NCBI RefSeq assembly: GCF_947241125.1
Contig: NZ_OX365700.1
Span: forward strand, 186,001 to 250,000
Direction: 5' to 3'
Source: Nitrospira tepida
Lineage (GTDB): Bacteria > Nitrospirota > Nitrospiria > Nitrospirales > Nitrospiraceae
DNA: 64,000 nt
The notes below the pieces were generated by a model that was not told the DNA's origin, searched no databases, and worked only from the letters and a program-made list of their open reading frames with translations. Both the position numbers and the translations under genes were made by a program. Numbering within the stretch: the first letter of the stretch is position 1; each line of letters starts with the position of its first letter. Shown piece by piece: positions 1 through 64,000 of the stretch.

Positions 1-140
1 AGAAAATTATGTTGGTTCCGAAGCGTGCCATTGACCGCGAATTGACGTTGGCGCTTGACGAGGTCAAGCGCGGACGCGTCAAAGGTCCTTTCTCCACCGC
101 TCAGGCAACGATCCGTGCCCTGCGCCGTCGGACCGCATGA
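1..140 (+). CDS. Partial type II antitoxin (C-terminal end only)
   Basis: An open frame enters from the left window edge and stops with TGA at 138-140, overlapping the next gene's ATG in an ATGA junction. The visible C-terminal residues are basic and include VKRGRVKGPFSTAQATIRAL, which fits the tail of a small antitoxin that wraps around a RelE-type toxin. The start lies outside the window. The antitoxin role is inferred mainly from the overlap with a RelE/ParE-like toxin; the antitoxin family cannot be fixed from this fragment. Confidence 0.6.
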   Translation, partial: KIMLVPKRAIDRELTLALDEVKRGRVKGPFSTAQATIRALRRRTA

Positions 141-382
141 CGGCGTCCTTCACGCTTCGTTTTCGCAAACAGTATCAGAAGCTTTCTAAGCACCGGCAAG
201 CGAAGTTCGACAAGCAGTTAGCCTTCCTCCTCTCCAATCTTCGACATCCCTCGCTACGGGCCAAGAAGTACGATGAGGCACAGGATATATGGCAAGCGCG
301 GGTGGATGACGACTACCGGTTTTACTTCAAGATCCAAGGCGACTTGTACATTCTGCTCTCCATCATTCCTCATCCCAAATAG
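137..382 (+). CDS. RelE/ParE-family toxin
   Basis: This 81-residue protein has the size and pattern of RelE/ParE/YafQ toxins: a basic helical N-terminal half with FRKQYQKLSK, then the beta-rich IWQARVDDDYRFYFKI, and the C-terminal LYILLSIIPH. The WxxRVDDDYRF pattern is typical of RelE-like proteins, which either cleave ribosome-bound mRNA or poison gyrase. The start is set by the ATGA overlap with the upstream antitoxin, so the two are translationally coupled and probably co-repress their own promoter outside the window. Which toxin class it is cannot be told from sequence alone. Confidence 0.8.
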   Translation: MTASFTLRFRKQYQKLSKHRQAKFDKQLAFLLSNLRHPSLRAKKYDEAQDIWQARVDDDYRFYFKIQGDLYILLSIIPHPK

Positions 383-515
383 TCGGTAGTTGCTTAAAGA
401 TGGGATGGTTGTGACGATTTCTGATCGTCTTGGCCAAGGCGTCTCGATCTATTAGACGAGCGCCGACGGACAGGGTATGATCGCACCTCACTGTTCACCT
501 TTTATGGAGGAACTT

Positions 516-1067
516 ATGGAGAATGGAAGATCTAGCCGGCAGTTCTCTCGCCGTGCAGTCTGTGGGTTCGCCGGCGTTCTGGCGCTATCATTCGGATTCA
601 TGGCAAGTGTGGCGATGGCCGAGGACTTGCCTCGCGAGGCCGTGCTCCCCTTGGCGATGGCGAACAAAGCGGTCGCGGCGGCGTTGGACAAATGCACCAA
701 GGACGGCTATCGCGTCAGCGTGGCGGTGGCGGACCGGGCGGGCGTGTTGCGGGCGTTCTCGCGCGGAGACGGAGCCGGGTCCCACACGGTCGAGAGCAGC
801 AGCAAGAAGGCCTACACGGCGGCCAGCCTGCGCGGCTCGACCGGAGATCTGGCGGAGATGCTGGGCCGCATGCCGGCTGTCCAGGGCCTCCGGGACATGA
901 ACGACAAGATCCTCATCCTGGGCGGAGGGTTGCCGATCGAGATCGGCGGCGAGGTTGTGGGGGGCATCGGAGTCGGCGGCGCGCCGGGCGGCCATCTGGA
1001 TGCGGCTTGCGCGCAAGCCGGCTTGGACAGCATCGGTGCGGCGCACAAGCTTCCCGCACAGAAATAA
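516..1067 (+). CDS. Exported HbpS/GlcG-family (DUF336) protein
   Basis: The protein matches the GlcG/HbpS fold family, small alpha/beta proteins found in haem-sensing or corrinoid/propanediol contexts. The start at 516 is preferred over in-frame ATGs at 477 and 504 because GGAGG lies at 506-510. The N-terminus has SRRAVCGFAG followed by a hydrophobic stretch and ASVAMA, which looks like a Tat-type signal with cleavage before EDLP. The mature domain has the family's glycine-rich core GGGLPIEIGGEVVGGIGVGG and an N-terminal long helix. No partner gene is adjacent, so the ligand is unknown. Confidence 0.75.
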   Translation: MENGRSSRQFSRRAVCGFAGVLALSFGFMASVAMAEDLPREAVLPLAMANKAVAAALDKCTKDGYRVSVAVADRAGVLRAFSRGDGAGSHTVESSSKKAYTAASLRGSTGDLAEMLGRMPAVQGLRDMNDKILILGGGLPIEIGGEVVGGIGVGGAPGGHLDAACAQAGLDSIGAAHKLPAQK

Positions 1068-1115
1068 GCGCACACATGACCAGTCGGCCGGCTCAACTTC
1101 CTCGGTAGGTACTCC

Positions 1116-1301
1116 AGGAGCCTGTCCGACATTGACCTTTCTACTACGGCGAACGATCTGCGGCCATTTGCATCGTTCTCGGCCCGAAAACATCCTCAAT
1201 GTATTCCAGTGAATACACCTCCGGTGTTTTCGGTCCTGCGGCCTTGCATCTGACCGCACCTCCTTCGCCTCGTAACGAACGGCAACGTCAGACAGGCTCC
1301 T
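1116..1301. repeat. Palindrome-ended intergenic repeat, family R1 (copy 1)
   Basis: This 186-bp block starts AGGAGCCTGTCCGACATTG and ends with the near-inverse ACGTCAGACAGGCTCCT, giving imperfect terminal inverted repeats. A second, reverse-oriented and longer copy lies at 38037-38253; shared internal tracts include GAACGAT, TTCTCGGCCC and TGCGGCCTTG. It has no coding capacity and resembles a MITE-like or REP-type element. Its right end supplies the stop codon of the HIU hydrolase gene. Confidence 0.75.
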
Positions 1302-1623
1302 AGCCGAACGGACTCAACAGCAGCGGGATATGGTAGTGCTGGGCCGGATTGCGGACAGTGAACACAACAGAGATGTCCGGGTAGAAGGGTTCAACCCGCT
1401 GGATTTGAAAGTAGGTCGCGGTGTCGAACGTGAGCCGGTAGGTACCCGCTTGCAGCCGCTGATGTGAGGGCATCACGTCGGCGCTGCGGCCGTCGGCATC
1501 CGTCCGGCTGCGGCTCAGCAGTTTCCAACTTCCAGCCAGCCCTTGTACTTCCAGAATCACCGGTATTCCCTGAGCCGGCCGGCCCTTCACAAGATCAAGC
1601 ACGTGAAGCGTGAGGGCGCCCAT
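1300..1623 (-). CDS. 5-hydroxyisourate hydrolase, C-terminally truncated
   Basis: The 107-residue product is a transthyretin-like HIU hydrolase, which opens 5-hydroxyisourate to OHCU in urate breakdown. The N-terminal signature LTLHVLDLVKGRPA with the catalytic His, the central RTDADGR and the C-terminal HYHIPLLLSPFG are all visible. Family members continue after SPFG/SPYG with YSTYRGS, whose last four residues form part of the active site. Here a TAG stop follows directly, and it lies at the end of the R1 repeat. Activity is therefore doubtful. No uricase or OHCU decarboxylase is nearby. The gene is downstream of an FAD reductase on the same strand. Confidence 0.85.
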   Translation of the reverse strand: MGALTLHVLDLVKGRPAQGIPVILEVQGLAGSWKLLSRSRTDADGRSADVMPSHQRLQAGTYRLTFDTATYFQIQRVEPFYPDISVVFTVRNPAQHYHIPLLLSPFG

Positions 1624-1681
1624 CAGGATTCGCAGGCACTGGAACGCTGATTCCGCGCGGAAGCGATGACGGGACGACGGC

Positions 1682-2911
1682 TCATGTCAGAAGCGTCTTG
1701 ACGGGAACGGCCGCATCCTGGAGCTGCGACTCCTTGCCGCTCAGGTCCGTGCCGCCTCGAATCAGCCGCTGTAGCGGCTGGAAATCTTTGGCCGCGGCAT
1801 TGACGGCGAAGTAGGCGCGCAGGCGGTGTTCCTTCAGATATAAGAGCGTGAACGGCGGCTTGTCGAGGCTCCCGCGGATCAGCACCTGGTCGTGCTCGGT
1901 TTCGTCTCCCGCGAACTCCAGATGGAGATCGAAGATGTCGGACCAGACGTAGGTCAGGAGGTCGTAGCGGTTCCGGGCGCCGGCCATGTTCTGGGCGGCA
2001 AGTTGGCCGCAATATTCCGCATGGCCCCAGTGTTCGACGCGCCGCCGCTTGCCGAAGAGCGGGTCCGGATAATTGGCCACGTCGCCCCCGGCGTAAATAT
2101 CCGGGTGCGAGGTCTCAAGATACTCGTTTACGACGACGCCGTTCTCGACTTGCAGCTCTGCCTGCTGGACCAATTCCACATTCGGCACGATGCCCACGCC
2201 GATGCAGACGAAATTACAGGCCAGCGAGGTTCCGGATTTGAGGTCCACCGCGAACGCCTGATTGTGGCGGTGGATCTGGGAGACCGACTCGTTGGTCCGG
2301 AACGTCACCCCGCGGTCCGTGCAATAGCGCTCGACGAAACGGGCCAGGGTGGCATCGGCAAAGCGGGCCCAGATGCGCGGCTGGGATTCAATCACCGTGA
2401 CCTGTACGCCCCGTTGCGTGAGCGAGGCGGCGAGTTCCAATCCGATGAAGCCGGCTCCGACCACCACGGCCTTCGCCCCGGCCTTGGCCTCCGCGGCGAT
2501 GGCCGCCGAATCGTCGATCGTGCGGAGATAGTGTACGCCCGGGAGATCGGCGCCGGGAATTTTGAGCCGAACCGGTCGGCCACCGGTCGCGAGCAAGGCC
2601 TTCTCGAACCGGATCTGGCGCCCGTCACTCAATGAGACGGTCTTGTCAGGCTGATTCAGCCGTTCGACGGACACGCCCAGGATTAGATCAATGTTCTGCT
2701 CGCGGAAATAGGGCTCTGGATCGTACAGCAGCTTGTCGGCTGGCGTTTCGCCTCGGAGAAAGTCTTTGGAGAGCGGCGGCCGGTCGTACGGCGGATGCCG
2801 TTCCTCGCTCACCAGCGTGATCGAGGCGCCGGGATCAAGCTGCCGCAACTGTTTGGCGGCTTGGCTGGAGACCAACCCGCCGCCAATGAGGAGATAGCGC
2901 GTTGCATGCAT
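1682..2911 (-). CDS. FAD/NAD(P)-dependent oxidoreductase (ferredoxin/rubredoxin reductase type)
   Basis: The 409-residue flavoprotein has an N-terminal FAD dinucleotide fold (YLLIGGGLVSSQAA), a second NAD-binding fold (VVVGAGFIGLELAASL at about 145-160) and the FAD-contact motif YAGGDVA. Order and length match BphA4/rubredoxin-reductase-like enzymes that pass electrons from NAD(P)H to a small redox carrier. The start at 2911 is chosen over an in-frame codon at 2956 because the RNA has GGAGAAG just upstream. The carrier partner is not encoded nearby. The divergent aldo/keto reductase shares the intergenic region. Confidence 0.85.
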   Translation of the reverse strand: MHATRYLLIGGGLVSSQAAKQLRQLDPGASITLVSEERHPPYDRPPLSKDFLRGETPADKLLYDPEPYFREQNIDLILGVSVERLNQPDKTVSLSDGRQIRFEKALLATGGRPVRLKIPGADLPGVHYLRTIDDSAAIAAEAKAGAKAVVVGAGFIGLELAASLTQRGVQVTVIESQPRIWARFADATLARFVERYCTDRGVTFRTNESVSQIHRHNQAFAVDLKSGTSLACNFVCIGVGIVPNVELVQQAELQVENGVVVNEYLETSHPDIYAGGDVANYPDPLFGKRRRVEHWGHAEYCGQLAAQNMAGARNRYDLLTYVWSDIFDLHLEFAGDETEHDQVLIRGSLDKPPFTLLYLKEHRLRAYFAVNAAAKDFQPLQRLIRGGTDLSGKESQLQDAAVPVKTLLT

Positions 2912-3121
2912 GGATCTTCTCCGTGATCGAAAGTGGGCTCGAAAGAACCTCAGCATACCCTACTCCGAAAGGATTATCCTAGGGGCTATGAGTGACCTCG
3001 TGATGGCGATCGATTCCGGGCCGCGGCGGCGCGACGGAACCGTTGGGTCCGACAGACAATGGATGATTGGACACCAGACCCGTCCACACATCTTGCAAGC
3101 ACTCTCCGGAGGGGACGACCA

Positions 3122-4201
3122 ATGGATCAGGACAACACATCACGCGGGGATGATTCGATCATGAAACTGGATCGAAGGCAGGTCTTGAAAGGCATGGGGC
3201 TGCTCGGGTCCGCCCTCGCGGCAGGAAACGTTACCGAGATGACCCGAGTGTTCGCCGGAATGGAGAAGGGCGAAGGCGGCAAGGCGACCGGCGGCCTGCC
3301 GCATCGGCCGTTGGGGCGCACCGGGGTGCAGGTGCCGATCCTCGTGCTGGGCGGCGGGCACCTCATCAAGCAGAGCGACGAGGAAGGGACGAAGATCGTG
3401 CATGAGGCGATCGAGGCCGGCCTGACCTTTTTCGACAATGCCTGGGACTATTACAACAACCGCAGCGAAGAGGTGATGGGAAAGGCTTTGCAGGGCAAAC
3501 GCCAGCGCGTCTTTCTCATGACCAAGATGTGCACGCACGGCCGGGGAAAGGACATCGGCCTGTTGCACCTTGAGCAATCCTTGCGCCGGCTCAGAACCGA
3601 TTATCTGGATCTCTGGCAGATTCACGAAGTTGGGTGCCAGGACGATCCCGATCTGATCTTTCGTCCCGGCGGAGCGGCGGAAGCCTTGCTCCAGGCGAAA
3701 CAGCAGGGCAAGGTCCGGTTCATCGGCTTCACAGGGCACAAGGATCCGGCCGTGCATCTGAACATCCTCAAGCATGATTTTCCATTCGACACCTGCCAAC
3801 TCCCGCTCAATGTGTTCGACGCTTCCTATCAGAGCTTTGAACGACTGGTCCTTCCGGAGCTGACCCGCCGCGGCATTGCGCCCTTGGGGATGAAGTCGCT
3901 TTGCGGAAAGGGCGAGCCGATCAAGCAGGGTGTCGTGACGGTGGAGGAAGCGATCCGCTATGTGCTCTCGCTGCCGATCGTGTCGCTGGTCAGCGGAATC
4001 GATTCCCGGGAGGTGTTGCGCCAGAACCTGGCCATTGCCCGGCGTTTCGTCCCGATGACCGAGCAGGAGATGGAGGCACTCCGGAGACGGGTGGCGGGCG
4101 CCGCCGCAGACGGGCGATTTGAGAACTATAAGACGGACCGGCTCTGGTCCTGCGATCGGCCGGAAGTGGAGCAGCGATTCGGCCCGCTGGAGCGGATGTA
4201 G
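3122..4201 (+). CDS. Tat-exported aldo/keto reductase
   Basis: This 359-residue protein opens with a twin-arginine signal (KLDRRQVLKGMGLLGSALAAG), predicting export as a folded enzyme. The body is an aldo/keto reductase: RPLGRTGVQVPILVLGGG, the catalytic Asp and Tyr in FFDNAWDYYNNRSEEVMG, Lys in MTKMC and His in LWQIHEVG. The C-terminal third has the NADP-site region PIVSLVSGIDS. The start at 3122 follows GGAGGGG at about 3107; upstream in-frame codons lack a site. Export of an AKR is uncommon but is known for Tat-type AKRs. The substrate is unknown. Confidence 0.85.
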   Translation: MDQDNTSRGDDSIMKLDRRQVLKGMGLLGSALAAGNVTEMTRVFAGMEKGEGGKATGGLPHRPLGRTGVQVPILVLGGGHLIKQSDEEGTKIVHEAIEAGLTFFDNAWDYYNNRSEEVMGKALQGKRQRVFLMTKMCTHGRGKDIGLLHLEQSLRRLRTDYLDLWQIHEVGCQDDPDLIFRPGGAAEALLQAKQQGKVRFIGFTGHKDPAVHLNILKHDFPFDTCQLPLNVFDASYQSFERLVLPELTRRGIAPLGMKSLCGKGEPIKQGVVTVEEAIRYVLSLPIVSLVSGIDSREVLRQNLAIARRFVPMTEQEMEALRRRVAGAAADGRFENYKTDRLWSCDRPEVEQRFGPLERM

Positions 4202-4270
4202 CCCGATGGACAGCGGAGAGAAGCGCCTTGGCTACGGAACGGGGCCAAAAGGTGTCGGGCTGGTATCTCC

Positions 4271-4298
4271 TTGACCCGTGCAGTATCATGAGTATCTA
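4271..4298 (+). promoter_or_regulatory. Candidate sigma-70 promoter for ssrA
   Basis: TTGACC at 4271-4276 and TATCTA at 4293-4298 are separated by 16 bp, upstream of the tmRNA gene. A leader of roughly 115 nt would be removed by RNase P-type processing. No other strong candidate is seen in this gap. Confidence 0.35.
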
Positions 4299-4390
4299 AA
4301 AGGAAACGTTCTTTGTGAAATGTGAAGCGTAGAGCGTCATGGATTGAAAGCCAGAATGAGGGCCAACGCCTGGGAAGCACGCTTCACGAA

Positions 4391-4410
4391 TGACGTGTGA
4401 CGGTTGACGT
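4391..4410. repeat. TGACGNN heptad repeat (short array)
   Basis: Three consecutive 7-bp units, TGACGTG TGACGGT TGACGTT, lie directly before ssrA. The same heptad pattern recurs near 31634, 33006-33118 and 37150-37238, always between genes. Confidence 0.6.
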
Positions 4411-4421
4411 TTAACAAAGGA

Positions 4422-4768
4422 GGGGGCGACCGGTTTCGACGGGGACACTGACGCCACTGACGCATGCCGAGCTCCTGGAGACTCGTTAAACCTCGAGGAA
4501 CATACACAACTGCCAACCAAGAACTGGCACTCGCAGCTTAAGCTGTGACGTTCTCTCATCTCTTGCCTGCGGGGGTGAGGGGGCGCGATGTGGCAGGCTG
4601 GCCCGACTCCGGTGCTCAGCGGGGAAGGGCGAGACCTTTCTGAGCTAGCGGCCGTTCTTAGCCCGTCGGCGGACATGAACGGTGGCGAATCCAAATCGCC
4701 GACTACGCATGGAGGGTCGGTGCGCTGACGGTCTTCGGACGCGAGTTCAACTCTCGCCGCCTCCACCA
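4422..4768 (+). ncRNA. ssrA: Transfer-messenger RNA (tmRNA)
   Basis: This is the trans-translation RNA that rescues stalled ribosomes. The 5' end GGGGGCGACCGGTTTCGACG and the 3' end CGCCTCCACCA pair as a 7-bp tRNA-like acceptor stem with one G-U, as in other tmRNAs; GTTCAACTCTCGCC gives the T-arm. The tag reading frame ends at TAA 4539-4541 and encodes a peptide ending ANQELALAA, a typical protease tag. Total length of 347 nt is normal for a one-piece tmRNA. The encoded CCA is present. Confidence 0.97.
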
Positions 4769-5130
4769 TCCCTCGCTTGACGTGTACCGCGGGCACTTCA
4801 GGCGAAGCCTTCTTCATTGACGCCCGCGGATAAACACCTCCAGCGATTCTTCCTTCGGTTCGTGTGATCCGGCGGCTCATCGGGCGAAGCTCCTCTATGC
4901 CAAGCTTGGCTTGAACCGCCGGCTCTTTTTCGATTTATCGAGATTGACGCCGGCGGAGAAGCGCCTTATACGTGTTTCCTTCCTTTGCTTTCATAGACCG
5001 CTGGAGAAACACCGCAATGGCTGTCCTGCCGGTTCCCTTATACTCAACCTTCGAAAGAGGCCCGCGACAGCGTCCGCGAAGGAGGGCCTAATTCGCGCTT
5101 CCGCTGGCCAGCCATAGGTCGCCGCTCCAC
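4769..5130. other. Intergenic region after ssrA; one inverted repeat, no convincing gene
   Basis: The stretch has an inverted repeat, CCGCGGGC at 4787-4794 with GCCCGCGG at 4822-4829, that could end the tmRNA transcript, although no T-tract follows. A 68-codon open frame at 4911-5117 has no ribosome site or recognisable features and is probably not a gene. Confidence 0.4.
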
Positions 5131-5391
5131 ATGGATCCGACGGAACTTCAAGAGGAACAGTACCGGATAGATCGGGTCCGACGGGTCGCGGATGTGACCC
5201 TCTATCTGTTGGACAGGACACCCCTGAGCCGTTCCGACTCGCTGGATGTCATCGAACATGCGCGGAGGGAGATCCTGCGTCTCTGTCCGGGCAAAGAAGA
5301 GGTCTTCGACCTGGTGCTGCGGCCCCGATTCCTTCGCGCCGTGAACGAGCGCGCGTTACGCGAGTGGGGCCTGAAGGACTCCGTCAACTGA
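5131..5391 (+). CDS. Small conserved-type hypothetical protein
   Basis: This 86-residue, charged, mainly helical protein begins MDPTELQEEQYRIDRVRRVA and has no signal peptide, membrane segment or cysteine. No family is recognised. Codon use with GC-rich third positions matches neighbours, supporting a real gene, but no strong ribosome site is seen before the ATG. A small repeat element follows 18 bp after the stop. Confidence 0.5.
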   Translation: MDPTELQEEQYRIDRVRRVADVTLYLLDRTPLSRSDSLDVIEHARREILRLCPGKEEVFDLVLRPRFLRAVNERALREWGLKDSVN

Positions 5392-5409
5392 CAGCCGCCA
5401 TCGCTTCAG

Positions 5410-5485
5410 CCCACATTATTCATGACGGTTCGTGACGAAACCGCGTGTTGACGGTTGCAGTAGAAGCGGTCATGAATAATGTGGG
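5410..5485. repeat. Palindromic intergenic element, family R2 (short copy)
   Basis: A 76-bp element has inverted termini CCCACATTATTCATGACGG and CGGTCATGAATAATGTGGG. The right end abuts the TAA stop of the leftward gene at 5486. Longer relatives lie at 24398-24678 and 14282-14407. Confidence 0.8.
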
Positions 5486-6064
5486 TTAGCCCCGAAGGCG
5501 CCGGAGCGAGGCGTTGACGGCGTCCAGATCGAACGTCTCCGGATCAAAGCTGCCGCCGACCCAGGTCAACATCGCCTCGTGCTCGGTGTGGGCGGGATTC
5601 ATGATCGCTTCGAGAAAGTCCTGATATCCCCACAGGCCGCCGCAATCCTCGGGCGGGCATGCCCGCTCGCCTGCCAGACAAACAGGGTAGGAGGCTCCGG
5701 GCTCCGGCTGAAACGTCTTTTCGACGACGATGTCGTGCTCCCAGCTATCCCCGAAGTCATATTCATATTCGAACTTCTGCATTGCGCGCGCCACCTTGTT
5801 CAGACGAGCGCGCCGGTCGCTCTGGAAGTTCAGGAACCCATCCGGGTCCGGCTCGGCGTAGTCCACTCCTCCGATACTGAACTTGTGCAGGTGTGAATTG
5901 GTCCATCCCATCACGACCTGTAACACGCGGTGCAGCTTCGCCAAGGTGATATCGCCGGGCACCTGCACGCGGCGCCAAATCGGAGGCTTGATCTCCCGCA
6001 AGGAGACCTTGAGCTGGTACACGGACGCGCCGATCTTATCCTTTTTATCCTTGCCCTGTTTCAT
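5486..6064 (-). CDS. Plasmid pRiA4b ORF-3-like protein
   Basis: This 192-residue protein matches the pRiA4b ORF-3/IS1096 TnpR-like family: YQLKVSLREIKPPIWRRVQV at the N-terminus, then LAKLHRVLQVVMGWTNSHLH, the YEYDFGDSWEH block and PEDCGGLWGYQDFLEA. The family is widespread on plasmids and in accessory regions; its biochemical role is unknown. It lies downstream of the type III restriction operon on the same strand with a 117-bp gap, so it may belong to the same mobile block. Its stop codon touches an R2 repeat. Confidence 0.85.
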   Translation of the reverse strand: MKQGKDKKDKIGASVYQLKVSLREIKPPIWRRVQVPGDITLAKLHRVLQVVMGWTNSHLHKFSIGGVDYAEPDPDGFLNFQSDRRARLNKVARAMQKFEYEYDFGDSWEHDIVVEKTFQPEPGASYPVCLAGERACPPEDCGGLWGYQDFLEAIMNPAHTEHEAMLTWVGGSFDPETFDLDAVNASLRRLRG

Positions 6065-6181
6065 GCCAGCCTCGTTGCGAGGAACCGCCGTGTGGAGTGA
6101 CTTCCGGCCTCTTTTCCTAGTCGCAGAGATGTCATCTACATAATAGGGTTCCCGGTAGGTTTCTCTCGTTATTCGGTGAAC

Positions 6182-9160
6182 TCACACTTCGTCGGCCGAC
6201 ACGGCGACGGCAAACGGGATGCCAAGCGTCTCGAAGTGGCGCTGGCCGCACCGCACCTTATCCGTCTCGACCGTGCGAAGCTTGAGAAAATCACGCGTGC
6301 CCTTCGTCTCGCGGACGAGGTACAGCGTGTGGCCATCGCGTTTGACGATGGCCCAGTCCGGGTTGTACTCCCCCACGGGGGTATCGACCTTGAACCAGGA
6401 GGGGAGCTTCACGAAGAGCTTGATGTCCTCGCGCTGGTCGAGTTTCCGGGCGAACTCGCGCTCTACCTCCGAGTCGTAGACCACGTACTCGTAGACAGAT
6501 TTATTCACCTGGAGTGCGTTCAGGTAGTTGATGAGTTCCTCGTTCTGAAAGAGCAGCATCTCCCATTCGGCGTCGGCACCGGTACCGGGCAGCCGCTCGT
6601 ACTTGATGCCGTCCACGAGCAAGCGATGTAGTTCATGCTTGAGGATCGCCGCCACCTGATCGAGGAAGCGCTGCGGGTCTTGGAACACGTCCGCAAGCCG
6701 GCCGGAGTCCCTGAGGATGCGCACGAGCGTTGAGCGGGTCAGTTCAGTCTCGTTCTGGAGGTAGGCGAGGATGTCCGGCAGAGGGCGCACACCGTACACA
6801 GGCCGCTCCTCGGCGACGCTCACGGCGGTCGTGACCACCCCACCCTTCACGACCTGGACTTGCCCTGCGGCGACGTGGATCTTCGGCGCTTCGATCTTCT
6901 CCATGCGTTTGATAGCTTCCACCGCGCGCGCCACGAGCGCATCGGTCTCGAACTCCACGCGGTAGGTGGTCTTCGGCTTGATCCGATCCCAGAGTGCCTG
7001 GAACTCCGGGCTGAGGGTGATCTCCTTCTTGAGCCGGTTCGTTCCTTCGTCCCGGTCCCGGCGGATGTGCCGCTCGATCTGGTATGCGGCGAGCAGGTCA
7101 ACCACGGCCGGCGCCAGGTCGCGGTGCGCCTCGGGCAGATTAAGCTTAAAGTCCTTCCGTTTGGGGTCAAACGCGGACTGAATACGCCCGTCAGCATCAA
7201 GCATCTTCTGCTGGACCAACGATGCGCGGACCGCCTCCGCCGCATCCCGGCCGATCGGTTGCTCCACGCCATCCACGATCCGGGTCAGCTTCACGAACGC
7301 CGTGAATGGCACCTTGCCGAAGGTCACGCCGCAGTCTTCCTCGTACTCGGTCTGCAACGCGCGGGCGAAGTCCTCGTAGCTTTCGTTCGCCATGACATAG
7401 AGCTTGTTCACCGATTCATCAAAGACACGCACGCCGGTCTGGTCCACCGGAAGACGCAGGCCGCGGCCGATCTCCTGCCGCTTCTTCACCACGCTCCGGG
7501 TCTCGTTGAGCGTGCAGATTTGGAAGACGTTGGGGTTGTCCCAGCCCTCGCGCAGCGCGGAGTGGCTGAAGATGAACCGGAGTGGCTCGTCCAGTGAGAG
7601 CAAGCGCTCCTTGTCTTTCATAATGAGGTTGTAGACCTCGTCGTCGGCCTGAGTATCGCCTCGCGTATCCTTGAGCACTCCCTTCCTGTCCTGGGCAAAA
7701 TAGCCGTTGTGCAGGCGGTCAACCGGTTCCTTCAGCCACTCCAAACTCTGGTAGCGCTCATCCTTCGCGAACTCCGACAGCGCCGCCTCGAACGCCTCGG
7801 CAAACTTTCCCTTCGTCGGCTTCCCGTCGCCGCCGTAGTCACGGTAGTTGGCGACGCGGTCGATGAAGAAGAGCGACAGGACCTTGAGGCCCCGCGCGCG
7901 TACGAGAAGCTCCTTCTCCAGGTGCTTCTTGACGGTGTGCTTGATTTGGACCCGCCAGACGTCCTCGCGCAGGCCGCCGATCTGCTCGCCAAGCCGCAAC
8001 GTGCGGCCGTTTGAGAAGCGCAGGTACTCGTTGCCAGGTTCAGCGTTGATCTCAGCCACCTCAAAGCTGTCACGATAGGTCGCACGCTCATTGGAGACCG
8101 TGAAGAGATCGGCCCCCTGCTTGACCGTGACTGCCTTCTCCTTGGGGCCATCCGAAGTCTGGGCGTGGATGCGGAGCTTCGCCTTGATCCCCTTCTTGTA
8201 GTCAATCTGCTCGACCCGCACGAAGGCCTCGTTAGTCGCACCATCGGCTCTGGCACTCGCGACCACGATCTGCTTGACCAGCTTCAGCTCGAACGCTCGC
8301 ACCGGATCGAGGCGGTAGACCAGGTTGTAGGGGTTCCGGTGCGTAGCTGAGTAGCGTAGCGTGCAGAGCGGGTTGAGCGTCTTGATCGCTTCCTGCGCCT
8401 TCTCGGTCGCATCCACGCTTTGGGGCTCGTCAATGATAACGATGGGCCGAGCCGCCTGCACAAACTCGATCGGCTGGCGCCCCGAGAGCTTGTCGCTTTC
8501 CTTGTAGATGACGTTGCTCTTTTGCTCTTCTTCCGTGCCGGTGAAATTCTTGCGGAAGGCGTCGATATTGATGACCAGAATCTGCAGGGTGTTGCTGGTC
8601 GCGAACTGCCGCAACCGGTTCACCTTCTTCGCGTCGTAGACGAAGTGCTCAAAGGGCAGATTGTTGTAGAGCGCGCGGAAGTGCTCGGCGGTGATCGCAA
8701 TGTTCTTCAGGACGCCCTCGCGGATGGCCACGCTCGGCACCACGATGATGAACTTCTGAAAACCGTAGCGCCGCGACAACTCGAAGACAGTCCGGAGATA
8801 CACATAGGTCTTGCCCGTGCCGGTCTCCATCTCGACCGAGAAGTGGGGGCAGCGGCGCGCGAGGTTGGCAGGGGCGTCGAACAGCTCCCATGCCTCGGGC
8901 GCGGCATCGGGATCACTCACCTCGATATCGTTGCGGGTCTGGATCGCGCGCAGGTTCCGGCGCAGCTTGTCCTCCGCAAGGAGCAGGCGGTTGCCCGCGC
9001 CCAGCTCCGTACGTTCTTGCCCGGCATAGAGTCCTTCCATTGTGCCCAGGTTGATGACGGCATATTCCGGCGCCCCTTGAGGCTGGCCGTCGAAGAGGTC
9101 GGTGACAGCCGCGACAGCGTCAAGTTGGAATTGCTGGTTCGCGTCGAATTGAAGCTTCAC
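6182..9160 (-). CDS. res: Type III restriction enzyme, Res subunit
   Basis: The 992-residue protein is the ATP-driven restriction subunit of a type III R-M system. It has a superfamily 2 helicase core with Walker A METGTGKTYVY at about 111-121 and the Walker B/DEAD-like IVIIDEPQSVD at about 240-250, later helicase motifs (REGWDNPNVFQI, QEIGRGLRLP), and a C-terminal PD-(D/E)xK nuclease signature, NPDWAIVKRDGHTLYLVRETKG split over about 935-960. Start is GTG at 9160, only 3 nt after the upstream stop, indicating translational coupling. It needs the Mod partner at 10890-12821 for target recognition. Confidence 0.95.
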   Translation of the reverse strand: MKLQFDANQQFQLDAVAAVTDLFDGQPQGAPEYAVINLGTMEGLYAGQERTELGAGNRLLLAEDKLRRNLRAIQTRNDIEVSDPDAAPEAWELFDAPANLARRCPHFSVEMETGTGKTYVYLRTVFELSRRYGFQKFIIVVPSVAIREGVLKNIAITAEHFRALYNNLPFEHFVYDAKKVNRLRQFATSNTLQILVINIDAFRKNFTGTEEEQKSNVIYKESDKLSGRQPIEFVQAARPIVIIDEPQSVDATEKAQEAIKTLNPLCTLRYSATHRNPYNLVYRLDPVRAFELKLVKQIVVASARADGATNEAFVRVEQIDYKKGIKAKLRIHAQTSDGPKEKAVTVKQGADLFTVSNERATYRDSFEVAEINAEPGNEYLRFSNGRTLRLGEQIGGLREDVWRVQIKHTVKKHLEKELLVRARGLKVLSLFFIDRVANYRDYGGDGKPTKGKFAEAFEAALSEFAKDERYQSLEWLKEPVDRLHNGYFAQDRKGVLKDTRGDTQADDEVYNLIMKDKERLLSLDEPLRFIFSHSALREGWDNPNVFQICTLNETRSVVKKRQEIGRGLRLPVDQTGVRVFDESVNKLYVMANESYEDFARALQTEYEEDCGVTFGKVPFTAFVKLTRIVDGVEQPIGRDAAEAVRASLVQQKMLDADGRIQSAFDPKRKDFKLNLPEAHRDLAPAVVDLLAAYQIERHIRRDRDEGTNRLKKEITLSPEFQALWDRIKPKTTYRVEFETDALVARAVEAIKRMEKIEAPKIHVAAGQVQVVKGGVVTTAVSVAEERPVYGVRPLPDILAYLQNETELTRSTLVRILRDSGRLADVFQDPQRFLDQVAAILKHELHRLLVDGIKYERLPGTGADAEWEMLLFQNEELINYLNALQVNKSVYEYVVYDSEVEREFARKLDQREDIKLFVKLPSWFKVDTPVGEYNPDWAIVKRDGHTLYLVRETKGTRDFLKLRTVETDKVRCGQRHFETLGIPFAVAVSADEV

Positions 9161-9163
9161 GGC

Positions 9164-10870
9164 CTAGCCTAATTGGGATATCTTCCAAATGGACGTAGCC
9201 TGGTTTGCCATCCAGCGCTGCCGCGCAGCGAGCCGTTCCACGTTCCACTCGGTATTTTCGAGGGCAATCTTCTTTGTAATTTCCAGAGGGCTTTGGCGAT
9301 AGGCTTGCTGTTTGCTGTCGAATCCCGCATTACCCAGGTCACGGTTTTGCCCTGCCTCCATGATCGTCAGATTACCGAGACGGTACACCGATTCCAATGC
9401 CTGCTCGTCTGTGAACTCCGGCCAATTCCCATCAGGATTTTCCTGAAGAACGTGTTCCAACGTGTATTGCGGGCTGTCGATGTCATATTCCTGCCCTGTG
9501 AGGTACCGCTCCAGGCTGAAGAGTATGTATCGAGCCACGTGGCGATTCCGCGATGAAGTCGTGGGCAACACCTTTTCTGCAAACGCCTGGCGAAAGGACT
9601 GATCGGGGACATAAATGGGAGCGAGTGACCGTATGGCATCTGCCGGAGAAAGGATGTCCTTCGAGGCAATCCGAAGGGCGACTGAATTGTAGACCCGTTC
9701 CTGTTCATTGGTGGCCAGGCTTCCGATGACGTTGTATCTGAACGCAATGACACTGCAGGTCTTCAAAAAAGCTGTGAAGCCTTGCAGATCGAAAGCGCGG
9801 CGCGCGGCAATCAAGGCAGGCCAAGGCTGGCGGACGCTGAACATGCGTAACTCGCGCACATATGACCTCTGGTCGTCGGACCACAATGCATCTTCCGGAT
9901 TGGACAAAGCCACGTACGTGTCGATGTCCTCTTCCATATCGCGAATCAGCTCAAAGACTCGCGCCTTGGTTGGAGTCTCGGCTCGGATGGTCTTGAACAA
10001 ATCTGCCTCGCGGACAAACTTTCGTCGGCTATTCCAGTGCACACGCAGGAAATCGGGGAAGCTTTCCCCCCCGAGTCGTCCGACCATAGCCTCCCAGCGG
10101 CGCTCCAAAGTCTCAATCTCACCGGTGTGCGTGCTGTCGCGGTGAACCACCGAAAATAGGTAATTTTTGAGGAGGTCTGTAGGCGACAATCGTACACCGC
10201 GTGCGTTGAGCGTTTCGAAGACCTTAAACGCGTTCAGTTCGTCGGTCACCGTAATCACGGTGAAAAAGAGTCTGTCTGACACTTCATCGATAAACTTCGC
10301 GAGGCTAGCTCCGCTCCGCTCTTTTCCATAGGTGTCGCGGACCTGTTTGTAGAACCATTCGAAGGACTTGCGCAGTGCGTGTTCCGATGCCCGCAGGCGG
10401 CGTTGCGGCAATTTTTGAAGGGGGACGAGGTAGTCCTTGTAATAGCCGTCGTTGTTCCGATTTAAGGTCAACTTATTTTGTGGAACCAGGGTGACGGGAT
10501 CGAGGAATCCGATATAGGAACTACGTAGCTGTTCGATCCGCCTGCGGTTGTTGTCGGCTTCCACGTTGGAGTCCACGAGGTCCTGTATCGCTCTCAGAAC
10601 GGCAAGGACCATCAGGCTCAGTGTCGTCATACGTTGCTGGCCGTCAATCACGTCAAAAACCTTATTGTCGCGAGTTTGAAGGACCAGGTACCCCATGTAG
10701 TGCGCCGGCTCGCCGCCCTGGAGCGTGCCTTGGATGTCTTGCCACAAATCATCCCACTCGTCCTGGGTCCAGCTATAGTCCCGCTGGAACCGAGGGACTC
10801 GAAAGGACAGTCCGTTACCCATGAGTTGTCGAAATGTCTGATTGGACGTATTGAAGTGGATGGCGGACAT
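9164..10870 (-). CDS. DUF262/DUF1524 (GmrSD-like) protein inside the R-M operon
   Basis: The 568-residue protein has the DUF262 N-terminal motifs VPRFQRDYSW (about 25-34) and FDVIDGQQRMTTLSL (about 72-86), a fold related to ParB/Srx NTPases. The C-terminal third has a DUF1524-type HNH region with LEHVLQENPDGNW and YRLGNLTIM. GmrSD, SspE and BrxU proteins share this layout and act against modified or phage DNA. Here it sits between mod and res with gaps of 19 and 3 nt, so it is co-transcribed with the type III system. Whether it cleaves DNA is an inference. Confidence 0.85.
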   Translation of the reverse strand: MSAIHFNTSNQTFRQLMGNGLSFRVPRFQRDYSWTQDEWDDLWQDIQGTLQGGEPAHYMGYLVLQTRDNKVFDVIDGQQRMTTLSLMVLAVLRAIQDLVDSNVEADNNRRRIEQLRSSYIGFLDPVTLVPQNKLTLNRNNDGYYKDYLVPLQKLPQRRLRASEHALRKSFEWFYKQVRDTYGKERSGASLAKFIDEVSDRLFFTVITVTDELNAFKVFETLNARGVRLSPTDLLKNYLFSVVHRDSTHTGEIETLERRWEAMVGRLGGESFPDFLRVHWNSRRKFVREADLFKTIRAETPTKARVFELIRDMEEDIDTYVALSNPEDALWSDDQRSYVRELRMFSVRQPWPALIAARRAFDLQGFTAFLKTCSVIAFRYNVIGSLATNEQERVYNSVALRIASKDILSPADAIRSLAPIYVPDQSFRQAFAEKVLPTTSSRNRHVARYILFSLERYLTGQEYDIDSPQYTLEHVLQENPDGNWPEFTDEQALESVYRLGNLTIMEAGQNRDLGNAGFDSKQQAYRQSPLEITKKIALENTEWNVERLAARQRWMANQATSIWKISQLG

Positions 10871-10889
10871 GGAGGAACTCCTTGTCGGG

Positions 10890-12821
10890 TCACACTGTCT
10901 TAAAGTTCGTCACGCCCTTGGTCTTGAAGATCTGCACGGCATTGGCCTTGAGCTGGTCGTTGCCGGCAAAGCCTTCGTCGAGGCAGACCACGCGTTCGGG
11001 CTTCTTGCCGGCCATGGCGCGGATCAGTTCCAGGGTCAGCTCGCGCTCCAGGCAGATCAGCATGGCGCCATCGGCCACGCTGTGCACCGGCTGGCCTTCC
11101 AGCATGAGGGTCTGGATAGGCGTGGTGAGCGGAAAGCCGCTCTTGAGCAGGAGTTCAAAGAGAAGGTCCTGCTCGGTGCGGTCGTCGCGGATGTGGCGGA
11201 TGTGCAGTTCGAGCTGCTTGGCCAGTGATTCGGCATCCTTGGGCGCTTCGGCGTCCCAGGGCGTGAAGTTCGATTCGACCAGTTTGAAGACGCGGAAGCC
11301 GCGGTCCTTTTTTGCTCCCTCGCCCTCCGGGAGAGGGTTGGGGTGAGAGGGGTGAGGCAACGCCAACTGCGGCGACGCCTGCGCCTCCTCGTCGTTCAGC
11401 TTCTTGATGACCCGACGAATGCGCTCCTTGCAAATGTCGGCGATGGTCTTCAGAGATGTTTCCGGCTTTGATAGAGGCTCGGGGAGCTGAACGAGCACGA
11501 ACCGTCGATTTCCGCCATCCTCTTTGTTCTGAGCCAGAATCGCGTGTCCGGTGGAACCGCTTCCAGCGAAAAAGTCGAGTACGATGTCAGCTTCTTGAGG
11601 ACGCGTGGCAATTTGCAGCATCTTTCGAATCAAACCCGTCGGCTTCACCGTGTCGAGGACATTGTCCGTTTGCTCGAAGGCCACACACTCCATTAACTGC
11701 TTCTTCGCGTCCTGCGTATGGCCGACCTCTGAATATGGCCACAATGTTTGTGGGACACGACCTTGCTTTACTTCTGAGAGAAAGCGTTTGAGTCTCGGTG
11801 TGCCATTCCCATCCTTGCCCCACCAGATCCGACCATCCTTATCCAGTGCAAGAAACTTGTCTCTTGATATGACCCAGTATCTACCCTGCGGCGGCCCTTC
11901 GACCATTCGGCCAGATGGGCAGGTGACCGGGTAAATACCTTCGCTGTAATAGTTTCGCGCCGAGAGATCGCCGGATGTCCAAGGTCCTCTTGGGTCGTTG
12001 TCTGGATTGTCATAGCGCGCCTCCATTTCGTCTGTGCGCGGCAAAAGCTCGGGCCGCCACGTCTCCGCTTGACGCGCATAGAGCACAATGTAATCATGAT
12101 CTTCCGAGAAATGCCTAGCCGAGTTCTTGGGCGAAAAGACCTTCTGCCAGATGATATTGGCCACGAAGTTCTCCTCGCCGAACACCTCATTCATCAGCGC
12201 CCGCAGGTTGTGGACCTCATTGTCATCACAAGAGACAAAGATCACCCCATCCTCCCGCAACAGATTCCTCGCCAGATAGAGCCGCGGATACAGCATGTTG
12301 AGCCACTTCGAATGGAACCGGCCGTCGGCTTCGGTGTTCGTGCCGAATTTCTTCCCCTCCGCATCCACCTGGCCTGTGTATGCCAGGTAGGTTTGCAGGC
12401 TCTCCGCGTAGTTGTCGGGATAAATGAAGTCGTTGCCGGTGTTGTAGGGCGGATCGATATAGATCATCTTGACCTTGCCCAGGTAGGACTTCTGCAGGAG
12501 CTTGAGCACCTCCAGGTTGTCGCCCTCGATGATGAGGTTCTCGGTCGTGTCGAAGTCGACGCTCTCGTCCTGGCAGGGACGCAGCGTGCCGAGACTTGGC
12601 ATCTGGATGGTTTTGAAACACTCGGCCTTACCCGGCCAAGTCATGCCGTAGCGTTCCTTGCCGACATCCACCGCTTCGCCGAGGGCGAGCTTCAACCGCT
12701 CGAAGTCGAGCTTGCCGCCTTCCGTGCGAATCTCCGGAAACAGGCGGAGCAGCTCCTGCCGCTTGTCCTCGGCGATATCGTGGGAGCGGAGGTCGAGCTT
12801 GTCGGGTTGGTCGTTTGTCAT
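10890..12821 (-). CDS. mod: Type III DNA methyltransferase, Mod subunit
   Basis: The 643-residue enzyme is a beta-class adenine methyltransferase that recognises the target and modifies one strand. Catalytic motif IV IYIDPPYNTGN is at about 120-130 and the AdoMet motif LDFFAGSGSTGHA at about 415-427, in the order expected for type III Mod. The central 230-390 region is the target recognition domain. A proline-rich insert at about 481-505 (PHPSHPNPLPEGEG) is encoded by a palindromic repeat. It heads the operon mod, DUF262, res. Confidence 0.95.
   Translation of the reverse strand: MTNDQPDKLDLRSHDIAEDKRQELLRLFPEIRTEGGKLDFERLKLALGEAVDVGKERYGMTWPGKAECFKTIQMPSLGTLRPCQDESVDFDTTENLIIEGDNLEVLKLLQKSYLGKVKMIYIDPPYNTGNDFIYPDNYAESLQTYLAYTGQVDAEGKKFGTNTEADGRFHSKWLNMLYPRLYLARNLLREDGVIFVSCDDNEVHNLRALMNEVFGEENFVANIIWQKVFSPKNSARHFSEDHDYIVLYARQAETWRPELLPRTDEMEARYDNPDNDPRGPWTSGDLSARNYYSEGIYPVTCPSGRMVEGPPQGRYWVISRDKFLALDKDGRIWWGKDGNGTPRLKRFLSEVKQGRVPQTLWPYSEVGHTQDAKKQLMECVAFEQTDNVLDTVKPTGLIRKMLQIATRPQEADIVLDFFAGSGSTGHAILAQNKEDGGNRRFVLVQLPEPLSKPETSLKTIADICKERIRRVIKKLNDEEAQASPQLALPHPSHPNPLPEGEGAKKDRGFRVFKLVESNFTPWDAEAPKDAESLAKQLELHIRHIRDDRTEQDLLFELLLKSGFPLTTPIQTLMLEGQPVHSVADGAMLICLERELTLELIRAMAGKKPERVVCLDEGFAGNDQLKANAVQIFKTKGVTNFKTV
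11313..11356. repeat. In-frame palindromic repeat inside mod
   Basis: GCTCCCTCGCCCTCCGGGAG with the following AGAGGGTTGGGGTGAGAGG forms a palindromic block of the type usually found between genes in many bacteria. On the minus strand it is read as PHPSHPNPLPEGEG, a well-known translation of such repeats. It does not shift the frame. Confidence 0.75.
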
Positions 12822-12858
12822 GGTGGTCCCTCGCTTGATACGTGCCGTGGCGCCGGAT

Positions 12859-14106
12859 TCATGCCATCTCCCACAGCAGCCGGATCGGCACGGCGTAAAA
12901 CCCCTCGCCGAAGCCCGCGCTCGCCTCGCCGTCGTACAGCACCACGCCCGACGCGAAGCGTGTGCGGGCCGCCTCCCGGAGCTTTCGAAGGCCTCGGAAG
13001 TCCGCCTCCGTGACGGTAGCCGCCGCTTTCACTTCGACCCCGGCCACTTCGTGGGCGCCGCGCTCCAGGACCATGTCGACCTCGGCGCCGTCTTTGTCCC
13101 GGAAATGATGAAAGGTGATGGGCGTCTCGTGCCAGCTCGCCTGCCGCCGCAGTTCCTGGAACACGAAGGTTTCCAACAGTTGACCGAGCATGGAACGGTC
13201 TTGTGCCAGCGTAGACGCGTCGAGCCCCAGGAGCGCACAGGCGACTCCCGTATCTCCGAGATGGAGCTTCGGTGTTTTGATCAGCCGGCTCAGCCGGTTA
13301 CTATGCCACGGCGGGAGCGGCTCCAGTAGGAATACACGTTCGAGCAGTGTGACATAGTCCCGGATCGTCGGCCGGCTCAACTGGAACGGGCTCGCCAGGT
13401 CGCTGAAGTTGAGAAGCCGCGCCGTCTGCCCTGCCGCCAGGGCGAGCAGGCGTGGCAGCGTGTCGAGCGCGCCGATCCGCGCGAGGTCCCGTACATCACG
13501 TTGGACGATGGTCTCGATGTAGTCACGATACCAGGCGGTGCGACGGCGCGGTGCGGGCCGAGCCAGAGCGGCCGGGTAGCCACCAGCGGCGAGTCGTTCG
13601 ATCAAGCCGGCCCCAAGACGCTCGTAGGTTCTCGTCTTGAACTTTCCGGTGAAGAGTCGGTCGAGAAAAGGGGCGGGACGGGCGACGAGTTCGCTCTGCG
13701 CCAGCGGGTGGAGCCGCAGGATCTCCATGCGTCCGGCGAGGGAATCGGCGAGCCTGGGAACCAGCAGCACGTTGGCCGATCCGGTCAGGATGAAGCGCCC
13801 CGGCGTGCGACGGCGATCTACGGCGGTCTTGATGGCGGTAAAGAGCTGCGGCGCACGTTGGATCTCGTCGAGGATGGCTCGCTCCGGCAGATCGCCGACG
13901 AAACCGACCGGATCGGCCTGCGCCGACGTCAAGACGACGTGATCGTCAAAGCTGAAGTAGCTGTACCCTCGGGCCTCGCCGACCTTTTGCGCCAGCGTGG
14001 TCTTCCCGGATTGGCGCGGCCCGTGGATCAGGACGACGGGCGTGTCCGCCAGCGCTTCGGTGAGAGAGGACTCGGCAAAGCGGGGGTAGCACGCAGCCGC
14101 CGTCAT
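12859..14106 (-). CDS. AAA ATPase with DUF4143 domain
   Basis: The 415-residue protein has an AAA_14 ATPase domain with Walker A LIHGPRQSGKTTLAQ at about 27-41, Walker B region RAILDEIQRAPQLF and sensor FILTGSANVLL, followed by a DUF4143 C-terminal domain with the PD-(D/E)xK-like DKDGAEVDMVLE. These proteins are frequent in accessory regions; some are linked to toxin-antitoxin or regulatory roles, but function is unproven. The first ATG is at 14106; an in-frame TTG lies at 14115. It precedes mod on the same strand with a 37-bp gap and may be part of the island. Confidence 0.85.
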   Translation of the reverse strand: MTAAACYPRFAESSLTEALADTPVVLIHGPRQSGKTTLAQKVGEARGYSYFSFDDHVVLTSAQADPVGFVGDLPERAILDEIQRAPQLFTAIKTAVDRRRTPGRFILTGSANVLLVPRLADSLAGRMEILRLHPLAQSELVARPAPFLDRLFTGKFKTRTYERLGAGLIERLAAGGYPAALARPAPRRRTAWYRDYIETIVQRDVRDLARIGALDTLPRLLALAAGQTARLLNFSDLASPFQLSRPTIRDYVTLLERVFLLEPLPPWHSNRLSRLIKTPKLHLGDTGVACALLGLDASTLAQDRSMLGQLLETFVFQELRRQASWHETPITFHHFRDKDGAEVDMVLERGAHEVAGVEVKAAATVTEADFRGLRKLREAARTRFASGVVLYDGEASAGFGEGFYAVPIRLLWEMA

Positions 14107-14109
14107 GGC

Positions 14110-14201
14110 GGCCAATTGTAACGTTATGTGTCGGCTAAGTGCAAGGTTATGGGTCGGCCAATTGAAACCATTGAGCCCGGCCAGTTGAAAGCATAAGGTG
14201 A
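14110..14201. repeat. Four tandem degenerate 23-bp repeats, possible IS21-type end remnant
   Basis: Four contiguous units begin at 14110, 14133, 14156 and 14179 with GGCCAATTGTAAC, GGCTAAGTGCAAG, GGCCAATTGAAAC and GGCCAGTTGAAAG. Multiple GGCCA-containing repeats are typical of IS21-family termini, but no transposase gene remains. The array marks the right edge of the restriction island. Confidence 0.6.
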
Positions 14202-14281
14202 GGAGGGAACCGCCAGACGTAAGCGCCTGAAACTCGACTCGGAAGCGCTCGGAAGTCTCCGGCTTCCGAGTTCGCCAGGCT

Positions 14282-14407
14282 CTTGAAACAGTACGTCGAG
14301 GGTCTGAGTGGCGAGCCCGCCCCCTGCACAGGAGGTCAAGCCCGTGTGCAGGCTGGTCGCAGCAGCGAGTGCGCGGTTGCGGTGGGAGCGTTCATGGATA
14401 ATGCGTT
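14282..14407. repeat. Family R2 element, partial copy
   Basis: CTTGAAACAGTACGTCGAGG and the end GAGCGTTCATGGATAATGCG match the right half of the element at 24398-24678. The left terminus is missing or decayed. The right end abuts the TAG stop of the macrodomain gene. Confidence 0.7.
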
Positions 14408-14932
14408 CTACGGCCACACCTCTTCCGCCGCCAGTCCCTTCTTATACGTCGAATAGAGGTAGACGGGGATCTTGAGATCGCCGAGTATCTGCGTGATCAG
14501 CGGCTGCACCTCCTCCCACGTGAGGCCGCCGACGCCGGTGGCCACCCTCGTGATGGCCAAGCTCTTGATCCCCTGTTCCTGCGCTTCCTTCTTCAGCGCC
14601 TGTAGCGCGTGGTTGACGTTCGGCAGGGTCGCCTTGCCGGGACGGCTTTGGTGATCGGGCGGAGGCTCCTGCGTGAGGAGGTTGATGATGACCGGGGCGT
14701 TGGGGCCTTTCCAGGACCAGACCGTGCCGGGCTTGGGATTGACGGTCTGACAGTAGTGGCGAAAATCTTTGTACATGCCCGGCCACTGTTCTCTGAGCTG
14801 GAGCGCCAGGCCCTGCTTGAAATCATCGTGGGGGGCGACGCCGTGCGCGATGGCTCCCGCTTTCGACAACAGAATGTCTCCGGTCACGTCCTTGATCATG
14901 GGGAAATGCTCCACTTCTTTCAGGGTTAACAT
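14408..14932 (-). CDS. Macrodomain protein
   Basis: The 174-residue protein is a single macrodomain, which binds ADP-ribose and often removes it from proteins or nucleic acids. The nucleotide-binding strand VTGDILLSKAGAIAHGVA (about 16-33) and the loop ITRVATGVGGLTWEEV (about 126-141) are present. The protein resembles the Poa1p/DarG-type branch. No DarT-like toxin is adjacent. The stop codon touches an R2 repeat and the upstream GH15 gene ends only 19 bp away on the same strand. Confidence 0.8.
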   Translation of the reverse strand: MLTLKEVEHFPMIKDVTGDILLSKAGAIAHGVAPHDDFKQGLALQLREQWPGMYKDFRHYCQTVNPKPGTVWSWKGPNAPVIINLLTQEPPPDHQSRPGKATLPNVNHALQALKKEAQEQGIKSLAITRVATGVGGLTWEEVQPLITQILGDLKIPVYLYSTYKKGLAAEEVWP

Positions 14933-14951
14933 TCTCTAAGCTGCGGGTGGC

Positions 14952-16736
14952 TCACAGCACTTCGTTCCAGGAGGGGCTGGCGGCGAATGCGGCGTTGATG
15001 AGGCCCACGTGGGAATAGGCCTGCGGAAAGTTGCCGCATTGGGTCTGAGTGGAGGGAATGAAATGCTCCGAGAACAGGCCCAACCGGTTCGAGCCAGCCA
15101 TCACGTCTGACAGCACCTGGCGTGCCTGCGCGATCCGGCCGAGCCGGGCGAGGGCATGGGCCACCCAGAACGAACAAATCACGAACCCGCCGTCGGGCGT
15201 CCCAAAGTCGTCCTCGCGGACATACCGGTAGAAAAAGCCTGTGTCCTTTCCCTCCAGGCGGAGCGAGAGTTCGCGGACAATCTGCAAGGTCGTCGCTTCG
15301 CAGAGGGGCACATTGGGATAGCCGAAGATCGGCAGTTGGGCCAAAGCTGCATCGAAACTGTCGTCCGCCGGCCCGTTGCGGACCACCCCCTCTTTCACGG
15401 CCCGCAGCAGCGCTTCCGCAGCGCGGACGCGGGAGGCGGCCAGGTCCAGCGCAAACGAGCCCAGATAGCCGGCGCGCTTGATCCGCTCCAGCCGTTCCAG
15501 CCCGGCCCAGCACATCAGGTTCGTGAAAGAATGTTCCTGCCAGCCGCCGCGAATCTCCCAGAGTCCCGCGTCCGGCTGGCCGATGCTCCGGATGCAGAGC
15601 TGCGCCAGATGCGCCAGCAGGGCTTCCAGGTTTTTGGTGCGCAGGTCGATGAACCGCTCATCGAAGAAGATCGGCGCGAACGTCAGGATCATTTCGCCGT
15701 AGGCATCGTTTTGCACCTGCTCGGCCGCCTGGTTGCAGCTCCGCACGGGCGTGCTGCCCTGGTAGCCTTTCCAGTTCGTATGCTCGGTTTCCGGGAGCGG
15801 CAGGCTCTGGCCGAGGCTGTAGACGGGGCGCAAACGGTCGCGCGACTCTTCATGCGCGTGGGCGATGTTGAGGAGGAATTGCAGAAACGCCTCCATCTCC
15901 TCGAAATGCCCCAAGTTGTGAAAGGCCGTGAGCGAGTAATAGGCGTCCCGAAGCCAACAGAACCGGTAATCCCAGTTACGGGCGCCGCCCACCTGCTCCG
16001 GGAGGCTCGTGGTGAGGGCCGCGAGAATCGCTCCCGTGTCTTCATAGCAATGGAGTTTGAGGATGAGCGCCGACCGGATCACCTCCTGTTGAAACAACAA
16101 CGGCACGGAACAGTTCTTGACCCACGTGCGCCAGTACCGGGTCGTCTGCTCCAGAAATTCGTGGCTCACCTTGACCAGGTCGTCTTCGATCCCCAACCCC
16201 CAGGTGAGGCCGAAGTAGAGTGTTCGCGTCAGGGCTACCGGCGTTTCCTCGCTCAGGTAGGTCAGGGGCATGTTGGTGAGCAGGCGCAGGGGCTCGCCCC
16301 GGATCTCGTAGCGGATGTGGCTGCTGCCGCGGACCGGTTGCGCGGGCGTCTTGTCCCAGCCGGTCACCGGCCGGCAACTGACGACGACGGAGGGGGTGCC
16401 GGAGATCGCCTCCACGACGCGAAACAGGGCCGACGGGCGGTACATCCGCCCGTACTGCTCGAATCGCGGGCAGAAGTCCGTGATCTCGTAGGCGTCGCCG
16501 TTGCCGAGGGCGACGGTGGTCACCAGGATGTTGGTGTTGGGCAAATAGCGCTGCGACGTGCGGACCTGGTCCGACGGAGTCGGGCTCGTGATCGAGAAGT
16601 GCCCGCCTTCGGGATCGAGCAGCCGCCCGAACACCGGCGGGCTGTCGGGCCGCGGCAAACACATCCACTCGATCGAGCCCCGGTCGCTGACGAGCGCGGA
16701 CATCTGGCAGTTGCCGATCAAGCCGTAGGGGTACAT
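14952..16736 (-). CDS. Glycoside hydrolase family 15 protein (glucoamylase/trehalase-like)
   Basis: The 594-residue protein starts with the GH15 N-terminal beta domain (YPYGLIGNCQMSALVS, GSIEWMCLPRPDSPPVFG) and continues into an (alpha/alpha)6 barrel with RNWDYRFCWLRDAYYSL at about 252-268 and the C-terminal GNFPQAYSHVGLINAA. GH15 enzymes hydrolyse alpha-glucosides, and several bacterial and archaeal members are trehalases. It is divergent from otsA-otsB with about 50 bp between, so a role in trehalose turnover is plausible. ATG at 16736 is preferred; a TTG lies 12 nt upstream. No signal peptide is seen. Confidence 0.88.
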   Translation of the reverse strand: MYPYGLIGNCQMSALVSDRGSIEWMCLPRPDSPPVFGRLLDPEGGHFSITSPTPSDQVRTSQRYLPNTNILVTTVALGNGDAYEITDFCPRFEQYGRMYRPSALFRVVEAISGTPSVVVSCRPVTGWDKTPAQPVRGSSHIRYEIRGEPLRLLTNMPLTYLSEETPVALTRTLYFGLTWGLGIEDDLVKVSHEFLEQTTRYWRTWVKNCSVPLLFQQEVIRSALILKLHCYEDTGAILAALTTSLPEQVGGARNWDYRFCWLRDAYYSLTAFHNLGHFEEMEAFLQFLLNIAHAHEESRDRLRPVYSLGQSLPLPETEHTNWKGYQGSTPVRSCNQAAEQVQNDAYGEMILTFAPIFFDERFIDLRTKNLEALLAHLAQLCIRSIGQPDAGLWEIRGGWQEHSFTNLMCWAGLERLERIKRAGYLGSFALDLAASRVRAAEALLRAVKEGVVRNGPADDSFDAALAQLPIFGYPNVPLCEATTLQIVRELSLRLEGKDTGFFYRYVREDDFGTPDGGFVICSFWVAHALARLGRIAQARQVLSDVMAGSNRLGLFSEHFIPSTQTQCGNFPQAYSHVGLINAAFAASPSWNEVL

Positions 16737-16786
16737 GGTCCGAAACAATATTTGATTTGCCTGCTGAAGTAAACTAAGGTTTTACA

Positions 16787-19033
16787 ATGCGCCTGTCCCT
16801 CCGGTTCCTCCTGCCCCTCGCGATCGTCCTGGCCCTTCTTGCCTATGCCGTGATTCCCCTGGTCGATACCTTCGCGCTCAAGTGGTTCGTGCGCGATTTG
16901 GACATGCGGTCGAAACTGATCGCCAGCACCATGGAAGGCCCCGTGGCCGACATGCTCGCCGGCCAAGCGAGGGCCAAGCTGCTTGCGTATTTTCACCGCG
17001 TCATTCAGGACGAGCGGCTGTATGCGATCGGGCTCTGCGACCAGGCCGAGCGGCTCCTGTACAGGACGCAGACCTACCCCGACGCCATTCCCTGTACGGG
17101 TCCCAACAGCGTGGCGCCGGACCGCACCGCCGTGCTGCCGCTGACGACGGGCCCCGTCCATGTGGCCTCGCGGACGGTTCGCGTGGACAATAAATTCCTC
17201 GGGCATCTGATTCTCGTCCACGATATGAGCTGGGTCGAGCGCCGGAGCGCCGACACGAAGCGCTACATCTTCTATCTGTTCGTGGTGATGGGCGCGGTGA
17301 TTTCGCTCGTGACCGTGTTGGTCGCCCATCTCAGTTGGCGCGGATGGGTCTCGGGCGTGCGGGACCTGTTGCAGGGAGGCAATCCCTTGGCGCCGTCCGA
17401 CCAGGACCATGCTCCCGAGCTGCGGCCGGTGGCGAAGGACCTGCGCGCGTTGATTCAAGATCTGGAGGCCGATCGCCGCCTGCGCGATGAGAGCCGGATC
17501 AGTTGGACGCCGGCCGCCTTGCGCCGCATCCTGCACGATCAGTTGGCGGGGGACGAAGTGTTGATCGTGTCGAACCGCGAACCCTATATCCACAACTGGC
17601 GAGGGGACCGCATCGAGGTGCAGGTGCCGGCGAGCGGGTTGGTCACGGCCCTGGAGCCGGTCATGCGGGCCTGTTCCGGCACCTGGATCGCGCATGGCAG
17701 CGGATCGGCCGACCGCGACGCCGTCGACGTCCGGGATCACGTGCGGGTGCCTCCGGACCAGCCGTCTTACGACATCCGCCGGGTCTGGATGTCGCCGGAA
17801 GAAGAGATGGGCTATTACTATGGATTCGCCAACGAAGGCATCTGGCCCCTCTGCCATCTGGCCCATGTCCGGCCCGTGTTCCGCTCCTCCGATTGGAAGG
17901 CCTACGTCGAGGTCAATGCGCGGTTTGCCCAGGCGGTGCAGGAGGAGGCCAAGACGGACAATCCGGTCGTGTTGGTTCAGGATTACCATTTTGCCCTGCT
18001 CCCCAAGATGATTCGTGAACGGCTGCCCCATGCGACCATCATCACTTTCTGGCACATTCCCTGGCCCAACGCCGAGCTGTTCGGCATCTGCCCCTGGCGG
18101 GAAGACCTGCTGGACGGGCTTCTGGGCAGCAGCATCCTGGGATTCCATACCAGGGTCCACGGCAACAACTTTCTCGACAGCGTCGATCGGTATCTGGAAG
18201 CCCGCATCGATCGGGACAGCTCGACGATCTCCTACGGGAGCAAGTTGACGGCGGTGAATCCCTACCCCATCTCCATCGAATGGCCGAGCCGCTGGGTGGC
18301 CGGCCAGCCGCCTGTGGAGGCCTGCCGCCGGCAGATCCGCGAGCGTCACGACATCGAGCCTGAGCGGCTGATCGGGCTCGGCGTGGATCGATTGGACTAT
18401 ACGAAGGGCATCCTCGAACGGTTCATGGCCGTGGAGCGGCTGCTGGAATTGCAGCCCGAATGGATCGGCCGGTTCTCGTTCATCCAGGTGGCCGCGCCCA
18501 GCCGCTCCATCATCGATCAATATCAACAATTCGCCGCGCAGGTGCGCACCTTGGCCGACGCGATCAACAGGCGATTCGGACGCGAGGGCTACCAACCCAT
18601 CTATCTGAACATCGAGCACCATGAGCCGCCGCACACGTTCGGGTACTACCGCGGGGCGGATTTCTGCATCGTGAGCAGCTTGCACGACGGCATGAATTTG
18701 GTGGCGAAGGAGTTCATCGCCGCGCGCGACGACGAGCAGGGCGTGTTGATCTTGAGCCAGTTCACCGGCGCGGCCCGCGAGTTGCCGGAAGCGCTGGTCG
18801 TGAATCCCTACAATATCGACCAGTGCGCGGCGGCGTTGCACTTAGCCTTGACGATGCCGCCGGCCGAGCAACGGACGCGCATGCGGAGCATGCGGGGCTT
18901 GATCCAGGAGTTCAATGTCTACCGGTGGGCCGGCCGCATGTTGATCGATGCGGCCCGCATCCGCCAGCGCCAGCGGGTCATGCGCAAGGTCACGCAGCCC
19001 GATCAGGCCTTGGGAAGGGAATCGCTTCGATGA
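16787..19033 (+). CDS. otsA: Membrane-anchored sensor domain fused to trehalose-6-phosphate synthase
   Basis: This 748-residue protein is much longer than OtsA (about 470). Residues about 1-25 and 160-185 are membrane segments (LLPLAIVLALLAYAVIPL; FYLFVVMGAVISLVTVLVAH) bracketing a periplasmic domain, with a HAMP-like linker after the second. The GT20 domain starts near 255 with VLIVSNREPYIHN and includes VLVQDYHFALLPKMI, FWHIPWPNAELF, GVDRLDYTKGI, and SSLHDGMNLVAKEF. It makes trehalose-6-phosphate from UDP-glucose and glucose-6-phosphate. The architecture suggests the synthase responds to an external or envelope signal. It overlaps otsB by 4 nt. Confidence 0.93.
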   Translation: MRLSLRFLLPLAIVLALLAYAVIPLVDTFALKWFVRDLDMRSKLIASTMEGPVADMLAGQARAKLLAYFHRVIQDERLYAIGLCDQAERLLYRTQTYPDAIPCTGPNSVAPDRTAVLPLTTGPVHVASRTVRVDNKFLGHLILVHDMSWVERRSADTKRYIFYLFVVMGAVISLVTVLVAHLSWRGWVSGVRDLLQGGNPLAPSDQDHAPELRPVAKDLRALIQDLEADRRLRDESRISWTPAALRRILHDQLAGDEVLIVSNREPYIHNWRGDRIEVQVPASGLVTALEPVMRACSGTWIAHGSGSADRDAVDVRDHVRVPPDQPSYDIRRVWMSPEEEMGYYYGFANEGIWPLCHLAHVRPVFRSSDWKAYVEVNARFAQAVQEEAKTDNPVVLVQDYHFALLPKMIRERLPHATIITFWHIPWPNAELFGICPWREDLLDGLLGSSILGFHTRVHGNNFLDSVDRYLEARIDRDSSTISYGSKLTAVNPYPISIEWPSRWVAGQPPVEACRRQIRERHDIEPERLIGLGVDRLDYTKGILERFMAVERLLELQPEWIGRFSFIQVAAPSRSIIDQYQQFAAQVRTLADAINRRFGREGYQPIYLNIEHHEPPHTFGYYRGADFCIVSSLHDGMNLVAKEFIAARDDEQGVLILSQFTGAARELPEALVVNPYNIDQCAAALHLALTMPPAEQRTRMRSMRGLIQEFNVYRWAGRMLIDAARIRQRQRVMRKVTQPDQALGRESLR

Positions 19034-19857
19034 TCGATCTGTTTTCCGACAGCGGGCTGGCGCGGTTGGAGGCGCTCAGCCGGACCGAATCGCTCTATGC
19101 CTTCGATTTCGACGGCACCTTGGCGGAGATTGTCCGGGAACGGGACCGCGCCCAGGTGACGCCGCAGGTGCGTCGGGCGCTTCATGAACTCGGCCGGCTG
19201 GCCCCGACGGCGGTGGTCTCGGGCCGGGCGCTGGAGGACTTGGAGCCGAGGATCGAGGGAGCCGTCTCTTATCTCATCGGCAATCACGGGTTAGAGGGGA
19301 CGCAGGAGGAAGCCGAAGTCCGGAATCAAGCCCAGGCGGTCTCACGGTCCTGGCGGGAACAGCTTGGAGGCTCTGCCGGCGCAAAGCTTCACGACGAGGG
19401 CATCACGCTTGAGGATAAGACCTACTCCCTCACCCTCCATTATCGGGGCACGCGAAACAGCACCCGCGCGAAGCGGAAGGCCAAGGAGGCGCTCTCGCGG
19501 TTGACGCCCGCGCCCCGCATCATCCTCGGAAAGGCCGTCGTGAACGCGGTCCCGGCCGGCTCTCCCCATAAGGGAGCGGCGATCCGCTCGCTCATGCGCC
19601 GCCTGAATGTGACGACGGCTCTCTATGTGGGAGACGATGTGACGGATGAGGATGTGTTTGCGCTTCCCGATGCCCGCATCGTGACGGTGCGCATTGGGCG
19701 GAAGAGGGGTTCGCGCGCGCAGTTCTACCTGACCGATCAGGGGCAGGTGGCGCGGCTGCTGGACTATCTGGTGAAGCTCCTTTCGATGCGGCCTCCCCCA
19801 CACACGATCGGCGAGCCTCCGGGAATCATGACGGCCGGACGGCCGGCCGCGAGATGA
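19030..19857 (+). CDS. otsB: Trehalose-6-phosphate phosphatase
   Basis: The 275-residue HAD-superfamily phosphatase converts trehalose-6-phosphate to trehalose. Motif I YAFDFDGTLAEI carries both catalytic aspartates, VVSGR is motif II and ALYVGDDVTDEDVFA is motif IV, all typical of OtsB. The ATG overlaps the otsA stop in an ATGA junction, so both steps are translationally coupled. The C-terminal 25 residues are proline- and arginine-rich and beyond the fold. Confidence 0.93.
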   Translation: MIDLFSDSGLARLEALSRTESLYAFDFDGTLAEIVRERDRAQVTPQVRRALHELGRLAPTAVVSGRALEDLEPRIEGAVSYLIGNHGLEGTQEEAEVRNQAQAVSRSWREQLGGSAGAKLHDEGITLEDKTYSLTLHYRGTRNSTRAKRKAKEALSRLTPAPRIILGKAVVNAVPAGSPHKGAAIRSLMRRLNVTTALYVGDDVTDEDVFALPDARIVTVRIGRKRGSRAQFYLTDQGQVARLLDYLVKLLSMRPPPHTIGEPPGIMTAGRPAAR

Positions 19858-19875
19858 ATCCTCTCGTGCGTCCAT

Positions 19876-20646
19876 ATGACCTCTAAAAAGAGTCCTCGGA
19901 TGTGCCTTGGCCGCATCGTCGCCGTCTGCCTTGCGATCATCGGCCTGCCATGGCTGGGTCACGCCGGCGACTTTGAAGGAGTGATCAGGATGCGCAGCAC
20001 GACGATGGGGACGCCGGAGCAATACCTGCTCTATCTCAAGGGCGACCGGCTCCGGCTTGAAAACGACACCGATGCCGAGGACAAGGGGGTGCTCGTGTTC
20101 GACGCGAAGGCGCGACAGGGCTTCGGCGTCGAGCCGGACGACCAGTTGTACTATGTCTTTCCAATGGAAGAGCTGCCCGGCGACATGTCCAAGAAGCTGC
20201 TCGACGAAGTGCTGATCACCCGCACGGGGAAAACCAAGAAGGTGGCCGGCCGGGTCTGCGACCTCTATGTGGCGAAAGGAAAGGCCGACGGCATGTCCGA
20301 AGAAGTCTGTCTTGGCAACGGGCTCGGCAATCCGGCGTTGACTGGATTGATGACGGGTGATGCCAGGAGCCCGCTGGAGTTTCCCTCCTGGCTGCTGGAT
20401 CTGGCCAAAGCCCGCGCCTTTCCCCTGCGGGTGATCGTCCGCTCCAAGGATGGGCAGGAGGAAAGCCGGCTGGAGGCGACGAAGGTCGAGCCGCGAGCGG
20501 TGGAAGACAGTCTGTTCACGCCGCCGTCCGGCTACAAGCGGATGGATAACGACACCCTGATGGGCGGGACGGGGCCTGGAGGGCCTCTACCGGCGATGCC
20601 GGGAACGGCCCCCAAATCGATCACTCCCGAACGAACCAAACCCTGA
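19876..20646 (+). CDS. Secreted protein of DUF4412-like type
   Basis: The 256-residue protein starts with a signal peptide (RIVAVCLAIIGLPWLGHAG) and a beta-rich body with DFEGVIRMRSTTMG, YLKGDRLRLEND and YYVFPMEE, resembling DUF4412 proteins of unknown function that adopt an LolA-like fold. The C-terminal 30 residues are Pro/Gly-rich. It lies 18 bp after otsB and 18 bp before ppk2, probably in the same transcript. Confidence 0.65.
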   Translation: MTSKKSPRMCLGRIVAVCLAIIGLPWLGHAGDFEGVIRMRSTTMGTPEQYLLYLKGDRLRLENDTDAEDKGVLVFDAKARQGFGVEPDDQLYYVFPMEELPGDMSKKLLDEVLITRTGKTKKVAGRVCDLYVAKGKADGMSEEVCLGNGLGNPALTGLMTGDARSPLEFPSWLLDLAKARAFPLRVIVRSKDGQEESRLEATKVEPRAVEDSLFTPPSGYKRMDNDTLMGGTGPGGPLPAMPGTAPKSITPERTKP

Positions 20647-20664
20647 GAGGCAGACACCCAGCCC

Positions 20665-21489
20665 ATGAATCTCAAGCCCTATCGCGTCAAACCAGGAACC
20701 CGGTTACAGCTCGATCGATGGGATCCGGGGGAGACCGGTACCTACAAGAAGAACGAGCGGGTCAAGGAAAAGGCCAAGGCGGAAACCGCGCGTCTGATCG
20801 ACCGCATCAGCGCCTTGCAGGAGCGGCTCTACGCCAACGGAGACCGGGCCTTGCTGATCGTGCTGCAGGGCATGGATACCAGCGGGAAGGACAGCACGAT
20901 CAAGCATGTGATGTCGGGCGTGAACCCGCAGGGCTGCAAAGTCGTCTCGTTCAAGACCCCGTCCGAGAAGGAGTTGAATCATGATTTCCTCTGGCGGATT
21001 CATCAAGAGGTGCCGGCGAAGGGGCAGATCGGCATCTTCAACCGTTCCCATTATGAGGATGTGCTCATTACCCGCGTCCACGGCATGATTTCCGACCGGG
21101 TCGCGAAGCGCCGATTTGGCCAGATCAAGGAATTTGAGGAGCTCTTGACCGAAAACGGGACGGCGATTGTGAAGTTCTTCCTCTACATTTCGAAGGACGA
21201 GCAGAAGCAGCGGCTGTTGGAGCGGGTGCGGGACCCTGAGAAGCGGTGGAAATTCAACGAAGGCGACCTGGAGGAACGGAAACTGTGGGATGACTACCTC
21301 CGGGTCTTTGAAGCTGTGATCTCCAAGACCAGCACTGAGTCGGCGCCCTGGTACATCGTGCCGGCCAATCGGAAATGGTTTCGCAATCTGCTCGTCGCGC
21401 GGGCGGTGGTGGAGGCGCTGGAAGCCATGAACCTCGGCTGTCCCAAGCCGTCCGCGGACATCGACTGGGACCGGCTCGTGATCGAATGA
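20665..21489 (+). CDS. ppk2: Polyphosphate kinase 2
   Basis: The 274-residue protein is a PPK2-family enzyme that phosphorylates nucleotides using polyphosphate. Walker A is in LQGMDTSGKDSTIKHVM (about 69-85), FNRSHYEDVLITRVHG is the Walker B-side signature, and the lid region has RVRDPEKRWKFNEGDLEER. A single catalytic domain and the length fit class I PPK2; substrate preference (ADP, GDP or AMP) cannot be fixed by eye. It is the last gene of the trehalose cluster. Confidence 0.93.
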   Translation: MNLKPYRVKPGTRLQLDRWDPGETGTYKKNERVKEKAKAETARLIDRISALQERLYANGDRALLIVLQGMDTSGKDSTIKHVMSGVNPQGCKVVSFKTPSEKELNHDFLWRIHQEVPAKGQIGIFNRSHYEDVLITRVHGMISDRVAKRRFGQIKEFEELLTENGTAIVKFFLYISKDEQKQRLLERVRDPEKRWKFNEGDLEERKLWDDYLRVFEAVISKTSTESAPWYIVPANRKWFRNLLVARAVVEALEAMNLGCPKPSADIDWDRLVIE

Positions 21490-22156
21490 AGGGACTCACA
21501 CGCGGACAGCGATCACGATGGTTAGGAACCCACTTGGATCGCCATCATGAAAAATGGAGCCGGATGGACGCATTCGACGGGGGCTATTTTTCTCCGTTGA
21601 CAGGCCTGTGCAACAGGAGTAGATAGGGACTGCGTCCCGATAGTCGGTAAGATTCAGATCGGGCTGTCGCAGAAACGACAGCCGCCGTGAGAACGATCGG
21701 AAGGGTACCGGGGGCGAGACAGCGCGCGCCTGTCGAGAAAACCCCGGATCATTCCACGATGAAAGGGGGTGCGCAATGAGCGATCTGACTCCACCGGGTC
21801 AGGTTGGCTCGCCGAGGCAGGACTAGGCTTCTGCTCGGTCATGCTGACCGGTTCTCCACCGGCTGTGCCTCTCGGCACGAGACAGCGAAACAGCCACACA
21901 CACGAGTGAGAAGCGGAGAAACGGTCCTGAGCATGAGGAACCCAAGCGCCTGGGATTGACGAACGTCTCCCCCGAGGCCAGGAGCCGGATGGTTCCCCCT
22001 TGCGCGAGTCTCCATCACAACTGAACAGCTTCTTCGGCGTCACAAGCGCCAACCACGGGCCACCTCCCGCCTAGTCAGCATCGGTGGCCCGTGGCGTTTG
22101 TGGTGAATCGTGACATCCCGGTCATCGGGTTCTCGGAGTATCTGAATAAAGGGCAA
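21490..22156 (+). other. Hairpin-rich non-coding region, candidate structured RNA
   Basis: No convincing gene is seen. A run of hairpins is visible: GGGAC/GTCCC at 21626-21638, GGCTGTCG/CGACAGCC at 21662-21683, CTGAC/GTCAG at 21785-21802, GTGCC/GGCAC at 21865-21878 and CCCA/TGGG at 21941-21954. It ends with a perfect 12-bp stem, CCACGGGCCACC at 22053-22064 and GGTGGCCCGTGG at 22083-22094. No known RNA family signature (RNase P, SRP, 6S) is recognised. Confidence 0.35.
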
Positions 22157-22579
22157 ATGAACGGCATCCTGCACCATGCTCAAGGTCAGGCTGTGTTCGG
22201 ATTGCATCTGCTCGTCGGGCTGGGGCTCCTCTGGTCGGCCGGCTGTGCGACGTCCGCTCATCAGAACAGCCGGAACGAGCTGTTTCCCAATCAGCGGGCC
22301 ATTATCGGGAAGACCCACCAAGCACTCCTCGCCTGCGCCGGTCCTCCCCTCCGGGAAACCAAGCAGGAGGACCATACCCTCTTGACCTACTACCGGCGCG
22401 CGCCGATTCTCGACCGGTCGATCGTGGCGTCGAAGAGCAGCGTGCCGGTCCCCCGCCACGCCTGTTGGGCGACCATATCGATTGAAGGCGACGCCATCAC
22501 GGCGGTCCATTACCAGTCAGTGCCCTCTTCAGCCGATGCCGCCGATCAATGCGAAGCCATCTTCGACCCCTGCTCGTAA
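22157..22579 (+). CDS. Predicted lipoprotein of unknown function
   Basis: The 140-residue product has a hydrophobic signal ending in LLWSAGCATSAH, a lipobox with Cys as the lipidation site. The mature part has two further cysteines (LLACAGPP, RHACWATI) and a C-terminal CEAIFDPCS, suggesting disulfides. The pattern of a short domain with LACAGPP...LTYYR resembles small outer-membrane-lipoprotein assembly-type folds, but no family is assigned. ATG at 22157 is preferred; the longer frame from 22091 would run through the preceding palindrome. Confidence 0.6.
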   Translation: MNGILHHAQGQAVFGLHLLVGLGLLWSAGCATSAHQNSRNELFPNQRAIIGKTHQALLACAGPPLRETKQEDHTLLTYYRRAPILDRSIVASKSSVPVPRHACWATISIEGDAITAVHYQSVPSSADAADQCEAIFDPCS

Positions 22580-22700
22580 CCGTTTCTTGATCGCTCACAG
22601 GCGGGACTTTCTGGTAAAGAGGAGCCTGACCGCCGTGACCTGAGGTCCGGCGCTCCACCTTTCCATCCACTGGCGCGCACTGTTCGATCAGGAGACTCCC

Positions 22701-23624
22701 ATGGCCGGTCGTGCCCGACAGAGCCGCCATCAGCGGATCGCCGCTCCGTGGGGGGCATGGCTTGTCCTGGCCTGGCTCTGTCTGGGGAGCGCTCCTGCGG
22801 AGGCGTTGGAAAAGTATGGAAGGCCGCTGCCGTCGATGGATGGACCGGAGTCCAACGGCCAAGAGCAGGAATCATTGCTCAGCGGCTATTTGCTCAGCGC
22901 GGCGTTCCCGTACAATCCGACCTTTGCCGCCCGTCCCGACAATACCGGCCTGGTCGGGCTGCGACACATGATCCATCTCGAAACCAACCTGTACAAAGAT
23001 TACTTGCAGTTCTACACCGACCAGAATTTTTTCTCGGATCGCGAAGACGGCTGGATTCGGTTGACCGAATGGGACAGCACGTACGCTCTAACGGGCTCGA
23101 TTGATCGCTGGGGGTGGCGGATCCAGTATGAACGTGACGCAGGGCTCGACCGGCGGACACTCATCCAGGAATATGGGGATGTCCTGCTCACCGGACGCTT
23201 CGTGGCCATGCAGGACTCCGCCTGGTGGCGCAGCACCTTCCCTCAGCAGAATCTCACGGCCTACGCCGGGGCCGGCTGGTTGTTTCACAACAGCAGCTAT
23301 TTCGCCCGGCCGGACAACACCGGCAAGGCCCTGTTCCGCTATGTCGCACATGCCGATCTCGACCTCTACAAGAACAAGCTCGTGTTGTATGCGGACGCGA
23401 ATCTCTTTTCCGATCGCGAGGCAAGTAACAATGCCAACCCCACCGAGCTGGACTGGATCATCGGGCTGGCGCTGCGTTGGCGGGACTATGAGTTTGCCGT
23501 CTATCGGGAAGAGGATCGGCCCCTCGACCGGTCCGGGCTGATTCAGAAGTACGTCGCGATTCAACTTCGGTATTCGTTCGATGTCCCACGGAGTCTTCTG
23601 AAGCGGCTGAACCCACGAAGTTGA
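22701..23624 (+). CDS. Outer-membrane barrel-like protein with internal duplication
   Basis: The 307-residue protein has a signal peptide (WLVLAWLCLGSAPAEA) and alternating aromatic beta strands. Two copies of a block are visible: FAARPDNTGLVGLRH...LYKDYLQFYTDQNFFSDRE (about 75-115) and YFARPDNTGKALFRY...LYKNKLVLYADANLFSDRE (about 203-243). The C-terminus YVAIQLRYSFDV resembles a beta-signal. An AGGAGA site precedes the ATG. Probably an outer-membrane barrel; the cargo is unknown and no operon partner is visible. Confidence 0.6.
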   Translation: MAGRARQSRHQRIAAPWGAWLVLAWLCLGSAPAEALEKYGRPLPSMDGPESNGQEQESLLSGYLLSAAFPYNPTFAARPDNTGLVGLRHMIHLETNLYKDYLQFYTDQNFFSDREDGWIRLTEWDSTYALTGSIDRWGWRIQYERDAGLDRRTLIQEYGDVLLTGRFVAMQDSAWWRSTFPQQNLTAYAGAGWLFHNSSYFARPDNTGKALFRYVAHADLDLYKNKLVLYADANLFSDREASNNANPTELDWIIGLALRWRDYEFAVYREEDRPLDRSGLIQKYVAIQLRYSFDVPRSLLKRLNPRS

Positions 23625-23636
23625 AAGCGTGGCCCA

Positions 23637-24269
23637 CTACGGGCCTCGTGGAAGCGCCGGGCGAAAGATCAGGAAATGCTGTTTGGGCAGGAAGTCCGGT
23701 GCCTCGACCAGGTGGTAGCCGGCCGACTCCATTTCCGTCCGCACGGTCTCCTCGCTGGTCGCATGGCCGAATAGCCAGGGGAGGCCGGACGGCTTGTAAT
23801 CGATGATCGCGATGCGGCCGGCCGGTGTGAGGGACCCGGCGAGCGCGCGAAAATAGGCCGGGCGATCGCGTAGGTGGTGGTAGGTGTTGCAGAGGAAGAT
23901 CAGTTCGACCGGTTCCAGTAGCTTGGCATCCGTCGCCGTGGATCGGACGGTCTCAACTTGGTGCAAGCCGCGCCTCCCCGCCTCCTCCCGGACCATGCGG
24001 AGACCGACCTCTTCGATATCGGCGGCATAGACCTTCCCCTGTGGGCCGACGGCGTCGGCCAAATACCACGTGAAATAGCCTCCACCCGCGCCGAGATCCG
24101 CCACGCGGGATCCCGGCGCGATCTTGAGCGCCTCCACGACGGCCTTCGGTTGTTGCCATTCATCCCGCGCAGGATCGTTCATGTAGCGATAGGCGGTTTC
24201 GGCACAACCAGCGGTGGCAAGCAGAACGAGGATCAGCGGGGCTTGGGTGATGCGCAGACGCGCGAGCAT
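23637..24269 (-). CDS. Lipoprotein SAM-dependent methyltransferase
   Basis: The 210-residue protein has a lipobox (LILVLLATAGCAET) followed by a class I methyltransferase: motif I VADLGAGGGYFTWYLA, acidic loop VYAADIEE, and FLCNTYHHL in place of the D/NPP motif. Membrane-anchored versions of this fold occur in several Gram-negatives; the substrate is unknown. The start at 24269 is set by GAGGAGG 8 nt upstream. The longer frame from 24404 would translate a palindromic repeat. Confidence 0.8.
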   Translation of the reverse strand: MLARLRITQAPLILVLLATAGCAETAYRYMNDPARDEWQQPKAVVEALKIAPGSRVADLGAGGGYFTWYLADAVGPQGKVYAADIEEVGLRMVREEAGRRGLHQVETVRSTATDAKLLEPVELIFLCNTYHHLRDRPAYFRALAGSLTPAGRIAIIDYKPSGLPWLFGHATSEETVRTEMESAGYHLVEAPDFLPKQHFLIFRPALPRGP

Positions 24270-24341
24270 AGCCAACCTCCTCAATCTCAATCGGTCCGAT
24301 GATCGGCAGCTAGTGTAGTGCGTCATCAATGGCTTTACACG

Positions 24342-24374
24342 CCGTTCGTCCTGAGGCTCTCGAAGGATGAACGG
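24342..24374. repeat. REP-type palindrome (CCGTTCGTCCTGAG / GAAGGATGAACGG)
   Basis: Imperfect inverted repeat typical of widespread bacterial intergenic palindromes; its spurious translation is the familiar ILREPQDER. It lies between the methyltransferase gene and the R2 element. Confidence 0.7.
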
Positions 24375-24397
24375 AGGGTTTGTCCGGAGCCTGTTAG

Positions 24398-24678
24398 CCC
24401 ACATTATTCATGACGGTTCGTCGCATTGCACCCGTTGCATCGGGAAGAGCAACGGGTACCCGGCAGTCGCCAAGCGTTGGACCCATTGCAATGAAAAAGA
24501 GCAATGGGTACCCCCAAGCACAGCCGCGAAGGACTAAGGCGTACTTGAAACAGTACGTCGAGGGACTGAGCGGCGAGCACGCCCGCCTTTAGGCTCTGTC
24601 GCAGCGGCGAATCGGGGTGCCCATTGCTTGTCTGTTGCAATGGGCCTAAGCAACAGAAGCGTTCATGAATAATGCGGG
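24398..24678. repeat. Family R2 element, long copy
   Basis: This 281-bp element has inverted ends CCCACATTATTCATGACGG and GAAGCGTTCATGAATAATGC. Inside are further palindromes with CCCATTGCA/TGCAATGGG and the block CTTGAAACAGTACGTCGAGG shared with 14282-14407. No coding capacity is seen. The right end abuts the TAG stop of the GDPD gene. Confidence 0.8.
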
Positions 24679-25359
24679 CTAGAGGCGGTCGGGAAAATCG
24701 GAGATGATCCCGTCGATACCGGATCTCTTGAGCCGCTCAATGTCGGCCGGCTCGTTCACGGTATAGGCAAAGGCCGGCCAGCCGGCTTGGTGCAGGTCCT
24801 GGATCAAGTCTGGCGTGATGGTGTCATGCCGGAGGCCGACATGGGTGGCCCGGGATGGACGCACCGTGGCGACGATGCCATGTGGATCAGAGGGGAGATT
24901 GGAGAACAGCGCCATGGTTGCGGCCTGTCGGTCGAGCATGCGGATGTCGGCCAACTCGTCCAACAGGAACGAGGCGTAGAGCACAGGGCTGCCGAACCGG
25001 AGCCGTTGGACGACCTCGACGCAGTCCTGGGCGATCCGCGGTACTTTGAGTTCGAGCATCAGTCCGATGCGGCCGTTGGCGAGGCGCAGCGCATCTTCCA
25101 GCGAGGGAATGGAATTGCCGTGGCCGGCATCCAACGTCTTGAGGTCGCGAAAGGCCAGATGCTCCACGCGCCCCCTGCCGTTGGTGGTGCGGTCCACCCG
25201 CTCGTCATGGAGTAGGACCAAGACGCCGTCCAGCGTTCGGCGGAGATCGAATTCCGCGTAGTCGAGCCCGAGGCCGATCGCATATTGAAGCGAGGCCAAC
25301 GTATTTTCCGGGGCATGCCCGGCTGCGCCACGGTGGCCGATCTTGATGATCCGTTTCAT
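24679..25359 (-). CDS. Glycerophosphodiester phosphodiesterase
   Basis: The 226-residue enzyme hydrolyses glycerophosphodiesters to glycerol-3-phosphate and an alcohol. The GDPD signature KIGHRGAAGHAPENTLAS with catalytic His, the metal-site EFDLRRTLDGVLVLLHDERVDRTT split over about 36-60, and LMLELKV are all present. A cytoplasmic form: no signal peptide. Its stop codon is formed at the R2 element boundary. Confidence 0.93.
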   Translation of the reverse strand: MKRIIKIGHRGAAGHAPENTLASLQYAIGLGLDYAEFDLRRTLDGVLVLLHDERVDRTTNGRGRVEHLAFRDLKTLDAGHGNSIPSLEDALRLANGRIGLMLELKVPRIAQDCVEVVQRLRFGSPVLYASFLLDELADIRMLDRQAATMALFSNLPSDPHGIVATVRPSRATHVGLRHDTITPDLIQDLHQAGWPAFAYTVNEPADIERLKRSGIDGIISDFPDRL

Positions 25360-25452
25360 GGGTCCCTCCTCCTCATGCTACCAAGAAAGGCGGGGTCGCG
25401 GCGCAGGAGGGCTTCCATTCCTCCATCCGGTGGCCTACCATAGGCACCGCTC

Positions 25453-26451
25453 ATGGCCGAGAAGAAACCGAAGAAAGCCACAGCCACCGGCGGACGGCGG
25501 CGAAGAAAGCCGGCCGGCGCATCGGTCGGGTTGGCTGCGGCCGAGCTACAGGCTGCGGCTCCGCCCGGCGACGTGGTCTCGTTGCATCGGACGATCGAAG
25601 ATGACGGCGGGAAGGCATTGGCGACCTATCGCGAGCCGTACGGAGGCAAGTGGTTGGTGATGGCGGCGCTTCCGATCGACCTGGTCGCCGCCACGCCCTA
25701 CCAACGGAACCTGTCGGAAACCCATGTCCGGAAGCTGGAAACCGTTATCAGCAAACTCGGGCGGTTCCTCGACCCGATCATCGCCGTTCGCACCGGAAGC
25801 CATGAGGAGGGCGGGATCAAGTATTGGACGCCCAACGGCCACCATCGCCTCTCGGCGATGAAGACGCTGGGAGCCAAGAGCATTACGGCCATCGTGGTCC
25901 CAGAGCCGGCCGCCGCCTATCAGATTCTGGCGCTCAACACGGAGAAGGCCCACAACCTGCGCGAAAAGGCGCTGGAGGTCATCCGGATGTATCGAGAACT
26001 GGCCCGCCTCGATGATGCCTCCGAAGATACCTACGCCCTGGAGTTCGAGGAGCCGGCGTTCATCACCTTGGGGCTCTGCTACGAAGAACGGCCCCGATTC
26101 AGCGGAGGCGCGTACCATCCGGTGCTGAAGCGGGTGGATGAGTTTCTGACGAGACCGATGCATGCAGCGATGACGGTCCGGGAGCAGCGGGCCAAGACGG
26201 TGCTGGCACTCGACGACCTGGTGATCAAGCAGGTCGAGGCCTTGAAGGCGCGAGGCCTTACCAGTCCCTATTTGAAGAGTTTCGTCGTCGCGCGCGTGAA
26301 CCCGATTCGGTTCCGTCCGAAGGATGCGGCGCCGCCTGCGTTCGACGAGACGCTCCAGAAGATGATGCAGGCCGCGGAGAAATTCAATCCAGACAAGATC
26401 AAGACGGAAGATCTGGCAAAGTCGGGCGGCGTGCCCGATGAGGGGGAGTAG
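25453..26451 (+). CDS. ParB/Srx-domain protein
   Basis: The 332-residue protein has a basic, low-complexity N-terminus (KKPKKATATGGRRRRKPAG) and then a ParB N-terminal-type domain: LAATPYQRN-like LVAATPYQRNLSETHVRKL, the substrate loop ...WTPNGHHRLSAMKTLG (GxHR box) and a helical C-terminal half. The NGHHRL motif is the nucleotide-binding GxxRxxA-type box of ParB/Srx CTPases/NTPases. No ParA is adjacent, so chromosome partitioning is unlikely; a regulatory or conflict role is an inference. Confidence 0.75.
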   Translation: MAEKKPKKATATGGRRRRKPAGASVGLAAAELQAAAPPGDVVSLHRTIEDDGGKALATYREPYGGKWLVMAALPIDLVAATPYQRNLSETHVRKLETVISKLGRFLDPIIAVRTGSHEEGGIKYWTPNGHHRLSAMKTLGAKSITAIVVPEPAAAYQILALNTEKAHNLREKALEVIRMYRELARLDDASEDTYALEFEEPAFITLGLCYEERPRFSGGAYHPVLKRVDEFLTRPMHAAMTVREQRAKTVLALDDLVIKQVEALKARGLTSPYLKSFVVARVNPIRFRPKDAAPPAFDETLQKMMQAAEKFNPDKIKTEDLAKSGGVPDEGE

Positions 26452-26620
26452 ACTGAGTTCCGCGAAATACCAGTATTTCACCGCTGGCCCTTCCACAGGC
26501 TCACTAGATTCACCTACCCATATCCGCTAAACTACCCCCAAATCTCTGTATAGCAGGTCAATATTTCAGGAGCGGCCGGCGACTTCCAACGAGCCCACAC
26601 CTCGGCACCCAGGGCCTGCC

Positions 26621-27367
26621 ATGGCTCTTAAACTCACACAGAGTTTTCTCGTTCTTGTCTTGTGCACACTCTCCCCGTCTCTCTGGGCCGAATCAAACCT
26701 CGATTACCAGAATCGTGGTGACCACTTCGAAGGCATCAGGCCCAAGCCGGTCTCCGGCTATGACATCGAAGTCATCTCAGTCCTGGTCGATTATCAAGAG
26801 CCGGCCGATAGGCTTCCCGACCAACTTCGGGTCGCATTCTACCTCCAAGGTCAGGCTCCCGTTCATCTCACCGTCCGGGAACAGGATTACCGGCTGTTCT
26901 ATTGGCTCGATCGAGTGAAGCCGGTCAAGGATTGGCAGGTCAAGTCGGTCAATGAGTTCACCTGGGCCACAGGAACAGTGCTGCGGCAACTGGATCAGAA
27001 GCTCAACTTGTACGAGTTGGGCGTGCTGGTTCGGCTCAAGAAAGACACGCCGGCCTCGATCGAAGACATCGCGCCGGCCATCCTCTATCACGCCAGGCCG
27101 CCCGAGAAGATCGGGGGCTATCTCTTCACCATGAAGACCAACGGAGATGCGCGGCTCTCCTGCAAGGTCTATCGAGAAGGGGAACCGGCGGAGCTCATGA
27201 CGCAGACGTTTCGCCGCATTCCCGGCGGCCGTCCCTTTACCGTCCGGTGGGACGCGGGAAGCGCACAAGAAGGCCGGTATGCCCTGGTCTGCAAAGGCTA
27301 TTTTCTCGACACGAATCAGCCTCTGCAACAGACCGTGCGGTTTTTCCACAAGCCGACGGTAAAGTAG
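26621..27367 (+). CDS. Secreted protein of unknown function
   Basis: The 248-residue protein has a signal peptide (SFLVLVLCTLSPSLWAES) and a beta-rich body with LDRVKPVKDWQVKSVNEFTW and VRWDAGSAQEGRYALVCKGY near the C-terminus. No family is recognised. It ends 27 bp before the TIR gene on the same strand and probably belongs to that operon, giving an exported partner to the TIR/protease-like proteins. Confidence 0.6.
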   Translation: MALKLTQSFLVLVLCTLSPSLWAESNLDYQNRGDHFEGIRPKPVSGYDIEVISVLVDYQEPADRLPDQLRVAFYLQGQAPVHLTVREQDYRLFYWLDRVKPVKDWQVKSVNEFTWATGTVLRQLDQKLNLYELGVLVRLKKDTPASIEDIAPAILYHARPPEKIGGYLFTMKTNGDARLSCKVYREGEPAELMTQTFRRIPGGRPFTVRWDAGSAQEGRYALVCKGYFLDTNQPLQQTVRFFHKPTVK

Positions 27368-27394
27368 CCGGCGATCGATGCCTGATCACCCACC

Positions 27395-28942
27395 ATGAGC
27401 GATATCTTCATCAGTTATTCGAGCAAGGACCGTCCCTGGGTCGAACAGTTCGCCAAAACGCTGGGGACATATGGCTGGTCCGTCTGGTGGGATCGCAACA
27501 TCCCGACCGGCGGGTCGTTTCATGCGGTGATCAGACAGGAACTCAAAGCGGCCAAGTGCGCCATCATTGTGTGGTCGGAACAGTCCGTCGATTCCGAATG
27601 GGTTCAAGCGGAGGCCGGTGAGGCCAAGCGGCAAGAGAAATACCTCCCTATCAAGATCGACGAGAGTGAAATCCCGCTCGGCTTTACCCAGCGGACGTAC
27701 CAATCCCTTGTGAGTTGGGAAGCGGGCGCCGACCACCCCGGATTTTCGCAACTGCTCAAGGACATTGAGCGGCTTGTCAAAAGTCCACCACAGAAAATTG
27801 AAATCGGGTCCAAGCCATGGTGGGAGCGGGTTCACCCCCTCTGGCTCGTAAGCCCGCCGACTTTGTTGGCGACAATTGTCGTGATCGGGCTGATGTTATG
27901 GCCTCTTTCCGCGCGGGTCCAAGTCGAGTTGACGACGGAGCGTATGGAGTTCGAGGTTGGCGCGGCGTCTCAAGGCACGACGATTTTGGCGGGACTCGAC
28001 GTCCGATCGGTCGCAATAGAAAAATTCACCACAATTGCATTTGAGCCGCAAACTTTGGAAGTGGCGGATCCTGCGCAATATCGAGTCGAAACGGATGACT
28101 TCCCGCCATCGGCCTGGCGGGCGTTGCCCGCCGCGAGCGCCAAGGTCACGCTGGCAGCCAAGAATCACGCGCGGCATCCGAGGGTGACCGTGGAGGGACT
28201 CACCACCGCCGGGCAGGAAACCATCCATCTCGACCCTATACCGGTGGCACAAGGAACGCATGTCATGCTGGAAAGCCGCGGTGGAAAGAGTGAGGGGCTC
28301 ACGATCAAGGTCGCGGGGCAGGGGGCTATTACTCTGTCGCTGCACGAGCCCTTCAAATTGATCGCGGACCATGCGCAGGTGAGCGGTTTTGAGGATTCGC
28401 CGTTTCAACAGCATGACGAGCTGACGTATCGCATCACCCTGCCGGAGCGGGCATCCTGGATCGAGATCTCGGCACAGGGAGATGGTCCTGGAATTTCACC
28501 GACCTTCGCACCCAAACGCTCCGCAACTACTATTTTCGGTGCGATCCCGGTCACGACGCTGGACTTCACCAGACAGGACTCATCCGGTGGGCGGGTTAGC
28601 GCCCTGACCGGACAAGGCACGATCACGTTTCCAGATTATCCGCATCTAGGGAGTGTGCCTGTGAGCAAAGATGACGCGATAGGACTGGAAGGCCTCGACC
28701 GCTTCATGATTAAGGAGGTCAGCCTGAGCGCCCAACACCGTGGCATGCGCCTGTTCGGTGATGGCATGGCCAAGCAGATCCGCACGAAGACCGGGCAAAT
28801 TCCGATTCAGAGCCGTCGCCTGACCGCATTTGACGCCCTATGGCATGATGCCAGACTGGCTGTTCTCCTGAGTTTTGGTGCTGCTGTGTTCACGATGAGC
28901 CTTGGGGCCTATCGACTCTGGAGGGAGTTCAAACGCCGATGA
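27395..28942 (+). CDS. TIR-domain membrane protein
   Basis: The 515-residue protein starts with a TIR domain (DIFISYSSKDRPWVEQFAKT, then WWDRNIPTGG and SEQSVDSEWVQAEAGEA; Glu73 occupies the NADase glutamate position). A membrane segment at about 150-172 (LVSPPTLLATIVVIGLML) leads to a roughly 300-residue, beta-rich domain, and a second membrane segment is near 485-508 before a basic tail. TIR domains act as NAD-consuming effectors or signalling scaffolds in bacterial immunity. The stop overlaps the ATG of the next gene (ATGA), coupling it to the protease-like protein. Confidence 0.85.
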   Translation: MSDIFISYSSKDRPWVEQFAKTLGTYGWSVWWDRNIPTGGSFHAVIRQELKAAKCAIIVWSEQSVDSEWVQAEAGEAKRQEKYLPIKIDESEIPLGFTQRTYQSLVSWEAGADHPGFSQLLKDIERLVKSPPQKIEIGSKPWWERVHPLWLVSPPTLLATIVVIGLMLWPLSARVQVELTTERMEFEVGAASQGTTILAGLDVRSVAIEKFTTIAFEPQTLEVADPAQYRVETDDFPPSAWRALPAASAKVTLAAKNHARHPRVTVEGLTTAGQETIHLDPIPVAQGTHVMLESRGGKSEGLTIKVAGQGAITLSLHEPFKLIADHAQVSGFEDSPFQQHDELTYRITLPERASWIEISAQGDGPGISPTFAPKRSATTIFGAIPVTTLDFTRQDSSGGRVSALTGQGTITFPDYPHLGSVPVSKDDAIGLEGLDRFMIKEVSLSAQHRGMRLFGDGMAKQIRTKTGQIPIQSRRLTAFDALWHDARLAVLLSFGAAVFTMSLGAYRLWREFKRR

Positions 28943-29667
28943 TCCTGCCTTCATGGGTTAATTTGCTGATAGCGTTGGTCGCCTTGGTCCAAGTGGAATC
29001 CACGTATGCGCAGGACATCACCCGTCTCCAAGCGGGGGTGGTCAAGATCACGGCCAACCCACCGCAAGGAACTGGAAATGTCGGCACTGGATTCATCGTC
29101 TGGTTAGAAACCAATGCGGCCTATATTGTCACATCGGCCCACGTCGTCGCCGGGGACGCACAGCCAAGAGTGGAGTTCTTCACAAAGCGAAACATGCCAG
29201 TTACAGCTGAGGTACTCGGATTGGAGGGCGACGACGAGGTGAGAGGCTTGGCCTTGCTAGTGGTGAGAGGGCGGGAAAATCTACCGAAGGGACTCAGAAC
29301 GTTGCCATTTGCCGAAACCACGCGCTTTTCTGGGGGCGAAGACATCATCATGATTGGGTTTCCAGGCAATGCTGGGCCGTGGAATGTAGTTAAGGGGAAT
29401 ATCTCCTCCCGGCAAGATCGAGACCTGTACTATTCTCCGACCGTTGATTCCGGGCATTCCGGCGGACCGATCCTTCAGAATGGTAACGTATTGGGGCTGG
29501 TTGTCGTCGCAGGTCAGTCATCCGGCCGGGGGGTGGTAGCGAGGAGCGTCCATGATTTCGTGGAAGGATTTGGAATTACAGTTGAGGACCACGGTGAACC
29601 GGGAGCGCCGGAGTCGCCGCAGAAGGTCTTGGCATCTTTGAAGGTTCAGGAATTGGATTCAATCTGA
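28939..29667 (+). CDS. Trypsin-fold (S1C-like) exported protein 1, catalytic Asp replaced
   Basis: The 242-residue protein has a signal peptide ending TYAQ, then GFIVWLE...AYIVTSAHVVAGD with the catalytic His (68), and DSGHSGGPIL with the Ser (174). The position of the third triad residue, normally D in DLALL, is Gly103 in RGLALLVV. The fold is HtrA-like without a PDZ domain. The ATG overlaps the TIR stop, so both are made from one message. It may be an inactive or non-standard protease, or a binding module. Confidence 0.8.
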   Translation: MILPSWVNLLIALVALVQVESTYAQDITRLQAGVVKITANPPQGTGNVGTGFIVWLETNAAYIVTSAHVVAGDAQPRVEFFTKRNMPVTAEVLGLEGDDEVRGLALLVVRGRENLPKGLRTLPFAETTRFSGGEDIIMIGFPGNAGPWNVVKGNISSRQDRDLYYSPTVDSGHSGGPILQNGNVLGLVVVAGQSSGRGVVARSVHDFVEGFGITVEDHGEPGAPESPQKVLASLKVQELDSI

Positions 29668-29686
29668 GAAACGAATTTGACGTTGA

Positions 29687-30086
29687 TCAATCATGTGGAT
29701 ACGGAGAGTCGATATGCTGTTCTGCCCAGTGCCGAAGCGTATCGACTACTGTACGAAGCTGGCCACGGTTCACTGGTTCGACATCGAGGAAATCGTATCG
29801 AAAGGCTACGGCAAATGGATTGAGCTGATCGAGCACATCAACGTGGGGAGGCGTGAGTTGCAAGCGATCTTTTAGGAGATCGATGAGTTCCACCAAGTCG
29901 TGCGTTTTTCTGAATGGGATCGCTTTCCCAGCAAGAACGGCTTAAGACATTTTTCGATTGCTTTTGCGCGTGAAATCCGATCGCTTCGTCATGGCTATCG
30001 AAAATGTCGGAAAGCTGCCGGCAGGTCTTGATGTCACGATCGGCGAGGGCAAGATAACGGAGGGCCAGATCACGCGGTTGCTTCAT
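29687..30086 (-). pseudogene. HEPN-domain protein, broken by two frameshifts
   Basis: The reading frame starts at 30086 with MKQPRDLALRYLALADRDIK and HDEAIGFHAQK, then breaks. Two missing bases, at 29960/29961 and 29940/29941, would restore a continuous HEPN protein with EKCLKAVLAGKAIPF and the RNase-type motif RKTHDL, continuing in ELIDLLKDRLQL to the stop at 29687. Both lesions follow AAG, where a second G is expected. It is the toxin half of a HEPN-MNT pair; the start overlaps the MNT gene by 17 nt. Confidence 0.8.
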
Positions 30087-30390
30087 GCAACGCTTTGCCT
30101 TCTTTCAGCGCCCAGTACAGAATATGGCCCGGCAAATGGCCCCACTCTCTCAACTCCGCTTCGGAAGCGACGATGACATCTACAGGAATTCGCAATGGCC
30201 TTAGGATGTTTCGTAGACGAGCCATCTCGGAGCGCCTGTTCGGGACGGCTGATTCCACAACAAGGAAATCGACGTCTGAATCGTATCGCGCGTCACCGCG
30301 CGCGTAGGAACCGAACAGAATGATTTTCACCGGCCGAACCGCCTGCGCGAGAATGCGGACCGCTTGCTCTATTTGTTGCTGCGACACCAT
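30070..30390 (-). CDS. MNT-type nucleotidyltransferase (HEPN antitoxin)
   Basis: The 106-residue protein is a minimal nucleotidyltransferase with the signature ILFGSYARGDARYDSDVDFLVV (GSxARG and DxD split over about 25-46). In HEPN-MNT pairs this protein neutralises the HEPN RNase, in some cases by AMPylation. ATG at 30390 is used; the longer frame to 30441 has no ribosome site and would overlap the divergent gene. Its HEPN partner is frameshifted, leaving this antitoxin intact. Confidence 0.88.
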   Translation of the reverse strand: MVSQQQIEQAVRILAQAVRPVKIILFGSYARGDARYDSDVDFLVVESAVPNRRSEMARLRNILRPLRIPVDVIVASEAELREWGHLPGHILYWALKEGKALHEATA

Positions 30391-30420
30391 GGCCTGCTCC
30401 GAATCCGAGCCAATCGTAGC

Positions 30421-31554
30421 ATGAAAAGGGCCTGCTGGCATATTTGGAGGGAGCCTGAAGTAAGATCAGCCGGGAATCATATCCGTGAACGTTTTAGGAA
30501 AAAGCAGTCCTCAATCTTTCTTGATCCACCGTGGCTGTGGATTGCCCTCTTCTTCCTTCTGTTGTTGCTGCTCTTGGCAATTCTATCCCCTGGTTCGCTC
30601 TGGGCTCAGGACATCGCGCAGGTGAAAAAGGGCGTGGTAAAGATCACGGCGCAGGTGGAAGGCAAGAACCGGGTCGGGTCCGGCGTCGTCGTGAAGGTGG
30701 AAGAAGACCATGTCTACATCGTGACGGCCTCGCATGTCATCGAAGGAGACCAACACCCGAACGTCTTTTTCTTTTCTGCCCCGCACCGCCCCTTCCGCGC
30801 CCGCGTGCTGGGGCTGGAGGGAGGAAACCCGGCCGGGCTGGCCGCCCTGCTGGTCGAAGGGAAGATTCCCTCCGATCTCGTCGCCCTGAACCTCGACCAG
30901 ACGGCTGCCGTCAGCGGCGGCGAATCCATCACGTTGATCGGCTTCCCTCGGGTGGAAGGGTCCCCCTGGGCTGTGACGACCGGAACCCTCTCCGGCCGCC
31001 GGGGCAGCGCGCTTTCGTTTTCAGGCGCGGCCGACGAAGGCAACTCGGGCGGGCCGGTTCTGTTCCAGGGCAAGGTCGTGGGCATCGTGACGGAGGTGGG
31101 CGCCAAGTTTAATACCGCCGTGCCGGCCGTGGTGGCGCGCTTTGCCTTGGACGGATGGGGTGTGCGGCTCTCGGAAGAATTCGAACAGAAGCCGGCCGAC
31201 GTGGCACCCGAGGAACCGGAACCGGTCGCCACTCAGCCGACGGCGCGGCCGCTGGTGTCCGGCAAGTACCAGGGCCTCGGCTTCAGCATGTTGGGAGGCA
31301 TGGTCGGCCTGGAGGCCACTTATCAACAGAACGGCGACACCGTCACCGGTTCCTATGTCAACAACCAGGGCGATTTCGGACCGATGCAAGGCCGCGTGCA
31401 CGATAACGTCTTCGAGGGGCGGGCGGCGTCGCAGGTCTTCCAGGGCGTGTTTTGCGATTTCGTCTCGGAAGTCGGCGGCGGCGGTAAGACGATCCAGGGC
31501 TATCTGACGTGCAGTAATGGCAACTCTGGTTCTTTCGCGCTGGAGCGCCAGTAG
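30421..31554 (+). CDS. Trypsin-fold membrane-anchored protein 2 with C-terminal beta domain
   Basis: This 377-residue protein has a basic N-terminus, a membrane/signal segment (WIALFFLLLLLLLAILSP at about 40-57) and a trypsin-fold domain: VYIVTASHVIEGD (His105), EGNSGGPVLF (Ser209) and PAGLAALLV where Gly139 occupies the Asp position. After an acidic Pro-rich linker (EEPEPVATQP) follows a roughly 120-residue beta-rich domain with internal GxV/F repeats ending GSFALERQ. Closely similar to its neighbours at 28939 and 31698. The first ATG of the frame is 30421; no strong ribosome site is seen. Confidence 0.75.
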   Translation: MKRACWHIWREPEVRSAGNHIRERFRKKQSSIFLDPPWLWIALFFLLLLLLLAILSPGSLWAQDIAQVKKGVVKITAQVEGKNRVGSGVVVKVEEDHVYIVTASHVIEGDQHPNVFFFSAPHRPFRARVLGLEGGNPAGLAALLVEGKIPSDLVALNLDQTAAVSGGESITLIGFPRVEGSPWAVTTGTLSGRRGSALSFSGAADEGNSGGPVLFQGKVVGIVTEVGAKFNTAVPAVVARFALDGWGVRLSEEFEQKPADVAPEEPEPVATQPTARPLVSGKYQGLGFSMLGGMVGLEATYQQNGDTVTGSYVNNQGDFGPMQGRVHDNVFEGRAASQVFQGVFCDFVSEVGGGGKTIQGYLTCSNGNSGSFALERQ

Positions 31555-31633
31555 CGGAATGGTGCGCAACTCGGCCGGCTGGCTCTCCGTCTGGCTGGTG
31601 ATCGCGGCTGCCGAAACCTTTGTCATACATGAA

Positions 31634-31652
31634 ACGTCAGTCGTCAATCGAC
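31634..31652. repeat. TGACGNN heptad repeat (reverse orientation)
   Basis: CGTCAGTCGTCAATCG units form a short array between the second and third trypsin-fold genes; same family as at 4391 and 33006. Confidence 0.5.
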
Positions 31653-31697
31653 CAACGTTAAGATGAAACAGACACCGCGCCGGGGTGGGCTGGTGAG

Positions 31698-32939
31698 ATG
31701 ACGGCCTTTTTGAACATCCTGCGAGCGATTCTGGTTCTTGTTCTGTTCACCACCATCCTCTGGGCGCAGGATATCGAAGAAATTAAAAGCGGCGTGGTGA
31801 GAATCACCGCCCGGGTCGAAGGGCAGCAGCCGAAGGTCGGGAGCGGCTTCATCGTGCGTTTGGGCAAAGACGCCGCCTACATTGTTACGGCCGCTCACGT
31901 CATCGAAGGCGATCCCAATCCGCAGGTCACGTTCTTTCTGCAGTCCCAACAGAGCTTTACCGCCCGGGTCATCGGGGTTGAAAGCCAGAACCCCAAGGGT
32001 CTCGCCGCCTTGCTGGTTTCGGGTCCACTTCCGGATGGCCTCATCTCGCTGGCGCTCGATCAGACAAGGGAAATACAAGGCGGCGAACCGATCACCCTGA
32101 TCGGCTTTCCACGGACATTGGCGCCCTGGGCCGTTTCGACCGGCAATCTGAACGGCCTCAAGGGACCGGAGCTGTCCTTGCAGGCCTTGATCGAAGAGGG
32201 GCATTCGGGAAGCCCGGTGCTCCTCGGCGGAAAAGTCGTGGGAGTCGTGACCGATGCGCGAGACCGGATGGGCTATGCGGTTCCGGCGGCGATCCTCGAG
32301 GTGGCTTTGAGAGGCTGGCGGATCACGCCAGAGGGAACAGCGATGAGAGAAATCACGGGCAAAGACGGCGCCCCGATGGTGCTGATTCGAGGCGGCCGCC
32401 TCCCGACCAAGATCGTGGCGGTCTACGGTGGAGGGGAAGTCGAGGAGGTTGATGCCCCACCCGTCAATCTCTACGTCGCCGATGATTTTTATATCGATCG
32501 GGGTCTTGTGACGATCCAACGGTTCAGGCGGTTTCTGCAAAGCACCGGGCACCGCGTCACGGGGAGATATGGCGAGGAGCGAGACTGGCCCGGCGATCCA
32601 CACCAACCGGTGGATGGGGTGGGTTGGCACGACGCGGTGGCGTACTGTAAATGGGCTGGGAAGCGATTGCCCACGGAGGACGAGTGGGAAAAGGCGGCGC
32701 ATGATACGGAGGGCCGCATCCTTGATGCCAATGTGACGGAATGGACATCGAGTCCCTATCACGAGTCGAGGTTGTCCCCCGGCGAGGCAGACGACAAGAG
32801 CAGAAAAACGATTCGAGGGAGTTTGAGCGCGTTCCACGCCAAACCAAGGGAAGGATCGCAGGTTGATTATCAGGTCCGAAAGTATGCTTCTGCGGGTGGA
32901 GGGTTTGAAGGATTCCGCTGCGCCAAGGATGCGAAGTAG
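31698..32939 (+). CDS. Trypsin-fold protein 3 fused to a SUMF1/FGE-type domain
   Basis: The 413-residue protein has a signal peptide ([18 protein letters not shown]), then the trypsin-fold domain with [13 protein letters not shown] (His67), [11 protein letters not shown] (Gly101 at the Asp position) and [11 protein letters not shown] (Ser170). From about 215 to the end is a formylglycine-generating-enzyme-like domain: [43 protein letters not shown] and the terminal [15 protein letters not shown]1 domains often bind ligands or act in bacterial conflict proteins. The catalytic cysteine pair of true FGE is not evident. Confidence 0.85.
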
Positions 32940-33005
32940 CGATAGGGTGTTGGAAACGTCTGGTGGCCTGGTCCCTGTGCGGCAGGTAATCGCAGTGGCT
33001 CGACC

Positions 33006-33118
33006 TGTCGTCATACGCCAAGCGTCAGTCGTCATCCGTCAATCAAGCAACGATGAGGGGACCACGATGCAAAGACGCTCCGATCGTTTGATGAATGACG
33101 AGTGACAGATGACGGATG
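33006..33118. repeat. TGACGNN heptad repeats, two opposed arrays
   Basis: GCGTCAGTCGTCATCCGTCA at 33022-33041 faces GAATGACGAGTGACAGATGA at 33093-33112, giving an inverted pair around a short spacer. Units are 7 bp. The stretch 32940-33294 holds no gene. Confidence 0.6.
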
Positions 33119-33144
33119 TCCTTTTGTTTGCTGCTACCGTGCCC

Positions 33145-33173
33145 TTGCGATGATTCCCGCCTGGTGCTAGGCT
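33145..33173 (+). promoter_or_regulatory. Candidate sigma-70 promoter for the CBS gene
   Basis: TTGCGA at 33145-33150 and TAGGCT at 33168-33173 with a 17-bp spacer, about 120 bp before the CBS-domain gene. Confidence 0.3.
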
Positions 33174-33294
33174 TTCCCCCCTGAGGCTGCGCGGGGGCCT
33201 CCTCTTCAGCCTGCTCGACAATCCAAGCGGCCGCGGCGCGACCTCCTGTCCGGTCCGGTGTTCAGCAGTCGTGAGCCTGCGAAAGGAGGCTGCC

Positions 33295-33747
33295 ATGCTT
33301 GTGCATGAGGTGATGTCGACCGGTGTGGTGACGGTAAGAAAGACCGATACGGTTCGTTCGGCGGTCATCAAGATGCTCAGCCGGCATTGCGCCTCCGTGC
33401 CGGTCGTCGAGGACGACGGCCGCCTGGTGGGCATCGTGACGCTGCGAGACGTGCTCTTGCCCCTCTACCCCAACTACGGCGATTATATCCACGATAACGT
33501 CCATAGCCGCGATTTCGTCGAGATGGAAGAGGGGTATCCCGAGGTTCTGGCCAAGAAGGTCGAAGAGGTCATGAGCGTCAGCCCGATGACGGTCTCGCCG
33601 AACGACCCGGTCTTGCAGGCGGCTTCCTACATGGGCTTGAAGAATTTCCGGCGCATTCCGGTCGTCGAGCGGGGGAAACTGGTCGGGATCGTGAGCGTCG
33701 GCGACATCAACCGCGGGCTCTTCTTCGAGCGCGGGCACAAGCCATAA
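33295..33747 (+). CDS. Two-CBS-domain protein
   Basis: The 150-residue protein consists of a CBS pair. First CBS: VHEVMSTGVVTVRKTDTVRSA, CASVPVVEDDGRLVGIVTLRDVL; second: VEEVMSVSPMTVSPNDPVLQA, FRRIPVVERGKLVGIVSVGDI. CBS pairs bind adenosyl ligands and tune a partner protein; here there is no fused effector domain. The start at 33295 follows AAAGGAGG at about 33282; the in-frame start at 33271 has none. Confidence 0.9.
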   Translation: MLVHEVMSTGVVTVRKTDTVRSAVIKMLSRHCASVPVVEDDGRLVGIVTLRDVLLPLYPNYGDYIHDNVHSRDFVEMEEGYPEVLAKKVEEVMSVSPMTVSPNDPVLQAASYMGLKNFRRIPVVERGKLVGIVSVGDINRGLFFERGHKP

Positions 33748-33806
33748 CCTGACGGCCATCGAAGGGCTCGCGGTTCAACCAAAGGTTGGTAGGGAGGGGA
33801 AAATAT

Positions 33807-34172
33807 ATGGGATTGGCAGACAATAAATGCGTACCCTGTCGAGGCGGCGTTCCGCCGTTGCCGGCTGAGCGGGCGCAAGAACTCTTGGTGCAGCTCGATC
33901 GGGGCTGGTCGCTGAACACAGCCGGCCATCTGGAACGGCTCTACACCTTCAAGGATTTTGCCCAGGCACTCGACTTCGTGAACAAAGTCGGGGCGGTGGC
34001 TGAGGCGGAAGGGCACCACCCAGACCTGTATCTGGCCTGGGGCAAGTGCAAGGTGGAGATCTGGACGCATAAGATCAACGGGCTCACCGAGAGCGATTTT
34101 TACCTGGCGGCCAAGGCGGATCGCGAGTTCGCGGCGTTTCGGGCAGGAGTCGCGGTCGGAGCGCCAAAATAG
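33807..34172 (+). CDS. Pterin-4a-carbinolamine dehydratase
   Basis: The 121-residue protein matches PCD/DCoH, which recycles the 4a-hydroxy-tetrahydropterin cofactor. The signature EGHHPDLYLAWGKCKVEIWT carries the catalytic histidines; FKDFAQALDFVNKVGAVAE precedes it. The N-terminal KCVPCRGGVPPL is a common extension in bacterial PCDs. GGAGGGG precedes the ATG at 33807. No aromatic amino acid hydroxylase is visible in the window. Confidence 0.92.
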   Translation: MGLADNKCVPCRGGVPPLPAERAQELLVQLDRGWSLNTAGHLERLYTFKDFAQALDFVNKVGAVAEAEGHHPDLYLAWGKCKVEIWTHKINGLTESDFYLAAKADREFAAFRAGVAVGAPK

Positions 34173-34217
34173 TCCGAGCACGCGTTCCCGCCATGTCTCA
34201 TCCAGACCGGTGAAGTC

Positions 34218-36083
34218 ATGAGTCGCGTGCAAGCGCCGGTGGCGCTGGTCAACATGCCGTTCAGCTCGTCGAAGTATCCGTCGATCCAGCTCGGCACGCT
34301 GGCCGCTCTGCTCAAATCCCAGGGCATCGGGGTGGACTGTCATCACTTGAATGTCCACTTCGCGCACCGGATCGGGGTGCCGCTATATGAGCGGATCTGC
34401 GAGAAGCGGGCCCTCTTCGGTGAGTGGCTGTTTTCCTACCTCCTGTTTCGAGACAACCCCAAACGCGTGGAATATCCCCGCATGTTCAAGCCGGTCTTCG
34501 AGCAGATCGCCCAGGAGGGCGGCCTGCCGATCGGGTATTTCGAGAACCTGGCCATGCGCGAGGCGCCGGAATTCCTGACCTGGGCAATGACGGCAGTGGA
34601 TTGGGGACAATATCGTCTCGTCGGGTTCACGTCCACGTTCGACCAGAATGTGGCCAGTCTGACGTTGGCCAAGCTGATCAAGGACCTCTACCCGGACGTG
34701 AAGATCGTCTTTGGCGGGGCCAACTACGACGGCGAGATGGGACTGGAGTACTTCAGGGCCTTTCCCTTTATCGACCATGTCGTGGTCGGCGAAGGAGAGC
34801 CGGTAGTCCCGGACCTCGTGCGCTGTGTGCTGAACGGCGCCCCGGACGGGTTTCCCAAGGGAGCGGCCTACCGCAAAGACGGCCGGATCTGTTTCGAACC
34901 CAATACGAGCCTGTTCTCGGATTTCGCCCAAACCGGCCCGCCCGATTATGACGACTACTTCCACCTGTCTGCCAGGCTGGGAAGCGCGGGGCCGACCGGG
35001 CTCGATCGCGTTCTGCTGTACGAAGGCTCGCGCGGGTGCTGGTGGGGGGAAAAGCACCACTGCACCTTCTGCGGGCTCAATGCGCAGAACATGAAGTTCC
35101 GTGCCAAGTCGCCGGATCAGGTCGCTCGCGAGATGGCCGACCTCTCCAGCCGCTATGACACGACACGGTTCCGCCTGGTGGACAACATCATCGACATGAA
35201 ATACATCGAGGAACTGTTCGGCAGGTTTGCGGAGGCCCGCTGCGACCTGGACGTGTTCATCGAAACGAAGAGCAATCTTCAGAAGCAGCAGATCAAGACC
35301 TTGGCGGCAGGGGGTGTGAAATGCATGCAGCCGGGTCTGGAAAGCCTCAGTCTGAGCCAGCTCCGGACGATGGACAAGGGCGTGACGCCCATGCAGAACA
35401 TCCAATGCCTGAAGTGGAGCTATTATTACAAGATCCTGGTATCCTGGAATATTCTTCTCGGATTCCCCGGGGAGACCAATGACGACTACCGGCGGCAGAT
35501 CGACCTGATCCCGTCATTGCTCCACTTGCAGCCGCCCGAGGCCACGGGCAAGTTCTGGCTCGAGCGCTTCAGCCCCTACCACACGAGGCCAGGCGAGTAC
35601 GGCCTGCGCATCACCGGCCCCGGCTTGGCCTATGAATATGTCTATGACGCTCGCCAGGTGGATCTGAACAAGATCGCCTACGATTTTGAATACGAGCTGG
35701 ATCACTGGGCGGTCGATCCTCATGTCTATCAAGAGTTGATCGCCGCCGTGCGGGAGTGGCAGAAGCGCTACGCCTCGGATGACAAGCCGTTCCTGTTCTA
35801 TTCCAAGGCGCCGAGCTATGTCACGGTCTATGACGGTCGGGTGGCTGGACGTCCGGTTCGCTATCGCTTTGACGGGCCGGCGGCCTTTGTCATCGAATTC
35901 TGTAACGACTTGGTGCGATCAACCGATCAGATTGCGGCGGCGGTGGGCAAGGTTTATCTGGGGGGCCCCGGACTTGGTGAGACGGTGTCCTCGATCCTGA
36001 CTGATCTGACCGCCAAACGGATTCTTTACGAGGAACGGGGCAAATATTTTACGTTGGCGATCCCGGAGCATCCTTTTCATTGA
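34218..36083 (+). CDS. RiPP-maturation radical SAM protein (B12-binding type)
   Basis: The 621-residue protein has an N-terminal cobalamin-binding-like domain, then a radical SAM core with the signature SRGCWWGEKHHCTFCGLN (about 272-289), which is typical of the RiPP maturation radical SAM protein 1 family. The C-terminal 70 residues (FVIEFCNDL..., ILYEERGKYFTLAIPE) form a small winged-helix/PqqD-like tail. Such enzymes install C-methyl or other carbon-centred changes on ribosomal peptides. No precursor peptide is recognisable next to it, so substrate is unknown. PCD lies just upstream on the same strand. Confidence 0.82.
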   Translation: MSRVQAPVALVNMPFSSSKYPSIQLGTLAALLKSQGIGVDCHHLNVHFAHRIGVPLYERICEKRALFGEWLFSYLLFRDNPKRVEYPRMFKPVFEQIAQEGGLPIGYFENLAMREAPEFLTWAMTAVDWGQYRLVGFTSTFDQNVASLTLAKLIKDLYPDVKIVFGGANYDGEMGLEYFRAFPFIDHVVVGEGEPVVPDLVRCVLNGAPDGFPKGAAYRKDGRICFEPNTSLFSDFAQTGPPDYDDYFHLSARLGSAGPTGLDRVLLYEGSRGCWWGEKHHCTFCGLNAQNMKFRAKSPDQVAREMADLSSRYDTTRFRLVDNIIDMKYIEELFGRFAEARCDLDVFIETKSNLQKQQIKTLAAGGVKCMQPGLESLSLSQLRTMDKGVTPMQNIQCLKWSYYYKILVSWNILLGFPGETNDDYRRQIDLIPSLLHLQPPEATGKFWLERFSPYHTRPGEYGLRITGPGLAYEYVYDARQVDLNKIAYDFEYELDHWAVDPHVYQELIAAVREWQKRYASDDKPFLFYSKAPSYVTVYDGRVAGRPVRYRFDGPAAFVIEFCNDLVRSTDQIAAAVGKVYLGGPGLGETVSSILTDLTAKRILYEERGKYFTLAIPEHPFH

Positions 36084-36128
36084 CCTCATATCGCAGGCAG
36101 CCTTTCCTCTCCTGTCTGGAGAAGGCGC

Positions 36129-37142
36129 ATGAAGGTCCTGGTCCTCGGCGGCACGGGCTTTCTCGGTGCGAACCTCGTTCGCGCGCTCTTGGCGCGGGGT
36201 GAGCATGTCCGGGTGCTGGCCAGGCCGATTCAATCCAGCAAACAGGCCAAGGGCCACGCGACGCTCCACGGTCTCGACGTCGAGCGCGTCCCGGGCGATC
36301 TGAACGAGCCCGGGTCGCTTGCCGCGGCCTGTGAAGGGGTCACCAGGGTCTATCACGCCGCCGGCTACTACCCTCCCTATACGGTTCCCGTCGATACCGC
36401 AGTCCGGCAAGCCCTTCAGGAGACGCGCCATGTTCTCGAAGCCGTCCGCGCCGCGAAGGTCGAGCGGATGGTCTTCGTCAGCGCGCTGACCACGATCGGA
36501 CATCCTGCCCAGGCCGGCCGGCTGGCGACAGAAGACTGCCCCTTTTCGACCCGCTACCACGACAATCCCTATTTGATGGCCAAAGCGGAGATGGAACGGG
36601 AGGTGCGGCAGGCAGCCGGTTCAGGCCTGCCGGCGGTGATTGTCTGTCCCACCGCCTGTTATGGACCCTATGACAGCAAGCCCACCAGCGGCACGGTCAT
36701 CCTCATGATCGCCAGAAGGTTGATGCCGGGCTATATCGATGGTCCGGTCAACGCGATCGACGCGAGGGATGTGGCGGAGGGCATGGTCCTCGCGGCGGAG
36801 CGGGGCAGGGTCGGCGAGCGGTATCTGCTTGGGAATTGGAATACGACCCAACAGGAATTGAACCGGCTGATCGCCAAGGAACTCGGGGTGCTCGCCCCGC
36901 TCTTTCCCATTCCTCCCTGGCTTGCGCGTCCGGCCTTCAAGACGTTTGATTGGGGAGTCCGAACGATTCTCCGGCGGCCGGCGCCGGTGCCGGGCTTTTT
37001 CGTCGAGATGCTGGCCCACATGCAGCAGTATGACTGTTCCAAGGCCACGCGCGAGCTGGGTTTCACCGCCAAACGCCCGATCGACCAGGCGATCCGGGAC
37101 GCCATCGTCTGGTTCCGGGCCAATGGCTATCTACCGGCGTAA
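36129..37142 (+). CDS. NAD-dependent sugar epimerase/dehydratase (HpnA-like)
   Basis: The 337-residue extended SDR has the Rossmann motif VLVLGGTGFLGANLVRALL (1-20), the catalytic YLMAK (YxxxK, about 157-161), and PTACYGPYD. It resembles hopanoid-associated sugar epimerases and dihydroflavonol-reductase-type SDRs. No squalene/hopene genes are adjacent, so hopanoid involvement is not shown. Gap of 45 bp to the upstream radical SAM gene suggests co-transcription. Confidence 0.8.
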   Translation: MKVLVLGGTGFLGANLVRALLARGEHVRVLARPIQSSKQAKGHATLHGLDVERVPGDLNEPGSLAAACEGVTRVYHAAGYYPPYTVPVDTAVRQALQETRHVLEAVRAAKVERMVFVSALTTIGHPAQAGRLATEDCPFSTRYHDNPYLMAKAEMEREVRQAAGSGLPAVIVCPTACYGPYDSKPTSGTVILMIARRLMPGYIDGPVNAIDARDVAEGMVLAAERGRVGERYLLGNWNTTQQELNRLIAKELGVLAPLFPIPPWLARPAFKTFDWGVRTILRRPAPVPGFFVEMLAHMQQYDCSKATRELGFTAKRPIDQAIRDAIVWFRANGYLPA

Positions 37143-37149
37143 ACCAGCC

Positions 37150-37238
37150 CGTCATTCGTCACTCGTCGATGGTCATGCGTAAGTCGCGAAGGAAACAACA
37201 CCTCTTGTCCGATTGACGGTTGACGACTGACGTCTGAT
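37150..37238. repeat. TGACGNN heptad repeats, two arrays
   Basis: CGTCATTCGTCACTCGTC at 37150-37167 and GATTGACGGTTGACGACTGA from 37211 are 7-bp-period arrays in opposite orientation, between convergent genes. Confidence 0.6.
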
Positions 37239-37243
37239 CCCCC

Positions 37244-37576
37244 TCACATGGACAATTTCTCGGCCACGTTCCGCATCTGCACGCCGTGGACCAACGAGGC
37301 CCCGCCGCGGATCGCGCAGGCGACATGCACCGCTTCGGTCATCTCCTCCACGTTCGAGCCCTTCTCCAGCGCGGCTTGCGTATAGGCGTCGATGCAATAG
37401 GGACATTGCACGGCATGGGCGACCCCCAAGGCAATGAGGGCCTTCTCCCGCTCCGTCAGGGCGCCCTCTGCGAAGACGGCGCTGTAGTAGCTCATGAACT
37501 TATCCCACAGGTCCTTGTTCCCCTTCCCCATATCGGCGAACTTGCCCAGGTCCTTGGGATGGTAATAGGTTTCCAT
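37244..37576 (-). CDS. AhpD-like carboxymuconolactone decarboxylase family protein
   Basis: The 110-residue protein has the CMD/AhpD core with LTEREKALIALGVAHAVQCP and the redox CPYCIDAYTQAALEKG, plus HVACAIRGGASLVHGVQM. The sequence closely fits the arsenosugar-biosynthesis-associated peroxidase-like subfamily. No ars genes lie nearby, so the arsenic link is not supported by context. The CxxC pair suggests a thiol peroxidase-type reaction. Confidence 0.85.
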   Translation of the reverse strand: METYYHPKDLGKFADMGKGNKDLWDKFMSYYSAVFAEGALTEREKALIALGVAHAVQCPYCIDAYTQAALEKGSNVEEMTEAVHVACAIRGGASLVHGVQMRNVAEKLSM

Positions 37577-37593
37577 GGCGACTCACTCGCTCA

Positions 37594-37677
37594 AAGGTTA
37601 AGGTTGAGGCTGAGGCTGAGGTTGCAGGGCGAGGTTCGATCCTCCTGGAGCTCAACCTCGACCTCGCCCTGAGCCTG
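37594..37677. repeat. Hexamer repeat (GTTGAG/GCTGAG) with inverted counterpart
   Basis: AAGGTTGAGGCTGAGGCTGA is mirrored downstream by CAACCTCGACCTCGCCCTGA, so the array can fold as a hairpin. It lies between two leftward genes. Confidence 0.55.
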
Positions 37678-37681
37678 TCTG

Positions 37682-37960
37682 TTATGCGTTGCCTGGCGGG
37701 TCCGGCTCCACCTCGGCAAGGACTCGCTTGAAGCGAGAGCCCACCAGGTTGGTGACCTTCCCCATGAGGTCGGCGACCTCTTTCCATTCGTTGGGAGGCA
37801 GGTCCTGCTTGAGTTGCGGATGGATGGCCCACTCGGCGGACACCGCGAGCCCTGCTCGGCTGACGACGACGCGAACCAGCTCGACTTCTTTGACCGTGAT
37901 CGTCTGGTCGGACGATTCGCCTTGCTGATGATTGTGACCCTGGGAACCTTGAGACGCCAT
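37682..37960 (-). CDS. Small hypothetical protein
   Basis: The 92-residue protein has a polar, Gln/His-rich start (SQGSQGHNHQQGESSDQ) and a predicted helix-strand body with VKEVELVRVVVSRAGL and KQDLPPNEWKEVADLMGKVTN. No signal peptide, membrane segment or family is recognised. Codon bias is normal. It is separated from the AhpD-like gene by the hexamer repeat. Confidence 0.55.
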   Translation of the reverse strand: MASQGSQGHNHQQGESSDQTITVKEVELVRVVVSRAGLAVSAEWAIHPQLKQDLPPNEWKEVADLMGKVTNLVGSRFKRVLAEVEPDPPGNA

Positions 37961-38036
37961 GTGTGTCCCACCTGGATGAGTGGAGCTGCATCATACCGTA
38001 ACGACCGGCGGGCTGTACACCGCCCGGTCGCCGGCT

Positions 38037-38253
38037 GGGAGCCTGTCCGACATTGCCGTTCGTGACGAGGTGAAGGGGGTGCTGGCAGATACAAGGCCGC
38101 AGGCCACGAAAACCCGGAAGCGTATTCGCTGGAATCGGGACCCATTGCTCTGCAGAATGCAATGGGTGCCCCGGAGTTTTTGGGGCCGAGAACGAAGCAG
38201 ATGCCGGTACATCGTTCGCCGGAGTAGAAAGGTCAATGTTGGACAGGGTCCTA
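38037..38253. repeat. Family R1 repeat (copy 2, reverse orientation)
   Basis: Starts GGGAGCCTGTCCGACATTG and ends GGTCAATGTTGGACAGGGTC. Read in reverse it aligns along most of its length with 1116-1301, with an extra internal palindromic piece containing CCCATTGC and GCAATGGG. Confidence 0.75.
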
Positions 38254-38272
38254 GGCGAGCGCGATCTCCTTA

Positions 38273-39082
38273 TCACGGTCGCTCGGCCAGCACCTGCAGC
38301 ATGGCTGGATGCAGGGGTCCGTTGCTGGCCACGAGGTCTTTGCCGTAGATGGAATAGGGAGAGCCGTTGAAATGCGTGATCCGGCCGCCGGCTTCCTTCA
38401 GCACGACCGATCCTGCGGCTGAATCCCAAGGACTCAGTTTCACCTCCCAATACCCGTCAAGCCGCCCCGCTGCCACATAACAGAGGTCCAGGGCCGCCGA
38501 TCCCGTCCGGCGGATCCCCTGCGCGCGCAGCGCGAAGCGGCTGAAGTGGTCCAGGTTATTGTCGGCCGTCTCCCGAATGTCATAGGCAAACCCGGTGGTC
38601 AGCAGGGCGTCATCGAGGGTGTTGATGGAGGAGACCCGGATCGCCCGGCCGTTGAGCCATGCGCCCTGCCCTTCTTCGGCGGTGAACAGTTCCTCGCGAA
38701 TCGGATCCAAGACCACGCCCAGCGTGCAGACTCCCTCCCGTTCGAGCGCGATGGAGATGGAATAGAACGGAAAGCCGTGGGCGAAGTTGGTGGTGCCGTC
38801 GAGCGGATCGATGATCCATCGGCATCCCGACTCCCGCCGTCCATCCTGTCCCCGTTCCTCCGCCAGCACCCCATCGGTCGGGAATGAAGCCAAGAGATGG
38901 TCCACGATCGCCTGCTCCGCGGCCCGATCGGCGTCGGTCACCAGGTTGACGATCGAGGTTTTCCGGTCGATCCCGAACCCCGCCCTCGCCTGTTCACGTA
39001 GGATCGCGCCGGCTTTTCGTGCGGCGGCGACGGCGGCGCTCATGGCGCGCGCGGGCGACTCGTGGCGCGTCTCTCGGCTCAT
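38273..39082 (-). CDS. Inositol monophosphatase family protein
   Basis: The 269-residue protein has the metal-binding signatures WIIDPLDGTTNFAHG (about 89-103) and the C-terminal SPWDSAAGSVVLKEAGG, plus LAEERGQDG. IMPase-family enzymes dephosphorylate inositol phosphate and related sugar phosphates; SuhB-like roles are also possible. The full catalytic set is present. The end of an R1 repeat lies 20 bp after the stop. Confidence 0.92.
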   Translation of the reverse strand: MSRETRHESPARAMSAAVAAARKAGAILREQARAGFGIDRKTSIVNLVTDADRAAEQAIVDHLLASFPTDGVLAEERGQDGRRESGCRWIIDPLDGTTNFAHGFPFYSISIALEREGVCTLGVVLDPIREELFTAEEGQGAWLNGRAIRVSSINTLDDALLTTGFAYDIRETADNNLDHFSRFALRAQGIRRTGSAALDLCYVAAGRLDGYWEVKLSPWDSAAGSVVLKEAGGRITHFNGSPYSIYGKDLVASNGPLHPAMLQVLAERP

Positions 39083-39205
39083 TCGGCCCGTTGTCTCGTT
39101 TGATAAACCATGCGCTCGTGCTACACTTTCAACAGCAATGAGCCAGAGACGACCGGCAAAGGAATCGATCGGGTCGGCCGCGACGCCGGCTGCGAGAAAT
39201 TTTTG

Positions 39206-39234
39206 TTGATCTCAGTGAACACTGTTGCTATAAA
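39206..39234 (+). promoter_or_regulatory. Sigma-70 promoter with a dyad operator in its spacer
   Basis: TTGATC at 39206-39211 and TATAAA at 39229-39234 are 17 bp apart. The spacer carries the perfect palindrome CAGTGAACACTG (39213-39224), a placement typical of regulators that bind between -35 and -10. A second candidate, TTGATA at 39100 and TACACT at 39122, lies upstream. Confidence 0.45.
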
Positions 39235-39671
39235 GCACCCATGCTTTGAGTGAGATCCGATTTTGGAGAACTCAAAGGATTGAACATCGAACACGAACCA
39301 CGACGTTTCGCCTCTCGCCTTTTCCTCCCCAAGCTTGACGACAAGCGCCTTTCCTTCGATTGTCCGTTCAGGATTGTTTCCGATTTTCGATCCAGAGCGC
39401 AATGGGTTTCTATGAGCGACGCGGGTTGCTCCGCGCGCCTGAGTAGCGGCATTCCTTCCAGTGCATACGCTCCGGCCCCCGCGCGCGACGTCCGCGCTCG
39501 GACTTCATCGCGGATGAGGTCTCGCAGTCATCGTTGGTCCATCGTGCATTCCGGTCAAACAGGAAGCAGCGTGCAGCGGGTCCTTCGGGACGGGTTCGTG
39601 CGCGTGATGCGGCACCGGGTCTTTCCATGGCAATTCACTCGTGACGTCATGTGTGAAGGGAGGTGAGGGCG
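39235..39671 (+). other. Transcribed-looking region without a clear gene
   Basis: Between a good promoter and a strong terminator no frame looks convincingly coding. A short in-frame stretch at about 39395-39451, SIQSAMGFYERRGLLRAPE then a stop, resembles the DNA-binding helix of MerR regulators and may be a decayed fragment. The rest shows nothing recognisable. Confidence 0.35.
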
Positions 39672-39710
39672 TTGGCAACGAAGAAGGCTGCAAAGAAGAA
39701 GAAGAAGTAA
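39672..39710 (+). CDS. Possible 12-residue lysine-rich peptide
   Basis: TTG at 39672 opens a 13-codon frame for MATKKAAKKKKK ending TAA at 39708-39710. A strong purine-rich ribosome site, GGGAGGTGAGGG, lies just upstream, and a terminator begins 20 bp after the stop. The sequence resembles the tail of histone H1-like bacterial proteins. It could be a genuine micropeptide or the residue of a larger decayed gene. Confidence 0.35.
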   Translation: MATKKAAKKKKK

Positions 39711-39729
39711 GTCACTCCCCCCGCTCCAT

Positions 39730-39767
39730 GCGCCGGAGGCAAGGCCACTTGCCTCCGGCGCTTTTTT
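39730..39767 (+). terminator. Rho-independent terminator
   Basis: A 14-bp stem, GCGCCGGAGGCAAG with CTTGCCTCCGGCGC and a 4-nt loop, is followed by six T residues. Confidence 0.9.
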
Positions 39768-39866
39768 GTGTGAGCGGGAGGCGGCCTTGTGTCTGGTCAA
39801 TAGGAACGTGTCACGGTCGGCCGGACGTCGGTTGAGCGCGATCGACGGAAGGGCTGGGCTGAGAAA

Positions 39867-40811
39867 TTAGACTGAGGCGACCGGAGCCGTCAGGGCTGAG
39901 GAGTGATAGGCCGTGGAGGGCTGAACAAGGGGCCGTTCCGCAAGGGTCGGCTGATCGTCCAACGACAGAAGGACCCAACAGTCCGGACGGCGCAGGATCT
40001 GATTGACGAGCGAGGTATGCAAGGCATGGCCGGAGCGCTCCGCCTTGACGTGGCCGATGAACGGCATGCCAAGAAGCGACAGGTCGCCGACCAGGTCCAA
40101 CACCTTGTGCCGAACGAACTCATCCTGGAATCGAAGGCCGGATTGGTTGATCACATCATCGTCGGACAGGACGACGGTATTGTCCAGCGACCCACCTTTT
40201 CCCAGCCCGCGCGACCAGAGGGCTTCGACCTCTTTCAGGAAGCCGAAGGTCCGGGCATCGGCGATGTCTCGCTCGAACGAATCGGCGGAACATTCATACT
40301 CGTAGCTCTGGGTGCCGATCAGCGGATGGTCATACGCGATCGTATAGGTCACCTTGGGGGTCGGAGCCGGTTCGATCACGACCCGGCGGCCCCTATCCAT
40401 GATTTCAATCGGCTGCATGATCTTGAGGAACCGCTGGGCGCGATTCTGGGGCACAATTCCGGCCGCCTTGATTAGCCGCACGAAGGGGCCGGCGCTCCCA
40501 TCCATGACCGGGACTTCGCCGGCATCGATTTCGATGTAGACGTTATCCACTCCCAATCCGCAGAGCGCGGCCAGGACATGCTCGATCGTCTTGATCTGGG
40601 TGCCGGCGCTGCTGATGGCGGTGCAGAGTTCCGTTGCCACCAAGTTGCTGATCGTGGCCCCCAGCGGAATCGCCGATCCACCCGCCTTACGAAGGAACAC
40701 GACTCCCGTATTCGGAGGAGCGGGAAGCAGGGTCATCGTGACCGGTTGCCCGGAATGGAGTCCAACACCGGTACAGGTAATTGGGGAGGCGATGGTTTGC
40801 TGGTAGCGCAT
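39867..40811 (-). CDS. lpxC: UDP-3-O-acyl-N-acetylglucosamine deacetylase
   Basis: The 314-residue enzyme catalyses the committed step of lipid A synthesis. Signatures include TGVGLHSGQPVTMTLLPA at the N-terminus, KTIEHVLAALCGLGVDN (Zn His), DGSAGPFV and RHKVLDLVGDLSLLG with the second Zn/catalytic region; the late HALHTSLVNQIL matches the family. It shows the organism makes an outer membrane with lipid A. ATG at 40811 is preferred to the upstream in-frame codon at 40865. Confidence 0.95.
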   Translation of the reverse strand: MRYQQTIASPITCTGVGLHSGQPVTMTLLPAPPNTGVVFLRKAGGSAIPLGATISNLVATELCTAISSAGTQIKTIEHVLAALCGLGVDNVYIEIDAGEVPVMDGSAGPFVRLIKAAGIVPQNRAQRFLKIMQPIEIMDRGRRVVIEPAPTPKVTYTIAYDHPLIGTQSYEYECSADSFERDIADARTFGFLKEVEALWSRGLGKGGSLDNTVVLSDDDVINQSGLRFQDEFVRHKVLDLVGDLSLLGMPFIGHVKAERSGHALHTSLVNQILRRPDCWVLLSLDDQPTLAERPLVQPSTAYHSSALTAPVASV

Positions 40812-41104
40812 GATGACGTTCGGGAGGTGTATACAACTAACGTGCCAATCGAATTCTCTTAACAATTATGACGATAATACTTTTAATATCAACATGTTGG
40901 TGGCGATGATCGGATTTGATTGTTCTGTGGCTAAAACTCCACACCTGTTGCGTTTTCACGGATTCAACCCTTCAGTCCTCGTTCGTCTTAAGACTGGCTG
41001 GCGGGCTTGGGAAGGCTAATACCAATACCAAGTTCTCTCTGATTGGGCAAGCCCTGTCTTATATCCATCGAGCCTGTCCTAGAGTGAGGAGCCACAGATC
41101 CTCA

Positions 41105-41434
41105 TCAGACCGTCACCATATGGGTGATAATCAATTCGTCGCCGGCGAGACGTTCGAGATCTGTCGAGCCGCAGGAGCATCGCTCGACAAGCTGGTTCAT
41201 GGGAACATCCTGTCCGCAGGCCCGACATCGGCCCAGTCCTGGAATCTCGACGATCTCGAGTCTGGCGCCTTCCAGCAGGGTGCCCTTCGTCGCCAGGTCG
41301 AAGCTGAAGCGGATGGCCTCAGGCGTTGCGTCGTTCAGCTTGCCGACCTGCAGCGTCACCTGGGCGACCTTGGCGCCGTTGGCCCGATCGCTGACAATCT
41401 GGACGATGTGACGAATGAGGTTCAACTCATGCAT
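41105..41434 (-). CDS. hypA: Hydrogenase nickel-insertion protein HypA
   Basis: The 109-residue protein starts MHELNLI, with the Ni-binding His2, and has the zinc site CRACGQDV...CSCGS (two CxxC pairs at about 71-90). HypA delivers nickel to the hydrogenase large subunit with HypB. It is last in the leftward hyp operon, 63 bp after hypE. No hypB is visible in the window. Confidence 0.95.
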   Translation of the reverse strand: MHELNLIRHIVQIVSDRANGAKVAQVTLQVGKLNDATPEAIRFSFDLATKGTLLEGARLEIVEIPGLGRCRACGQDVPMNQLVERCSCGSTDLERLAGDELIITHMVTV

Positions 41435-41497
41435 TGACGAAACTATCCCGGAGCGCTATCCCGGCCGCCGTTGCTTGGCCAATAAGCATGCCCTTCA

Positions 41498-42628
41498 TCA
41501 ACAGATTCTGGGCAACTGGTCGCCGATCAACAGGTCCACCACCCGCAATCCTCCGAAGGCGTTCCTCATCACCACCGCCCCTGCCGGTGTCTCCGTGACT
41601 TCGCCGATGATCGCACTGTCCTGACCGGCTGGATGCCGGTTCATGGCCTCAAGTGTGGCCTCCGCATGTGCTTGCGGAACCACTGCGACCAATTTCCCTT
41701 CGTTGGCCAGATAGAGAGGGTCCAGGCCGAGGATCTCGCAGGCTCCTCTGACGCTCTCCCGGACCGGGATCGCGGATTCGTTGAGGTGGATCGCCGCCGC
41801 CGAGGCTTGGGCGAACTCGTTGAGGACGGTCGCGAGGCCGCCGCGCGTCGCATCCCTGAGACAGTGGATGTCCGGACAGACATCGAGCATGGCTTGGACC
41901 AAGTCATGCAACGGGCGGGTGTCGCTTTCGACCGGGCATTCGAGGGCCAACTCGTTTCGCGCCGTGAGGATGGCAATCCCATGATCGCCGATGGGGCCAT
42001 TGATCAGGATGGCGTCTCCGGGTCTGGCTCTGGTTGCGGCAATCCAGACGCCGTGGGGAATGATGCCGATTCCGGCCGTATTGATGAATAGTTTGTCTGC
42101 GGCCCCCCGCTCCACCACCTTGGTATCGCCCGTGACAATCGACACGCCGGCATGGGAGGCCGCTTCGCCCATCCGTTGGACGACTTGTCGTAACAGGTCG
42201 ATCTGGAGTCCTTCCTCCAGGATCATCCCGCAGGAGAGGAAGAGGGGTTTGGCCCCGCTCATCGCGAGATCGTTGATCGTCCCATGCACGGCCAGATCGC
42301 CGATGCTGCCGCCTGGAAAAAACAGCGGATTGACTACATACGAGTCCGTCGTGAACGCCAGCCTCCCCCCTTGTCGCCGCAGGTCGTCCAGCGGAACGAC
42401 GGCCTGGTCTTCCAGCGCGGCCAGCAAGGGATTGCGAAAGGCCTCCACAAACAGGTGTTCAATCAGTTCCCGCATGGCCTTGCCGCCGCTGCCATGGGCC
42501 ATGCTGATCCGCTGGTCCCGCATCCGTTCCAACCACTGGTTTGACCACGCGGTCCTCAGCGGTTCAGAGGGGTTCTGTTCGAGCGCCGCATGGTTCATGG
42601 TCTGCCCATCGTTCCGCGCCGGCATCAT
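41498..42628 (-). CDS. hypE: Hydrogenase maturation protein HypE
   Basis: The 376-residue ATPase dehydrates the thiocarboxamide on its C-terminal Cys to a thiocyanate, source of the active-site CN ligands. MAHGSGGKAMRELIEHLF is the ATP-binding start, VVPLDD and FTTDSYVVNPLFFPGG follow, and the protein ends QLPRIC with the essential terminal Cys. The ATG at 42628 overlaps the hypD stop (ATGA); an internal ATG at 42598 is possible. Confidence 0.95.
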   Translation of the reverse strand: MMPARNDGQTMNHAALEQNPSEPLRTAWSNQWLERMRDQRISMAHGSGGKAMRELIEHLFVEAFRNPLLAALEDQAVVPLDDLRRQGGRLAFTTDSYVVNPLFFPGGSIGDLAVHGTINDLAMSGAKPLFLSCGMILEEGLQIDLLRQVVQRMGEAASHAGVSIVTGDTKVVERGAADKLFINTAGIGIIPHGVWIAATRARPGDAILINGPIGDHGIAILTARNELALECPVESDTRPLHDLVQAMLDVCPDIHCLRDATRGGLATVLNEFAQASAAAIHLNESAIPVRESVRGACEILGLDPLYLANEGKLVAVVPQAHAEATLEAMNRHPAGQDSAIIGEVTETPAGAVVMRNAFGGLRVVDLLIGDQLPRIC

Positions 42629-43779
42629 GCCGGCACCCTGTCTGATTTCTGCCCGTCCCGATCGAGCCGTCCATGGTTGCCGTACTGGTAGTAGGCCGCG
42701 CAGGCCCCTTCGGTCGAGACCATGAGGGCACCCAGCGGATTCTGCGGCGTACAGGCAGTTCCGAACACCTTGCACTGAGGGGGTTTGATGGCGCCTTTGA
42801 GCACTTCGCCACATTGGCAGGAGGTGGGGTCCGCGATCTTCATGTTCGGCACCGGGAATCTTTGCTCCGCGTCGAAGGCTGCGAACGCCGATCGCATCCG
42901 GACCCCGGAATAGTCGATGGAGCCCAGCCCTCGCCATTCAAAGAATTCCCGCACCTCGAAGACCTCATGAATGGCCTGGAGCGCCTGTAGATTGCCGGCC
43001 TCCGACACGACCCGACGGTACTGGTTCTCCACCGCGCAGCGACCCTCGGCCAGTTGCCGCAAGACCATCCACACAGACTGAAGAATGTCCAAGGGCTCGA
43101 AGCCCGCAATCACGATCGGCTTCCGATAGCGGTCGGCGATGAACCGATAGGGTTGCGTGCCGATCACCGTGCTGACATGGCCCGGTCCCAGAAACGCGTC
43201 GACTTGGAGATCGGGGGAATCCAGCACGGCCTTGATGGTGGGAATAATGGTGATGTGGTTACAGAACAGCGAAAAATTCGCGATGCCGTCCCGCTTGGCT
43301 TGCAACACCGTCAGGGCGGTGCTCGGCATCGTGGTCTCGAACCCCAGCGCCAAGAAAATCACCTCCCGATCAGGATTGGCCTTGGCGATCGTCAGCGCGT
43401 CCAGCGGGGAATAGACCATGCGGACATCCGCTCCTTCCGCCTTGGCCTGGAGCAGGCTCTTGCGAGACCCAGTGATCCGCATCGCATCCCCGAAGGTGGT
43501 CATGATGGCCTCCGGCCGTTGGGCCAGCGCGACACAATCGTCCACGCGTCCCCGAGGCAGGACACAGACAGGACAGCCTGGTCCATGGATGAACTCCACC
43601 TCTTCCGGCAGCAGCCTGTTGAGGCCGTAGCGGAAAATCGTATGGGTGTGGCCGCCGCAGACCTCCATGATGCCCAGCGGGGTCCGCCGGCCAAGGCCGA
43701 CCCGGCCGGCCAGACTACGGATTTCCTTGAGTAGCCGTTGCGCCCTGTCGGGATCGCGGAATTCATCCACGTATTTCAC
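42625..43779 (-). CDS. hypD: Hydrogenase maturation protein HypD
   Basis: The 384-residue Fe-S protein forms the Fe(CN)2CO scaffold with HypC. Conserved blocks: GIMEVCGGHTHTIFRYGL, FIHGPGCPVCVLPRGRVD, FLALGFETTMPSTA, LGPGHVSTVIG and the C-terminal cysteine set CQCGEVLKG...CKVFGTACTP. Starts with GTG at 43779, overlapping the SIS gene stop (GTGA). The C-terminal 20 residues extend past the usual end. Confidence 0.95.
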   Translation of the reverse strand: MKYVDEFRDPDRAQRLLKEIRSLAGRVGLGRRTPLGIMEVCGGHTHTIFRYGLNRLLPEEVEFIHGPGCPVCVLPRGRVDDCVALAQRPEAIMTTFGDAMRITGSRKSLLQAKAEGADVRMVYSPLDALTIAKANPDREVIFLALGFETTMPSTALTVLQAKRDGIANFSLFCNHITIIPTIKAVLDSPDLQVDAFLGPGHVSTVIGTQPYRFIADRYRKPIVIAGFEPLDILQSVWMVLRQLAEGRCAVENQYRRVVSEAGNLQALQAIHEVFEVREFFEWRGLGSIDYSGVRMRSAFAAFDAEQRFPVPNMKIADPTSCQCGEVLKGAIKPPQCKVFGTACTPQNPLGALMVSTEGACAAYYQYGNHGRLDRDGQKSDRVPA

Positions 43780-44465
43780 GGCGCGCCTCTTCGTCCCATC
43801 CGACCTCGGTCGTGCGCCAGGAGGGTATGCACGAGATCCCAGAGGATGTGGTAGATGGCCACGTGACATTCCTGAATGCGGTGGATGCTGTCCGTCTCCA
43901 CGACGAGGCTGTAGTCAACAGCCGGAGACCGTGCCACGGAGCCGCCGTCTCCTCCCGATAGGGCGATCGTCGTGAGCCCCATCTCCTTGGCCTTCTCGAA
44001 GGCGCGGAGCAGGTTCGGCGAATTGCCGCTGGTCGTCACCCCGATCAGCCCGTCCCTGGCTTTGGCCTGGGCGATCAGGGGCCGGACGAAGATATGATCG
44101 AACCCCACGTCGTTGCCGACTGCCGTCAGCATCGCCACATCGGCATCCAGATTGACCGCCGGCAAGGCCGGACGGCCCGTCGTGACCGGATGAAGGAACT
44201 CCACGGCGATATGGGCCGCGTCGCAACTGGATCCGCCGTTGCCCATCGTGAAGAGCCGGCCGTCCCGGCGGTACACTTCGGCGATGGCCTTCGCCGCCGC
44301 GACCACCTGCTCCGCATGCGACGCGAAGAAAGCCCGTTTGGCCGCCAAGCTGTCCTCCGCTTTTTGGCGGACCGATTCCAGCAGTTCCTCATTCAGTCGA
44401 GCCGGGAGGGCCCCCTGCTCGTTCAGGAACGGATAGAGTCCGCCGAGGATGTCGTTGGCCGCCAT
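43776..44465 (-). CDS. SIS-domain phosphoheptose isomerase-like protein in the hyp operon
   Basis: The 229-residue protein has a SIS fold related to GmhA: LFTMGNGGSSCDAAHIAVEF with the phosphosugar-binding SSCDA loop, TTSGNSPNLLRAF and IALSGGDGG, and the C-terminal ECHVAIYHILWDLVHTLL. GmhA converts sedoheptulose-7-phosphate for LPS core heptose. Its position between hypC and hypD, with a GTGA overlap to hypD, suggests a link with hydrogenase maturation, but no mechanism is known. Confidence 0.9.
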   Translation of the reverse strand: MAANDILGGLYPFLNEQGALPARLNEELLESVRQKAEDSLAAKRAFFASHAEQVVAAAKAIAEVYRRDGRLFTMGNGGSSCDAAHIAVEFLHPVTTGRPALPAVNLDADVAMLTAVGNDVGFDHIFVRPLIAQAKARDGLIGVTTSGNSPNLLRAFEKAKEMGLTTIALSGGDGGSVARSPAVDYSLVVETDSIHRIQECHVAIYHILWDLVHTLLAHDRGRMGRRGAP

Positions 44466-44472
44466 CGCTCCC

Positions 44473-44754
44473 TCACGCCTGTCCGGATGTCCGCATTGCT
44501 CGGACCTCTGTCTGTGCCTCCCCGAGCTCGGCCAACAGGGCGATCGTTCGCTGCGCTTCCGTCGGATCGATGCGGCCCATCGCGAACCCCACATGCACCA
44601 GCACCCACTCGCCGAGACAGGCCTCCGGCCGGTGCTGCTCGTCCACAATACAGGCAATGTTGACCGTTCGCCTCACGCCTGCGACATCGACAACGGCCAA
44701 ATTGTCCTGCTCGCTGATGATTTCGACGATGAGCCCGGGAATGCCCAAGCACAT
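44473..44754 (-). CDS. hypC: Hydrogenase maturation chaperone HypC
   Basis: The 93-residue protein starts MCLGIPG, with the essential Cys2, and has the OB-fold pattern VDVAGVRRTVNIACI and GEWVLVHVGFAMGRID. HypC works with HypD on the Fe(CN)2CO unit and holds the large-subunit precursor. It lies 12 bp after hypF and 7 bp before the SIS gene. Confidence 0.95.
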   Translation of the reverse strand: MCLGIPGLIVEIISEQDNLAVVDVAGVRRTVNIACIVDEQHRPEACLGEWVLVHVGFAMGRIDPTEAQRTIALLAELGEAQTEVRAMRTSGQA

Positions 44755-44766
44755 ACCAGGGGACCC

Positions 44767-47232
44767 TCACCGACGACGCGGCACTTGCTGCGCCGCGGCG
44801 ACCACGGCCTGCCCGAGCGCAAGGCCGCCGTCGTTGCACGGAATCTCGCTGTGAGCCAGCACGTGGAAGCCCAGTGCCTCCAATCCGATTGCGACCAGCT
44901 CGAACAGCACCTGATTCTGGAAGACCCCGCCTGATAACGCAACTTGGCGGACGGCTCGTTCGCCTCTCTCGTCTCGGGTCGTCCGATCCGCCATGGCGCA
45001 GATGGCGCGAGCCAGTCCCTTGTGAAACCGCGCCGCCATGACCGGGATCGGCGTCTTCAGAAGAAGATCATCCAGAAGCGCTTGCCACATGGCCGTGGGG
45101 TCGAGAGAGGGAATCCCGGTCTCCTTGAGAAGAGAAATTGCGAAGGGATAGGCGGAGGCCTCGTCCTCCTCTTCAAGAGCCGCGCGATCCACCTGTTGCT
45201 CGAGTTCAACGGCGGCCTGACCCTCGTAGCCCGCTCGGTCGGGACAGATGCCCATGGCCGCCGCCACCGCGTCAAACAGTCGCCCACAAGAACTGGCCGG
45301 AGGGCTGTTGATGTTTCGCGCGAGCATGTGGTCGAGCAGGGTCCGTGGCTTGTCCGCGAGATAATGATGGAGACCCAATTCACCGTAGCGTTCCGCGAAG
45401 CGCGCCCAGCCAAGCCCCGTCATCAGGTGCGCGTAGGTGTTCCGCCAGGGTTCCCTGATCGCCTGCTCCCCGCCCAGCAGCGCCACTGGTTTGAAGGCCC
45501 CGACCCGCCTGGCCGCACGATAGTCGGCGACCAGGAACTCTCCGCCCCACAAGGTCCCGTCGTCCCCATACCCGAGCCCATCCAGGGCGATGCCGAGCAC
45601 CGGAGGATGATCGAGCGGGAGACCGTGCTCCGCGAGACAGGCGGCGATGTGGGCATGGTGGTGCTGAACCTCGTGGAGCGGGATGGCCTCCGTCGCAGAC
45701 AGTTCCCTCCCGATCTTGCTGGACCGGTATTCGGGGTGACGGTCGATGGCGAGGACCGCCGGAGCATGGGCAAACAGGTGACGGTATCGGTCCAGCGCCC
45801 GTCGATAATCCGCAAGGGTTAAGGCATCTTCGAGGTCCCCGATGTGGTGGGACAGGACCGCGCGACCGTCCTGGAACAGACAGAAGGTATTTTTCAGTTC
45901 CCCGCCCAGGGCCAAGACAGGAGGCGCCTCGGCAAATTCCGGTGGGAGCACGATCGGCGCCGGAGCGTAGCCTCGGCTGCGGCGGAAGATTCGCCCCGCG
46001 CCGGCCATGACCTTGGCGACGGAATCATCGACCCGGTGGGCGATCGGACGATCGTGCAACAGGAACGCGTCGGCCATGTCCCCCAGATGGGTCTTGGCCT
46101 CCTCATTGTCGATCCATTGCGGCTCGTCGGACCGATTCCCGCTGGTCAGGACGACGGGGCGGTCCATCCGTTGAAGCAGCAGGTGATGGAGGGCCGTGTT
46201 AGGCAGCATGAAGCCCAACGTGCGAAGGCCGGGCGCCACGCTGGGGGCGATGGCGCCCTGGAGATTGGACTCTGGACCGGTCCTGGTGCGCCGTGCCAAG
46301 ATCACGATCGGAGCCGCGGGGCTTTCAAGCAGCGCCTGTTCCTGCTCGTTGACCTCGCAGGAGTCGCGGATGACCCGAAGATCGCGCGCCATGAGGGCGA
46401 ACGGCTTCCCATCCCGTCCTTTCTTGCGACGGAGTCGCGAAACGGCTTCCTCCCGCGAGGCATCGCAGGCCAACTGCAGGCCCCCCAATCCCTTGATCGC
46501 CAAAATCTTGCCCTGTTGAAGGAGGGTGCAGGCGGCATCGACGGCGTCGAACAGAGGAAGGTTTTCGATTCGAATTGGTGTGCCGTCGGCGCGCTCAAGC
46601 CAGACCTTCGGGCCGCATTCGTGACAGGCGATCGGCTGCGCGTGAAACCGCCGGTCTTGAGGGTCCCTGCATTCGGCGGCACAAGGGGAACAGAGTTCGA
46701 ACCGGCTCATGGTGGTGCCGGACCGGTCGTAGGGAATACGTTCCTGAATCGTCAGCCGCGGGCCGCAATGGGTGCAGTTCGCCAGCGGATAGCGATAGCG
46801 ACGCGCGGAGGAATCCTGCACTTCGTCCTGACAATCCACGCAGGTCGCGGCGTCTGGTAGGACAGCGGTCGAAACAGAGCCGATCGCGCTGGCGAGGATC
46901 GTGAAGTCCGGGGGAATGTCTTGAGCCTGGGCCGGCTCGCAAATCACCTCGTCGATCCGGGCCAAGGCCGGCGGTCGCGACGTGAGGTCGTCGAGGAATT
47001 GCCGGATGGTATCGGGAAGGCCGACTAGATGGATCAACAGGCCCTCTCCATCGTTCAACACATGGCCGCGCAGGCCGAGGCGCTGGGCCAGCCGCCAGAC
47101 GGTCGGGCGGAATCCGACACCCTGGACCAATCCGCGAATGCGGATCGTCATGGCTGTGAGCGGTGAAGCAGGTGAAGCAAGGGATTGCGTCACGGTTGTC
47201 TCTCTTAAATCGAGGGTCGTCACGTCCTCCAT
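44767..47232 (-). CDS. hypF: Carbamoyltransferase HypF
   Basis: The 821-residue protein makes the carbamoyl group for CN ligands. N-terminal acylphosphatase domain (IRIRGLVQGVGFRPTVWRLA at about 31-50), two zinc-finger-like motifs (CVDCQDE, CTHCGP, CSPCAAEC, CHECGP), a YrdC-like domain with KGLGGLQLACDA and LTSGNRSDEP, and a Kae1-like domain with VQHHHAHIAACLAEH and ALSGGVFQNQ. It heads the leftward operon hypF-hypC-SIS-hypD-hypE-hypA. ATG at 47232; weak ribosome site. Confidence 0.95.
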   Translation of the reverse strand: MEDVTTLDLRETTVTQSLASPASPLTAMTIRIRGLVQGVGFRPTVWRLAQRLGLRGHVLNDGEGLLIHLVGLPDTIRQFLDDLTSRPPALARIDEVICEPAQAQDIPPDFTILASAIGSVSTAVLPDAATCVDCQDEVQDSSARRYRYPLANCTHCGPRLTIQERIPYDRSGTTMSRFELCSPCAAECRDPQDRRFHAQPIACHECGPKVWLERADGTPIRIENLPLFDAVDAACTLLQQGKILAIKGLGGLQLACDASREEAVSRLRRKKGRDGKPFALMARDLRVIRDSCEVNEQEQALLESPAAPIVILARRTRTGPESNLQGAIAPSVAPGLRTLGFMLPNTALHHLLLQRMDRPVVLTSGNRSDEPQWIDNEEAKTHLGDMADAFLLHDRPIAHRVDDSVAKVMAGAGRIFRRSRGYAPAPIVLPPEFAEAPPVLALGGELKNTFCLFQDGRAVLSHHIGDLEDALTLADYRRALDRYRHLFAHAPAVLAIDRHPEYRSSKIGRELSATEAIPLHEVQHHHAHIAACLAEHGLPLDHPPVLGIALDGLGYGDDGTLWGGEFLVADYRAARRVGAFKPVALLGGEQAIREPWRNTYAHLMTGLGWARFAERYGELGLHHYLADKPRTLLDHMLARNINSPPASSCGRLFDAVAAAMGICPDRAGYEGQAAVELEQQVDRAALEEEDEASAYPFAISLLKETGIPSLDPTAMWQALLDDLLLKTPIPVMAARFHKGLARAICAMADRTTRDERGERAVRQVALSGGVFQNQVLFELVAIGLEALGFHVLAHSEIPCNDGGLALGQAVVAAAQQVPRRR

Positions 47233-47523
47233 GTGGGTCGCTCAAAGAAACCTGTTGGCCAAAGCAAAACTGGTAAGACGGAAGGAGAGGACGCAGTCTA
47301 GCGGGATGGTTGCGACACGATCAAGAGCCGTCTGAATCGGTGCGCCGGCGCACCGACGTGCGCGGATACACGAAGCGGAATCGCGCTCGCCTGGGTGTCG
47401 TTCATCGCCGCCGACAGCATCCCATCGATAATGCCGCAGTTTCTTTAGCTTACCTTGCTGTTGTACAGTCCGACCGGGACGGTCCTCTTTTTGCTGATAG
47501 CCTCCCATGCGGAGAATTTTCCT

Positions 47524-49215
47524 ATGGAGATGGTTCTTCTTGCTGTAGCCCTGCTCCCCCCGCTGCTCTCGGGCGCGACGATCCCATTGTGCGGGTCGAA
47601 GTTGGGAGAACGGAGCGCATGGATCGGCATCGCGGCCCTCTGGGCGTCGGCCTTGTCATCCATCGCGATGATGACGGTCGTGCTTCAAGCGGGACCGGTC
47701 AAGTTGACGATTCTGGACGTCAACGCCGGAACCATGAGCCATGCGGTTCTGATCGACCGCCTGGCCGCCGTCATGATGGTTCTGATCACCTCGGTCAGCT
47801 TGGTGATTCACGTCTATTCGCGCCGATACATGGTCGGCGATGCGGGCTATGTGCGGTTCTTCTCGCTCCTGGGGCTGCTCACGTTCGTCCTGCTCAGCCT
47901 CGTGACCAGCGGAAACCTGCTGTGGCTGTTGCTCTGCTGGCATCTGGTCACCTGGCTGCTCGTGAAGCTGGTGTCGTTTCAGGGGTCGAGCCCAGCCGCC
48001 CTCCTAGCCGGGAGGCGAACGTTATGGATTCAGGGAGTCGGCGATACCGCCTTCGCGGCGGCGGCGCTGGTGCTCTATGCGACCTGTGGCACATTGGATC
48101 TGGATGGGATCTTTGCGGCCATCAGGCAGTCGCCGGTACGGACTATCGTATGGTTCGGTGCCGGGTTGGAGCTGGATGTCCCGTTCGTCACGACCCTGCT
48201 CCTGCTCCTGTCCGTGATGGCCAAGTCCGCTCAATTTCCCTTTCATATCTGGCTCCCCGGCACGATCGAGGCGCCCACGCCGGTGTCGGCTCTGCTGCAT
48301 GCGGGCATCGTGAACGCGGGCGGCTTCCTGGTCAACCGGCTGGCCCCGTTGTTCGGGTCCGCGCCGACGACTCTCAATCTGATGTTCCTGATCGGGGGGC
48401 TCACGGCCTTGATCGGCGCGGCCACGATGCTGACACAATCCAGCGTGAAGCGGACGCTGGTCTACTCCACGATGGGACAGATGGGCTACATGGTGATGGA
48501 GTGCGGATTGGGCGCCTTCGCGCTGGCGGTGTTTCACCTCTGCGCCCATGGACTGTTCAAGGCCACGCTGTTCTTGAACTCCGGCACGAACATTCACAAG
48601 GCCAGGAAGGAGTTCAAGCTCCCACCTGCAGCGCAGATCGAGCAGGCCGGGGCGTTCTCGGCGATCACCTGGGGCACCGGCCTCACCGTGACCCTGGTGT
48701 TGCCGCTGATCATCTTGCTGGCCGTCCATGGGGTGGTTCGCATCCCGTTGTTGGACGTGCAGGGAGCGGTCATTTTCCTGTTCTTCGGATGGGTCACGTC
48801 GTCCCAAGTGATGTTCAGCCTCTACCGGGCGCATAGCGGAGCGTCCTGGAAAGTGTCGCTGACGATGGTCGGGGCGCTCGCCTTGATCGGGATGACCTAC
48901 CTGTGGGCCGGCGAAGCCTTCACCCATTTCCTCTATCCCGGTCCGGGAGAGGCAGACGCCTACTTCCAGGCCGCCGAGTGGCATCCGTATCTGTTCGATG
49001 CCTTTATCGGCCTCTCGGCGGTCCTCATCGTGGCCGTCTGGGGCCTGATTTACGGAACGGCTCGCGGCGTGAAAGTGCTCGTGCCGGCGTGGATCGAAGG
49101 CCTTCGAACCAGGGCCTATGTGGCCTTTCTCAACGGACTCTATGTGGAAGATCTCGTGCGGACCTTTGAACGGCCGTCCCGTCGCCTGTCCTGCGACGCC
49201 GACGGCCGCCGCTAG
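47524..49215 (+). CDS. dabB: DabB-type membrane subunit (NuoL/MrpA-like) of the inorganic-carbon transporter
   Basis: The 563-residue polytopic protein is an antiporter-like subunit. Diagnostic motifs: VMAKSAQFPFHIWLPGTIEA, PTPVSALLHAGIVNAGGFLV, SSVKRTLVYSTMGQMGYMV and HLCAHGLFKATLFLNSG, all typical of NuoL/NdhF-type proton channels. In DabAB systems this subunit couples the proton gradient to CO2 hydration by DabA. The start at 47524 follows GCGGAGAA; the longer frame from 47455 lacks a site. dabA follows after 15 bp. The hypF gene diverges 291 bp upstream. Confidence 0.92.
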   Translation: MEMVLLAVALLPPLLSGATIPLCGSKLGERSAWIGIAALWASALSSIAMMTVVLQAGPVKLTILDVNAGTMSHAVLIDRLAAVMMVLITSVSLVIHVYSRRYMVGDAGYVRFFSLLGLLTFVLLSLVTSGNLLWLLLCWHLVTWLLVKLVSFQGSSPAALLAGRRTLWIQGVGDTAFAAAALVLYATCGTLDLDGIFAAIRQSPVRTIVWFGAGLELDVPFVTTLLLLLSVMAKSAQFPFHIWLPGTIEAPTPVSALLHAGIVNAGGFLVNRLAPLFGSAPTTLNLMFLIGGLTALIGAATMLTQSSVKRTLVYSTMGQMGYMVMECGLGAFALAVFHLCAHGLFKATLFLNSGTNIHKARKEFKLPPAAQIEQAGAFSAITWGTGLTVTLVLPLIILLAVHGVVRIPLLDVQGAVIFLFFGWVTSSQVMFSLYRAHSGASWKVSLTMVGALALIGMTYLWAGEAFTHFLYPGPGEADAYFQAAEWHPYLFDAFIGLSAVLIVAVWGLIYGTARGVKVLVPAWIEGLRTRAYVAFLNGLYVEDLVRTFERPSRRLSCDADGRR

Positions 49216-49230
49216 CGGGGTGATGGCGGC

Positions 49231-52200
49231 ATGACGGCGGAATCGCGCATGTTTTCCGACGCAGAACGGATGGAGGTGCGCTCGTATGTGCAATTGGCCG
49301 GCGAGGCGATTGCCCAGTACTGGCCCATGCGGACCTTCATTCACCACAATCCCCTGCATGGCCTGGAAAATCTTCCCTTCGATCAGGCCGTGAAGCGCGG
49401 CGAACAACTCTTCGGCGGGCGCGGGTACCTGCCCAACGGAGCCTATCGCCGGTATTTCGAGCAGGGCCTCGTCCGCGTCGAGGATCTCACACAAGTGCTC
49501 TCGTCGATCGCCACCGGGACTCAGGTGGTCTTCGGGGGGAGAGTGCTCTCGCACCTTGAGGTGCTTCGCCTGTCCATGATCCATGGCTTGGGGGAGCTGG
49601 CGGCCGACCCTTCCGGCTCGTCATCTCGAACGGAGGAGGCGGACCGACTGGCAGCCTGGGTGAAAGCCTCATTGGGTTCGGGGTTCGGGACGCCCCTAGA
49701 GCCGCCTGCGCAGTGGGAATCCATCGAGCTTTTGTCCAAAGAGACCTTGTCGGCCTGGTGCGACCAGACGCTGGGCACGGAGCTGGTCGCCACGATCAAC
49801 GAGCAGTTGATCAAGTGGTGCAGCGTGTTCCTGGACGAGGGCGAGGCGTCTTGGGTGATGCCGCGCCGTGAACGGACCTTCTATCGGGCCTGGAAGGCGC
49901 TGACTCGGTACGATGCCGCGCTGCGGTTGTTGGGCATCAAGGACGCGGGGGCCAAGATCGCCGCACTGGACGATCGACCGGAAGACGCGCTGCTTCGGCA
50001 TCTCGCCGCGATGAAGATCCCGAAGCCCTCCTGGGAGGCCTACTTCGCCCTGCATTTGGCGGCCCTGCCCGGCTGGACGGGCTATATCAAGTGGCGATCG
50101 GGCGAACCGGACTATCCGTGGCAAGTGCGCTATCCCATCGATCTGGTGAAGTATCTGGCCGTGCGGTTGTTTTATGAACGCGAACTGGTCGCCCTGGCCT
50201 GCCGGGATCGGCTCGGCCTCGACGGGCAGCATGAAGCCATCCGCGACGATGTCGATCGGGCTCCCCATGCCTACTGGCTTCGTCGCGAGCTGACCGGCGG
50301 CAGGCTCCCGCGGACGGTCGCCGAAGCCGCCCACAGGCTGGTGCGGACCTGGAACCAGAAATCGGCGGAAGAGCGGAACGAAGCGGCAAAGAAACTCTGC
50401 AACGAGACGGTCGAGCGGCGCGCCGCTGAGCGGGTGAGACGGGCGGCGCGGCAGTTGCTCGGCCTGGCGGCCGCGATCGGCGTGAGGCCGGACTCGATCA
50501 CCGAGACGGCCCCGGCCGATGCGCTCACGGTCGTGAATTGGCTGGAGGGGTTTCCCGCTTCCCAACAGAGCCGCCGGTGGCTGGAGGCCTTGGAAACGCG
50601 CCAGCGCCGTCAGGTCGTCGAACAGTTGACCGGAACGTTCGAGCAGGCGCGGCAGGGCGGCGGCCAGGTGGAGACGGCGCAGTCATCGAGGCCGTTGGCC
50701 CAGATGGTCTTCTGCATCGATGTGCGGTCGGAGGTGCTGCGACGGCACCTGGAGAATCTTGGCGGCTATGAGACACTGGGCCTGGCGGGATTCTTCGGCA
50801 TCCCGCTCAAGTATCAGGGGTTCGGGGCGGACCACAGCGTGACCCACTGTCCGGTCTTGCTCAAGCCAAGGAATCAGATCAGGGAGATTCCCCGGAGTTA
50901 CCACGGGCAGGCGGCCGAGCGGCATCGTTTGGGGGCCCGGCTCGCCAAGGTCGGCCATACCCTGCTGCACGATCTGAAGGAAAACGTCATCACGCCCTAT
51001 GTGATGGTCGAGGCGCTGGGGTGGTTTTTCGGCCTGCCGCTCTTCGGGAAAACGCTCTGTCCGCTGTGGTACCAGCGGATCGCTCAAGCCTTGCGACGGC
51101 TCCTCCTCCCTTCCCTGGCGACGACCTTGACGATCGACAAATTGACCAGAGAGGAAGCCACGGAGATGATGGCGGCCGAACAGCGCGCCGGCATCCGGGA
51201 AATCCTGCGGACCGAGTTCGCCCTCCGGGGCTCGACCGTGACACCGGCCTTGATCGAAGCCATTCGCCTCCGCGTCCTGGAGGGCACGAACGGAGCGGGC
51301 GGGGTCGAGGTGGCCAAAGCATTGGGAATTGGGCCGGCCGATGAAGCCGCCCTCTACGAGCGGTTGCGTCATCGACTCGACCTCACCCCGCGCGGGATGT
51401 CCGTCCGCCTCCATCGGATCACCCACCACGGCTTTTCCGTCGCGGAACAGGCTTACGGCGTAGAGGCGGCGCTCAGGTTGATGGGGCTCACCTCCGGCTT
51501 TGCGCGGTTGATGGTGGTCTGCGCCCACGGCAGCACGTCCGACAACAATCCCTATGAATCCGCGCTCGACTGCGGAGCTTGCGGCGGCAACAACGGCTTG
51601 CCGAACGCCAGGGCCTTCGCGGCGATGGCCAACCGGCAGGCTGTCCGCGACCTGCTGCGGACCCGCGGCATCGCCATTCCCAACGATACCCATTTCGCGG
51701 CCGCGGTGCACGATACGACCTGCGACGACGTGCGGATCGTGGATCTTGAGGACGTGCCGGCGACCCATCGCAAGGACCTTACGCGCCTGATCGCGGACCT
51801 CAAGGAAGCCGGCGCGCAGGCCGCCCTGGAGCGGGGCGCGGCGCTGGACGGGGGCGCCGTCCGCGATGGAGCCGCGGCGCGGTCGAGAGCCGCGCGGCGA
51901 AGCACCGACTGGGCGCAGGTCCGTCCGGAGTGGGGACTCTCGAAGAACAGCCTCATGGTCATCGGACGGCGGGAACTGACCAGAACCGTAAACCTACGAG
52001 GACGGGCCTTCCTCCACTCCTATGATCACCGGCAGGATGAATCGGGGAAGCTGCTCGAAACCATCATGACCGCTCCCCTGGTCGTGGCCCAATGGATCAA
52101 CATGGAGCATTACTTCTCCACGGTCGATAACGAGGTCTATGGGAGCGGCAGCAAGGTGTATCACAATGTCGTCGGACGGGTGGGCGTCATGAGCGGGGCC

Positions 52201-52548
52201 GGCAGCGATCTGCGGATCGGACTGCCCGCCCAGACCGTCCTGAACGGGCCGGCCCCCTATCACGAGCCCATGAGGTTGCTGGCGGTCATCGAGGCGCCGG
52301 TCAAGAGGGTCCAAGACGTGATCTCCAAACATCCGCACCTTGAGCAATTGTTCGACCAAGGCTGGGTGTCGCTGCTGGTCTTGGATCCGACCGACGGCCG
52401 GTTCTCTCGCTATGAGTTGATGGCGGGTTGGGAGGCGGTTCCGAGTCCGGCGCCGTCGGAGCCAGGTGATGCGTCGATCGCAGGCCTGACCGCCGCCGGA
52501 GAGAGTCAGCCGTTGCAAGACCCTGGACAGGTCACCGGGGTGCGGTAA
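49231..52548 (+). CDS. dabA: DabA inorganic-carbon transporter subunit (DUF2309)
   Basis: The 1105-residue protein is DabA, a carbonic-anhydrase-like soluble subunit that traps CO2 as bicarbonate. The zinc-site residues known for the family can be placed: FCIDVRSE gives Cys495 and Asp497, [25 protein letters not shown] gives His766 and Cys781, with the same 15-residue His-to-Cys spacing as characterised DabA. N-terminal [19 protein letters not shown] is conserved. It is longer than classical DabA, with inserts around 400-490 and an Ala/Arg-rich stretch near 865-895. Follows dabB by 15 bp. Confidence 0.93.
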   Translation: [1105 protein letters not shown]

Positions 52549-52656
52549 CGCGACCGGGGCTTGAGCGGAAGACCGGAGCGGTGATGAGGTGCGACGGTCG
52601 TTACGGTCGAGGCGCCGCGCGGCGGCTTGACGAGCCATGTTGACGAGGGAGGACCT

Positions 52657-52986
52657 ATGAGCAGGTTGACGCTGCATCCCATGAAGGAAATCAGGATCGT
52701 GGTTCAGGGCGAACACCTGAGAATCGTGACCGATGTGCTGGACCGAGTCGGCGCGACCGGCTACACGATCATCCACAATGTCTCGGGCAAGGGCCATCAT
52801 GGATTCCACGAAGGCCACTTGTTGTTCGATGATACGAGTAGCCAAGTGATCGTCTTCACCGTGGTCCCGGAGGAGCGGATCGAGCCGATCCTGGCCGGGT
52901 TGACACCTCTGTTCAACAAACATTCGGGCGCGATGTTCGTGAGCGACGTCGCGGTGACCCGACGGGAGCATTTCGTGGCGACCTGA
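52657..52986 (+). CDS. PII-like small regulatory protein of the dab locus
   Basis: The 109-residue protein has a ferredoxin-like alpha/beta pattern like PII proteins: MKEIRIVVQGEHLRIVTDVL, then VGATGYTIIHNVSGKG and QVIVFTVVPEERIEPIL, ending FVSDVAVTRREHF. PII-like genes often accompany dabAB and probably bind a nucleotide to tune uptake. The T-loop tyrosine of GlnB is absent and the loop is His/Gly-rich (GKGHHGFHEGHL). GGGAGGA precedes the ATG at 52657. Confidence 0.82.
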   Translation: MSRLTLHPMKEIRIVVQGEHLRIVTDVLDRVGATGYTIIHNVSGKGHHGFHEGHLLFDDTSSQVIVFTVVPEERIEPILAGLTPLFNKHSGAMFVSDVAVTRREHFVAT

Positions 52987-53088
52987 TCTGGTCGAATCCG
53001 CTCCTCCGGCTCTCGACGATCCCGAGCCCGGGCCGATATACTGCCTTCGTCCGCTCCCGCGGCGAACGGAGCCCGCGTGGAGCCGAAG

Positions 53089-55101
53089 ATGCGGGACCCC
53101 ATGACCTCCTCCCATCGCCCTCGATCCAAAACGACCTCGCCGGTCCAATCAGAGGTGGCGGCGGCCGAAGTGCTGGCCTGGGTCAGCGACTGCATTCAAG
53201 GCGGTCTCTGCTTCGTCTGCAACGGCCTCCTGATCTTCGAAAACTCGCATTTTGCGGAGCTGGTCGAGGCGACGGAACTTCGCGCAGACGGGATCGAGCA
53301 TCGGTTGAGGAAGAGCCTCCTCGATGAAGCCATCCTGTGGAATCGGCGCCCGCTTGGTGCGAAGAAGTTGTCCGGATACCGGCTGAAGGATCGTCAGGGC
53401 CACCCGCTCCATTACGAGTGTCGTTTCAACGTGGTGCCCTATCGAGGCGAGCGCGGAGTGCTGATGGTGCTGGAGGACGTCACCGAACGGACGTTGCTCG
53501 CGCAGGAGGCGGCGCAGGCGGCCTGTTTCCAATCCGTGCTGGCCCGGATCGGCACGCTGGCGGTCAGTGATGAGCCGGCCCAGGCATTGATGAACGAGGC
53601 CGTTCGACTCACGGCTGAGGCATTGGGGGTGGATCTGTGCAAGATCCTGATTGCCCGGGAATCGGATGATCATCTCGCGGTCGTGGCCGGGGTCGGCATT
53701 GAGGAAGAGTTCATCGGCAAACTGACGATCGAGGGAGGGACCCACTCGCAGGCCGGGTTCGCTATCCGGGAGCGGCTGCCCGTGGTCGTGCGCGATCTTC
53801 GTGAAGAGACACGATTCACCCCGTCGAAATTGCTGACCGAGCACGGCGGCATCGCCGGGATGTGCGTGCCGATGTTGGTCGAAGACAAGGTCTACGGGGT
53901 GATGACGGCCCATTCGAAACAGGTCCGGGACTTCACGGAGAAAGAGCAGGCATTTCTATGCACGGTGGCCAATACGGTGGCCACCGTCCTGGAGCGAAAG
54001 CGGAGGGCCGACGCCCAAATCGATCTCTATCACCGTCTGTTCATGTCGGCGCAAGACGGCATCATGCTGACCGACACCGACGGCCGGATCCTCGAATGGA
54101 ACCCTGCGCTGGAACGGATGACGGGCTGGGCGCGCGAGGAGGCGTTGGGACAGCGGCCGTCGATCCTCAAGTCCGGGAAGCATTCGCCTGAATTTTACGA
54201 GCGGCTCTGGCACGCCATCCGATCAGGGAAGCCGTTTGTCGACCGCTTCGTCAATCGCCGGAAGGACGGCACGGAATTCCTGGTCTGGGAGAGCGTGAGC
54301 CCCGTGAAGGATCGCGACGAGATCACCCAATACTACCTGGCGATCCTCACCGACCTGAGCGAGCGGGAGCAGATGTTGGAGGCGCTGCGTCACACCGAGC
54401 AGGTCAAGCTGGTGGGGCAACTGGCCGGCGGCATTCTGCACGAGATCCGCAATCCGCTCATCGGGCTCGGGAGCCTCGCGACACATCTGGCCGAGCAGGA
54501 GCAGTTGCCGCAGGCCGCGCGCGACCGCTGCCGCCTCATTGCCCGGGAGGCGGCCCGTATCGACGAGCTGCTGGAGACCCATTTAGGCCAATTGCGTCCG
54601 CGTCCGTTCGATCTCCGGCCCTGCGACCTTCCGTCGCTCATCGACGACACGCTGACGCTGCTCCGGCCGAACCTACACAACCAGCAGATCAACGTGAAGA
54701 AGGCCATCGCCCCGGACCTGCCGCAAGTGGAGGCCTCGCGCGCGCACATCCAGCAGGCTTGTCTCAACATCATAATGAACGCGATCGACGCCATGCCCAA
54801 CGGGGGCGACCTGACGATCACGGCCAGGCCGGATACCAAACGGGGCCCCGGCTTGTTGTTGACGTTTTCGGATACGGGCAAAGGCATCCCCCCGGAGGAT
54901 TTGCAGCGTATCTTCGAGCCGTTCTTTACCAACGGCAAGGCGAAGGGCGTTGGCCTGGGCTTAACGATCACCCATGACATCATCGAGCGGCATGGCGGGC
55001 AATTGGCGATCGAAAGTCCGACGGGAAGCGGCGCAGTAGTCGAGGTGTGGTTGCCGGTGAAACAAGAGGTCTGCCATGACGTGGCACCTGTTGCTGGTTG
55101 A
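53089..55101 (+). CDS. GAF/PAS sensor histidine kinase
   Basis: The 670-residue soluble kinase has an N-terminal PAS-like domain, a GAF domain (about 165-315, with LGVDLCKILIARES and GMCVPMLVEDKVYGVMTA), a PAS domain (YHRLFMSAQDGIMLTDTDGR, WNPALERMTGW) and a kinase core with His in GGILHEIRNPLIGLGS, the N box QACLNIIMNAIDAMP and G boxes FSDTGKGIPP and GVGLGLTI. No membrane segment, so it senses a cytoplasmic cue. ATG at 53089 has GGAG 6 nt upstream. The 3' end overlaps the regulator gene by 26 nt. Confidence 0.9.
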   Translation: MRDPMTSSHRPRSKTTSPVQSEVAAAEVLAWVSDCIQGGLCFVCNGLLIFENSHFAELVEATELRADGIEHRLRKSLLDEAILWNRRPLGAKKLSGYRLKDRQGHPLHYECRFNVVPYRGERGVLMVLEDVTERTLLAQEAAQAACFQSVLARIGTLAVSDEPAQALMNEAVRLTAEALGVDLCKILIARESDDHLAVVAGVGIEEEFIGKLTIEGGTHSQAGFAIRERLPVVVRDLREETRFTPSKLLTEHGGIAGMCVPMLVEDKVYGVMTAHSKQVRDFTEKEQAFLCTVANTVATVLERKRRADAQIDLYHRLFMSAQDGIMLTDTDGRILEWNPALERMTGWAREEALGQRPSILKSGKHSPEFYERLWHAIRSGKPFVDRFVNRRKDGTEFLVWESVSPVKDRDEITQYYLAILTDLSEREQMLEALRHTEQVKLVGQLAGGILHEIRNPLIGLGSLATHLAEQEQLPQAARDRCRLIAREAARIDELLETHLGQLRPRPFDLRPCDLPSLIDDTLTLLRPNLHNQQINVKKAIAPDLPQVEASRAHIQQACLNIIMNAIDAMPNGGDLTITARPDTKRGPGLLLTFSDTGKGIPPEDLQRIFEPFFTNGKAKGVGLGLTITHDIIERHGGQLAIESPTGSGAVVEVWLPVKQEVCHDVAPVAG

Positions 55102-56476
55102 AGACGAGGCGTCCGTTCGCGAGGCTTTCGCGCTGCGCCTCGGCAACCAGGGCTACGTCGTGCAGACCGCCGCATCAGGGGAAGAGGCGCTGGCGCTGCT
55201 GCGCTCCTACGAACCGGATATTCTGGTGCTCGATCTGGTTATGCCCAAGCTCTCCGGTCTCGACGTGCTGGCCAGGGTCAAGCAGACCTCTCCCCATCTG
55301 CTGGTGATTCTGTTGACTGCCAGGGGGACGGTGAAGGACGCGGTGGAAGCGACGAAGCTGGGCGCATTCGATTTTGTCGCCAAATCCATCGATATGGAGG
55401 ACCTCCAACACGCGCTGAATCGAGCGACGGAGTTCTTGACGCTCCAGCGGCAGGTTCGCTTGCAGAGTGGGCAAGAATCGGCGCGCTATGCGCTCGACCG
55501 CGTGATCGCCAAGAGCCCGACTACCCAGAGTTTTCTCGCCCGGGTCCGCGAGCTGGCCAAGAACGACCGCGTCACGGTCCTCTTGCAGGGAGAGACCGGC
55601 ACAGGCAAGCAGTATATGGGCCGTGTGATCCACTTCAACAGCGCAAGGGCCCACAAACCCTGCATCGAGGTCGATTGTCCCGCGATTCCCCGCGAGCTGT
55701 TCGAGAGCGAGTTGTTCGGGCATGAAAAAGGGTCCTTCACAGGCGCCAGTGGCAGGCGGTGCGGCTTGATCGAAATGGCTGAAGGCGGCACCGTGTTGTT
55801 CGATGAAATCGGCGACTTGCCCCTTCCGTTGCAGACCAAATTGCTGCGGGTGATCGAGGAACGGGCGCTGCGACGTATCGGAGGCTCGACGACGATCCCG
55901 GTGGAGGTCCGGTTCATGGCCGCGACGAATCGCAACTTAAAAGAAGCCGTGGCCAAGGGAGAGTTTCGAGAGGATCTCTATTTCAGGCTGAACGTGGTCA
56001 CGTTAACCGTGCCACCGCTGCGGGATCGCCGCGAAGATATCATTCCGCTCGCTGAACAGTTCTTGGCTCGTTCCGCGCTTGCATTCAGGAAGCCGGTTCG
56101 CACGTTGGGAGAAAGCGCAGTCGCCGTCTTGTCTCGCTACCAATTTCCGGGGAACGTCCGGGAATTGAGCAACTTGATGGAGCGTGCGGTCCTGTTCTGT
56201 TCCGAGGAGTCCCTCGACGCGTCTCACTTTCCCTCTGACGTGCAGGACAGCCCCGTCACGTCGTCCATAGGTGCCTCCGCACCGCTGTCCGTTCCAGCCG
56301 GCTGGCTCGACCCGGCTCTGGTCCAGCTCACGTTTCGAGTGGGCGAGCAGTCCCTCGCCGACCTCGAGGATCGCATTATCAATGAGGTGCTGCGGCGGAC
56401 GGGCGGCAACAAGACTCTCGCCGCCAAGCAGCTCGGTATCACCCGTTGGATGCTGGACCGGCGGCGGAGGAGATAA
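55076..56476 (+). CDS. NtrC-family sigma-54 response regulator
   Basis: The 466-residue protein has a receiver domain ([13 protein letters not shown], phosphoacceptor Asp in [13 protein letters not shown]), a AAA+ domain with Walker [18 protein letters not shown], the sigma-54 contact loop GSFTGAS (Ser in place of the usual Ala in GAFTGA) and [13 protein letters not shown], and a C-terminal Fis-type helix-turn-helix, [20 protein letters not shown]. It pairs with the overlapping histidine kinase. The targets may include the sigma-54 promoter at 59077. Confidence 0.92.
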
Positions 56477-56666
56477 GCCTGTTGGCCTCGATCTGGTTGG
56501 ATTGCAGTCCCCGACAGCCGTGCCTGTCTGCTCCGGCTCAGGCGCACACGCGTCCCGTGCGAGCTGTGCAAGGACCAAGGCAACACGCGTTCTCTCCGCC
56601 TCCTTCTCGGATCCGGCACAAGACTTGGAACAACGAAATGAAGCGCCCGTGCGTTCGGAGGGAACG

Positions 56667-57464
56667 ATGCAACACCTGCGAGTGCTGGAAGACCACAGCG
56701 TCTATATTTTACGCGAGGCTTACAAGTGCTTCGACGATCTGGCCATGCTCTGGTCGATGGGCAAAGACTCGACCGTGCTGCTCTGGCTTGCGAGGAAGGC
56801 GTTTTTCGGCCACGTCCCCTTTCCGTTGGTGCACATCGACACCGGTTATGAAATGCCGGCTTTGATCGAGTACCGGGACCGGTTATGTCGCGAGTGGAGG
56901 CTCAATCTCGTCGTGGGCCAGAACAAGGACGCGCTTGCCGGAGGGATGGGACCCGAGCGCGGGCGCGTCACTTGCTGCACGGCCATGAAGATCGAGGCGT
57001 TGAAGCAGACGATCGCCGCGCACGGCTGGACGGCCGTCATCCTCGGCATCCGCGCGGACGAAGAAGGGACTCGGGCGAAAGAACGGTACTTTTCGCTCCG
57101 CGACAAGCACGGTGAATGGGATTTCCGCGACCAACCGCCCGAGCTATGGGACCAGTTCAATACGACCTTCCCTGCCGGTGCCCATGTTCGGGTCCATCCG
57201 CTGCTCGATTGGACCGAGCTCAACATCTGGGAGTATCTGGAGCTTGAGCAGATTCCCCTCCCGCCGCTCTACTTCGACCAGGGGAACGGCACGCGTTACC
57301 GCAGTCTCGGCTGCGTCCCTTGCACCGGCACGGTCAATTCCTGCGCGTCGACGATTCCGCAGATCATCGCCGAGCTTCGCACGACGACCGTCGCGGAACG
57401 CTCCGGCCGCGCGCAGGACGAGGGCCGCGGCATGGAAACGCTGCGCAAGCTCGGGCACATGTGA
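56667..57464 (+). CDS. CysD-like ATP sulfurylase/PAPS-reductase family protein with APS-reductase-type cysteines
   Basis: The 265-residue protein follows CysD along its length: PP-loop [50 protein letters not shown] and PELWDQFN, and the C-terminal [20 protein letters not shown]. It differs from CysD by having Cys103-Cys104 ([15 protein letters not shown]) and Cys216-x-x-Cys219 ([10 protein letters not shown]), the CC...CxxC layout that binds a [4Fe-4S] cluster in assimilatory APS reductase. No cysN is adjacent. GGAGGGA precedes the ATG. Confidence 0.8.
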
Positions 57465-57529
57465 CGACTGCGGACAACGTTGCAGACCGGCCTATCGCTC
57501 CTCGTATAATGGGGGCCGGAGACGGCCCG

Positions 57530-58921
57530 ATGGATTTGAAAATCATCACCGATCGGCGGTGCGACGAGGCGATCGTCCTGGAATGCATCGGGGACGGCGT
57601 GGTCACGATCGACCTGGATATGCGCATCCGCTACATGAACCGGGCGATGCGGGAGCTGCTGGGCTATGAGCAGGACGAGCTGCTCGGACAACCGCTGAGC
57701 TGCCATTTCTTCGTGCAGGGCAGCATCTGCTCCACGCAGGATTGCATCCTGGAGCGCGCGATCCGCAACCGTGAGAAAGTCCGGAACTACGAGACCGTGA
57801 TCCAGAACAAAGAGGGACGGAAGATCCCGGTGAGTCTGAACACGGACCTGTTGTGGGACGAAACAGGCCACTTGATCGGCATTGTCGAAACCTACCGCGA
57901 CTTGAGCCAGATCAACGAGCTGAAAGCCAAGCTGGAACGGCAGGCACATCCGGGAGCCCGCGGCCCGCTGATCGGGCGCAGCAAGGCGTTGCAGCGGATT
58001 CTCGACGTGCTGCCCCAGGTGGCCAACTCGAAAGCCACGGTCCTCATCCAGGGCGAGAGCGGCACGGGAAAAGAATTGATTGCGAGAGAGATTCACCGGC
58101 TGAGCCCCAGGCGGGACCATCCGTTCGTCGCCGTCAATTGCGCCGCCTTGGCCGAGGGGCTGCTCGAAAGCGAATTGTTCGGTCATGTCAAGGGCGCCTT
58201 CACCGGGGCGATCGCCGACCGTCCGGGGAGATTCGAGATCGCGCACAAGGGCACCTTGTTCCTTGATGAAATTGCGGAGATCAGCCCCATGGCGCAAGCC
58301 AAGCTGCTGAGGGTGCTTCAAGAAGAAGAATTCGAGCGGGTCGGAGGGAACAAGACCGTCAAGGTGGATGTGCGGGTCGTGGCCGCCACCAACAAGGATC
58401 TGACGGCCCAAACGCAGGAAGGGCGGTTTCGGGACGACCTCTATTACCGACTTCAAGTATTCCCGATTCGGGTGCCGCCGCTTCGAGATCGGAAAGAAGA
58501 TATCCTGCCCCTCATCGAACATTGCATGGCACGATTGAATCGCGTGATGGGGAAAAATGTGCGGGATGTCGATGGCCCTGCTCTCCGCGTGCTGGAGGCC
58601 CACCACTATCCCGGAAACGTGCGGGAGCTGGAAAATATCCTGGAGCACGCGTTCATTCGCTGCCCGGACCATAGTCTCCGCCTGGATCACTTGCCTGAAT
58701 ACCTGACGGCGGAGAAGAGAAGCGGCGATGAGAGGGTCGGCACGTCTGCGGGGGACGCAGGAGTCGCTCTTGCGGATTTGGAGCGGGAAGCCATCTCCCG
58801 GACGCTGGAACAGACCGATTGGGATTATCGGACGGCTTGCCGCCGGCTAGGCATCAGCCGATCGACGCTTCTTCGCCGTATCAAACTCTATAAGATGAGT
58901 CGTACGGGCCAATCAAAATGA
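57530..58921 (+). CDS. PAS-domain sigma-54-dependent activator
   Basis: The 463-residue protein has an N-terminal PAS domain ([20 protein letters not shown]) with a cysteine-rich patch, [19 protein letters not shown], that could sense redox or metal state. The AAA+ domain has [30 protein letters not shown] with the sigma-54 loop, and [13 protein letters not shown]; a Fis-type HTH ([17 protein letters not shown]) ends it. There is no receiver domain, so it signals through PAS. GGAG lies 9 nt before the ATG. It precedes a sigma-54-type promoter and Fe-S operon. Confidence 0.92.
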
Positions 58922-59076
58922 ATCAGCATGGTCAAAATGACGCTCATAAGACATTGAAATTATGTCTTTCCGTGGTATAGTTTCATTCTGACATTCTTCC
59001 AGTTTTCTTCTCCACAACCTCCAAAAAAATCTCCAGGCAATTTAACCGGTTCTGCTTCGACCTCCCCGCGATATTC

Positions 59077-59092
59077 TGGCACATCTCCTGCT
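59077..59092 (+). promoter_or_regulatory. Sigma-54-type promoter (-24/-12)
   Basis: TGGCACATCTCCTGCT fits TGGCAC-N5-TTGCW with one mismatch (C for T at the first -12 base), keeping both the GG and GC pairs. It is 156 bp after a sigma-54 activator gene and upstream of the Fe-S operon. Confidence 0.6.
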
Positions 59093-59206
59093 CTAATTCG
59101 GCGCGAGAACAGGACCGTCAATACTGGCGCTACGAAACCAATGCGCAGGCCTTGTCTCCGAAGAACGGCCCTGCCGCGCCGCCTGTGCGCAAGAGGAAGG
59201 ACGATT

Positions 59207-59371
59207 GTGTTGGAACCGACCGTGGCTCGCTCGAACGAGGGAGACCGGAGCGATGAACGAATGACGCTGGACCAACTGGTCGCGCTCACCGATGAGCAAG
59301 CTCTCGTGCGCCTGGGGCTTGAACTGATGGAGGCCTTCGCGCGGGCCGAAGGGCGCAGCTTGTGGCATTAG
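59207..59371 (+). CDS. Small protein at the head of the Fe-S operon
   Basis: A 54-residue frame starts at GTG 59207 after AGGAAGG (59194-59200). Its C-terminal part, MTLDQLVALTDEQALVRLGL and ELMEAFARAEGRSLWH, reads as an acidic helical protein. No family is recognised. An alternative ATG start lies at 59261. It is followed after 47 bp by the IscU-like gene and is probably the first gene of the sigma-54-driven transcript. Confidence 0.45.
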   Translation: MLEPTVARSNEGDRSDERMTLDQLVALTDEQALVRLGLELMEAFARAEGRSLWH

Positions 59372-59418
59372 CGGACAGTGCTCGTTTCTGTTCAGCCCTG
59401 CACGAGGAGGAATGGAAC

Positions 59419-59880
59419 ATGGCCTATAGCGAGAAAGTTGTCGATCACTTCACCCACCCACGAAACATGGGCAGCTTGCCGAAAGAGGCTCCGGACGTCG
59501 GCACCGGAATCGTGGGCGCCCCTGAATGCGGCGATGTGATGAAACTGCAAATCAAGGTGCAGAACGACACGATCGTCGATGCGAAGTTCAAAACGTTCGG
59601 CTGCGGATCGGCGATCGCGAGTTCCAGCTTGGCCACCGAATGGCTGAAGGGCAAGACCATCGAGCAAGCGGCCGCGATCAAGAATACGGACATCGTCCAG
59701 GAACTGAACCTCCCCCCGGTCAAGATCCATTGTTCAGTCCTCGCCGAAGACGCGATCAAGGCGGCGTTGTCCGACTTTCAACACAAGACCGGCGCCGGCA
59801 GGCAATCCGGTCGCGGAGCAGGGACGCAGCCCGATTCCCCGGAGGGGGGGCAAAACCACATAGCACATTCGACCCCATGA
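59419..59880 (+). CDS. iscU: IscU-type Fe-S scaffold protein
   Basis: The 153-residue protein starts MAYSEKVVDHFTHPRNMGSL, as IscU does, with the three scaffold cysteines in GAPECGDVMKL, TFGCGSAIASSS and VKIHCSVLAEDAIKAAL. The LPPVK motif for HscA binding is present. The last 25 residues form a Gly/Gln-rich tail absent in typical IscU. GGAGGA precedes the ATG at 59419. No IscS cysteine desulfurase gene is in the window. Confidence 0.93.
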   Translation: MAYSEKVVDHFTHPRNMGSLPKEAPDVGTGIVGAPECGDVMKLQIKVQNDTIVDAKFKTFGCGSAIASSSLATEWLKGKTIEQAAAIKNTDIVQELNLPPVKIHCSVLAEDAIKAALSDFQHKTGAGRQSGRGAGTQPDSPEGGQNHIAHSTP

Positions 59881-59902
59881 CGCCGCGGCGGAGGGAGACC
59901 GT

Positions 59903-60247
59903 ATGAACTGTCCTCGATGCACCGGCTTGATGATACACGACGATTATTTCGATCTGCAGGACGAGGCCGGCCTGTGCACCTTTGCCGCCTGGCGCTGCCT
60001 GATCTGCGGAGAGGTCCTCGATCCGGTGATTCTCAAGCACAGGAGGTCCCCGCCTTCACCGATGGTAGATCGGGCACGGCCTCAGCTCCATCAGATCGTC
60101 TCGGTACGCACGAGAAAAGGGGCGGGCCGGTCCAGAGACCTCTGGAACGATCCGGACGGAACGGCCCTGCCGCTGGGCGCGAACGTGCTGGCGGACCTTG
60201 ACCTGGATAGTCGCATCGCAGCCGAGTTGGAAGATGTGGACGTGTGA
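59903..60247 (+). CDS. Small zinc-ribbon-like protein
   Basis: The 114-residue protein has CPRCTGLMIHDDYFD at the start and AWRCLICGEVLDP about 20 residues later, giving two CxxC pairs of a rubredoxin-/zinc-ribbon-like knuckle. The rest is polar with an acidic end. GGAGGGAG precedes the ATG. The family is not recognised; its operon position suggests an accessory role in Fe-S or redox chemistry. Confidence 0.6.
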   Translation: MNCPRCTGLMIHDDYFDLQDEAGLCTFAAWRCLICGEVLDPVILKHRRSPPSPMVDRARPQLHQIVSVRTRKGAGRSRDLWNDPDGTALPLGANVLADLDLDSRIAAELEDVDV

Positions 60248-60265
60248 CAAGAGGAGAAGATCTCT

Positions 60266-60613
60266 ATGGCGTTATTGATCACCGATGAGTGCATTTCCTG
60301 CGGAGCCTGTTTGCCGGAATGTCCCAACGAAGCGATTTTTGAAACGCGCAGCGACGCCGAGGCGAAGGGGTATCACGTCGGGGACGGTCAGGGTATCGGG
60401 GACAGCATTTATGTCATCACTCACGAGCGCTGTACGGAGTGCGTCGGCCATTTCGACGAGCCGCAGTGCGCCGCGGTCTGCCCCGTCGACAATTGCTGCA
60501 TCTCGGATCCGGCCTATCCGGAATCGAAAGAGGTGTTGTTGGAACGGGCGCAACGTCTCAATCCGGACAAAGAGATTCATCCCGACAAGGTCTGGAGCGG
60601 CGTGCGCGGCTAA
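60266..60613 (+). CDS. YfhL-type 2[4Fe-4S] ferredoxin
   Basis: The 115-residue ferredoxin has a first cluster site CISCGACLPECP and a second set ERCTECVGHFDEPQCAAVCP, which includes the insertion typical of YfhL/Alvin-type ferredoxins between Cys residues. The C-terminal helix (ERAQRLNPDKEIHPDK) is also typical. These ferredoxins have low-potential clusters and serve Fe-S assembly or oxidoreductases. AGGAGA precedes the ATG. Confidence 0.92.
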   Translation: MALLITDECISCGACLPECPNEAIFETRSDAEAKGYHVGDGQGIGDSIYVITHERCTECVGHFDEPQCAAVCPVDNCCISDPAYPESKEVLLERAQRLNPDKEIHPDKVWSGVRG

Positions 60614-60646
60614 CGGGCCCGGCTCGCTTCGTCGAGAGGGTTATCG

Positions 60647-60952
60647 ATGGCTGAGTTTGTCAGGGTCGCGGGCGTGAGCGATGTTCCGATGGGCAGCGGC
60701 CGCGTCTTCGAGGTCGGAGATCGCTCCATCGCGATTTTCAACGTCGATGGTTCGTTCTTCGCAACGGACAATACCTGCGCCCATCGCGGCGGTCCGCTCG
60801 GAGAAGGCGAGTTGGAGGGAGAAGTCGTGACCTGTCCCTGGCACAGTTGGGAATATAACGTCCGGACGGGCATCTCGCTCACGACGCCTTCTGCCTCCGT
60901 CAAGACATACGACGTGCAGGTCGATGGCGAGGATGTCAAGGTCCGGTTATAG
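60647..60952 (+). CDS. Rieske-type [2Fe-2S] ferredoxin (NirD/BphF-like)
   Basis: The 101-residue protein has both cluster boxes, NTCAHRGGPLGEGELEG and VTCPWHSWEYNV, of a soluble Rieske ferredoxin. It is related to the small subunit of nitrite reductase and to dioxygenase ferredoxins. No large partner lies in the window, so it is most likely an electron carrier used by the operon's products. Confidence 0.92.
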   Translation: MAEFVRVAGVSDVPMGSGRVFEVGDRSIAIFNVDGSFFATDNTCAHRGGPLGEGELEGEVVTCPWHSWEYNVRTGISLTTPSASVKTYDVQVDGEDVKVRL

Positions 60953-60999
60953 GGTCGGCCATTTCGGGAACACCTCACTCTTAAGCGAAGGAGCCGTTC

Positions 61000-61320
61000 A
61001 TGATCACCATCACGCCTCACGCGGAACAGAAAATCCGTGAGTTCGTGCAGCAAGAGCATGCAGCCGTCGGCCTGCGAATCTACGTACGCGGGGGAGGCTG
61101 TCACGGCTACCAATACGGCATGGCCCTCGAATCCACCGTCGCCGATGACGACACGGTCATCGAACAGGGCGACCTCACGATCATCATGGATTCCCAGAGC
61201 GCTCCCCTCCTTCAAGGAGCCGAGGTCGAATACTTGGACAGCGTGCAGGGCTCGGGATTCTCGATCAAGAACCCGCAAGCCAAGACAACCTGCGGCTGCG
61301 GCAGCTCGTTCAGTGCCTGA
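61000..61320 (+). CDS. IscA/ErpA-type Fe-S carrier
   Basis: The 106-residue A-type carrier has the three conserved cysteines in RGGGCHGYQYGM and TCGCGSSFS, with ITPHAEQKIREFV at the N-terminus and QGSGFSIKNPQAKTTCGCGS at the end. It transfers clusters from IscU to targets. Whether it is IscA, ErpA or SufA cannot be told by eye. GAAGGAG precedes the ATG. Confidence 0.93.
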   Translation: MITITPHAEQKIREFVQQEHAAVGLRIYVRGGGCHGYQYGMALESTVADDDTVIEQGDLTIIMDSQSAPLLQGAEVEYLDSVQGSGFSIKNPQAKTTCGCGSSFSA

Positions 61321-61359
61321 ACGGATCGAATCGCCACCGCCAATCTACAGGAGCTCTTG

Positions 61360-61683
61360 ATGATTCCCATCATCACGCCGCGCGAACTGAACGATCGACT
61401 CGACAAGGGAGACAAGTTGGTTCTTCTCGATGTGCGGGAGCCCTGGGAATACAACCTCGCAAAAATCGCGGGCTCGCAGCTCATTCCGCTGGGAACGCTG
61501 CCGCAATCGCTCGCCAAGCTGGACCGGAACGCGGAGATCGTCGTGTATTGCCATCATGGGATGCGAAGCGCCGATGCCGCCGGCTTCCTCTTTCAGCAGG
61601 GATTTGCAAGGGTGAAAAACCTCGTCGGCGGGATCGACGCCTGGTCGGTGCAGATCGATCCCGCCGTGCCCCGGTACCGCTGA
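61360..61683 (+). CDS. Single-domain rhodanese
   Basis: The 107-residue protein has a rhodanese domain with the active-site loop YCHHGMRSADAA and VLLDVREPWEYN. It can carry sulfane sulfur, which could serve Fe-S assembly in the absence of a local IscS. AGGAG lies 6 nt before the ATG at 61360. The stop is 4 bp before the nuoI-like gene. Confidence 0.92.
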   Translation: MIPIITPRELNDRLDKGDKLVLLDVREPWEYNLAKIAGSQLIPLGTLPQSLAKLDRNAEIVVYCHHGMRSADAAGFLFQQGFARVKNLVGGIDAWSVQIDPAVPRYR

Positions 61684-61687
61684 AACC

Positions 61688-62290
61688 ATGGGCGCGGTCT
61701 CTCATCGGCGATCCAGTTGGACGTCGAGGCTCGTCGAGTGGTTGAAGACGCTCACGTTCTACGAAATCGCGCTCGGGATGAAAGCCACCCTGACGCATCT
61801 TCTGCGCTACCGCCCGGTCACGATTCAATATCCCCACGAGAAGCGCCTCCTGCCGGACAATTACCGCGGCATGCTCGCACTGCTGCGCTATGACGACGGC
61901 ACGGAGAAATGCGTGGGCTGCGACCTCTGCGAAGCCGCGTGTCCCAGCCGCGTCATCACCGTCGTCAGCGCCGAAGTCCCCGGCGAACCGATCAAGCGGT
62001 ACGCCAAGGAATATTACATGGACATGACCCGCTGCCTCTTCTGCGGGATGTGCGTCCAGGCCTGTCCGGTCGACGCGCTGGCCATGACGCGGGAATATGA
62101 ATGGTCCGTCTACGACAAGCGGCACCTCTTTCTGAACAAGGAGCAGCTTCTGGCCATCGGCGACCGCAATTTTCCCATCCGAGAGAAACGGTTGGAGCTC
62201 CAACATCCCAACGTCGCCTTCTTCAACGTCGCGTTTCCCGACAGTCCGCCGAGGGATGCCGCACCTCTCCGCACGAGCGGTACCGGCTGA
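61688..62290 (+). CDS. nuoI: NuoI-type 2[4Fe-4S] protein
   Basis: The 200-residue protein matches complex I subunit I: GMKATLTHLLRYRPVTIQYP at the N-terminus, then the cluster motifs CVGCDLCEAACP and CLFCGMCVQACP, and the C-terminal VYDKRHLFLNKEQLL. It stands alone here, without other nuo genes, at the end of the Fe-S operon; either a second copy or one detached from the main complex I locus. Confidence 0.9.
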   Translation: MGAVSHRRSSWTSRLVEWLKTLTFYEIALGMKATLTHLLRYRPVTIQYPHEKRLLPDNYRGMLALLRYDDGTEKCVGCDLCEAACPSRVITVVSAEVPGEPIKRYAKEYYMDMTRCLFCGMCVQACPVDALAMTREYEWSVYDKRHLFLNKEQLLAIGDRNFPIREKRLELQHPNVAFFNVAFPDSPPRDAAPLRTSGTG

Positions 62291-62365
62291 ACGGACCGAG
62301 AGATCCTTGACCAAATCGCACCCATGGCGCTCCGCCGGCCTCTGGTCTTTCCAGCTTCACGTGAA

Positions 62366-62394
62366 TTGCACCATCCTAATCAATCCATTACAAT
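62366..62394 (+). promoter_or_regulatory. Sigma-70 promoter for the His-rich gene
   Basis: TTGCAC at 62366-62371 and TACAAT at 62389-62394 with an exact 17-bp spacer; the coding start is about 50 bp downstream. Confidence 0.6.
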
Positions 62395-62445
62395 GAGGCC
62401 GCTTCCTTCGAGACGGTCAAGATCAACGCCAACCCCGGAGGGATC

Positions 62446-62628
62446 ATGAAAGGCTCACACTCCCATACGCACACCCACACACACAAACACTCGCACGGCC
62501 ATTCGCGGCCGCACAGCCATGAACATGGCCATCGTCATGCCCACCTCCATCACCACGACCTCGGGAACGAAGCGCACGAGCACACCCATCGCGGCGAGCA
62601 CGGCGAGCATACGCACCGGCATCGCTGA
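62446..62628 (+). CDS. Histidine-rich metal-binding peptide
   Basis: The 60-residue protein contains about 24 histidines, mostly in HxH runs (HSHTHTHTHKHSHGHS; HEHGHRHAHLHHHD). Such proteins (for example Hpn or the His-rich tails of HypB/SlyD) store or buffer nickel or zinc. GGAGGGA and a good sigma-70 promoter precede it, so it is expressed on its own. Its neighbours include zinc-dependent DabA and a nickel hydrogenase maturation operon about 15 kb away. Confidence 0.75.
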   Translation: MKGSHSHTHTHTHKHSHGHSRPHSHEHGHRHAHLHHHDLGNEAHEHTHRGEHGEHTHRHR

Positions 62629-63018
62629 GAGATAACCGGACATCGCGCCGGCGGCAATCACGGAGACGGCGGCCGCCCACACACGGCTTCCTGGACGCGC
62701 GCGCCAGAGACATGGCGCGTGGGCGGGAAGGTTTTATCGGCCGGCGGTCATCGTCTTCCAGTTCGCACCGGACAGGCAGTTTGCTCCAAAACGACCGCTC
62801 CATTCAGTTTTTGGATCCCCTGACATAACGCTCGCCTCGTGCACCTCCGCACGGACCGTGTATCGCTGCACCGGCTTGGCGACGGCTCCCACTCCAGTGT
62901 TGCAGATCGAGAGCCCGTATTCTCGCAGTTCTAGAAGTTTTGCCGTTCAATGAGTGAATTCGGGCCCCCGGCCTTCTTCTTGCTCATGTCTCATCGCGAC
63001 AGCACTAGGAGAAGCAGG
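62629..63018. other. Intergenic region without a recognised feature
   Basis: 390 bp with no convincing reading frame. The ribosome site AGGAG at 63007-63011 for the next gene is the only element seen. Confidence 0.4.
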
Positions 63019-64000
63019 ATGGCTCTTCAATACACCGACTCTCAACGCATGGAGCTGCGTTCCACCGTCAACTTGGCCGGCGAAGTCGTGGCACGTCTCT
63101 GGCCAATGCGGACTTTCATTTCCCGCAATCCGTTGCAGGGGCTGGAGCACCTGGACTTCGACGAGGCGGTCGACCGTGGTGAACGGCTTTTCGGCGGGTC
63201 GGGATATCTGTCCTCAGACCTCTATCGCGAAGCCTTCCGGAACGGGCGCATCCACTCGCGACATCTGGAGGAGGTTTTGCAGCCCCTCAGCTCGGATCAG
63301 CACCTTCACTTCGGGGATCGGCGGATCCACCACTTGGACGTCCTCACGGCCGCGATGGCACAAGGGATTCAGATCAGGCTGGATGGCGTTTCACAGTCTG
63401 AAACGAAGGACCGACAGGAAGATCGCGAGCAACTGGAGCGCGTCGCGCGTTGGCTGACCGTCCTGGCCTCCCAAGGCGACTTGGACGAGAGTGAAGCACG
63501 CATTGAGGGGACGATCCCCGGACCGCCCCACGATGAAACGATGGCGATGTGGTGCGATCGGACGCTCGGGACCGAGGTGAACGATCGGATCAATCGGCAC
63601 ATGATCAAATGGTGCGCCGCCTTCTGCGACGAAGGCGAGGCGGCCTGGCCGATGCCGCATCGCGAGCGGACATTCTTCCGGGCCTGGAAGGCAGCGGCTC
63701 CCTACGACCTGGGATTGGCCTGGCAGGGGATCCAGGCGAGCGCAGAGAAGATTCGAGCGTTGCCTGATCGCCCGGAAGACGCCCTGCTTCAATCCCTGGA
63801 GATGCTGAACGTCAAGCCCGCTGCCTGGCAGGAGTACTTGTCGTTGCACATTGCAGCTTTGCCGGGGTGGGCCGGCTTCATCAAGTGGCGGTCGGAGCAG
63901 ACCGCCTATCCTTGGCAGGAAGCCTATCGCATTGACCTCATCCAGTACCTGGCTGTCCGGCTGTTCTACGAACGGGAGTTCGCGGCGGCGTCGTGTCGCA
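63019..64000 (+). CDS. Second DabA (DUF2309) gene, partial at window end
   Basis: An open frame from ATG 63019, after TAGGAGAAGCAGG, runs off the window. The first 327 residues align along their length with DabA at 49231: RMELRSTVNLAGEVVARLWPMR, DEAVDRGERLFGGSGYL, WCDRTLGTEVNDRIN and FIKWRSEQTAYPWQEAYRID. It differs at the conserved N-terminal block, where FIHHNPLHG in copy 1 reads FISRNPLQG. The zinc-site half lies beyond the window, so activity cannot be judged. Confidence 0.9.
   Translation, partial: MALQYTDSQRMELRSTVNLAGEVVARLWPMRTFISRNPLQGLEHLDFDEAVDRGERLFGGSGYLSSDLYREAFRNGRIHSRHLEEVLQPLSSDQHLHFGDRRIHHLDVLTAAMAQGIQIRLDGVSQSETKDRQEDREQLERVARWLTVLASQGDLDESEARIEGTIPGPPHDETMAMWCDRTLGTEVNDRINRHMIKWCAAFCDEGEAAWPMPHRERTFFRAWKAAAPYDLGLAWQGIQASAEKIRALPDRPEDALLQSLEMLNVKPAAWQEYLSLHIAALPGWAGFIKWRSEQTAYPWQEAYRIDLIQYLAVRLFYEREFAAASCR

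Follow-up and report, generated by a model that had tools for sequence, protein, structure and literature searches.

It is established that, in canonical CysDN, the hydrolysis of GTP by CysN drives the formation of APS. DndC, a PP-loop protein, carries a cluster, and, to our knowledge, it is still an open question why APS reductase should carry a [4Fe-4S] cluster in the absence of obvious electron shuttling. A divergent CysDN has been described in ANME archaea together with a tree of CysD (PMC6286981), and CysDNC has been named in Nitrospina gracilis alongside genes for sulfate assimilation (PMC3578206). Within the part of PMC6286981 that was covered, Fe-S domains are ascribed to APS/PAPS reductases, and no cysteine ligands are ascribed to CysD. 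Likewise, no report of Fe-S ligands in CysD was found in the open-access literature searched.

Here we describe a CysD-like protein encoded in a stretch of 64,000 nucleotides of the Nitrospira tepida genome (“the window”; contig NZ_OX365700.1, positions 186,001 to 250,000). This protein resembles CysD (1ZUN; E. coli b2752) in its homology over the full length, in the PP-loop S-x-GKDS, in a set of conserved arginines and in the C-terminal region, and nearly all of its relatives have the partner CysN beside them. Unlike E. coli CysD, which keeps one of the four site cysteines and bears a 28-residue insertion, the window copy has all four cysteines and no insertion, and it has no CysN beside it. 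With APS reductases of the CysH type (2GOY) it shares the fold (Z 20.8), the four ligand positions and the lysine that follows, but it lacks their ECGLH tail, has an intact PP-loop and falls far below the cut-off of the corresponding model. The likeness to DndC and TtuA, which consists of a PP-loop fold with cluster cysteines, is offset by a low DndC model score and a weaker fold match to TtuA. ANME relatives (L125, L097) belong to the set of homologues collected here, whereas the ANME study places its Fe-S domains in reductases.

Sequence, fold and cysteine site of the window protein

The window gene (Table 1) is an open frame for a 265-residue protein matched by Pfam PF01507 (E 1.7e-43). The initial annotation had aligned this protein with CysD throughout, and profile searches confirmed it: the score for the NCBIfam model NF003587 ‘CysD’ is 349 bits (E 2e-104) where 195 would suffice, so that the CysD family cut-off is passed, and phmmer aligns the protein with P. 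syringae CysD (PDB 1zun_A) at E 1.3e-63. The stricter CysD models TIGR02039 (260 bits, cut-off 396.6) and NF009214 (269 bits, cut-off 413) are missed, and neither the APS-reductase model TIGR02055 (52 bits, cut-off 235.3) nor the DndC model TIGR03183 (15 bits, cut-off 290.4) is reached. An AlphaFold2 model (pLDDT 90.0, pTM 0.90), generated from an alignment of 143 homologues, found its best solved structural match in 1zun_A (Z 26.0, rmsd 1.4 over 192), followed by the APS/PAPS reductases 4bwv (Z 22.2), 2oq2 (21.1) and 2goy (20.8); Foldseek also placed 1zun_A and 2goy at the top. One of these close matches, the moss APS reductase 4bwv, works without a cluster, which weakens the case for one in CysD. 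Cluster-bearing structures of TtuA and NcsA were found in the same list of fold matches (TtuA 5b4f, Z 12.2).

Table 1 Features in and around the four-cysteine CysD gene, in window coordinates
Feature	Position	Strand	Basis
Proton_antipo_M protein, DabB-like by position, just upstream of dabA	47455..49215	+	domain scan
DabA, probable inorganic carbon transporter subunit	49231..52548	+	PF10070, 905 bits
P-II-like protein	52657..52986	+	PF00543
GAF/PAS histidine kinase, conserved paralogue neighbour	53077..55101	+	domain scan, neighbourhood comparison
Response regulator, sigma-54 type from sequence reading; conserved paralogue neighbour	55076..56476	+	
CysD paralogue, four-cysteine, insertion-less	56667..57464	+	265 aa; profile and structure-database matches
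PP-loop S-M-G-K-D-S, CysD type	56754..56771	+	residues 30-35
Cys103-Cys104, first half of putative [4Fe-4S] site	56973..56978	+	alignment and conservation
Cys216-x-x-Cys219, second half of putative [4Fe-4S] site	57312..57323	+	alignment and conservation

Cysteines are found in the window protein at residues 21, 74, 103, 104, 216, 219 and 226. When the protein was aligned with P. aeruginosa APS reductase (2goy) using phmmer, C103/C104 fell on residues 139/140 and C216/C219 on residues 228/231, which we take to be the [4Fe-4S] ligands of that enzyme, while K108 fell on K144, presumably its substrate lysine. Both cysteine pairs singled out by the initial annotation are thus present, and its proposal that they represent the CC...CxxC ligand set of APS reductase on a CysD scaffold is upheld by this alignment and by their conservation across the family (see below). 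Its further claim that E. coli CysD lacks these cysteines holds for three of the four: in the E. coli protein (NC_000913, b2752) Cys251 stands at the place of C216, so that only the other three ligand cysteines are missing. The 28-residue stretch of E. coli CysD that follows window residue 204 is absent from the window protein, and neither of the traits of canonical E. coli-type CysD, the insertion after about residue 204 and the missing CC/CxxC, fits it.

At the active site, the PP-loop S-x-GKDS (G32-K33-D34-S35) and residues R129, E132, K138, R140 and R175 show no variation among the CysD rows that were compared, whereas in CysH the PP-loop is degenerate in 10 of 10 rows and, R129 apart, the CysD-invariant places are mostly different (n = 12, 159, 16 and 24; these residue counts omit every row whose locus handle starts with L06 or L07, as well as a row of L041). 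The CysH C-terminal tail reads ECGLH in 12 of 13 rows and ECGIH in the remaining one; an ECG(L/I)H tail was sought in the window protein and found to be absent. Since the CysD-type PP-loop is intact and this tail is missing, the window protein does not appear to be a reductase, and its chemistry is expected, from its sequence, to be adenylyl transfer rather than reduction. An earlier suggestion that it reduces activated sulfate is not supported, in view of these two features, the low APS-reductase score and the adjacency of CysN in the family.

Conservation of the four cysteines and linkage to CysN

Homologues were gathered from relatives (61 genomes, that of the window included), from 245 genomes of the phylum, from a named GTDB scan in which the best 80 of 576 confirmed stretches were kept as loci, and from samples of three further phyla (148, 199 and 119 genomes). 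This sampling is uneven: the phylum set and the named scan favour close relatives, and the three further phyla were searched with the window protein as query. The 246 hits gave 220 distinct rows, from which one fragment and two duplicates were removed and to which the window row was added, leaving 218.

Among the matches listed, 176 of the 218 distinct homologues lack the insertion, and 173 of these possess all four cysteines (the exceptions being L162, L100 and L106). Taken place by place, cysteine is found in 175 (C103), 175 (C104), 176 (C216) and 173 (C219) of the insertion-less proteins, while the places of C21, C74 and C226 hold a cysteine in 2, 9 and 12; the four-cysteine pattern is therefore not a matter of chance. 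The remaining 42 homologues bear the CysD insertion, which is 27-31 residues long. Eleven of them have all four cysteines, 26 have the one at C216 alone (YTCL, HTCL, WTCL), and the rest read CACC (2), CGCC (1) or SRDC (2) at the four places. These last five insertion-type proteins (L232, L242, L241, L243 and L245) are possible intermediates of ligand loss. All four cysteines are present in 77 of the 80 named loci, bacterial and archaeal, among the matches listed, and these loci represent at least 20 named phyla from the two domains, with some further loci that are unplaced. The four-cysteine CysD is a real, conserved and widespread variant with an APS-reductase-type ligand set. What had been called a hybrid family thus stands as a family, but not as a one-off hybrid.

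Two further observations concern the diversity of this set. A subtype that we call ‘i119’ (L200-L209, L177-L179 and others; 18 of the 176 insertion-less proteins, all with four cysteines) has an extra stretch near residue 119, and the seven rows of it included in a tree group as a single clade close to those of Nitrospira. The genome of Geomonas propionica (G275, L087) possesses three kinds of CysD: two short forms, one of which is Nitrospira-like, and one with the insertion.

To the extent that contigs allow, CysD and CysN are closely linked across this family. CysN was found within 3.5 kb of CysD in 76 of the 80 named loci, and within 200 bp in 63 of them, among the matches listed, and three of the four loci without it have at most 616 bases of contig downstream. 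Across the loci from genome searches, CysN lies beside 65 of 67 short forms, 13 of 18 i119 forms, 16 of 16 insertion forms with four or part of the cysteines, and 25 of 26 canonical forms. The adjacency seen in the named loci indicates an ATP sulfurylase. CysH lies within 5 kb in nine of the 80 named loci, among the matches listed.

Other neighbours were also noted. A protein resembling type I phosphodiesterases/nucleotide pyrophosphatases was found within 5 kb in 36 of the 80 named loci, among the matches listed, and in all 36 CysH is not nearby (examples are L083:4638-5987, L077:5386-6741 and L038:4584-6275, with PF01663 in the examples scanned); such neighbours could reflect a context of sulfation or of APS/PAP handling. 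A scan of 87 of the 143 neighbour proteins listed identified 35 CysN-kind GTPases, 14 proteins with PF01663 and six with TauE. The CysN proteins of a Nitrospira (L040:9395-11206) and a Nitrospina (L143:6802-8625) locus end in what matches only part of an APS-kinase domain, and weakly so (profile positions 2-107 and 2-95 of 152, at 56 and 46 bits, respectively); this domain is perhaps degenerate, and the APS-kinase domain of the canonical CysNC of L035 scores 236 bits.

The N. tepida genome, a single contig of 4.73 Mb, codes for two four-cysteine CysD proteins: the window copy and the main-operon copy at 610706-611500, which are 74% identical. Ordinary CysD was sought in this complete genome and none was found, the profile returning the two CysD copies and CysH only. 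Sat, the homomeric ATP sulfurylase, was not found there either, using a model that finds Sat in five of 14 control genomes. With both Sat and ordinary CysD missing, we found no enzyme other than four-cysteine CysD that could be a candidate for activating sulfate in this genome. The main sulfate operon-like run has the order Rrf2, sulfite reductase, CysH (of the APS reductase type), TrpD-like protein, CysD and CysN, as read mainly in a relative's locus (L040); the presence of CysH and CysD was borne out by L034. The CysH of this operon has the same four cysteines, and the only full-length CysN of the N. tepida genome starts about 50 bp after the main-operon CysD. The TrpD-like protein between CysH and CysD (L040:7298-8407) belongs to glycosyl transferase family 3.

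The window-type paralogue and its surroundings

The window copy is one of 12 distinct window-type paralogues, the other 11 of which are 84-92% identical to it, and it shares about 69-77% identity with complete CysD proteins from the main operons of relatives. In 11 comparisons with the window gene, third codon positions account for 121-155 nucleotide differences, first positions for 19-36 and second positions for 7-20, and the paralogue is thus under purifying selection. Changes that are specific to the paralogue and fixed, or nearly so, are K62E, L107M, T109I (11 of 12), P144L and Y264H. Three of these (K62E, T109I and Y264H) fall at places that are otherwise nearly fixed in CysD, and T109I resembles the I/V found at the same place in CysH.

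CysN lies beside none of the 12 paralogues, the window copy included. Where the contig permits, the neighbours of the paralogue in other genomes include a DabB-like protein, DabA, P-II, a histidine kinase and a response regulator, often with a second DabA. In the window, the first five of these are found on the left of the paralogue, with no second dabA behind it. Amongst the 62 same-family genomes with a match, a full-length paralogue is present in 13 and a broken or partial one in three (G147:C1:1121708-1122295, G232:C10 and G244:C137). The broken or partial copies imply that the paralogue is dispensable, and, together with the missing CysN and the substitutions, that it may have changed its role.

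Downstream in the window (59362-62290) lies a run of Fe-S related genes coding for a NifU_N/IscU-like protein, a ferredoxin, a Rieske protein, a HesB-type protein, a rhodanese and a dicluster ferredoxin. Used as queries, the Fe-S proteins of the window matched nothing in the loci of the other paralogues, which are short. The idea that the protein supplies adenylated sulfur to the assembly of Fe-S clusters or cofactors gains no direct support here: Fe-S genes lie nearby, but the neighbours common to other copies are those of the DabAB/P-II/two-component set. Two further candidates were discarded. A possible sigma-54 promoter upstream of the gene (56614-56628; TGGCAC-N5-TTGC with two mismatches) does not count as evidence, because the window contains 44 such matches against 63 expected by chance. 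An apparent CysH beside the paralogue in L005, L041, L046 and L067 proved, in L041 and L067, to be the CysD paralogue itself.

Putative function, alternatives and ancestry

The reading that we favour, with a probability of roughly 0.7, is that the window protein is a member of a large, mostly insertion-less lineage of CysD, the subunit that carries out adenylylation in the heterodimeric ATP sulfurylase CysDN, and that this lineage has all four of the residues with which APS reductase binds its [4Fe-4S] cluster, and a putative cluster of its own. The conservation of the four cysteines, the adjacency of CysN and a genome without Sat together lead us to see in this protein the subunit of an ATP sulfurylase that carries out catalysis. 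In such an enzyme, ATP would be bound by the PP-loop, and sulfate may be held beside the cysteine pair by Lys108, a role suggested by the presence of this lysine in APS reductase. APS and pyrophosphate would then be formed, with GTP hydrolysis by CysN driving the step. The putative cluster on C103, C104, C216 and C219 would play a structural or electrostatic part near the sulfate pocket, and not a redox one. The window copy itself is a duplicate, of Nitrospira type, of the CysD in the main operon, kept by selection without a CysN of its own in the DabAB/P-II regulatory cluster and probably under separate control. It most likely still makes APS, either alone or with the single chromosomal CysN.

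The chief alternative for the window copy, which we regard as somewhat unlikely but as a serious rival, is that the paralogue has left sulfate activation and, within the DabAB/P-II cluster, now uses a different oxyanion for adenylylation or produces a nucleotide signal. The lack of an adjacent CysN in every distinct copy, the presence of DabA, P-II, a histidine kinase and/or a regulator wherever the contig reaches, and the fixation of K62E and Y264H are all consistent with such a change. Yet the ATP-site and arginine residues compared are all kept, the identity to main-operon CysD proteins of relatives is about 69-77%, and a neighbourhood is by itself weak evidence, the more so as the window copy lacks the second dabA that several others have behind them. 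There is a smaller chance again that the protein is an otherwise ordinary ATP sulfurylase subunit in which the four cysteines hold a structural zinc or act as a redox switch of the thiol/disulfide kind; they may also be free thiols. CC plus CxxC is able to bind zinc in other proteins, and three-cysteine variants do occur among the insertion forms (CACC and CGCC), but both the fold and the four places match those of a [4Fe-4S] APS reductase, and the CysH of the main operon has the same four.

The remaining two readings were rejected. A PP-loop sulfurtransferase of the DndC/TtuA kind, in which a cluster would move sulfur, is very unlikely: cluster-bearing TtuA and NcsA structures do appear among the fold matches, and the downstream part of the window codes for a rhodanese, a NifU-like protein and ferredoxins, but the fold match to TtuA is far weaker than that to CysD (Z 12.2 against 26.0), the DndC score is a small fraction of its cut-off, and the Fe-S proteins are without a match in the (short) loci of other paralogues. 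Least probable of all is an enzyme akin to APS reductase, with activated sulfate being reduced. This would account for the four ligand cysteines and the K108 motif, but it is at odds with the missing ECGLH tail, with a PP-loop that is intact, unlike that of all ten CysH rows, with a TIGR02055 score of 52 out of 235 bits and with the presence of a true CysH in the main operon.

To place the four-cysteine forms relative to ordinary CysD and CysH, trees were built from rows thinned by identity (113 unmasked, 110 in a quick masked tree and 50 in a careful masked tree); for the masked trees, the four cysteine columns and the insertions were masked and three of 13 CysH rows left out. In the quick masked tree, which the unmasked tree resembles, the insertion clade (support 100) lies inside the short four-cysteine forms (a branch of 54 rows, 99), and the canonical forms that have lost three cysteines make up one branch (97). 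In the careful tree, the short (58/81) and insertion (94/94) forms are sisters, and the insertion forms with four or part of the cysteines constitute one branch (99/94) among canonical ones, with a weakly supported placement; the AU test does not reject a tree in which all canonical forms make up one clade (p-AU 0.31). The root of all these trees depends on a very long outgroup branch, which makes their deep order unsure. In them, ordinary CysD branches within or beside the four-cysteine forms, and the nesting of the window protein's kind within ordinary CysD was not seen, the insertion-less four-cysteine forms lying outside the insertion clade. The four ligand cysteines are present in 10 of 10 CysH rows. 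Since the same four are found in CysH, in short CysD and in part of the insertion-bearing CysD proteins, an ancestral site followed by later loss is the simplest account, and the four-cysteine form may be ancestral to both CysD and CysH; canonical CysD would then have acquired the insertion and dropped three of the ligands.

A broader scenario, tentative and as a whole improbable, would join these strands, with a [4Fe-4S] ATP sulfurylase ancestral to CysD and a Nitrospira duplicate that couples sulfur activation to carbon uptake. Under this scenario, the cluster would be older than, and independent of, sulfur reduction, and would position sulfate in a non-redox adenylyl transfer; it would have been kept by APS reductase and lost by canonical CysD as the latter gained its insertion. 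In some Nitrospira, the duplicate would then have become detached from CysN and been placed in an inorganic-carbon (DabAB/P-II) cluster, where sulfur and carbon might be linked through APS, through a related nucleotide or through an oxygen-sensitive cluster itself.

If true, an ATP sulfurylase with an Fe-S cluster would have no precedent in the open-access literature searched. A non-redox relative with the same four ligands would allow the role of the cluster to be tested by comparing CysD proteins with and without it, and would give a direction to the evolution of the CysD/CysH superfamily. It would also predict sulfate activation that is sensitive to oxygen and iron in many uncultured lineages.
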